A stretch of 25,124 nt of DNA from a virus. Shown here piece after piece: positions 1 through 25,124 of this stretch. Every line of letters starts with the position of its first letter. Positions within the stretch are counted from its first letter, which is position 1. The stretch spans positions 1-25,124 of IMG/VR virus record IMGVR_UViG_3300011116_000565; one strand, 5' to 3'. A program made the position numbers and the translations under genes. Below the pieces are notes generated by a model, which made no database searches, had not been told where the DNA came from, and saw nothing but the letters and a program-made list of their open reading frames with translations.

Positions 1-280
1 CTCCCGTGGCAAAAGACCACATTTTAGTTTCATTTGTACTGCGCTAGTACTAGTTTGCGCTTTGAATCGATCAATAGGTACGTGCAAATAATTAATTAAA
101 TGCGCGCGGCTTGCCCCTGAATAGGTCGAATCGAATAGATTAGTACTAGTTTATAGGTGTATCGTGCGCGGTTTGCGGGGCGCGGGGCAGTATCGGGCGG
201 GTTTGTGCGCGGTTTGCCCACGGTTTGCGCCCATGCGGGGCGGGGCTATGGTTTGCGCGGGGTTCGGGCCATATGGGCGG
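1..280. other. Non-coding G-rich left edge
   Basis: No convincing gene is visible before the HNH gene that ends at 281. The first 160 bases are mixed in composition and hold a repeated palindromic 12-mer. Positions 160-280 switch to a G-rich, C-poor + strand full of GGTTTGC (170, 211, 222, 250), like the stretch at 3,496-4,040. A 69-codon open frame at 164-373 has an arginine/glycine-rich, low-complexity product and is most likely a by-product of composition. Confidence 0.5.
45..152. repeat. Two copies of TAGTACTAGTTT
   Basis: The 12-mer TAGTACTAGTTT occurs at 45-56 and again at 141-152, 96 bases apart. Its core CTAGTACTAG is palindromic in the first copy. Both lie in the gene-free left edge, so they could be operator half-sites or a remnant of a regulatory region. 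No function can be assigned from sequence. Confidence 0.45.
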
Positions 281-709
281 TTATTCCCGCCGCATAACGT
301 GCGAATAATCCGATTTAATATAGTCAATGGGGGCGGGGTTCGTATAGTGTCTGAATATCCCCGTTCGCTCTAATCCCGTTTTTACCCCGTGGCATTCGGC
401 GCATAGGCTTTGATATAGGTTATGCCTGAATGATTCGCCGCCTATAACGCGCCACGGGAATACATGGTCAACGTGCGCGGCGGGGGTTATGCGCCCCGTT
501 AATTTGCAAGCCATACAAAGCGGTTCGGTTGACAATACCCGCGCCCGTATACCCGCCCACAATGCCCCCTTATATTCACGGTTAGATTCTAGGCGGGCGG
601 CGGTTTGCTTAGGTTTGCCCCCGTGGTTTTCACAATATGCCGAACCCTGAACCCGTGCATTCTTACATTGTAGGGATTCACATTTCGTGGTTTTTGGTAT
701 CGTGGGCAT
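281..709 (-). CDS. HNH endonuclease
   Basis: A 142-residue HNH nuclease, expected to nick or cut DNA with a metal held in a beta-beta-alpha fold. The core shows C65-x2-C68, the HVDH block at 79-82, N97 and C103-x2-C106-H107, so both zinc-knuckle cysteine pairs and the catalytic histidine are present. The first 30 residues hold an extra C/H cluster (C10, C15, C26, H29) that may bind a second zinc. Phage proteins of this form are often encoded beside the terminase genes and help packaging, but no terminase is in the window, so that role is only possible. It is the only clear - strand gene in the left composition segment. Its start overlaps a LexA-box-like palindrome. Confidence 0.88.
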   Translation of the reverse strand: MPTIPKTTKCESLQCKNARVQGSAYCENHGGKPKQTAARLESNREYKGALWAGIRARVLSTEPLCMACKLTGRITPAAHVDHVFPWRVIGGESFRHNLYQSLCAECHGVKTGLERTGIFRHYTNPAPIDYIKSDYSHVMRRE

Positions 710-728
710 ACTGTATATTTATACATTA
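709..728. promoter_or_regulatory. LexA-box-like palindrome at HNH start
   Basis: The 20-mer at 709-728 agrees with the classical SOS operator TACTGTATATATATACAGTA at 18 of 20 positions; CTGT is intact and the distal ACAG reads ACAT. It begins at the first base of the HNH start codon, so a bound repressor would block that gene. On the - strand it also contains an A/T-rich -10-like stretch. Confidence 0.35.
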
Positions 729-777
729 GGGAATGTCCTAATGGTTTTTTGTGTGAATAACCCGATACTTAGCCCAT

Positions 778-802
778 ACCCTGAACGGTTCGGGGTTTTT
801 TT
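778..802 (+). terminator. Rho-independent terminator-like hairpin
   Basis: The arm at 778-785 pairs with 789-796 around a three-base CGG loop (one G-T pair) and is followed by seven T (796-802). It sits only 12 bases before the start codon at 815, so it either ends transcription from the left or acts as a leader attenuator for the small genes that follow. Confidence 0.7.
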
Positions 803-814
803 AAGGGGTTCAGC

Positions 815-892
815 ATGGGATACATAGTGGCTTCATTCGTAATTATTTGTTTGTTTGTTGGCTTCATTCTCGCATTGAATGACGCGGAATAA
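815..892 (+). CDS. Small single-span membrane peptide
   Basis: A 25-residue frame that begins ATG at 815 after an AAGGGG ribosome-binding site. Almost all of it is one hydrophobic helix (residues 3 to 20) ending in a short acidic tail (NDAE). Size, start signal and its place at the head of a run of small genes resemble phage-encoded membrane peptides. No family is recognised. Because it is so short, coding status rests on the ribosome-binding site, the hydrophobic pattern and the tight spacing to the next frame (10 bases). Confidence 0.5.
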   Translation: MGYIVASFVIICLFVGFILALNDAE

Positions 893-902
893 GGGGTTGA
901 CA

Positions 903-986
903 ATGAACAAAGAATCCATTCTCGATATTTTAGCGGCGGTTTTTATCGGCCTAATGTTATCGTTTTTCTTATTTTATAGGGGTTAA
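903..986 (+). CDS. Small single-span membrane peptide
   Basis: A 27-residue frame with ATG at 903, preceded by AAGGGG at 891-896. It has a charged N-terminus (MNKES), a hydrophobic helix at about residues 6-24 and ends Y-R-G, the usual arrangement for a one-span peptide. It stops two bases before the next gene, so the two are probably translated together. No family recognised; possibly a membrane partner of the preceding peptide. Confidence 0.5.
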   Translation: MNKESILDILAAVFIGLMLSFFLFYRG

Positions 987-988
987 TC

Positions 989-1276
989 ATGAGAATCAAC
1001 AAAAAAACGCTCGAATGTAATGTACAAACAATTAATTCTTTATTAAATACTAGGGACGAACCGTATACACGGGACGCGGCGGGTTTGCGTGCAAACGTGG
1101 GAAATTATCATTTGTCAATGTCCTACGGGGGCTATGCCTTACACCGTATGGTCAACGAATCAGGCGGCGCGGCGGATGTTTTCAATAAAGGCCATATGAC
1201 GGCGCGGGAATTGTCTAATTTATTGCACGGTTTCATAGCGGGTATCTATTTAATTCAATCAAGGGGCGCATTGTGA
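989..1276 (+). CDS. Conserved phage protein, unknown function
   Basis: A soluble-looking 95-residue protein, ATG at 989 preceded by a TAGGGG site. The centre reads N-Y-H-L-S-M-S-Y-G-G-Y and then H-M-T-A-R-E-L-S-N-L-L-H, a pattern I have seen in small early proteins of diverse phages, without known activity. No catalytic motif, signal peptide or membrane segment. It overlaps the next gene by four bases (GTGA), which indicates translational coupling. Glutamate and lysine are spelled almost only GAA and AAA while glycine and alanine favour G/C-ending codons, as in the other genes of this segment. Confidence 0.7.
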   Translation: MRINKKTLECNVQTINSLLNTRDEPYTRDAAGLRANVGNYHLSMSYGGYALHRMVNESGGAADVFNKGHMTARELSNLLHGFIAGIYLIQSRGAL

Positions 1277-1539
1277 ATATTCATTTGACACAAACGGGGT
1301 TATATGCGGGACGGCGGTTATGTCCTACTAGTAGGGCGGACGGCGAACCGAATGCCCACGCTATATATGCCCCCTTAAATTCAGCGGATTATCGGGCGGG
1401 GGTTTGCCCCGAATGCCTAAAAACATGGGCATATGAAGCTTATGAAGCGGGTGACGATATGCCCGAATGGATCAAAGCTTTGAGGGCTGATATTGACAAT
1501 ATCGGCGGTTTTTTACGTTTCAATGATCAAGGGGCATAA
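1273..1539 (+). CDS. Small CxxC zinc-binding phage protein
   Basis: An 88-residue protein starting at GTG 1273, overlapping the stop of the preceding gene. It has C17 followed later by a C-P-E-C pair near residues 45-48, leading into an acidic helix (E-A-Y-E-A-G-D-D-M-P-E-W). The cysteines suggest a small zinc knuckle. The general form (G-L-Y-A-G-R-R-L-C then HAIYAP then CPEC) recalls small hypothetical proteins of proteobacterial phages, with no known role. GTG was chosen as the start because no ATG fits and the spacing to the upstream stop is that of a coupled pair. Confidence 0.68.
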   Translation: MNIHLTQTGLYAGRRLCPTSRADGEPNAHAIYAPLNSADYRAGVCPECLKTWAYEAYEAGDDMPEWIKALRADIDNIGGFLRFNDQGA

Positions 1540-1540
1540 C

Positions 1541-2086
1541 ATGGGATGGACTAGTTTTTCAGCGAATGGGCGCACGGCGAATGAAATACTTATCGCCGAA
1601 TTCACACAATCCGCAAACCGCGCGGACGGTTCAATTCAGACACAATGGGACGTTATAGATTCGTCAACCCGTGGGCGCGAATGGTATGCGGTCATTCGAA
1701 CCACGAACGGCGGGGACGGGTTTTCCCGTTATTTCGGCATGGTTTGCTTATGGTCAATGAAAAACGGGGAATTCTCATATAAAGATATGGGGGACGAATG
1801 CGAACCATTTTACTATAACGCGCCGCGCCGAATTCTTGATTTACTTGATAAATTCGCGCCGAACCCTACGGGCGGGGCGAAAATATGGCGCGATAAGTGT
1901 AAGCAAAAAACCGCCGAAAAGAATCCGCTCAAACCGTGCGCGGGTATGTATATCTCATATGGCGCGGTTATTTATAAATTAATTGAATCCGCCGGGGCGC
2001 GGCGGGGATGGATTGTGGCGCATGGGGGGAGCGGAAAATTTTACAGGTTACCCGCCCGCGCTATGTCCCGCGCCGTTCAAGTCTAA
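1541..2086 (+). CDS. DUF6927-like protein
   Basis: A 181-residue protein taken from the ATG at 1541, directly after the stop of the previous gene and with AAGGGG in front; an upstream in-frame start at 1493 would overlap that gene by 47 bases. It opens M-G-W-T-S, followed by a region with Y-A-V-I-R, F-S-Y-K-D-M-G-D-E and A-P-R-R-I-L-D-L-L. That order (MGWT start, YKDM block, ILDLL block, then W-R-x-K-C) matches what I know of the DUF6927 family found in phages and plasmids. No enzyme activity is established. The C-terminal 50 residues look like a small basic beta-rich domain. Confidence 0.72.
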   Translation: MGWTSFSANGRTANEILIAEFTQSANRADGSIQTQWDVIDSSTRGREWYAVIRTTNGGDGFSRYFGMVCLWSMKNGEFSYKDMGDECEPFYYNAPRRILDLLDKFAPNPTGGAKIWRDKCKQKTAEKNPLKPCAGMYISYGAVIYKLIESAGARRGWIVAHGGSGKFYRLPARAMSRAVQV

Positions 2087-2118
2087 ATTCTCAAAATTAC
2101 ACTATAGGAAAATTCAAA

Positions 2119-2826
2119 ATGACACACACACAAACACAAACCGCCGCCGCCGCTTATCACTTTGTCAGAAAATCGGCGAATTCAAAAACGGGGCCGATCC
2201 CCGTTACTTATTCAGAGCGGAAAACCTGCCCCCCGTCATGCGCTCATTATCGTTCGGACTGCTACGCTGAGGATTACTACACCCGCATGACGTGGGACAA
2301 AGTAGCGGCGCGGGGCGGTTCGTTATCTGAATTAACGGCGAATATCCGCGCTCTACCTGAGGGACAATTATGGCGATTCAACGTAGCAGGGGACTTGCCC
2401 GGATTCGGCGAATTAATCGATCCCGTGGCACTGGGTGAAATAGTAGCGGCGAATATCGGGCGGCGCGGATTCACCTATACGCATAAAAGCGGCGCGGAAA
2501 ATATCAATTGGATTCGGCACAGTAATAACTACGATTTTATTATTAATTTAAGCGCGGACGATTCGGGCCATGCGGACGATTTAGCGGCGCACGGTTTGCC
2601 CGTGGTTTGCATTGTCCCTATGGATACCCCCGAACGAACCCGAACCCCTCAGGGGCGGGATATTGTGGTTTGTCCCGCACAAACACGGGACGGGGTGACG
2701 TGCGAATCATGCGGACTGTGTCAAAAGAAAAACCGCGCCGTGATTGTAGGATTTCGGGCGCATGGTACGCGCGCAAAATCAGCGGATAAGACCGCGCGGC
2801 GCGTTATTCCTATTTCCCGCGCCTGA
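2119..2826 (+). CDS. DUF7227-like phage protein with Cys clusters
   Basis: A 235-residue protein from ATG 2119 (AGGA upstream); a longer frame from 2008 would run through the previous gene. It shows the order K-T-G-P-I-P-V-T, T-C-P-P-S-C, D-C-Y-A-E, A-L-P-E-G-Q-L-W-R-F-N-V-A-G-D-L-P-G, G-R-R-G-F-T-Y-T-H-K, I-N-L-S-A and then two close CxxC-type clusters near the C-terminus (C-E-S-C-G-L-C). These blocks are typical of a phage/plasmid family I believe is catalogued as DUF7227. The many conserved cysteines suggest a metal or iron-sulfur site; the biochemical role is unknown. It is the longest gene of the left segment. Confidence 0.72.
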   Translation: MTHTQTQTAAAAYHFVRKSANSKTGPIPVTYSERKTCPPSCAHYRSDCYAEDYYTRMTWDKVAARGGSLSELTANIRALPEGQLWRFNVAGDLPGFGELIDPVALGEIVAANIGRRGFTYTHKSGAENINWIRHSNNYDFIINLSADDSGHADDLAAHGLPVVCIVPMDTPERTRTPQGRDIVVCPAQTRDGVTCESCGLCQKKNRAVIVGFRAHGTRAKSADKTARRVIPISRA

Positions 2827-2831
2827 TTCTT

Positions 2832-2869
2832 GAATGTCGCATTCTATAGGGGTTTGCCCCTATGGAATG
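2832..2869 (+). other. Two mutually exclusive hairpins after the DUF7227-like gene
   Basis: The arm 2840-2852 pairs over 13 bases (one G-T) with 2857-2869 around a TTTG loop. The same CATTC at 2840-2844 can instead pair with GAATG at 2832-2836. T-rich sequence follows only at 2884. It could end or attenuate transcription between the two flanking genes. Confidence 0.5.
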
Positions 2870-2905
2870 GGCATTTTCGCTCATTTTTTAACCTAAGGGG
2901 ATCAA

Positions 2906-3166
2906 ATGAAAAACCGCAAACCGCAAAAACCGCACGAAATGACGGGCGAAATAATCGAAGCTTATGACCAGTTAACCCGCGCATGGGGGTTGATTCGCAT
3001 GGGCCATTCCGCATTATCGGGGGATTGTTTTCCCCCCGAATGGTCAATTATTGAATTATTTTCGGCGGTTGATCAATTACTAGGCGAATCAGGCTTAGTT
3101 ATCGCTGAATTTATTGACGGCGAAATGATAAAAACGGGGGCAAATGATGCAAAAAACCCCGATTAA
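2906..3166 (+). CDS. Hypothetical protein, helical
   Basis: An 86-residue protein beginning ATG 2906, eight bases after an AAGGGG site. It has a basic N-terminus (MKNRKPQKPHE), then mostly helical sequence with acidic residues and an amphipathic segment around I-I-E-L-F-S-A-V-D-Q-L-L. No conserved motif is recognised. It overlaps the next gene by 23 bases. Codon choice is that of the left segment. Confidence 0.6.
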   Translation: MKNRKPQKPHEMTGEIIEAYDQLTRAWGLIRMGHSALSGDCFPPEWSIIELFSAVDQLLGESGLVIAEFIDGEMIKTGANDAKNPD

Positions 3167-3332
3167 TTCCCGAACCCGTGCGGGTTTGCATGGGCGGGTT
3201 ATTTTTTGCGCCCATTGTGGCGAACCCGTGCGGGTATTCCATTTCGCATGGGCGGGGTTGACGTGCAAACCGTGCGGCGAAATGAGGGATAAAGCCGAAT
3301 GGCAAACCGTTAAAAATAAGGGGGTATCGTGA
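3144..3332 (+). CDS. Small zinc-ribbon protein
   Basis: A 62-residue basic protein with two CxxC pairs, C-A-H-C and C-K-P-C, separated by about 17 residues, which is the spacing of a small zinc ribbon. Such proteins in phages usually bind nucleic acid or a host protein; the partner is unknown. The start is ATG at 3144, or ATG at 3147 one codon on; a GGGGGC stretch precedes it. The stop overlaps the GTG of the next frame (GTGA). Confidence 0.62.
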   Translation: MMQKTPINSRTRAGLHGRVIFCAHCGEPVRVFHFAWAGLTCKPCGEMRDKAEWQTVKNKGVS

Positions 3333-3463
3333 AAATCTACTACGTCAAAATTCAGCATATCGGCACGGAATATATCTACATTCTCCCCATATATGCGGCG
3401 AATAAAAAAGCGGCGCGGTTCAAAGCTTTGAAATATGGGGATTGTGACAATATCTTGATTTAA
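3329..3463 (+). CDS. Small basic hypothetical protein
   Basis: A 44-residue frame starting at GTG 3329, overlapping the previous stop by four bases, with a GGGG site just upstream. The product is basic and aromatic-rich (M-K-I-Y-Y-V-K), with an A-A-N-K-K-A-A-R-F-K-A-L segment that would form a basic helix. It is the last gene of the + strand run: a strong terminator begins eight bases after its stop. No family recognised. Confidence 0.6.
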   Translation: MKIYYVKIQHIGTEYIYILPIYAANKKAARFKALKYGDCDNILI

Positions 3464-3470
3464 TTCTATG

Positions 3471-3495
3471 CCCCGCCGTGCGCGGGGTTTTTTTT
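3471..3495 (+). terminator. Rho-independent terminator
   Basis: CCCCGC (3471-3476) pairs with GCGGGG (3482-3487) around a five-base loop and is followed by eight T. It closes the + strand run that begins at 815 and marks the start of a long gene-free stretch. Confidence 0.88.
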
Positions 3496-4131
3496 GCCCG
3501 TCAACGGTTCGCCGTGGGCGGTTTGCCCGTCCCCGTGGGCGGCGGGTTTGCCCGTGCATATGCGCGGGGGTTGACGTGCGGGTAAACCGCGCGGGGCGGT
3601 TCGCCGTGCGGGTTTGTGCGGCGGGTATCGGCGCGGGTTAACCGTGCGGCGGGGGATTGTGCGCGGTTCAGGCGGCGCGGTTTGCCCGTGGGCGGTTTGT
3701 GCGGATTGTGCGCGGGGTTAACCGTGCGCGGGTTCGTGGGATTTTGAGCGGTTTTCGAGAATGCGGCGGTTTTCGCCGTGGGCGGGTTAGGGCGCGGTTT
3801 GCGGGGCGCGGCGGCGGTTTGCGGTTTGTGCGGGGTTTTCAGGGTTTGCCCGTTTTTGCCCGTTTTTGCGGGGTTTGCATGGGCGCGGCGCGGGGATACG
3901 GGCTGAAAACCGTATAAGCGGGGTTATAGCGGGTTTTCGGGGATTTTGAGGGGTGCATAGCCTGAACCCGATAATTCGATTCTAGGCGGTTTGTGTGTGG
4001 TTTGCGGCGGTTTTTGTATTTGAATACTTTCCCGCTACAAAACACATTATACCAGCAGATATAATGAGGGGTAGGAAAATCAAAAGCGAACTACGCATTT
4101 TGAAAAAAAAAATTGAAGTCGGTTTTTTGGC
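3496..4131. other. Gene-free G/T-rich tract up to the composition junction
   Basis: About 630 bases without a credible gene. To about 4,010 the + strand is dominated by runs of G and T-G-C words, with GGTTTGC at 3519, 3544, 3679, 3795, 3816, 3842, 3870 and 3999 (approximate starts); many short G-runs could form G-quadruplexes. Between 4,012 and 4,131 the composition changes to the A/T-richer style of the rest of the window, with poly-A at about 4,103-4,112 and T6 at 4,123. An 86-codon + strand frame (3657-3917) and a 154-codon - strand frame (3095-3559) are arginine/glycine-rich artefacts. Confidence 0.6.
4045..4066. repeat. Perfect 7-bp inverted repeat at the junction
   Basis: CATTATA (4045-4051) and TATAATG (4060-4066) are perfect inverses around an eight-base spacer. 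Each arm reads as a -10 element on one strand, but no -35 match was found at 17 bases on either strand. It lies where base composition changes. Confidence 0.45.
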
Positions 4132-4320
4132 CTACGCCCTGCCGCTTGGAAACACTTTTTTTCCAGACTCAGTTATTAAAATTTGAAAAATATTTTTTGC
4201 GTCTTCGCCTTTATATCCGCTGGCGTAAGCGGCACGGGCGACAGACAAAGCTTTGGCTTTTGTGGGAAACGGGCCTTTGCTTCCCCACATCCAGCCTTGC
4301 TGAGTTTTCCTGAGCGGCAT
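4132..4320 (-). CDS. Small conserved phage protein
   Basis: A 62-residue basic protein, last gene of the - strand early arm. The N-terminus contains G-W-M-W-G-S-K-G-P-F-P-T-K-A-K-A-L-S-V-A-R-A-A, a motif I recognise from very small proteins in many phages of Proteobacteria; they resemble a single beta-hairpin followed by a helix and have no known function. It starts three bases after the stop of the preceding gene. No strong terminator follows; T10 on the - strand lies at about 4,103-4,112. Confidence 0.75.
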   Translation of the reverse strand: MPLRKTQQGWMWGSKGPFPTKAKALSVARAAYASGYKGEDAKNIFQILITESGKKVFPSGRA

Positions 4321-4323
4321 GGT

Positions 4324-4734
4324 TTACTTCAATTCGCGCAGTTGATAGATGGTCTGCGACACCAGTGCGCGGAGTTCGTCAACGATATTCTGAAGCCATG
4401 ATTCCTGTGGAAAGTCAGCTTCTTTCCTGAGCAAGTCGATTTCCTGCGCCAAGGCGACAAAGTAGTCCAACGGTTTTCCAGTGGGGAAGACATAACCGTC
4501 AATGACATCATGAAGTTTGCCATATTGCCCTTGAAATGCCTCCACAAAATTGTCCAAAATATCGACCACCCCGTCATAGAAAAAATTTAGGGCTTGATGG
4601 TCGCTCCTGCTGGCGGTCATCCAGTGTTGCAAATGAGCGTTGGTTCGGGCGTGGAGCATACACATGACAAATTGCATGAGGGGATCGCTTCCCTGTGCTT
4701 CTTTGCGCTCTACTGAGGCGGTAAATTTGACCAT
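4324..4734 (-). CDS. Hypothetical helical protein
   Basis: A 136-residue protein from ATG 4734. This start is chosen because AAAGGAG lies five bases upstream and because the longer frame from 4773 would run into the tRNA gene. The sequence is almost entirely helical, with methionine/histidine-rich stretches (M-Q-F-V-M-C-M-L-H-A-R) and several acidic and aromatic residues. No catalytic motif, signal or membrane segment is visible, and no family is recognised. Its position immediately downstream of the tRNA suggests one transcript carries both. Confidence 0.72.
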   Translation of the reverse strand: MVKFTASVERKEAQGSDPLMQFVMCMLHARTNAHLQHWMTASRSDHQALNFFYDGVVDILDNFVEAFQGQYGKLHDVIDGYVFPTGKPLDYFVALAQEIDLLRKEADFPQESWLQNIVDELRALVSQTIYQLRELK

Positions 4735-4749
4735 GATTGCTCCTTTGTG

Positions 4750-4824
4750 TGGTAGCGAGGGCTGGATTTGCACCAGCGATCTCTTGGTTATGAGCCAAGC
4801 GAGTTACTACTTCTCCACCCCGCA
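4750..4824 (-). tRNA. tRNA-Met (CAT), initiator-like
   Basis: A 75-base cloverleaf ending in encoded CCA (4750-4752). The anticodon arm is CTTGG-CTCATAA-CCAAG, giving anticodon CAT. The T arm is GCTGG-TGCAAAT-CCAGC (T-loop G replaces the second T). Acceptor positions 2-7 pair with 66-71, but positions 1 and 72 are T and T, unpaired, which is the hallmark of bacterial initiator tRNA. The 5' sequence TGCGGGGTGGAG also matches tRNA-fMet except at base 1. Against this, the anticodon stem has only two of the three consecutive G-C pairs initiators use (T29-A41 in place of G-C). Confidence 0.88.
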
Positions 4825-4830
4825 ATGGAA

Positions 4831-4937
4831 TGTTGGTCGGTCTGACAACCCAGACAGTCGGCGGTTGCAGGACTCAATGCCTTGCCATAGCGAACCAACA
4901 CGACTGGGGACTGTTGCGCTACCCCGGTAGTCCCCAG
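4831..4937. other. Structured non-coding stretch beside the tRNA
   Basis: Three inverted repeats are packed into 107 bases: TGTTGGT (4831-4837) with ACCAACA (4894-4900); GTCTG (4840-4844) with CAGAC (4851-4855); and a perfect 9-bp stem CTGGGGACT (4904-4912) with AGTCCCCAG (4929-4937) around a 16-base loop. The first two resemble an acceptor stem and T stem of a degenerate tRNA, but no acceptable D or anticodon arm can be drawn. It may be a tRNA remnant, a processing signal or a small RNA. Confidence 0.4.
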
Positions 4938-4962
4938 AGTCAATCCCCATGCGTCTTAGCGG

Positions 4963-5292
4963 TCATTCCTCTTGTTTTGGAATCGGCAAATCAGGAACAA
5001 CCAAGTTTCTGTCAAGCAATTCTAACCATGTATTGCGAAAAGCGTTCCACCACATGGCTTGTTTTTGCTCTTTTGTCATCAAATGTCCAGCGTCCAAAGC
5101 TTGATGGCATTCAAAGCACAAAGCAACGGTGAACTCGTCCGATGCCTTAATGCTCCTGCCTTTGCCGTGGATTGCCATGTTGCTGTGCGCCGCCTGAGTG
5201 AATCCCTCAATGCCACAATTCTGGCATGGCAGGGATGCCACGTTCTTCAGGTGCTGTTTGTTGCGCCAGTACTTGAATTTGGGGTAACTCAT
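4963..5292 (-). CDS. HNH/YbcO-like recombination nuclease
   Basis: A 109-residue protein with C-Q-N-C, then A-A-H-S-N, G-K-G-R-S-I-K-A-S-D, and C-F-E-C-H-Q-A-L-D. The arrangement (zinc pair, histidine in an AH motif, K-G-x-x-x-K-x-x-D, second CxxC-H) is that of small HNH-fold proteins of the lambda nin region type (YbcO/DUF1364, Ref-like), which act in phage recombination. It follows a conserved phage gene with a four-base overlap and sits near NinB and a VRR-NUC gene, which supports a recombination role. It does not look like a homing enzyme: no duplicated neighbour sequence is seen. Confidence 0.75.
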   Translation of the reverse strand: MSYPKFKYWRNKQHLKNVASLPCQNCGIEGFTQAAHSNMAIHGKGRSIKASDEFTVALCFECHQALDAGHLMTKEQKQAMWWNAFRNTWLELLDRNLVVPDLPIPKQEE

Positions 5293-5747
5293 GCGATGTG
5301 AACGACCCGATGGTTGTTCGACCTGATGTAATTGATGGTTTTTTCGATCATTCGCTCATATTCCGACCGACTGATACTGGTGCGCTGGAGGTCATGCAGG
5401 GCGTAAAGCTCCTTGATGTACCTGATGCCTGTGCCTGTCAACCCCATTTTGCGAGTCTTTTCGTACCTGTGCGCCGCCGCTTCCATTTCCTTTTGCACTA
5501 TTTGGCAGACTTCCAGCACCTCAATTCCAATCCCGTTGGTACTCATTGTTTCGGCAATGTTCAGCATATCCACCAAGGCTCTCCAATCTCCCGTGGTGGC
5601 ATTACCCTTGACCATGCTCTCAATCGCGCTTAATTCGCCCATTCTGAGCCTGTCAAGCTTATCCTCTGCGGTGATCGCCGCGCCCGTGATTGCAAATTCA
5701 ATTGGATTGACCTTGTTCCAGATTTTCCGCTTGCACTTTTTTCTCAT
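5289..5747 (-). CDS. Conserved phage protein, unknown function
   Basis: A 152-residue protein. The start M-R-K-K-C-K-R-K-x-W-x-x-V-N-P-I, the A-I-x-G-A-A-I-T segment and the later E-L-S-A-I-E-S block are features I associate with a conserved hypothetical family in phages of Burkholderiales. The sequence is helical and basic at its N-terminus; the last third has several arginine/tyrosine-rich segments. Function is unknown. It overlaps both neighbours by four bases, so it belongs to one translational unit with NinB and the HNH protein. Confidence 0.75.
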   Translation of the reverse strand: MRKKCKRKIWNKVNPIEFAITGAAITAEDKLDRLRMGELSAIESMVKGNATTGDWRALVDMLNIAETMSTNGIGIEVLEVCQIVQKEMEAAAHRYEKTRKMGLTGTGIRYIKELYALHDLQRTSISRSEYERMIEKTINYIRSNNHRVVHIA

Positions 5748-6145
5748 ACCTCAAACCCTCGCTCTGCCGCCCATGCCATGAGCCATTCTGTAAATTCCAT
5801 CGCGTCTTCCTTGTTGAATTCCCGACTTAGCAAGCCAATCTGAACAATGCGCTCACCGTCAAGACTTGGCGCAATCTTTCCCGCCGGGCGACCAGTGTCC
5901 TTTGCAAATTGGTCTAAGCAAAATCTTTTCCAACTTTCGGAATCCCACCGACCACCAGCGTGTTCAGCCTGTTTGGTGATCTTGCCAATGATGGCGTGAT
6001 AAAGTTTTTCTTGCTCGCGGGACTTGTTTTCAGGCTTAATTTCAATTTCAAGCTTGTTGCCAGCTTCAAGCGATGCCTTGACTTTTTCCCACAATGTGAT
6101 GAAAAGTGCGTGAGCTTGTTTAACTTCGTACAGTTTGTGAATCAT
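5744..6145 (-). CDS. ninB: NinB-family recombination protein
   Basis: A 133-residue protein with the NinB (lambda Orf) layout: an N-terminal beta region with E-I-E-I-K-P-E-N-K-S-R-E-Q-E-K-L-Y-H-A at about residues 33-50, then G-x-W-D-S-E-S-W-K-R-F-C at about 66-76, R-I-V-Q-I-G-L-L-S-R-E-F near 104-114 and a helical end with E-F-T-E-W-L-M-A-W-A-A-E-R-G. Lambda Orf binds single-stranded DNA and loads annealing proteins on SSB-coated strands, bypassing RecFOR. Here it would work with the ERF protein encoded on the other strand. It overlaps both neighbours by four bases. Confidence 0.88.
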   Translation of the reverse strand: MIHKLYEVKQAHALFITLWEKVKASLEAGNKLEIEIKPENKSREQEKLYHAIIGKITKQAEHAGGRWDSESWKRFCLDQFAKDTGRPAGKIAPSLDGERIVQIGLLSREFNKEDAMEFTEWLMAWAAERGFEV

Positions 6146-6423
6146 GCAATTCCCAATACTTCAAATGCGTCATATATTGATCTGACAATATGAACTTCAC
6201 CGCGCCATTCAATGTGCCATTTAACTTGATCAGGCGTGAGTTTTTGTGCGCTTAATACTTTGTCGCCGTCCTTGACTTCCATCAGGTAGTTGATGCCCCT
6301 AAAGCCGACCAATAGGTCAGGACATCCATTGCCGACCGATGCCAAGCTTTGCACGGTTGCGCCAATCTTTCTGAGCGTAGCGACAATTTCCATTTGGTTT
6401 AGATCAACCTTTTTTGCTCTCAT
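6142..6423 (-). CDS. VRR-NUC-type nuclease (PD-(D/E)xK fold)
   Basis: A 93-residue stand-alone VRR-NUC-like domain. The active-site pattern is visible as G-x-P-D (P35-D36) followed by E-V-K (49-51), with Q10 and the L-R-K-I-G-A helix in front and L-T-P-D-Q-V-K-W-H behind. Small phage proteins of this kind are thought to cut branched DNA such as Holliday junctions. Its place between NinB and replication genes fits a role in resolving replication or recombination intermediates. It overlaps NinB by four bases and the upstream gene by 20. Confidence 0.85.
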   Translation of the reverse strand: MRAKKVDLNQMEIVATLRKIGATVQSLASVGNGCPDLLVGFRGINYLMEVKDGDKVLSAQKLTPDQVKWHIEWRGEVHIVRSIYDAFEVLGIA

Positions 6424-6613
6424 CCTGATTCCTTTTCATTCGCATCTTCAATTCTTCGACCATCACACGACCGCGCTTTCGCTCGATGTCAGCAAGGATT
6501 GCATTCCACCAATGAATTGCCGCGCTTCGACCAAGCTCTCGAACCTTTTGTTTAAATCTTCTGTTCCAGTCACGCGCTTCAGACTCTCGAAGCCTTTCAA
6601 TGTCAAATTCCAT
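6404..6613 (-). CDS. Small phage protein, DUF7696-like
   Basis: A 69-residue, highly charged helical protein. It contains R-E-L-G-R-S-A-A-I-H-W-W-N-A-I and then E-R-K-R-G-R-V-M-V-E-E-L-K-M-R-M-K-R. The combination of an early arginine/glutamate helix and a K-R-G-x-x-x-V-E-E-L motif resembles a small phage family I believe is DUF7696, of unknown function. It shares 151 bases, in a different frame, with the 3' half of the winged-helix gene. Either the two truly overlap or a single-base error has split one longer gene. Confidence 0.6.
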   Translation of the reverse strand: MEFDIERLRESEARDWNRRFKQKVRELGRSAAIHWWNAILADIERKRGRVMVEELKMRMKRNQDESKKG

Positions 6614-6765
6614 TTGCGATCAGCCCTTTCGATGTGGCCTTGGAACTCCATGTATTGCAGGACTTTGGTCAGGCGTATGCCCTCCCATCCCGTGATCTCT
6701 TTGAGTTCTTTGTGAGAATGCGGCTCAAAACTCAGCAACATTCGGATTGCGTGTGCTCTTGTCAT
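6463..6765 (-). CDS. Winged-helix DNA-binding protein
   Basis: A 100-residue frame. Residues 1-60 form a winged-helix pattern: M-T-R-A-H-A-I-R-M-L-L, then H-K-E-L-K-E-I-T-G-W as helix 2, a recognition helix R-L-T-K-V-L-Q-Y-M, and a wing ending W-N-L-T-L-K-G. Proteins with this start are common beside DNA modification or replication genes in phages and probably regulate transcription. The last 40 residues share DNA with the DUF7696-like gene and may be non-native. It overlaps the methyltransferase stop by four bases. Confidence 0.7.
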   Translation of the reverse strand: MTRAHAIRMLLSFEPHSHKELKEITGWEGIRLTKVLQYMEFQGHIERADRKWNLTLKGFESLKRVTGTEDLNKRFESLVEARQFIGGMQSLLTSSESAVV

Positions 6766-7721
6766 GTGATGTCCTTACTTAAAATTTTCCAAGCAGTTGC
6801 GGCGCACAATGGGACTTGTCCATTTCCAATGGCTTTAATTCTGTCCACCCTAGCGGCCACCCCATCAGCCACTCGCAGAATGTTGGGTTCAACTGACCAC
6901 CATTTGCTGTTGTCGCCGCCGTAGCTTCTGGCAAATTCGGACTGAACCCCCTTTTTGCCGCTTTGCTCATTGCATCCGGGCTTGTTGCACCTTTGTAATC
7001 TGTTGCTCTCGGAGTCGGCCAAACTTTCACAACTCCCCTCAAATAACCTTTCTGTAGGTCGTGTGGAATTCCATTCTTGTCTGGTTTCATATTCGCACCT
7101 TTCCCATCGCTTGCATTTGGCGTTGGAAACATCTGTCGTTTCTTTAATGCTTTCCTGCTGTTGCTCCCACCGTCTAATCCTGTTGTGTTGGGCGTGTGGA
7201 AGCTGTCCACGCCATTTGGCGACAATCCAAATCCTGTCCCTTTGATGGTTTGCACCAACGTCTTTTGCTCCCAACACTCCCCACCGCGCATCAAACCCCA
7301 TGCTGGCCAAGTCTCCAAGAACTCGTCCAAGTCCCCTGCTAGTGAGCATTGGTGAGTTTTCCACGAAGACGTAGCCGGGTCGTACTTCACAAATGACCCG
7401 CGCCATTTCTCGCCACATTCCAGAGGCTTCTCCATCAATTCCTGCGCCTTTTCCTGCGGCACTGATGTCGGTACATGGAAAGCCGCCAGATACAACGTCA
7501 ACAATTCCTGCCCACGGTTTTCCATCAAAGGTTTGTACGTCATCCCAAATCGGGAAAGGCGGGAAAATGCCGTCATTTTGTCTGGCGCACAGTACGCTTG
7601 CTGGATAGGCTTCCCATTCAACGGCGCAGATTGTTCGCCATCCAAGGAGTTTTCCCCCAAGTATTCCTCCACCCGCCCCGGCAAAGAGAGCGAGTTCATT
7701 AAGGCTTGACTGATTAACCAT
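6762..7721 (-). CDS. DNA (cytosine-5) methyltransferase
   Basis: A complete 319-residue C5 cytosine methyltransferase. Motif I is F-A-G-A-G-G-G (13-19), the catalytic Pro-Cys is in G-G-F-P-C-T-D-I-S (C83), motif VI is E-N-S (121-123), motif VIII is Q-R-D-R (160-163), and the GNGQVP block near residue 300 is motif X. The segment between about 170 and 280 is the target-recognition region. The product would methylate cytosine in phage or host DNA, most simply to escape restriction. The start at 7721 lies inside the last codons of an HNH gene. A recoded copy of its residues 7-16 (LNELALFAGA) lies upstream of that HNH gene, so the 5' end has been rebuilt. Nearly all of this gene also encodes a second protein. 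Confidence 0.93.
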   Translation of the reverse strand: MVNQSSLNELALFAGAGGGILGGKLLGWRTICAVEWEAYPASVLCARQNDGIFPPFPIWDDVQTFDGKPWAGIVDVVSGGFPCTDISAAGKGAGIDGEASGMWREMARVICEVRPGYVFVENSPMLTSRGLGRVLGDLASMGFDARWGVLGAKDVGANHQRDRIWIVAKWRGQLPHAQHNRIRRWEQQQESIKETTDVSNAKCKRWERCEYETRQEWNSTRPTERLFEGSCESLADSESNRLQRCNKPGCNEQSGKKGVQSEFARSYGGDNSKWWSVEPNILRVADGVAARVDRIKAIGNGQVPLCAATAWKILSKDIT

Positions 7722-7726
7722 GACAT
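6779..7726 (-). CDS. Overlapping long frame inside the methyltransferase gene
   Basis: A 315-residue frame on the same strand, covering 6779-7726 in a different phase from the methyltransferase. It is not random-looking: it has D-K-M-T-A-F-S-R-L-S-R-F-G-M-T, W-R-G-S-F-V-K-Y-D-P, L-E-T-W-P-A-W-G-L-M-R-G-G-E-C-W, three P-T-P/H-T-P blocks spaced along the middle, and an end L-N-P-T-F-C-E-W-L-M-G-W-P-L-G-W-T. I recognise this order from a well-populated but functionally unassigned phage protein family. The P-T-P blocks fall where the methyltransferase frame reads N-A/A-D/H-A-x motifs, so the two repeat patterns are the same DNA read twice. Its ATG (7726) is five bases before the methyltransferase ATG. 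No function is known. Confidence 0.7.
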   Translation of the reverse strand: MSWLISQALMNSLSLPGRVEEYLGENSLDGEQSAPLNGKPIQQAYCAPDKMTAFSRLSRFGMTYKPLMENRGQELLTLYLAAFHVPTSVPQEKAQELMEKPLECGEKWRGSFVKYDPATSSWKTHQCSLAGDLDEFLETWPAWGLMRGGECWEQKTLVQTIKGTGFGLSPNGVDSFHTPNTTGLDGGSNSRKALKKRQMFPTPNASDGKGANMKPDKNGIPHDLQKGYLRGVVKVWPTPRATDYKGATSPDAMSKAAKRGFSPNLPEATAATTANGGQLNPTFCEWLMGWPLGWTELKPLEMDKSHCAPQLLGKF

Positions 7727-8205
7727 TCCAAATACCTTTTTAAGTTTGTAAAAAGTTCTTTGTTATCTTGACAAAGACCCAAAACAGTATTGCAACGATT
7801 GCAAAGAATTCCTCTTACTTTTCCAGTTGTATGACAATGGTCAACATGAGGGGTAGTTTGCTTATTACCCCATTCAAATTGCCGTTTACAACAAACACAA
7901 GCATTACTTTGTGTTTTCAACTGTTCATCAAACCAAGTTATTTCAACTCCATATTTCCTTACAAGTTCTTGTCGATAGTTCTTTTTTCGATTGTCAATGC
8001 GATATTTCTTTACAGCATCAATATTTTGTTGCCTCCATTCCTTGACCTTGGCTGTTGCTTTTTCTTTGTTGTGCTCATACCAATCTTTCGCCATTTTTCG
8101 TTCGCAAACCTTGCAAGCCGAATGATGCGAATTTGCGTTTGTTCGTTGGTAAAAATTTGACAACGGCAATTTATCTTTGCACTTACTGCATTGTTTTATT
8201 TCCAT
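7714..8205 (-). CDS. HNH endonuclease (endonuclease VII type), inserted before the methyltransferase
   Basis: A 163-residue nuclease. Residues 1-60 hold a zinc finger (C6-x2-C9, C31-x2-C34) followed by a basic helix; residues 100-160 hold the recombination endonuclease VII/HNH core: C103-x2-C106, H-V-D-H-C-H (120-125), G-K-V-R-G-I-L-C-N-R-C-N (128-139). Such free-standing genes behave as homing endonucleases. The start has AAGGAAG seven bases upstream and overlaps the stop of a short reading frame that encodes LNELALFAGA, the same ten residues found near the start of the methyltransferase. Its stop overlaps both start codons of the methyltransferase locus. The insertion therefore appears to sit near codon 10 of an older methyltransferase gene. 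A promoter-like sequence lies at 8230-8258. Confidence 0.88.
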   Translation of the reverse strand: MEIKQCSKCKDKLPLSNFYQRTNANSHHSACKVCERKMAKDWYEHNKEKATAKVKEWRQQNIDAVKKYRIDNRKKNYRQELVRKYGVEITWFDEQLKTQSNACVCCKRQFEWGNKQTTPHVDHCHTTGKVRGILCNRCNTVLGLCQDNKELFTNLKRYLECHG

Positions 8206-8267
8206 TAGGCTTCCTTAATAAGTGACTTCATTATATCAGCACCCGCGAATAAAGCCAACTCATTCAA
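8205..8267 (-). pseudogene. Stranded 5' end of a methyltransferase gene
   Basis: On the - strand, TTG at 8267 opens a 20-codon frame beginning L-N-E-L-A-L-F-A-G-A-D and ending at 8205. Its first ten residues equal residues 7-16 of the methyltransferase encoded after the HNH gene, but only 19 of 30 bases agree. It overlaps the end of the replication gene. A second phase here, ATG 8263 with GGGGGAG upstream, gives a 10-residue peptide M-S-W-L-Y-S-R-V-L-I, echoing the two-frame arrangement of the intact locus. It is best read as the original start of the interrupted gene, or a captured piece of a relative. Confidence 0.65.
8230..8258 (-). promoter_or_regulatory. Sigma70-like promoter for the HNH gene
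   Basis: On the - strand TTGGCT (8253-8258) and a perfect TATAAT (8230-8235) are separated by 17 bases. A transcript would start about 20 bases before the HNH start codon and include its ribosome-binding site. The promoter lies inside the stranded methyltransferase 5' end. Confidence 0.5.
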
Positions 8268-9007
8268 TTTCTCCCCCTCAGTGTTTGAAGTTTTGCCAAA
8301 ACCTCTGGGCTTGGCGGCACGACTTTCAGCCTATCTTGATCGAGCTTAACAAGCGCGGGATCACGACCGGGCTTTGATGGCACGGTGGTGGTGGCAACAT
8401 CAAACCTGTTGACCAGTTTAGGCTTGTCAGCAACCCATTCAGCCTTAAATGACTGCCATCCGCGCACCACGCATTCGGTCAAAGCCTGTTCCAGCGACCA
8501 GCCAGCTTTGTTTGCTTCAACAATGATGCCATCAACAGCACGTTGGGTAATCGGTGCTTTTTTGGCTTTACGCAAGGTTTTGAAGTCATCCCACACCGAT
8601 TGTGAAACGCCGTCAGGCGTAGCAACGACAGTTGCTTTCTCCTTCTTCTCTGTCTTTGTCTCTGTCTCTGTCTCTGTCTCTGTCTCTGGGATAGCAAGTT
8701 GCTTGCGGTCTGCTAGCACTCCGCTAGCAATAATAAAAAAGCCTTTATCAATCAATGGTTTAACACCATCATGGTACTCTTTGGGGGTTATGTGCAATCG
8801 AAACACAAGCTCATCGACTGAACCATCGAAAACACCATTTTTGGACTCTGATGCTAGCAACCACATTAAGGGTGCTATCGCCTTGCTAGCAATAGGCAAG
8901 CACATAAAAGTGCGGTCGTTTAAGAGATCGCGGTGAAGCTTAATCCACGGTGGACATCGATCTTTATAGTGCTGGAAAACTGCCCAATTTTTGGGTATCA
9001 AAAGCAT
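8264..9007 (-). CDS. Phage replication protein (replisome organiser type)
   Basis: A 247-residue protein. Residues 15-105 are a winged-helix-like domain with R-C-P-P-W-I-K-L-H-R-D-L-L-N-D and G-V-F-D-G-S-V-D-E-L, typical of N-terminal domains of phage replication initiators. A linker at 108-124 is nearly pure Thr-Glu repeats. Residues about 138-197 (V-W-D-D-F-K-T-L-R, then G-W-S-L-E-Q-A-L, R-G-W-Q-S-F-K-A-E-W) match a C-terminal domain common in phage replication and helicase-loading proteins. It probably recognises the origin and recruits host helicase. Four palindromic repeats inside its N-terminal half may be that origin, as in lambda O. Start ATG 9007 has GAGG seven bases upstream. Confidence 0.82.
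   Translation of the reverse strand: MLLIPKNWAVFQHYKDRCPPWIKLHRDLLNDRTFMCLPIASKAIAPLMWLLASESKNGVFDGSVDELVFRLHITPKEYHDGVKPLIDKGFFIIASGVLADRKQLAIPETETETETETKTEKKEKATVVATPDGVSQSVWDDFKTLRKAKKAPITQRAVDGIIVEANKAGWSLEQALTECVVRGWQSFKAEWVADKPKLVNRFDVATTTVPSKPGRDPALVKLDQDRLKVVPPSPEVLAKLQTLRGRN
8650..8688. repeat. TCTCTG hexanucleotide microsatellite in the replication gene
   Basis: About five to six tandem copies of a six-base unit, in frame, encode the (Thr-Glu)n linker of the replication protein. Slippage would change linker length by two residues without a frameshift. Confidence 0.85.
8711..8891. repeat. Four GCTAGCA repeats: candidate replication origin
   Basis: TGCTAGCA, a perfect 8-base palindrome, occurs at 8711-8718, 8852-8859 and 8884-8891, and CGCTAGCA at 8722-8729. 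An A/T-rich tract (8728-8760) adjoins the first pair. The copies are read in two codon phases (Ala-Ser and Leu-Ala), which argues that DNA sequence rather than protein is under selection. I saw no GCTAGC elsewhere in the window. Confidence 0.55.
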
Positions 9008-9110
9008 ATTAACCTCACGTTGTCGGTCTTCGTTACAGAAAGAAACAACGGCAGAGCGGTAACGAATCGCTTTTTCCCCCGCTAAGGGTAGCCGTGCCTC
9101 AAATTATGCA

Positions 9111-9263
9111 TCAAAACCACTCAGGTTTCAATGCCCTCAACTGCCACAGCCTTGCTTCAGGCACATACCCATCCCACATATAGATCGCGGAACGACTGAT
9201 GCCCAATAGCCTTGAAAGAGCGGTCACGCCCCCTGCTTTTTTGATTGCGGTGTGTTTGTCCAT
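9111..9263 (-). CDS. Cro/YdaS-like transcription regulator
   Basis: A 50-residue helix-turn-helix protein starting at ATG 9263 (M-D-K-H-T-A-I-K-K-A-G-G). The following A-L-S-R-L-L-G-I-S-R-S-A-I-Y-M-W is the helix-turn-helix, then V-P-E-A-R and a C-terminal P-E-W. This is the pattern of Cro-like/YdaS-family phage regulators. An upstream in-frame start at 9293 would lie beyond the promoter. The -10 element ends seven bases before the ATG, so its message is probably leaderless. It is the first gene of the - strand early arm and likely represses its own promoter through the palindrome at 9287-9300. Confidence 0.85.
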   Translation of the reverse strand: MDKHTAIKKAGGVTALSRLLGISRSAIYMWDGYVPEARLWQLRALKPEWF

Positions 9264-9269
9264 GCAAAA

Positions 9270-9300
9270 ATTATAGTACAGCCAGCTTATCAAGTGATAA
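9270..9300 (-). promoter_or_regulatory. Early - strand promoter with palindromic operator
   Basis: The -10 element is TATAAT at 9270-9275; the -35 position (9293-9298, ATCACT) is weak. A perfect 14-base palindrome, TTATCA-AG-TGATAA (9287-9300), covers the spacer and -35 position, the place a Cro-like repressor would bind. Transcription would begin at or next to the ATG at 9263. Confidence 0.6.
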
Positions 9301-9320
9301 CCTAGCTTACTATGTGGTTA

Positions 9321-9350
9321 TTGCACAGAAGTGTCAAGCCGGCTTATACT
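9321..9350 (+). promoter_or_regulatory. + strand promoter of the recombination operon
   Basis: TTGCAC (9321-9326) and TATACT (9345-9350) are 18 bases apart, close to the sigma70 consensus. It points away from the regulator's promoter, and the next gene start is at 9378. The two promoters and the operator between them form a compact divergent control region. Confidence 0.6.
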
Positions 9351-9377
9351 GAACGCCTCAACAACACAGGACAAGAT

Positions 9378-9422
9378 ATGACAAAACCAAACAACCCACC
9401 AGCATTTCCAGTTGCGAAGTAA
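9378..9422 (+). pseudogene. 5' fragment of a split small phage gene
   Basis: ATG 9378, with AGGA upstream, opens a 14-codon frame M-T-K-P-N-N-P-P-A-F-P-V-A-K then stop. M-T-x-P-N-N-P-P-A-F-P is the usual start of a family of small phage proteins that continue into a G-M-(T/S)-L-R-D-Y-(F/M)-A-A-K-A segment. That continuation appears 584 bases later, after an HNH gene (S-L-R-D-Y-M-A-A-K-A at about 9,998). Both pieces carry CCA GTT (Pro-Val) in the same phase. It may still be translated as a short leader peptide. Confidence 0.65.
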
Positions 9423-9997
9423 TCCAAGATGTCATACAATTACCAAGAGGAGGTAATTTATGAAATGTTCTTCATGTGGTCAAGATGCGGTAATAAAACA
9501 GGGAAATCAAAATCTTTGTGAGAAGCATTACAGGATTGGGCAAATGCGTCAAAGCGCAAGGCGAAACAACAAAATTGTTCCAACAAAAGAAGAGATTGAA
9601 GGCTTGCTAAACAAAAAAATGCAATGCCTAGATTGCGGAACAACGATGAATTGGAGGTCAAAAGATGGTCGTGAAACTGTTGCAAGTCTTCAGCATTACA
9701 GAGATGGAACGCTTGGTGTTGTTTGCCTTTCGTGCAATACCAGACATGCATCAATGCCTGATGACACGTATCGGGACATGCCCAAGGATTACAAATTTTG
9801 CCCGTCATGCAAAACGCAAAAACATCAATCTATGTTTTCACTTGACAACAGCCGATCTGGTCGCATGAGAATAAAAAGTTATTGCAAAACATGCAGTGAT
9901 AAAAAAACAAAACAATGGAAGGAATCAAACCGTGATAACTACAACGAATACCAAAGACAGTACAGAGCCAAAAGAAAAACAAATTCAATTGCCAGTT
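9408..9997 (+). repeat. Short direct repeat flanking the HNH insertion
   Basis: CCAGTT occurs at 9408-9413 and 9992-9997, each inside ATT-N-CCAGTT and each in the same reading phase of the split gene. Joining the two copies would restore an uninterrupted 59-residue frame. Confidence 0.5.
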
Positions 9998-9999
9998 AG
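9460..9999 (+). CDS. HNH homing-type endonuclease interrupting a small gene
   Basis: A 179-residue protein with an excellent ribosome-binding site (AGGAGGT, seven bases before ATG). It has an N-terminal C3-x2-C6 with C20/H23, a central HNH-like block C56-x2-C59, S-L-Q-H-Y (77-81) and C89-x2-C92-N93, and a C-terminal zinc finger C114-x2-C117, C142-x2-C145 followed by a basic helix. That last module resembles the N-terminal finger of the 7714-8205 nuclease, placed at the opposite end. The gene lies between the two parts of a small phage gene, about 12 codons in, and its 3' end overlaps the replacement start of that gene. It leaves too little non-coding sequence for a self-splicing intron. Confidence 0.82.
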   Translation: MKCSSCGQDAVIKQGNQNLCEKHYRIGQMRQSARRNNKIVPTKEEIEGLLNKKMQCLDCGTTMNWRSKDGRETVASLQHYRDGTLGVVCLSCNTRHASMPDDTYRDMPKDYKFCPSCKTQKHQSMFSLDNSRSGRMRIKSYCKTCSDKKTKQWKESNRDNYNEYQRQYRAKRKTNSIAS

Positions 10000-10141
10000 T
10001 CTGCGTGACTACATGGCGGCAAAGGCTATGCAAGGGATGCTTGCAGGGTTGCTTGCTTATGGTCACGACATTATGTGGGATGAAATAGCCAAACATGCGT
10101 ACAGACAAGCAGACGCAATGTTAAAAGCGAGGGAATCATGA
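9932..10141 (+). CDS. 3' part of the split small phage gene, with new start
   Basis: From GTG 9932, with GGAAGGA eight bases upstream and located inside the HNH gene, this frame gives a 69-residue protein. Its last 47 residues, S-L-R-D-Y-M-A-A-K-A-M-Q through A-D-A-M-L-K-A-R-E-S, are the body of a common small phage family of unknown function. The first 22 residues come from the HNH gene's other frame, though T-E-P-K-E-K-Q-I-Q-L-P-V-S loosely mirrors the original T-K-P-N-N-P-P-A-F-P-V. It appears that the interrupted gene kept expression by acquiring a start within the insertion. The stop overlaps the next ATG (ATGA). Confidence 0.62.
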   Translation: MITTTNTKDSTEPKEKQIQLPVSLRDYMAAKAMQGMLAGLLAYGHDIMWDEIAKHAYRQADAMLKARES

Positions 10142-10314
10142 CTTGGACAATTAGATTGACATATGAAATAAATGATGACCCTCTTAAGGCCGTCAACATT
10201 GAACAAAAAATTACCGATCAAACTGTTGAAAATGCTTATTTTGATGTGTTGACATGGCAATTTGAGCGGATGGTTGAAGCAATGAAAAAACAAATGCAAG
10301 AGGGAAAATCATGA
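10138..10314 (+). CDS. Small hypothetical protein
   Basis: A 58-residue frame starting ATG 10138 within an ATGA overlap and preceded by GAGGGAA. The first half is beta-like (M-T-W-T-I-R-L-T-Y-E-I-N), the second half helical and charged (W-Q-F-E-R-M-V-E-A-M-K-K-Q-M-Q). It ends in another ATGA overlap with the next gene. The tight coupling on both sides is the main reason to call it a gene; no family is recognised. Confidence 0.6.
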   Translation: MTWTIRLTYEINDDPLKAVNIEQKITDQTVENAYFDVLTWQFERMVEAMKKQMQEGKS

Positions 10315-10571
10315 CTCGTTCATTCACGCATCAGCTTTCCAGTGGCGCAGATGTCACAGTTATTTACGAATTTGTTGACGAAGATGAAGATGTCGGTCTG
10401 AATTCAGAATTTGAGATCGAAGTTTTTCAAGATGGATTGGAGGTTACAAATGACATCAGCGCAAAAGACACCACGCAAATCGAAAGCGAAGTTGCGTATC
10501 GTTGGAGAAAACATTGCGAAGAAGAACGCAAGCAAGCCGACTACGATAGATGGGAGAGTCACAGTGAATAA
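10311..10571 (+). CDS. Small acidic phage protein
   Basis: An 86-residue, strongly acidic protein with E-F-V-D-E-D-E-D-V-G in the first third, a beta-rich middle and a helical charged end (R-W-R-K-H-C-E-E-E-R-K-Q-A-D-Y-D-R-W). GAGGGAAA lies before its ATG. Proteins of this type occur in early operons of phages of Burkholderiales; function unknown. Acidic early proteins are sometimes DNA mimics, but nothing specific supports that here. Confidence 0.65.
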   Translation: MTRSFTHQLSSGADVTVIYEFVDEDEDVGLNSEFEIEVFQDGLEVTNDISAKDTTQIESEVAYRWRKHCEEERKQADYDRWESHSE

Positions 10572-10764
10572 CTTACCATTCACTACCAAAAGCGGCTTGA
10601 GAATAGGTCAATACTATGTCCCACGCCAGCCAATGCAAATGTCCCGCGATGAAGAATTTTGGCAAAGCATTTTGCTTGGCATCAAGCCAACAAGCAATTT
10701 GCCTATGGTCATCTACATCATTGGTTTGTTGGTGCTTGTCAAATCATTGATGGGACTCAAATGA
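10564..10764 (+). CDS. Small membrane-anchored protein
   Basis: A 66-residue protein read from GTG 10564, which has GGGAG upstream and overlaps the stop of the previous gene. A longer frame from 10411 would lie mostly inside that gene. Residues about 49-63 (M-V-I-Y-I-I-G-L-L-V-L-V-K-S-L) form one membrane span near the C-terminus; the N-terminal part is polar and would face the cytoplasm. No family is recognised. The stop overlaps the next ATG. Confidence 0.58.
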   Translation: MNNLPFTTKSGLRIGQYYVPRQPMQMSRDEEFWQSILLGIKPTSNLPMVIYIIGLLVLVKSLMGLK

Positions 10765-10955
10765 ATGCCGATGAAATCATCAGTAGATTAAAACAATTGG
10801 CGGCTGAACATGACGCTGAACCTCGATACAGGCTTGCATTTCATGTGGGCTTACTTGAGGGTCAGGTAATGATCCTGTGCAATGAGATCATGCAAATTAA
10901 ACAACAACACATTACAACTCTGAAAGAAATCCATGAAAGTTTATCAAGCGATTAA
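10761..10955 (+). CDS. Small helical hypothetical protein
   Basis: A 64-residue, mostly helical protein from ATG 10761, chosen for its ATGA overlap with the preceding gene; the in-frame upstream start at 10659 would be buried in that gene. It has alternating charged and hydrophobic residues suited to a coiled coil (I-M-Q-I-K-Q-Q-H-I-T-T-L-K-E-I). Its last 23 bases overlap the start of the ERF gene. Function unknown. Confidence 0.6.
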   Translation: MNADEIISRLKQLAAEHDAEPRYRLAFHVGLLEGQVMILCNEIMQIKQQHITTLKEIHESLSSD

Positions 10956-11547
10956 TGCCGTGCAAGGCGCATTGGCGAAGACAGGCATAGCAAAGACTCG
11001 TACCAATAGCCAAGGAGCAGGATTTAAGTTTCGCGGCATTGATGACGTTTATAACGCTATTGCGCCACTACTGGCTGATCATGGCCTGTGCATCCTACCC
11101 AGAATGCTTTCACGGGTTTGCGAGGAACGGGTATCCAAAAGCGGCGGTGCTTTGTTCTATGTGACAGTGGAAGCTGAATTTGATTTTGTTGCCGTGGAAG
11201 ATGGGTCTAAGCACACTGTCAAAACCTACGGTGAAGCAATGGATTCAGGCGACAAGGCTACCAATAAGGCCATGTCCAGCGCATACAAATACGCTTGCTT
11301 TCAGTCGTTTGCAATCCCCTTAGAGGGCGAACCTGATTCCGATGATGAGAGTTTTGAAGTTGGTCGCGGTATGCCAGCAAATATTCTTGCCGATCATCTG
11401 ACCGCAATCTTTGATGCCACCACCATTGCTGAATTGACCAAGGCATATAGCGATGCTTACAAGGCGGCAGACAACGACAAGAAAACACAAAATCGCTTTA
11501 TTCAAGCCAAAGATGACATGAAAGCCAAATTAGGAGCAAAAGCATGA
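10933..11547 (+). CDS. erf: ERF-family single-strand annealing protein
   Basis: A 204-residue ERF recombinase. The N-terminal A-I-N-A-V-Q-G-A-L-A-K-T-G-I, F-K-F-R-G-I-D-D-V-Y-N-A-I, and Y-G-E-A-M-D-S-G-D-K-A-T-N-K-A-M-S-S-A-Y-K-Y-A blocks are the family signature (about residues 5-130). A less conserved helical tail follows. ERF proteins anneal complementary single strands and support phage recombination and genome circularisation. It is followed with a four-base overlap by the YqaJ exonuclease, which would supply the single-stranded substrate, as in Red-type pairs. Confidence 0.93.
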   Translation: MKVYQAINAVQGALAKTGIAKTRTNSQGAGFKFRGIDDVYNAIAPLLADHGLCILPRMLSRVCEERVSKSGGALFYVTVEAEFDFVAVEDGSKHTVKTYGEAMDSGDKATNKAMSSAYKYACFQSFAIPLEGEPDSDDESFEVGRGMPANILADHLTAIFDATTIAELTKAYSDAYKAADNDKKTQNRFIQAKDDMKAKLGAKA

Positions 11548-12164
11548 AACAGCAAACACCTGAATGGTTTGCCGCCCGTCTGGGCAAAGCCACTGGCTCA
11601 CGCATTTCTGACATTGTTGCCAAAACAAAGACAGGCTATGCCGCTTCCCGCGATGACTATATGTTCCAACTGGTCGTGGAGCGTCTGACAGGCATCAATA
11701 CGGTCACCTTTAGCTCGCCAGCCATGCAGTGGGCTGTTGATCAGGAGGAGTACGCTCGCAGTGCCTACGAAGCCCATATGGGCGTTTTGGTGACTGAGGT
11801 AGGGTCTATTGACCACCCGCGCATTGCGATGTCTTCAGCAAGCCCTGATGGCCTTGTGGGCGATGAGGGCATGGTCGAAATCAAATGCCCAATGACAAAA
11901 AACCACCTGAATATGTTTTTGGTTCAACCTATTGCCAAAGTCTATAAAGACCAGATGATGTGGCAAATGGCGGTAACAGGCAGGAAATGGGTGGACTATG
12001 TGTCATTCGACCCCCGCTGTCCAGCAGGATTGCAATTGTTCATTCAGACGGTTGAACGTGACAATGAATATATTGCCGCTCTTGAATTTGAAGTGGTCAA
12101 GTTCTTGGATGAAGTTGAAGTCAAAGAAAAAGAATTGCGCCGCATTCTGGAGTCCAAGATATGA
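11544..12164 (+). CDS. YqaJ-family phage exonuclease
   Basis: A 206-residue lambda-exonuclease-like nuclease. The N-terminus Q-T-P-E-W-F-A-A-R-L-G-K-A-T-G-S is the family's Q-x-x-x-W-x-x-x-R motif; the PD-(D/E)xK active site is D102 with E112-x-K114 (V-E-I-K-C-P). A downstream Q-M-M-W-Q-M-A-V-T-G helix is also typical. It would degrade one strand of duplex DNA ends processively to expose single strands for ERF. Four-base overlaps on both sides. Confidence 0.93.
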   Translation: MKQQTPEWFAARLGKATGSRISDIVAKTKTGYAASRDDYMFQLVVERLTGINTVTFSSPAMQWAVDQEEYARSAYEAHMGVLVTEVGSIDHPRIAMSSASPDGLVGDEGMVEIKCPMTKNHLNMFLVQPIAKVYKDQMMWQMAVTGRKWVDYVSFDPRCPAGLQLFIQTVERDNEYIAALEFEVVKFLDEVEVKEKELRRILESKI

Positions 12165-12535
12165 AGCTGGCTTACGGTGTCTTGGTTGCCAAGATTGAAC
12201 GGCTTTTGCGCCAGCACGGTGAATTGACTTCAGCCGAAATCTGCGATGAATTGGATATTGATCGTAGACAAGGCGGTGCGGTGCTTTCGCGCATGAACAA
12301 GGAATCGCCACATCTTCCTAAGCGGATTTACAAAGCCAGATACATCCATGAGCATGAAAACCAGCGGCGGTATCCCCGTTCTGTTTATGCCTTGGGTGAT
12401 CTGCCTGATGTCAAAAAGCCAAAGGCAAATCCTCATGCCAATTCAAAACGGTACAGGACACGGGTCAACAAAAAAGTGTCAAGTGTTTTTCATCTTGGTT
12501 TGACTCGTACTCAAAAACGCGAAATGAGGGTTTAA
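12161..12535 (+). CDS. Helix-turn-helix DNA-binding protein
   Basis: A 124-residue protein with a winged-helix N-terminus: V-A-K-I-E-R-L-L-R-Q-H-G-E-L-T-S-A-E-I-C-D-E-L, then R-R-Q-G-G-A-V-L-S-R-M-N as recognition helix and a wing near R-Y-P-R-S-V-Y-A-L. The C-terminal third is very basic (K-P-K-A-N-P-H-A-N-S-K-R-Y-R-T-R-V-N-K-K) and could hold DNA or RNA. It overlaps the exonuclease gene by four bases. Probably a transcription regulator of the late or recombination genes; the target is not evident. Confidence 0.72.
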   Translation: MKLAYGVLVAKIERLLRQHGELTSAEICDELDIDRRQGGAVLSRMNKESPHLPKRIYKARYIHEHENQRRYPRSVYALGDLPDVKKPKANPHANSKRYRTRVNKKVSSVFHLGLTRTQKREMRV

Positions 12536-12536
12536 C

Positions 12537-12896
12537 ATGAAATATCTTTTGCTTTTATTGCTGGTCGGATGCGCGAACAAGATCATCATTGATCCAAAGT
12601 TCAGCACGACACCCGGCAACATCTACCTCGATCAAATGGAATGCGAACGCATTTCAGAGGAAGTTCATGTCCCTACCGAAATGGCAAAGTCAGCCGCCAT
12701 CCAAGGCGCGGCATCAGCCCTTTTAAGTGCATGGATTGCCAGCAAAACAGGAATGCCTGTTAAATCAGCCGCCAGCGCAGGGTTTGCAAGTGGGGCATTA
12801 GTAGGTAGTGGCTCAGGCGCATGGTCAGCTTATCAACGCCGTCAAGCAATTGTTAAGACTTGCCTTAACGGTCGCGGTTACAAAGTATTGGAGTAA
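12537..12896 (+). CDS. Lipoprotein with glycine-zipper segment
   Basis: A 119-residue protein with a short signal (K-Y-L-L-L-L-L-L) and lipobox L-V-G-C, so C12 would be lipidated. Residues about 52-98 are alanine/glycine/serine-rich with small residues spaced as in glycine-zipper membrane segments (A-A-S-A-G-F-A-S-G-A-L-V-G-S-G-S-G). It starts two bases after the previous stop. It might alter the host envelope after infection, for example in superinfection exclusion, but that is inference. Confidence 0.75.
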   Translation: MKYLLLLLLVGCANKIIIDPKFSTTPGNIYLDQMECERISEEVHVPTEMAKSAAIQGAASALLSAWIASKTGMPVKSAASAGFASGALVGSGSGAWSAYQRRQAIVKTCLNGRGYKVLE

Positions 12897-12898
12897 AC

Positions 12899-13255
12899 AT
12901 GAAAAATTTTGATTTGTTTCAAGCATCCACTGAAGACGTTGCATTTGAAAACAAGGATCAGTTTAGTGCCGAATTTCTTGAATGGCTTCCTGAAAATCAT
13001 CATATCTGGATGGCCTTTGAAGCTGAAGCCTTAAAAGTACTCAGAAAAGGCTTTAAACACTATTCTGCGCGGGTTATTGTGGAAGTCTTGCGCCACCATT
13101 CAGCCCTTGCAGAAAACCCCGACACGGGCTGGAAAATTAACAACAACATCATTCCTTACCTTGGTCGGTTGTTTGCTCTCATCAACCCAGCTCACGCAAA
13201 CTTCTTTGAATTTAGGCAAGCATTCAAACCAGCACGGGATAAGTTTCTAAAATGA
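12899..13255 (+). CDS. Conserved phage protein
   Basis: A 118-residue protein with the order F-L-E-W-L-P-E-N-H-H-I-W-M-A-F-E, K-H-Y-S-A-R-V-I-V-E-V-L-R-H-H-S-A-L-A-E, K-I-N-N-N and A-H-A-N-F-F-E-F-R. I recognise this pattern from a family common in phages and prophages of Proteobacteria, function unknown. It is all-helical with no cysteine. The start follows the previous stop by two bases and the stop overlaps the next start. Confidence 0.75.
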   Translation: MKNFDLFQASTEDVAFENKDQFSAEFLEWLPENHHIWMAFEAEALKVLRKGFKHYSARVIVEVLRHHSALAENPDTGWKINNNIIPYLGRLFALINPAHANFFEFRQAFKPARDKFLK

Positions 13256-13359
13256 GACACGCAATCACAATCTTGACTTCCTTGTTTTGGGCGATTGTTG
13301 TTGGCATCATTTGCAAGGTTTACAGTTTCTTTTTTATGTTTGGATGGGGATTGCTATGA
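13252..13359 (+). CDS. Tiny membrane peptide
   Basis: A 35-residue frame in ATGA overlap with the gene before and the gene after. It is nearly all hydrophobic (L-T-S-L-F-W-A-I-V-V-G-I-I-C and S-F-F-F-M-F-G-W-G-L-L) with one lysine in the middle, so it may form one long span or a hairpin. Perfect coupling at both ends supports it being expressed. No family recognised. Confidence 0.52.
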   Translation: MRHAITILTSLFWAIVVGIICKVYSFFFMFGWGLL

Positions 13360-13529
13360 GTGAATTCAATAAACCGACAGAACCAAAAACGCAACAGCAG
13401 TTTTATGATGAATTGCGGAACAAAGTGCTTGAAGAAGTAGCGCGTGAAATTGAAGTCATGTTTAAAACGCCATTTGGCAAAGACACCATTGACAGTTTTG
13501 CAAGTTATGTTCGGAGAATGAAAAAATGA
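13356..13529 (+). CDS. Small helical hypothetical protein
   Basis: A 57-residue protein from ATG 13356; the earlier in-frame ATG at 13287 lies in the preceding membrane peptide. Highly charged, helical (F-Y-D-E-L-R-N-K-V-L-E-E-V-A-R-E-I-E-V-M-F) with a basic C-terminus (Y-V-R-R-M-K-K). The stop overlaps the next ATG. Function unknown. Confidence 0.6.
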   Translation: MSEFNKPTEPKTQQQFYDELRNKVLEEVAREIEVMFKTPFGKDTIDSFASYVRRMKK

Positions 13530-13756
13530 CACAAGATGATTTAAAACTCGTACTTGATGCACTAAAGTTTTGTCACGGCGGTGAGCCATGCGGAACAGCG
13601 GAAGCTATTGCTGTTGTTGAAAAAGCATTGGCACAGCCAGAGCGCACATGGGTTGACTTAACTCAACAAGAGCTTGACGAATTAGATGAACAAAGCCCAT
13701 CATTACATGATTTTGTTCAAAATTTAATGTCCAAACTCAAGGAGAAGAACACATGA
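13526..13756 (+). CDS. Small conserved phage protein
   Basis: A 76-residue protein with F-C-H-G-G-E-P-C-G-T-A-E-A-I near its start (the cysteines are six apart) and W-V-D-L-T-Q-Q-E-L-D-E-L-D-E in the second half. The L-x-x-x-L-D-A-L-x-x-C/E-A-I-x-x-V-E-x-A-L-A-Q-P-E block is very common in small early genes of phages of Burkholderiales and relatives, function unknown. Coupled by four-base overlaps on both sides. Confidence 0.7.
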   Translation: MTQDDLKLVLDALKFCHGGEPCGTAEAIAVVEKALAQPERTWVDLTQQELDELDEQSPSLHDFVQNLMSKLKEKNT

Positions 13757-14001
13757 CAACAGCTTACAACAGAATTGACCGCTTCTTGCGGCAAAACCTC
13801 AATGACAATGACTATCCAGCATATAAAGAAGAACTAGATGCGTTATGTCAAGCAAAGTTACAGCGTAAATTTGTAGGGCTGACGGATGATGAAATTGAAG
13901 AACTTTTTCAAACTGCGGCTGATGCTGATGAGGAAGTGCATATTCGTTTTGCCAGAGCCATTGAAGCCAAACTGAAAGAACTCAATGACCACGGCATTTG
14001 A
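13753..14001 (+). CDS. Small acidic hypothetical protein
   Basis: An 82-residue acidic helical protein. Its F-V-G-L-T-D-D-E-I-E-E-L-F block parallels the D-L-T-Q-Q-E-L-D-E-L block of the gene before it, so the two may be distant duplicates or share a short domain. The gene ends by overlapping the following frame by 17 bases. Function unknown. Confidence 0.65.
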   Translation: MTTAYNRIDRFLRQNLNDNDYPAYKEELDALCQAKLQRKFVGLTDDEIEELFQTAADADEEVHIRFARAIEAKLKELNDHGI

Positions 14002-14155
14002 TTACAGCGGCAAAAGCATCTGGACACGCGACATCAAAATGAAGCGGCTTAAGCAGGGTGAGGAATACGCCAAACGCAAGCAAGATAACCGCGACATCAA
14101 CGAAAAGAATCAAGTGTTCATTTATTCCAAGGCTTTATCAAGGAAAACAAAATGA
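13985..14155 (+). CDS. Small basic hypothetical protein
   Basis: A 56-residue frame from ATG 13985, overlapping the gene before it by 17 bases. The product is rich in lysine and arginine (M-K-R-L-K-Q-G-E-E-Y-A-K-R-K-Q-D-N-R) and starts M-T-T-A-F-D-Y-S-G-K. Its stop overlaps the next ATG. The absence of in-frame stops, coupled ends and charged helical character support it; no family recognised. Confidence 0.55.
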   Translation: MTTAFDYSGKSIWTRDIKMKRLKQGEEYAKRKQDNRDINEKNQVFIYSKALSRKTK

Positions 14156-14256
14156 TGGATTTTCTGGTGCTGGTATTTGTTCTGTTCCTTGGCGGTGCGG
14201 TCACCGTTGGCGTTTGCTGTCTGCTTGCAAACTGGCTTGCCGATTGGCAAGATTAG
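14152..14256 (+). CDS. Small one-span membrane protein
   Basis: A 34-residue frame starting in ATGA overlap with the previous gene. It is one hydrophobic helix (F-L-V-L-V-F-V-L-F-L-G-G-A-V-T-V-G-V-C-C-L-L) with a polar tail (D-W-Q-D). It is the last + strand gene; its stop overlaps the stop of the endolysin gene on the other strand by four bases, the convergence point of the early and late regions. Confidence 0.52.
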   Translation: MMDFLVLVFVLFLGGAVTVGVCCLLANWLADWQD

Positions 14257-14681
14257 GCGTAAGTCCTTGCGCCGCCTTTGTCAATAATTAACGCCATGCC
14301 GCGAGGTTCGGCAACCATTGTGTTTGGAATGCTGACATGAGTCCAGCGGTCAAACTCGCGTATCACTTGGTCATACGGCAAGCCTGATTCAATGATTGCT
14401 TTAACCACTTGGTCAGGAGTCATACCCGGTACACGAATATCAGCCGCACAGCCCTTGCGATGTTGACTGCCATCTTTTGAACCCACTGCATCATTTACAG
14501 CTTTTGACCTAAATGCAGAATTCACAATGATGGGCTTGCCACCTAGCACGACTTTGACTTGCTCTAAAAATTCAGCCAAACGGACAAGGTTTTCCAATTC
14601 GCCGTCAGTTGGTGTGTTGTCATACTGCCGCAAATCAGTATGCGTTAATTCGTCAAGCGTAAATGATGGGCTTAATTTCAT
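14253..14681 (-). CDS. Endolysin, M15 peptidase
   Basis: A 142-residue single-domain zinc peptidase of the M15 type (D-Ala-D-Ala carboxypeptidase/endolysin fold). Visible zinc ligands are H74 and D81 in S-Q-H-R-K-G-C-A-A-D, and H115 in W-T-H-V-S. V-N-S-A-F-R-S is the usual substrate-side motif. It would cut peptide crosslinks in peptidoglycan at the end of infection. It has no signal peptide, so export would depend on a holin, and the membrane genes upstream are candidates. It overlaps the Rz gene by four bases. Confidence 0.92.
   Translation of the reverse strand: MKLSPSFTLDELTHTDLRQYDNTPTDGELENLVRLAEFLEQVKVVLGGKPIIVNSAFRSKAVNDAVGSKDGSQHRKGCAADIRVPGMTPDQVVKAIIESGLPYDQVIREFDRWTHVSIPNTMVAEPRGMALIIDKGGARTYA
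14256..14273. terminator. Hairpin at the convergence point, possible bidirectional terminator
   Basis: GGCGTAAG and CTTGCGCC can pair over seven to eight bases (one G-T) around a tiny loop. Only CCTTTG follows on the + strand and TAATCTT on the - strand, so it lacks a real U-tract. It lies exactly where the two operons meet. Confidence 0.35.
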
Positions 14682-15145
14682 TTTGCATTCCTCATGTTTT
14701 CGTACTGGTCAACACAAACATTTAATTGCCTGATGGCTTGGTCGCCTCGGCTGGTGATATTGATAAGAGCCTCAGCAATTCCTCGGTCAAGTTCGGTTCT
14801 TGTTTCTGTATTTCTGCTGGTAATGGTGGCATCTGCGGCGGTTTGTATGGGGCAATCGGGGGCTTTGATAGAAACGAACAGCTTACGCTCGCCAGTGGCA
14901 ATATCAGCACGAAGCCTAGTTTCTTTAATTTTTGCAACATCATTAGTTTTCCTTAGTGTCTGTGCATAAGTTTGGGCGACATCTGCCATGCGCTGTTCTG
15001 TTTCTCTGGCCTTGGCATTTAATGCGGCAATCTCAAGTTGTTGGCGTTTTTCCTCATGTTTTATGCCTATCAAATATGATTCATAGCCAAAGCCAATAAA
15101 AGCACAAATTAAGGTAAGTATTACCCAAGGATTAAATAAACTCAT
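14678..15145 (-). CDS. Rz: i-spanin (Rz-like)
   Basis: A 155-residue protein with an N-terminal membrane anchor (W-V-I-L-T-L-I-C-A-F-I-G-F-G-Y, about residues 7-21) followed by a long charged coiled-coil (K-H-E-E-K-R-Q-Q-L-E-I-A-A-L onward) that would span the periplasm. This topology, the place beside the endolysin, and a lipoprotein frame nested inside identify an inner-membrane spanin. With Rz1 it joins inner and outer membranes for the last step of Gram-negative lysis. Confidence 0.9.
   Translation of the reverse strand: MSLFNPWVILTLICAFIGFGYESYLIGIKHEEKRQQLEIAALNAKARETEQRMADVAQTYAQTLRKTNDVAKIKETRLRADIATGERKLFVSIKAPDCPIQTAADATITSRNTETRTELDRGIAEALINITSRGDQAIRQLNVCVDQYENMRNAK
14722..14943 (-). 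CDS. Rz1: o-spanin (Rz1-like lipoprotein), embedded in Rz
   Basis: A 73-residue frame lying entirely inside the Rz gene in another phase, with GGAAAAC before its ATG pair. It has a signal sequence (L-K-K-L-G-F-V-L-I-L-P-L-A-S-V-S-C) ending at a cysteine for lipidation, then a proline-rich stretch (K-P-P-I-A-P-Y-K-P-P-Q-M-P-P-L-P), both typical of Rz1. The lipobox is weak, with serine at -3. Full nesting is the lambda arrangement and confirms a Gram-negative host. Confidence 0.85.
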   Translation of the reverse strand: MMLQKLKKLGFVLILPLASVSCSFLSKPPIAPYKPPQMPPLPAEIQKQEPNLTEELLRLLSISPAEATKPSGN

Positions 15146-15384
15146 GGTTTGGTGATTTCTTCATCGTCATGGGACAACTTGATGCCAGCCAATAGACCAA
15201 TAAACCCGCCAACCACTGTTTGAAATGCAGGACTGATTAGCTTAAAAATTTCGGTGTTGTCCACTTTTTCATCAAACAATCCAAACATCAAGGTGAACAC
15301 CATACTGAACACCACAATGCATAGAGTGGAAGCCACCATTAAGGTTACCTTGTAGGTTAGCTTGCCTCTTAGTGTTTGTTCCAT
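15142..15384 (-). CDS. Two-span membrane protein, holin candidate
   Basis: An 80-residue protein with membrane spans at about residues 13-36 (V-T-L-M-V-A-S-T-L-C-I-V-V-F) and 52-69 (F-Q-T-V-V-G-G-F-I-G-L-L-A-G-I), joined by an acidic loop and ending in a charged tail. Size, topology and location directly upstream of Rz and endolysin fit a holin, but no holin family motif is certain. It overlaps the Rz start by four bases. Confidence 0.65.
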   Translation of the reverse strand: MEQTLRGKLTYKVTLMVASTLCIVVFSMVFTLMFGLFDEKVDNTEIFKLISPAFQTVVGGFIGLLAGIKLSHDDEEITKP

Positions 15385-15393
15385 GTTTGTCCC

Positions 15394-15663
15394 TTATGGT
15401 TTTGGTACTTCGTCAGTTTTTAGCATTGCATCAGTCTTGTCTTTGCTTGACTTGCTTGACCCGTAAAAAAATGAAATGATAGTTGCAACTGCCGTACCAA
15501 GCAAGAACCCAAGAATGATGTTGGCAAAGTCTCGACCGCCGTCTGGCAACAAAATAAACGTCACACAGAAAAAATAAAGCACTGAAGTAATTGCCCAAAA
15601 CCAAGCGTAATAATAAATAAAATGCTTGACGGTTGTGTCATTTGGGTCTGTCGGGGTTTGCAT
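15394..15663 (-). CDS. Two-span membrane protein, holin-like
   Basis: An 89-residue protein read from ATG 15663 (GGAAAG upstream); the in-frame start at 15729 would overlap the previous gene by 92 bases. It has two spans (about residues 15-38 and 48-67), then a polar S-S-K-S-S-K-D-K-T-D-A tail. The sequence G-F-L-L-G-T-A-V-A-T-I-I-S-F-F-Y-G-S-S-K is characteristic of a small phage membrane family often annotated as holin. With the neighbouring 80-residue protein it could form a holin/antiholin pair. Confidence 0.68.
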   Translation of the reverse strand: MQTPTDPNDTTVKHFIYYYAWFWAITSVLYFFCVTFILLPDGGRDFANIILGFLLGTAVATIISFFYGSSKSSKDKTDAMLKTDEVPKP

Positions 15664-15937
15664 CTCGTCTTTCCTTTTCAATTTCTCGCCTGAGTTGTTC
15701 AATCTTTTCGCTTTGCGTCTTGACTTCATGCTTTGCAGTCAATATATCCACATACAGGAATCCAAGCAAGGGTAGTAGCAACCCTATACAGATGGACATA
15801 GCGACCCATCCCATTATGTCTTTTGCCACCGATTGAGGAGTATCAGCCACAGCCAAACGTACAGGAGCAGGAACGCCGTTGCCAAAAGGTACGCTATTTT
15901 TAATTTGAGGTTCTTTTCTTTTTCCCGATGTAGCCAT
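15638..15937 (-). CDS. Membrane protein with C-terminal coiled coil
   Basis: A 99-residue protein from ATG 15937 (GGCGGG upstream). The N-terminal 40 residues are soluble, residues about 43-64 form one span (V-A-M-S-I-C-I-G-L-L-L-P-L-L-G-F-L) and the end is a charged coiled coil (E-K-I-E-Q-L-R-R-E-I-E-K-E-R-R). It overlaps the previous gene by 124 bases and the next by 26, in different phases. Possibly part of the lysis or host-envelope set; function unknown. Confidence 0.62.
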   Translation of the reverse strand: MATSGKRKEPQIKNSVPFGNGVPAPVRLAVADTPQSVAKDIMGWVAMSICIGLLLPLLGFLYVDILTAKHEVKTQSEKIEQLRREIEKERRDANPDRPK

Positions 15938-16512
15938 GAGTCCCGCCTGTCTTGCGCTTCTTGTGCGAGTCGTGCCTTGGTTTGCTGTTCTTGCATCTTG
16001 CCGCGAAGTTCAAATGTCTGGGTGTACAGGTCAGCCAAGCCCGGTGTTTGGTACACCATGATTTCCCGAATCGTCACTTCCAATTCTTGCATCTGTTGCT
16101 GACACATGATTCTGTTCATTGCCGAACCCATCATTTCCGCATTGGTCATGGTCGGGTCGTAAGTTTCAGCTTTCAATTCTTCAGCCCTTAAATATTCGTT
16201 AAGCTGGTCTTGCAGGGAAAAGAATTCGGTCAGTTGCTTAACGATGTCGGCGGCGGCTTGTGTCTCTGTGTAGGCGACAAACTTTTCTTTTTTCCGCGCT
16301 TTCGCCACAGGCTTGGGCGTTGATTTTTTGGGTTTGAAGAAGTTACTAAAGTTACTCCAAAATCCAGTAACTTCCTTATATATGCCAACCACCTCATCAG
16401 CGGTGGCTTTGATTTCAAGAAAAGATTCTTTGGCTTGTTTGTAAAGTGTCGCACCTTGTCGTATAGCCGCCACGCAACTATTTGCCATGACCAACAGAGT
16501 GATAGGGTCAAT
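15814..16512 (-). CDS. Membrane-anchored coiled-coil phage protein, probable AUU start
   Basis: A protein of about 232 residues. Homologues I recall in many phages begin M-(I)-D-P-I-T; here D-P-I-T-L-L-V-M-A-N-S is preceded by ATT at 16512, with AAGGGG six bases upstream, whereas ATG 16488, TTG 16494 and CTG 16497 have no ribosome-binding site. ATT is therefore the preferred start. The body is helical with K-P-K-K-S-T-P-K-P and an M-C-Q-Q-Q-M-Q-E-L-E segment; the C-terminus has a membrane span (I-A-Y-L-L-A-T-A-F-L-L-L-Y-V-W-L-W). The family is frequent near phage tail and lysis genes, but its function is not known. Confidence 0.72.
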   Translation of the reverse strand: MDPITLLVMANSCVAAIRQGATLYKQAKESFLEIKATADEVVGIYKEVTGFWSNFSNFFKPKKSTPKPVAKARKKEKFVAYTETQAAADIVKQLTEFFSLQDQLNEYLRAEELKAETYDPTMTNAEMMGSAMNRIMCQQQMQELEVTIREIMVYQTPGLADLYTQTFELRGKMQEQQTKARLAQEAQDRRDSWLHREKEKNLKLKIAYLLATAFLLLYVWLWLILLNRWQKT

Positions 16513-16515
16513 TTT

Positions 16516-16791
16516 TTACCCCTTTTTGCTTGCGTAAAACCAGACGCTACCAATCATCATAATCAGGAATCCTTTGGTCAGCCAACTGACTGCCGTTCTG
16601 AATGCCGTGCGCTTTGCATCGCGCCATGTCTCAAGCAAGCCGCGCAATTCCTTAACGTCTGAGCCAGCGTCATCATCATGCAAGCCAATGTCAGCCAACG
16701 CGCGTTTTGCGCCCCATTCAGCCGCTTCGCGCAACATTGTTTTTAATTCTTCATCGCTAATATTGCGAACCGCCAGAATGGGTGAATTCAT
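16516..16791 (-). CDS. DUF6127-like membrane protein
   Basis: A 91-residue protein with L-R-E-A-A-E-W-G-A-K-R-A-L, D-I-G-L-H-D-D-D-A-G-S-D-V-K-E-L-R-G-L-L-E-T-W-R-D-A-K-R-T and a C-terminal membrane span (F-L-I-M-M-I-G-S-V-W-F-Y). This order is that of the DUF6127 family of phage proteins, thought to sit near lysis or tail genes; role unknown. Its TAA stop is four bases from the proposed AUU start of the next gene, and the AAGGGG in its last codons is that gene's ribosome-binding site. Confidence 0.8.
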   Translation of the reverse strand: MNSPILAVRNISDEELKTMLREAAEWGAKRALADIGLHDDDAGSDVKELRGLLETWRDAKRTAFRTAVSWLTKGFLIMMIGSVWFYASKKG

Positions 16792-16795
16792 TTTG

Positions 16796-17902
16796 TTACC
16801 TAAAAAATTTGCCTACCATCCAACAAACAACAGAAAACCGTTCGCCCTCCTCCACATCTTCCACGCCGTGCATTATGAAAGATGGAAACACCAACACAGT
16901 GCCTTTTGACTGCGGTGGATAGTAACGATTCTGCCCGTCTTGCAAGAAGAACTTGCCGCCCTTGAAATTATCGTTCAGAAACGCTAAAACCGTCAATTTG
17001 CGGCATTCATCGCCGTGTTGTAGGAATGTGTCCACATGGGCTTGATACCGCCCTCCTGCGGGATATGCAAGGAATTCAGCTTGATTGGAATGGGTAACAT
17101 CAAAGTTCCACATCTGTTTGTTTGCCCAAAGCCCTGCCGCCGCAAGCCGACCGCCAATGTCTTTGTATGTTGGCAACATCACACGGGTGACATTGCGAAT
17201 AGATGTATCAATTTGACCATTGCCTATGTGCGGTGGTTCTTTTTCCAAACGGTCTTGTGTGTACAGCTTAACAAGTGAATCACAGGCTTCAGGTGTCAGG
17301 ATGTCGTTATAAATCCAATGCCGCATTTCAGGCGATGGCAAGTTAAGTGATGGTCGCTTGTCAAATTTCCATTCAGCGTGTGGGCCATCAGCATCAACGT
17401 AATGCAAGAACACCTGTGCTTGCCACTTGCCCTCTGTGTATGTTTCGCGCCAATGGTGTTTGTCCATACCCCTATAAAGCACAGCACCGCCTACAACCAT
17501 GTCAATCTTGCTTGCGTTAGCCTTACCCTCATCACCCATGTAGATAGGCCACACATCGCCCTCAAAGCCAAGGGTAAGGGTTGCACTGATTTCGCAGGAT
17601 TCGCGGTCTGTATGGATGGTTAAATCTTCGCCGGGCGCATACAAGCGAGCATAAGAATATGTTGGGTAAAGCCGCCGACCAGACACACGTTCAAAATGCG
17701 GCAACAAATCAACCAGCAATTTATCAAATGCCATTGCGCCGTGTATGGCTTCAGATTTTGGGCATTGACTGTCTTGTGTAGTTTGCTTTTCAGCAACCAG
17801 ACGTTTCAATTCTGCGGTCAACTCAACACATGATTGTTCCGCAAGAAAATTCTTGAGGTGAACATACTTTTCAACAACAAATTGGCTGAGTTGGTCGCAC
17901 AT
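16796..17902 (-). CDS. Tandem 2OG-Fe(II) oxygenase (two P4H-like domains)
   Basis: A 368-residue protein with two complete dioxygenase domains. Domain 1 (about 75-170): Y-A-R-L-Y, H97-x-D99, distal H149/H150 then W-R. Domain 2 (about 192-366): F-L-A-Y-P-A-G-G-R-Y, H289-x-D291, F-L-N-D, G-G-K-F-F-L, distal H345 and R355 to bind 2-oxoglutarate. Each has the HxD...H iron triad. Domain 2 is a clear prolyl-4-hydroxylase-like type; domain 1 is more diverged. The enzyme would hydroxylate a protein side chain or DNA base using O2 and 2-oxoglutarate. It lies among tail and lysis genes, so a virion protein such as the glycine-rich adhesin is a possible substrate. AGGATAAATT precedes the ATG. Confidence 0.88.
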   Translation of the reverse strand: MCDQLSQFVVEKYVHLKNFLAEQSCVELTAELKRLVAEKQTTQDSQCPKSEAIHGAMAFDKLLVDLLPHFERVSGRRLYPTYSYARLYAPGEDLTIHTDRESCEISATLTLGFEGDVWPIYMGDEGKANASKIDMVVGGAVLYRGMDKHHWRETYTEGKWQAQVFLHYVDADGPHAEWKFDKRPSLNLPSPEMRHWIYNDILTPEACDSLVKLYTQDRLEKEPPHIGNGQIDTSIRNVTRVMLPTYKDIGGRLAAAGLWANKQMWNFDVTHSNQAEFLAYPAGGRYQAHVDTFLQHGDECRKLTVLAFLNDNFKGGKFFLQDGQNRYYPPQSKGTVLVFPSFIMHGVEDVEEGERFSVVCWMVGKFFR

Positions 17903-17905
17903 AAT

Positions 17906-18091
17906 TTATCCTGTAATGTCAAATGGTTTGATTGTCTGGTCGCTTGGGTCATACCAGCATTGATCTGCTTTGTCGGTATCTGCACAGTCTACCCAAAACA
18001 AAGGAAGTGCTACTTCAAATTCTGATTCGGATATTTGTGCAACACGATAACCAGTTTGTCTTGGTTCAATGGGTGAAATAAGTGCTTTCAT
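17906..18091 (-). CDS. Small tail-associated protein
   Basis: A 61-residue protein from ATG 18091, overlapping the stop of the adhesin gene (TGATG) with GGAG nine bases upstream. The order M-K-A-L-I-S-P-x-E-P, R-V-A-Q-I-S-E-S-E-F-x-V-A-x-P-L-F-W-V-D-C-A and Y-D-P matches small phage proteins or domains I have seen directly after tail-fibre genes. Probably a tail accessory or fibre chaperone, but this is by position only. Confidence 0.72.
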   Translation of the reverse strand: MKALISPIEPRQTGYRVAQISESEFEVALPLFWVDCADTDKADQCWYDPSDQTIKPFDITG

Positions 18092-18975
18092 CAATAAAAC
18101 TCCTCAACAATAACAATACCATTACTACCATTTAATCCAGCGGTCTGAGGGACATTGCCTGATGCACCGCCTGCACCATAACCAATAGTTGAACTTGTAT
18201 TAATTGGCGATTTTTGTGACCCAAAACCAAAACCAAAACCAGAACTACCGCCTACATTATAGATACTTACTAATGGAGTGCCCGGACTTATTAATATTTG
18301 ACGACCGGGTACGCCATCCATACCTAAAATAGTTGGACTTGGAGTTATTGCCCCGCCTGCCCCTGGTGATAAAGTTTGAATAGGGCCGGGTACACCCGTG
18401 CCGCCAGTTGCAGTAATTAAAGTACCAAAACTAGAAGTATTCCCAGTACCACCCGGATTACCAACAGTGCTTGGAGTTGTTACAGTGCCAGCCCCACCCG
18501 CGCCACCAGTTCCAACAGTAACAGTAACAGGGCCGGGAATAGATGGCGCGGCAATTACTGTTATTCCTGTTGCGCCACCGCCGCCAGAAGAAATAAGACC
18601 CACTGTACCATTACTTATTCCTAAACCACCTCCACCCCCGCCTACTACGGTTACCTTTACACCTTTAAGCGATGCTGGTTTTATCCAAGGCGATGGTGAT
18701 GTATAAACACGCAATATGGGTGCAGGGCCACCACCAGAAACAGTAGAAACCCAAGCTGTACCATTCCAAGTAACAACATCATTAACATTTGTACCAGCTA
18801 ATGCAGTCATTGCCGCAGTGCCAGCACCAACAAGAATATTTCCTGATGCAACTGTTGCAACACCAGTACCGCCATTTGCTACTGGTAGTTGGTTATACAA
18901 ACCAGCCGCCGCATTAAGCTGACCAGTAGTGTTTACGTTGTTGGCAAGTTGTGAAAGATTAAATGCTTGTGTCAT
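18091..18975 (-). CDS. Tail fibre/adhesin with glycine-rich C-terminal domain
   Basis: A 294-residue protein from ATG 18975, which has AGGAG upstream; the longer frame from 19095 is inside the J-like gene. The N-terminal 80 residues (F-N-L-S-Q-L-A-N-N-V-N, L-P-V-A-N-G-G-T-G, T-W-N-G-T-A-W-V-S-T) resemble fibre-attachment repeats of tail proteins. From about residue 105 it turns glycine-rich, with V-V-G-G-G-G-G-G-L and repeated G-G-A-G-G, F-G-F-G-F-G segments, as in polyglycine-helix adhesins at the tips of phage fibres. It probably decides host receptor specificity. Confidence 0.82.
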   Translation of the reverse strand: MTQAFNLSQLANNVNTTGQLNAAAGLYNQLPVANGGTGVATVASGNILVGAGTAAMTALAGTNVNDVVTWNGTAWVSTVSGGGPAPILRVYTSPSPWIKPASLKGVKVTVVGGGGGGLGISNGTVGLISSGGGGATGITVIAAPSIPGPVTVTVGTGGAGGAGTVTTPSTVGNPGGTGNTSSFGTLITATGGTGVPGPIQTLSPGAGGAITPSPTILGMDGVPGRQILISPGTPLVSIYNVGGSSGFGFGFGSQKSPINTSSTIGYGAGGASGNVPQTAGLNGSNGIVIVEEFY

Positions 18976-21900
18976 GCTACTCCTGCGGCGTTGTATGTTT
19001 GTTGAACAAGAACTGTTGTGTTGTTTGTCGGCGTTGGCACAAGCGTGTAAGAACCTGATGCCGTTGTGTAATCTGTACCTTGATCGTAATAACACCCATT
19101 GCCAAAAATCTCAAAATAATTTGGCGTATATGAAAATATGTAGGTTGGTGTTCCACTAATTGTGAATGTTGACGTAGATGATGGCAATCCATTTGGCACA
19201 CCTTGATTGTTTGCGGCAAATTGAATGATTGTGAAATTTCCTGTTGCTGTGCTTGGAAAATTGTTAACTGTGTTGCCGACCAAATCATAGTCTTGGTCAT
19301 TTACCACAGTGCCGTTTAAGAACAGAAACTCAGAACCTGACACCAACTGGAATGTTGTGGGCGTGTAAGTGCTTGCCGCAGTCAATGTTGCAGTCCAGCG
19401 GCTAAATGATGGGTATGTTGAGCCAGATGCACGATAGCGATAAACAGAATTACCAGCAGATGCCGTGAACGCCGCAGTAAAAACAATTTGTTTGGTTGTG
19501 TAGTTAATTGTTGAAACTGTGTATTGTGTTGGTGTGCCAGAATTGCTGAATGTTAATTTATCGCCAGCATTGATAATTTGTTTTGGCAAATTGGTGTAGG
19601 TTAGCGTTGTTGTTCCTGTGCCGCTGGAATACAACAAACCCAAATCTTCATAAGTAATAGATGCCGCCACAGAACGCATAGAAACAATGGCAACATATTC
19701 ACCCACCACGCAAGCCGTGTTCATGGTGACTGTTGTGCTTGTTTCTGTATATTCAGTTGTATCAAGCAACACGCCATTGCGGAACACCAAATCTTGACCA
19801 GTGATGTATCCTGCTTGTCGTGCCGCTGGAGTAAATATTGTTTGCCCTGCGGTTGCGGTGAAATCTTCTGATGTGTAATAAAAATTATCAGGCTGAATAA
19901 CACCGACCACTCGACCATAAATATCAATGGTCAACTGAGCAACTGAAGATGTGTAAGTTGTTGGCCCACCAAAATTTAAAAATTGAGCCAAAGACCCAAT
20001 CATTGTTCCATCAGGGTTGTTTGTAATTGCAATCTGTCCAGAACCAACCGTGGTCGTTCCTGTGCGCGTAAGTTGACCCGTGCGTACATCAAGGTCAATG
20101 TAGTTTGTGCCATCAGGCAATGCAGACCAAATAGAATTATCAAAAGTTGACGTAGGCACATAAGCCGCAGTCGATGACGCATATCCCGCTGGCGCAGTAC
20201 CAAAGCTAAATTTTCTGCCTGTACGATTTATGTATGCAAGTTTATTGACTGTGCCAAATGTCGGTTGCGCCAAATACCATGTGTAGTTTGATGCAGTTGA
20301 ACTATATGTGTTTGATGCGCTGTTGTACAACCCGTAATAATTTTTACCAGTAGGCGATGATGAAATGTTTGTGCCAACAAGGTCATCACCATAGGCAACA
20401 ATCAAATATTGATTCTGATAGGTAAATGTAGTTGGTCGCCATTGAAACACCGTTGATGCTGAACTGTAAATGCTTGAACCAAGTCCATTGACCATGCGGG
20501 TGAAGAAATACCAATTACCAGCAGAAATGTCTGACAGCGTGACGGTTAAAGCAGTGTTTGGTGAATATGGGTTGCCATCAGATGCAACTGCCGTTGTTCC
20601 AGCAAATATGCGTTGTGCGGTAGTCGGGCTTGCATAAGCCGAATACCATAACTCAACATAATCAACGATACCCGCTGATGAGGTATTGGTGTTGACAATG
20701 AAATACGGGTTTGCGGCATTGGGATAATTTGCGGCAACCGATGGCGTTGGAATTGTTCCAAATGTCAAAGGTGAAGCCAAACCAGTGTTGGGTGATGGCG
20801 TAAATTGCGTGATGTTTGTGTCATCAAAGACCGCGCTGTTGTACTCAGTCAACATCAGCGTTGCAGTGATTGTTCCATCAGAGCCAAAATTCTCTGTCAC
20901 TTTGGCAATGCGGAATAACTTAGCAGACCAGCCATAATTTGTGTTGGTCAATGAAACAATATCGCCAGCTTCTAATTGCAAGCCAACATAACCAATAGTC
21001 AGTTGAATTTGCAAATCTTCACGACAGGCTTCCAAGAAACGATTGGCAAGATATTGTGCGCGAACGTCATTGTTTACTAGAGGCAAACTGATTGACTGTT
21101 TGTTAACTGGTTCATTTGGATAAAGCAACGATGGGCTTATTACTGCAAGATTGAATGTCGCCGAATTAAAACTGTCTTGCGATGAACTGTCAGGAAATTT
21201 GACTTCGGCAATGTTGAATGATGAAGCAATGTCCAAAGGCGTAACATTGATAGAACCAATGATGTTGCTGTCATTCAATGCCATTGCAACTGTATAAGTT
21301 GGGCTTTGAACCACTACGCCCCATGTATTTGATATTTCGTTGTAACGTAACAAGCAATCACAGCAAGTAGCCATGTATTGCAGATTGGTCATGATTGGCT
21401 GTTGCGTATCCAAAACGCCATCAAAGCGGAATCGTTGCGGCAATGTGTTACTGCCGCTGGTATAGGTTGTGTAAGTAAACGGCTGATTGCAATAAGCATT
21501 CAGCGCGGTCAAACTGGTGCTGTTGATGTTGGCAGTAGAAATAGCCGCGCCATATCTAGTGGAAAATAAATAATCGCTAAAGCAATCGCCGGGCGCGTAT
21601 CTTGAATTGGTGACTTGAAATTTGGTCTGTTGAATGCCCGTCAGGTTTGCGCTTGCTGAATATCTGATTTTGATAATCACAAACGCACAGTTGCTCATCA
21701 ACTTGGTGTTATTCCACTGATAAATCAAATTGGTATTACCCATGACTTGAGGGCCATAAGCAAAAAAACTGCTATTGGTTGGATTTGTTGAACCGTTGCG
21801 ATAAAAATAGAATTCCAACTTGCCAGCAACAGAGTAATCGTAAAGCCCCGTAGACTCATCCAACAGCGAAGCCACCACATAGCCTGTCCCGTCAAAAACA

Positions 21901-22277
21901 ACCCGCTTGCCGCCCCAATAGACGTTGCCAAAGGTGATTGTGTCAGGTGTGCCGCCGCTTTCGGTGTTGGTCACCTCGCACAAGGCAAGGCAATAGTACA
22001 GATTTTGATAATCGTTGGTAATGGATACGTCAGTGATTGTGCCGCCCGTGTAAGCCGAGCCATAGATAACTGGAATCTTATTGTCGCCAGCAGGGGGAAT
22101 TTGCAAACGACTGCCGGGATTTAACTGATCGCCTCCCGTGCTGTTAAGGTTTGAATCATTGGAAAATTGCTTGGCAAGAATTGAAGATGCCACCATATTG
22201 ATGGCAAAAGACAAGGCGGCATAAGCATAGCCTGTATTTACCCCCAAGATAGCATAAGCAATTATTGAACCGGGCAT
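18972..22277 (-). CDS. Tail tip/host-specificity protein (J-like)
   Basis: A 1,101-residue protein, the longest in the window. A hydrophobic N-terminus (I-I-A-Y-A-I-L-G-V-N-T-G) is followed by a region with I-P-V-I-Y-G-S-A-Y-T-G-G-T, then a hub-like domain (about 350-480) with Y-L-A-N-R-F-L-E-A-C-R-E-D and L-E-A-G-D-I-V-S-L-T-N. After about 500 come repeated beta-rich segments full of Thr, Ser, Asn, of the fibronectin-III or fibre type. This is the layout of phage lambda gpJ-type central tail proteins, which contact the receptor. It overlaps the adhesin start by four bases and follows a GNAT gene. Confidence 0.85.
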   Translation of the reverse strand: MPGSIIAYAILGVNTGYAYAALSFAINMVASSILAKQFSNDSNLNSTGGDQLNPGSRLQIPPAGDNKIPVIYGSAYTGGTITDVSITNDYQNLYYCLALCEVTNTESGGTPDTITFGNVYWGGKRVVFDGTGYVVASLLDESTGLYDYSVAGKLEFYFYRNGSTNPTNSSFFAYGPQVMGNTNLIYQWNNTKLMSNCAFVIIKIRYSASANLTGIQQTKFQVTNSRYAPGDCFSDYLFSTRYGAAISTANINSTSLTALNAYCNQPFTYTTYTSGSNTLPQRFRFDGVLDTQQPIMTNLQYMATCCDCLLRYNEISNTWGVVVQSPTYTVAMALNDSNIIGSINVTPLDIASSFNIAEVKFPDSSSQDSFNSATFNLAVISPSLLYPNEPVNKQSISLPLVNNDVRAQYLANRFLEACREDLQIQLTIGYVGLQLEAGDIVSLTNTNYGWSAKLFRIAKVTENFGSDGTITATLMLTEYNSAVFDDTNITQFTPSPNTGLASPLTFGTIPTPSVAANYPNAANPYFIVNTNTSSAGIVDYVELWYSAYASPTTAQRIFAGTTAVASDGNPYSPNTALTVTLSDISAGNWYFFTRMVNGLGSSIYSSASTVFQWRPTTFTYQNQYLIVAYGDDLVGTNISSSPTGKNYYGLYNSASNTYSSTASNYTWYLAQPTFGTVNKLAYINRTGRKFSFGTAPAGYASSTAAYVPTSTFDNSIWSALPDGTNYIDLDVRTGQLTRTGTTTVGSGQIAITNNPDGTMIGSLAQFLNFGGPTTYTSSVAQLTIDIYGRVVGVIQPDNFYYTSEDFTATAGQTIFTPAARQAGYITGQDLVFRNGVLLDTTEYTETSTTVTMNTACVVGEYVAIVSMRSVAASITYEDLGLLYSSGTGTTTLTYTNLPKQIINAGDKLTFSNSGTPTQYTVSTINYTTKQIVFTAAFTASAGNSVYRYRASGSTYPSFSRWTATLTAASTYTPTTFQLVSGSEFLFLNGTVVNDQDYDLVGNTVNNFPSTATGNFTIIQFAANNQGVPNGLPSSTSTFTISGTPTYIFSYTPNYFEIFGNGCYYDQGTDYTTASGSYTLVPTPTNNTTVLVQQTYNAAGVA

Positions 22278-22279
22278 GA

Positions 22280-22726
22280 TTATTTAATCCACGTTTCTTC
22301 CAACTTTTCAAAACCGAACTTTTCATAAGACAAGTCGGGACTATTGACCATTTTACTGAGACTGAAAAATTGGATGCGGTTTTCTTGCTTCCATTCTTCA
22401 CATTGCTGAATGTAGGCGTGAAGCAGTCGATGGGCAAATTTGCCACCTCGATGTTCCTCGTCAATCCAGAATGCAATCTCGCTAATTTGCGTCACATCTG
22501 GATTCCAAATGTTGGGATGTTGTGCGGCAATTACCATGCCCACAGGGTCATCTTCTTTGATAGCGAGCAAAATGAAACCCGCGCCAGCAATGATGTTGGT
22601 TATCAGTTTTTCAATATGTTCCTGATTGCTGGAATCTCGCAGAAATTGCGCTGGTGCTTTGTCGCGGTATGCTTTGAGCATCCGAACAATGGCTTCCATG
22701 TCAAATTTATTGGCTTGTCTTATCAT
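22280..22726 (-). CDS. GNAT acetyltransferase in the tail operon
   Basis: A 148-residue N-acetyltransferase fold: M-I-R-Q-A-N-K-F-D as strand 1, then V-G-M-V-I-A-A as strand 4, I-S-E-I-A-F-W-I-D-E-E-H-R-G-G-K-F-A as the acetyl-CoA binding motif A (R/Q-x-x-G-x-A variant, R-G-G-K-F-A), and Y-E-K-F-G-F at the end. The enzyme would transfer an acetyl group to a small molecule or protein amine. GNAT genes are seen in this position, just before the J-like gene, in a number of siphophages; the substrate is unknown. AGGATAAAAC precedes its ATG. Confidence 0.88.
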   Translation of the reverse strand: MIRQANKFDMEAIVRMLKAYRDKAPAQFLRDSSNQEHIEKLITNIIAGAGFILLAIKEDDPVGMVIAAQHPNIWNPDVTQISEIAFWIDEEHRGGKFAHRLLHAYIQQCEEWKQENRIQFFSLSKMVNSPDLSYEKFGFEKLEETWIK

Positions 22727-22734
22727 GTTTTATC

Positions 22735-23424
22735 CTATGAGTTGGGGCTTGCGTTTTTACCGAACTGGTAGTTTATCGTTTGAATGAAGTTGACGCGATT
22801 CATGCTGGTATCGGTTGCATTGAATTGTGTCCATGCGTTGTTGTTTGTGTAGCGTCCAGCCGTGCGGTTTTGCAAAATAAGCTGAATGCTGGATGCGCTG
22901 ACAGTCACTGTGCCAACATAGCCGCGAATCTCCTCCATCCACTGTTCACTGATGCTGAAGCTGTTGATGAAGCCTGTGAAATATTGATACAAACCGCTAT
23001 TTGATATTGAAGATTGCCAAGGCACTTGGACATTCTTGTTGTTTGTCCATTCAAGATAATAGTTTGATGAGTTTATCCATGCCGAATTGGTTGTGGTTAT
23101 CAAGTTGCCAGCGGCATTAAAAAACCCATGCCACATTTCAATCTTTGAACCTTTGATATTTGCGCCAAGCACCAAAGCAAGCATGGTGGTATCTATGCCC
23201 ACCAAAGTCACTGTCGTTTCGTTGGCGGTGCTTTTAATGTCTCTGGTTGCCGAGCCAATGCTGACCAGTTGCGACAAGCCTGTAAAGGGTAACGCATCAA
23301 CCGATGCAACTGTAATTGCCGTAGGCGCAGTGGAAAACCGATAGACAGCCGTTGACGTTGTAATTCGCACAAAGTCAGCATAGCGAATGACGTTGGTGTC
23401 TTGAACTGGCGCAATGATGTTCAT
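22735..23424 (-). CDS. Putative tail protein
   Basis: A 229-residue, beta-rich protein. Strings such as Y-A-D-F-V-R-I-T-T-S-T-A-V-Y-R-F-S-T, G-S-K-I-E-M-W-H-G-F-F, and F-T-G-F-I-N-S-F-S-I-S-E-Q-W, ending G-R-Y-T-N-N-N-A-W-T-Q-F-N-A-T-D, resemble virion proteins that lie between tape measure and J-like genes (distal-tail-like). It starts directly after the previous stop (TAAATG). No catalytic motif. Assigned by content and position. Confidence 0.65.
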   Translation of the reverse strand: MNIIAPVQDTNVIRYADFVRITTSTAVYRFSTAPTAITVASVDALPFTGLSQLVSIGSATRDIKSTANETTVTLVGIDTTMLALVLGANIKGSKIEMWHGFFNAAGNLITTTNSAWINSSNYYLEWTNNKNVQVPWQSSISNSGLYQYFTGFINSFSISEQWMEEIRGYVGTVTVSASSIQLILQNRTAGRYTNNNAWTQFNATDTSMNRVNFIQTINYQFGKNASPNS

Positions 23425-24105
23425 TTACAAGACCACTTCATAAGCGTTGAATGTGCCATCCCATTGAATAAATGAATCATTGGTCATTGGAATAAGCGAA
23501 TAGGTCGGATAATCGCGCAGGACAACGGGGAAAGTGATGCCCGTATAGGTTGACCCGCCCAAGCTCGTTGTTGTGCCGTATTGACCGATTACAGCAGGAC
23601 TTTGAGCCGATACAGTGGTCATGATGGTGCGGTGAACAGGAATGGTCACAGTGGATGCGCCGCCGCGCTGAACATCAGCCGTGGCAATGTAAGCATAGCG
23701 ATCAATTTGAATAAAGTCGCCTGTCTTGACAATGTACAAAGTCGATGTGATTGCTGGTAATGTGCCAAGAATAATGTTTTTGCCTGTCGTTCCAACTTCA
23801 ATTGTTGTTGCGTTTGCTTGAACGCTGGACATATCGCCTTGATATTTAATGTAGTTAAGCCAGCCAGTTGTGCCAAAGTTGATGTATTGCTCTGTAATTC
23901 TGTCAGCCGTGCGAAGTGCAGACAACACCGACCGATTGGTGCTGTACTGCAAATAATTCATTGGCTTAATAGTGAATTGAAATGGCTGAACAGTAAGAAT
24001 CTCCGATGTGCTAATTCGCATATTGCGTGACAACATCTGACCAGCAAATTTTTTATCATTTATGGACACAGATTCAGCAATAGCCAAAATACTTTGGAGG
24101 CTCAT
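23425..24105 (-). CDS. Putative tail protein with rebuilt 5' end
   Basis: A 226-residue beta-rich virion-type protein beginning M-S-L-Q-S-I-L-A-I-A-E-S-V-S-I-N-D-K-K-F-A-G-Q. The middle has T-V-Q-P-F-Q-F-T-I-K-P and later repeats of short threonine/valine strands. Its ATG is in ATGA overlap with the GIY-YIG gene, whose own first 11 residues, M-S-L-Q-T-I-L-S-I-A-E, are nearly the same. The first codons therefore exist twice, with different synonymous choices. The gene lies between tail genes on the same strand, so a tail-tip or baseplate role is likely. Confidence 0.68.
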   Translation of the reverse strand: MSLQSILAIAESVSINDKKFAGQMLSRNMRISTSEILTVQPFQFTIKPMNYLQYSTNRSVLSALRTADRITEQYINFGTTGWLNYIKYQGDMSSVQANATTIEVGTTGKNIILGTLPAITSTLYIVKTGDFIQIDRYAYIATADVQRGGASTVTIPVHRTIMTTVSAQSPAVIGQYGTTTSLGGSTYTGITFPVVLRDYPTYSLIPMTNDSFIQWDGTFNAYEVVL

Positions 24106-24725
24106 AATATTTCAATCCCATGTTTTACAAGTTGATTGTTTTTTCTCCAATATTTGAAAGTGCTTAATTTAATTTGTTCTTGTTGGCACATTGCTCTTAT
24201 TGTTGGGTAAATTATGCCATTGCACTTAATTGCAACAGCTTCATGATTGTTTGCGCCTTTAAGATAATCTCTATTTGCCGCTGACATTTTTGCTCTTACT
24301 TCTGGTCTTTGAGCAACCTTTAACTGCAACATTTTTTGCTTGCGTATTTCCAAAAGTTCAGGTGTATATGAATTTAGCAATCCAATTCTTTGATTTGTTT
24401 TAGTTTCTTCAGTATGTTTCCAACCAGTTATACCACCACCACCAAAACAAGCATTTGTTAAATTTCCATAATTTGACAATATTGAAATAGCAAATTTTTC
24501 AGAATTTAATGCTTGCATTTCTGTTAAATTATCTTGCATGATTTTTACATCATAACCATGTTTATCTGCAATTGCTTTCCAATATTTATTTCTACCTTGT
24601 TTTGTATAAGCTCGTTTACCGCATCCTTTGCCAACATAAAAAGGTTTATTGGTGTCTTTGCGTAAATGCAAATACACATAAAATTTTTTATCTTCAGCGA
24701 TTGACAAAATGGTTTGCAAACTCAT
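24102..24725 (-). CDS. GIY-YIG homing-type endonuclease fused to a tail-gene start
   Basis: A 207-residue endonuclease. The GIY-YIG core has F-Y-V-Y-L-H (15-20) and F-Y-V-G-K-G (29-34), R38 and a catalytic-type E76; the C-terminus (A-I-K-C-N-G-I-I-Y-P-T-I-R-A-M-C, then T-F-K-Y-W-R) matches the NUMOD-type DNA-binding segment of SegA-like enzymes. Its first 11 residues are not part of the nuclease but copy the start of the tail gene that follows. D-K-K-F also occurs in both proteins. The endonuclease thus seems to use the tail gene's original start, while the tail gene restarts after it. Confidence 0.88.
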   Translation of the reverse strand: MSLQTILSIAEDKKFYVYLHLRKDTNKPFYVGKGCGKRAYTKQGRNKYWKAIADKHGYDVKIMQDNLTEMQALNSEKFAISILSNYGNLTNACFGGGGITGWKHTEETKTNQRIGLLNSYTPELLEIRKQKMLQLKVAQRPEVRAKMSAANRDYLKGANNHEAVAIKCNGIIYPTIRAMCQQEQIKLSTFKYWRKNNQLVKHGIEIL

Positions 24726-24734
24726 GATGTTGCC

Positions 24735-25124
24735 TTAATAAGATGGATACCATTTGGCAGTGCCTTGGTTGTACGTCAATATCAAAGCCTTGTTAACAAC
24801 TGCGACTGAGGCCAAAGCAATATTACCCGTTGTTGTGGTGGTGAACAAACCAGTAGGAATCAAAGTGATTTGACCGCCTGTCAGTGAAATGGGCGTAGGT
24901 GGTGTGATGGTAGCAATTGCAGTTGTGCCTGAGACAAAAGCAATTGTAGTTGTCGGCGCAATCGTTGTCGCACTTGCAATCGTTGGCGCGGTTTGTCCAG
25001 TTGATTGCAAACCTTGAAACACCAAGTTTGCACCTGATACGTTTATTGCCGCATCATAGTAAGCAAAGTTTGCATCCAGATTTGCCAGTGGAATCGGTGA
25101 CGTTGCTGAAGCAAATGTATTTGG
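24735..25124 (-). CDS. Virion structural protein, 5' end beyond the window
   Basis: The reading frame is open to the right edge, giving the last 129 residues of a larger protein (P-N-T-F-A-S-A-T-S-P-I-P-L-A-N-L-D-A-N-F-A-Y-Y onward). I-P-L-A-N-L-D-x-N-F is a common motif in phage tail/fibre proteins. The end A-T-I-T-P-P-T-P-I-S-L-T-G-G, I-P-T-G-L-F-T-T-T-T-T-G-N-I-A and G-T-A-K-W-Y-P-S-Y matches a C-terminal beta domain found in many virion proteins. Its stop lies nine bases before the GIY-YIG gene start. Confidence 0.75.
   Translation of the reverse strand, partial: PNTFASATSPIPLANLDANFAYYDAAINVSGANLVFQGLQSTGQTAPTIASATTIAPTTTIAFVSGTTAIATITPPTPISLTGGQITLIPTGLFTTTTTGNIALASVAVVNKALILTYNQGTAKWYPSY

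Follow-up and report, generated by a model that had tools for sequence, protein, structure and literature searches.

The GIY-YIG endonuclease gene described here is very probably, to judge from its sequence context, a free-standing homing element that has inserted in the first codons of a phage distal tail (Dit) gene and has installed a replacement for the 5′ end of that gene. The tail gene survives the insertion because the element brings its own 5′-end replacement. The same architecture is present in several unrelated phages, which suggests a natural ‘cut and repair with recoded copy’ element. The locus was analyzed in the IMG/VR virus record IMGVR_UViG_3300011116_000565, positions 1 to 25,124, and this whole stretch of 25,124 nucleotides is referred to as the window. 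Features of the locus are collected in Table 1. The endonuclease ORF begins MSLQTILSIAEDKKFYVYLH and has a G+C content of 31%, against 45% for the tail gene, which begins MSLQSILAIAESVSINDKKFAGQM. The left flank of the element in the window is background shared with relatives that lack the element (empty relatives L002-L007), and an AAGG-like site is also present in the empty relatives of the same background. The overlap of the endonuclease stop with the new tail-gene start suggests a possible translational coupling of the tail gene.

Table 1. Features of the tail-gene locus, with positions in the window
Feature	Position	Strand	Remark
C-terminal part of the upstream phage gene, ending WYPSY-stop	24735..25124	-	left flank of element
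AAGG, probable native ribosome-binding site of tail gene, now used by endonuclease	24733..24736	-	sequence reading
Displaced native tail-gene start, codons 1-11 (MSLQTILSIAE), now the endonuclease N-terminus	24693..24725	-	
GIY-YIG endonuclease ORF, 207 aa, in-frame fusion to native start	24102..24725	-	phrog_314
GIY-YIG catalytic domain	24435..24683	-	conserved residues in alignment
Helix-turn-helix-like C-terminal segment TIRAMCQQEQIKLSTFKYWRK	24138..24209	-	weak NCBIfam match, model helices
12-mer GATAAAAAATTT, endonuclease copy	24681..24692	-	
12-mer GATAAAAAATTT, tail-gene copy; encodes carrier-only H18K	24046..24057	-	native: GAC CAY AAA TTT
ATGA, endonuclease stop overlapping new tail-gene start	24102..24105	-	
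Carried, recoded tail-gene codons 1-18	24052..24105	-	comparison with L021 and empty relatives
Target gene, Dit-like distal tail protein, 226 aa	23425..24105	-	codons 19-226 are native background

The endonuclease was matched to the PHROG homing endonuclease family phrog_314 (1.2e-14), and its profile to solved GIY-YIG enzymes (1.4e-6). Residues Y18, Y30, G32, R38, E76 and N91 were invariant among 7 aligned relatives, and the protein has the core with catalytic Tyr, Arg, Glu and Asn that defines the GIY-YIG superfamily. The endonuclease sequence by itself had no match among solved structures, a Pfam search gave no GIY-YIG model (NUMOD3 was under its cut-off), and a search of genome contigs gave no relative. 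The C-terminal segment was weakly matched to the NCBIfam model of IS66 TnpA (E 6e-4, under the cut-off of the model); it is helix-turn-helix-like and likely binds DNA. The structure model of the nuclease was poor (pLDDT 50) and usable for strand and helix order only. Between the window and the copy in locus L021 the dN/dS of the endonuclease was ∼0.14 (0.075/0.53), so the protein is maintained by purifying selection. In Methylophilaceae phage P19250A the family of the tail protein lies beside tape-measure and tail genes, and the tail-protein model (53 relatives, pLDDT 73) was matched to T5 pb9, the distal tail protein Dit (Foldseek best E 6e-7).

Further nuclease genes are present in the window, encoding an HNH endonuclease (281-709, minus strand), a DUF968/HNH protein (4963-5292, minus strand) and an endonuclease VII family protein (7714-8205, minus strand), together with an Endo VII/HNH-like ORF with weak matches (9460-9999, plus strand). 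At 6762-7726 on the minus strand two long same-strand ORFs overlap by ∼940 nt in different frames. One is a C-5 cytosine methylase (Pfam 8.7e-30) and the other a 315-aa ORF matching phrog_1008 (1.1e-32), a different PHROG labelled DNA methyltransferase; they are a possible dual-coding pair.

On the minus strand the endonuclease begins MSLQTILSIAE followed by DKKF and the tail protein begins MSLQSILAIAE, as had been recorded in a first-pass annotation made from the letters of the window; the spacer before DKKF in the tail protein, given there as seven residues, is five (SVSIN). The start-anchored comparison gave 8 matching residues beyond Met for this pair. As a null, GIY-YIG N-termini were compared with gene starts beside other, unrelated GIY-YIG genes, and 0 of 2,498 mismatched pairs reached 6 residues, the highest being 5. 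The two 33-nt starts are identical at only 25/33 positions as DNA, so the protein likeness exceeds the DNA likeness. The annotation had proposed that the endonuclease was inserted at the tail-gene start, which was then rebuilt. This agrees with the present analysis: the endonuclease is fused in frame to the start, of which it uses the ribosome-binding site and start codon, and the tail-gene start is rebuilt downstream of it. The direction of copying had been read the wrong way round, since it is the endonuclease that has the original start and the tail gene that has the copy. The same 11-residue start on GIY-YIG proteins in unrelated places had been named as an observation that would speak against insertion; no other GIY-YIG protein in the loci surveyed carries it, and several instead share their first or last residues with the gene next to them. 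That the nuclease gained the expression timing of the tail gene through the fusion, as also suggested there, is plausible.

The 12-mer GATAAAAAATTT is identical in both genes, again as first annotated, and lies in frame in each. The match of DKKF and the 12-mer is mostly of separate origin, a GIY-YIG N-terminus having met a near-matching motif of the tail gene. The native motif of the tail gene at this site is D-H/Q/R-K/R-F, and free-standing GIY-YIG proteins such as L083 likewise start MEDKKFYVY (L083 was retrieved with an EDKKFYVY pattern and is hence a biased example). A TAAAAARTTT motif is common to the endonuclease and tail copies, located in the window at the two 12-mers of Table 1 and in L021 at 2413-2425 and 3048-3060, with A changed to G in both L021 copies. 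Recombination between the two copies of this motif would give an in-frame tail gene lacking five residues.

The native start was identified by comparison with 153 relatives from IMG/VR. A plain tail gene with no GIY-YIG gene nearby was found in 151 of these, and the only carriers of the element were L001, which is near-identical to the window, and L021. Both have a second, upstream copy of the start fused to a GIY-YIG ORF. The L021 element is 85% identical to that of the window and lies in a different background behind a different upstream gene. The first 33 nt of the L021 endonuclease are identical at 31/33 positions to the tail-gene starts of its own empty relatives L016/L023/L058; the first 33 nt of the L021 tail gene match those relatives at 23/33 and the tail gene of the window at 31/33. 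Over 18 codons the replacement starts of L021 and the window are identical at 50/54 nt (93%), and within each of these two carriers the upstream and downstream copies match at 25/33 nt. The question posed in the first-pass annotation, whether first codons of homologues resemble the upstream copy, was thus answered positively, clearly for L021 and more weakly for the window (26-28/33 for the upstream copy, 25-27/33 for the downstream copy), where the displaced start is less close to the sampled relatives than that of L021. The TCA codon of S8 and an ATC codon in the window endonuclease are those of the same-background empties.

As the first codons match the carriers' own empty relatives upstream and each other downstream, the start of the endonuclease is the displaced native start. 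By the same comparison, the present first 18 codons of the tail gene are a foreign, recoded block that travels with the nuclease. Lys18 of the tail protein was present in 2/2 carriers and 0/151 empties, which have His, Gln or Arg there. A search for the donor lineage of the 18-codon copy found none, the nearest native sequence being 78-80% identical, and the recoding could come from a divergent donor rather than from selection for resistance. Two starts encoding nearly the same peptide would also result if a single nuclease insertion had been accompanied by a local tandem duplication that kept the tail start and drifted later. We consider this very unlikely, since the downstream copies match each other (31/33; 50/54) far better than they match their own upstream copies (25/33 each) or their background. 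The upstream copies go with the phage background in which each lies. Such a match across carriers cannot arise from independent duplications, so the copy travels with the nuclease.

The boundaries of the element were located against empty relatives. The right edge of the recoded block is sharp and lies at codon 18/19; between the window and L003, in 18-nt steps, identity rises from ∼0.56 to 1.00 at codon 19. On the left, native sequence in the window continues up to codon 11 (GAA), and in L021 it probably extends into codon 12 (AGC to AGT). The first bases of the shared element are AAA AAR TTT TAT. The element thus delimited consists of endonuclease codons ∼12 to the stop together with the 18 recoded tail codons, and is positioned behind native codon 11 or 12. 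Identity over tail codons 1-18 between the carriers and their own background was 63-70%, against a minimum of 72% in 94 pairs of empties of comparable body identity.

Between the window and L021, dS was 1.25 in tail codons 41-226 but 0.53 in endonuclease codons 13-207 and 0.50 in tail codons 1-18 (approximate Fisher p 2e-4 for the contrast). Between the window and L001 there were zero differences in the endonuclease and tail codons 1-18, with a dS of 0.17 in the tail body (p 4e-7). The element occurs in two phage lineages with different left flanks, that is, in two independent carriers. With two carriers, 151 empties and movement between lineages, it has the optional distribution of a free-standing homing endonuclease gene. 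The tail bodies of the window and L021 are homologous, and phage modules are exchanged often, so vertical inheritance was also considered, in which the element goes back to an ancestor of both carriers, with loss in most relatives and later exchange of the flanking genes. This history is improbable in view of the 151/153 relatives that are empty, keep native H/Q/R18 and bear no scar, of an element dS less than half that of the tail body, and of displaced starts that match the empties of each carrier's own background.

For the homing element that we favour, we infer the following cycle. Translation of the endonuclease would begin at the start site of the tail gene, and the enzyme would cut the intact tail-gene start of element-free phages in the same cell, probably around codons 11-19. 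Repair from the element-bearing genome would then copy in the nuclease and the replacement start. The replacement is predicted to escape cutting because it is recoded (many synonymous changes and H18K), and the recoding should also make the two copies less prone to recombine. Translation of the tail gene would begin at the new ATG, possibly coupled through the ATGA overlap. The same features can be read in terms of expression, the fusion serving mainly for late expression of the nuclease and the recoding only blocking deletion between the repeats. The nuclease is indeed served by the native ribosome-binding site and start, and the recoding cuts homology between the copies, but this reading, which we judge unlikely, leaves the C-terminal mirror cases described below and the movement between lineages unaccounted for.

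Group I introns often harbour GIY-YIG nucleases, and a further rival reading places the nuclease inside a mobile intron or an intein. The window region gave no Rfam match even at E≤1, five related loci gave none at the gathering threshold, and the ORFs abut directly. No splicing is needed, as the nuclease ORF is closed by a stop of its own and the tail gene opens with a separate start. An intein was excluded, the nuclease ORF ending in TGA at the new tail-gene ATG, and an explanation of this class is extremely unlikely as a whole.

Other GIY-YIG loci were surveyed for the same architecture as the free-standing element. The sample comprised 80 distant GIY-YIG loci and others from isolates (∼98 in total), was collected by similarity to the window nuclease and is not random. 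Each endonuclease end was compared with the matching end of the neighbouring gene, anchored on start or stop codons, with mismatched pairs as the null, and the discovery family was excluded from the counts. Nine loci of the 98, with seven target genes, had the arrangement (∼0.2 expected for the N-type). N-terminal duplications were found at L208, L243, L245, L209/L219 and L420, with scores of at least 4, a value reached by 4/2,498 null pairs. C-terminal duplications, the mirror arrangement at the 3′ end, were found at L176/L179 and L195 with scores of 10-14; the null maximum was 6 in 2,493 pairs. The C-terminal similarities at L226 and L171 were within the chance range and were rejected. L208, L243 and L179 were compared with empty relatives, and L245, L209/L219 and L195 are candidates from the survey score.

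At each of L243, L208 and L179, which are independent cases, the native gene end is displaced and a carried copy is in place. The L243 endonuclease starts ATG GCG ACC AGC GGC ACA TAC, matching empties such as L330, and upstream L243 shares 183/200 nt with the empty locus L329. The tail-adaptor gene of L243 differs from that of L329 at 15 of codons 1-19 (12 synonymous) and at 0/41 of codons 20-60. The L208 endonuclease begins MSSTYTVTRD, which is the commonest native start (26/80), and the gene behind it begins MSSVFSVTRD; natives were nearer the copy of the endonuclease in 58 cases and nearer that of the gene in none. In the L179 mirror case the last 42 nt of the endonuclease are the end of the endolysin gene of empty L248 (42/42). 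The same downstream gene as in L248 follows the endonuclease, and the endolysin end is now spelled differently. In mirror cases of this type the nuclease opens with an ATG of its own and has the native 3′ end of its neighbour as its terminus. For L195 the C-terminus of the isolate homologue was too divergent for assigning the native copy.

A cultured phage, Pseudomonas phage vB_PF_Y1-MI (L420), has a short case of six codons in which the endonuclease begins MAIGQK, the gene MAISQK and the nearest relatives MAIGQK. Its nuclease is preceded by ATAGGAGAAATAAC-ATG (1424-1443) and its tail chaperone by ATAGGAGATAAATAG-ATG (2009-2028), and the duplication seems to take in the ribosome-binding site. 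Apart from this case the arrangement was absent in the further isolates checked, as it was in Curvibacter P26059A, Proteus ZX7, Rhizobium Y1_10 and Sinorhizobium AP-16-3. At L209/L219 a GIY-YIG gene starting MATNIQT directly precedes a collagen-like fibre gene starting VSTNIQIPNLPAAIALSG, which looks like the same arrangement. A GIY-YIG motif lies upstream of the target-family gene at L336, L341, L372, L386 and L443 without an equally obvious duplication of the start; these are possibly further elements or older remnants.

Free-standing homing genes of phages are usually pictured between genes or splitting them. The present arrangement shows how a homing gene can lodge within the coding sequence of an essential late gene and leave it unharmed. 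We lean towards the view that tailed phages harbour recurrent, unrecognised free-standing GIY-YIG elements that swap the 5′ or 3′ ends of essential virion and lysis genes for recoded, cleavage-resistant copies and so act as natural ‘recoded rescue’ homing drives. Their targets would be Dit, tail adaptors, a fibre-like gene, a tail chaperone, a baseplate gene and an endolysin. The arrangement parallels synthetic homing drives of the recoded-rescue design. It would account for foreign stretches at the ends of phage genes. Such elements can be sought in sequence data by their duplicated gene ends with differing spelling, and the recoded block predicts the cleavage region of each nuclease. The L243/L329 and L179/L248 loci are near ‘before and after’ pairs, so a direct test of cleavage and resistance is feasible.

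A literature search for a phage case with a carried replacement end found none, which, the search being of open-licence papers, is weak evidence of absence. For the Seg and Mob proteins of T4-like phages, a review describes free-standing GIY-YIG or HNH nucleases that home without an intron, transposition-like gene insertions, and ATG/stop overlaps that suggest translational coupling (PMC2988022). The insertions into genes described there split them (nrdA of Aeh1, gene 60 of T4 and gene 43 of phage 25), and a recoded replacement end is not described for these (PMC2988022).

The closest likenesses are in fungi. In the WHO elements of Torulaspora and Lachancea a homing endonuclease gene is linked to a fragment of FBA1, the gene that is cut (Coughlan et al., 2020, PMC7282813). 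Through homing, one end of FBA1 is exchanged and the gene becomes resistant, and displaced fragments stay alongside (PMC7282813). The window element is similar in that the nuclease gene is linked to an end of its target gene and the displaced native end is retained. It differs in that WHO proteins are HO/VDE-related (LAGLIDADG), a family to which the GIY-YIG nuclease does not belong, in that WHO elements form clusters in yeast nuclei and replace ∼400 bp of the 3′ end whereas the window element replaces 54 bp of the 5′ end, and in that here the nuclease is an in-frame fusion with the displaced native end. In the mitochondria of Tremella fuciformis, an N-terminal homologue of the host gene is part of the elements inserted in cox1, nad3, nad4, nad5 and cob, and exchange of foreign gene fragments has been proposed (PMC7315562). 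The order of native N-terminus, element, second N-terminus and gene body is like that of the window (PMC7315562), but the Tremella elements are mitochondrial, are described as introns and have larger duplicated fragments, whereas the phage element leaves a fused remnant of 33 nt. Mobile ORFs of Glomus and Allomyces mitochondria place an endonuclease ORF beside a foreign, diverged copy of the end of the interrupted gene, and, as in the window, the native copy resembles close relatives and the inserted copy does not (PMC3630166). These are C-terminal, unlike the window and like L179/L195, are mostly LAGLIDADG and occur in fungal mitochondria. We read the gene-end-replacing design as one already known in yeast WHO elements and fungal mitochondria, and the phage elements as a new, recurrent form of it.
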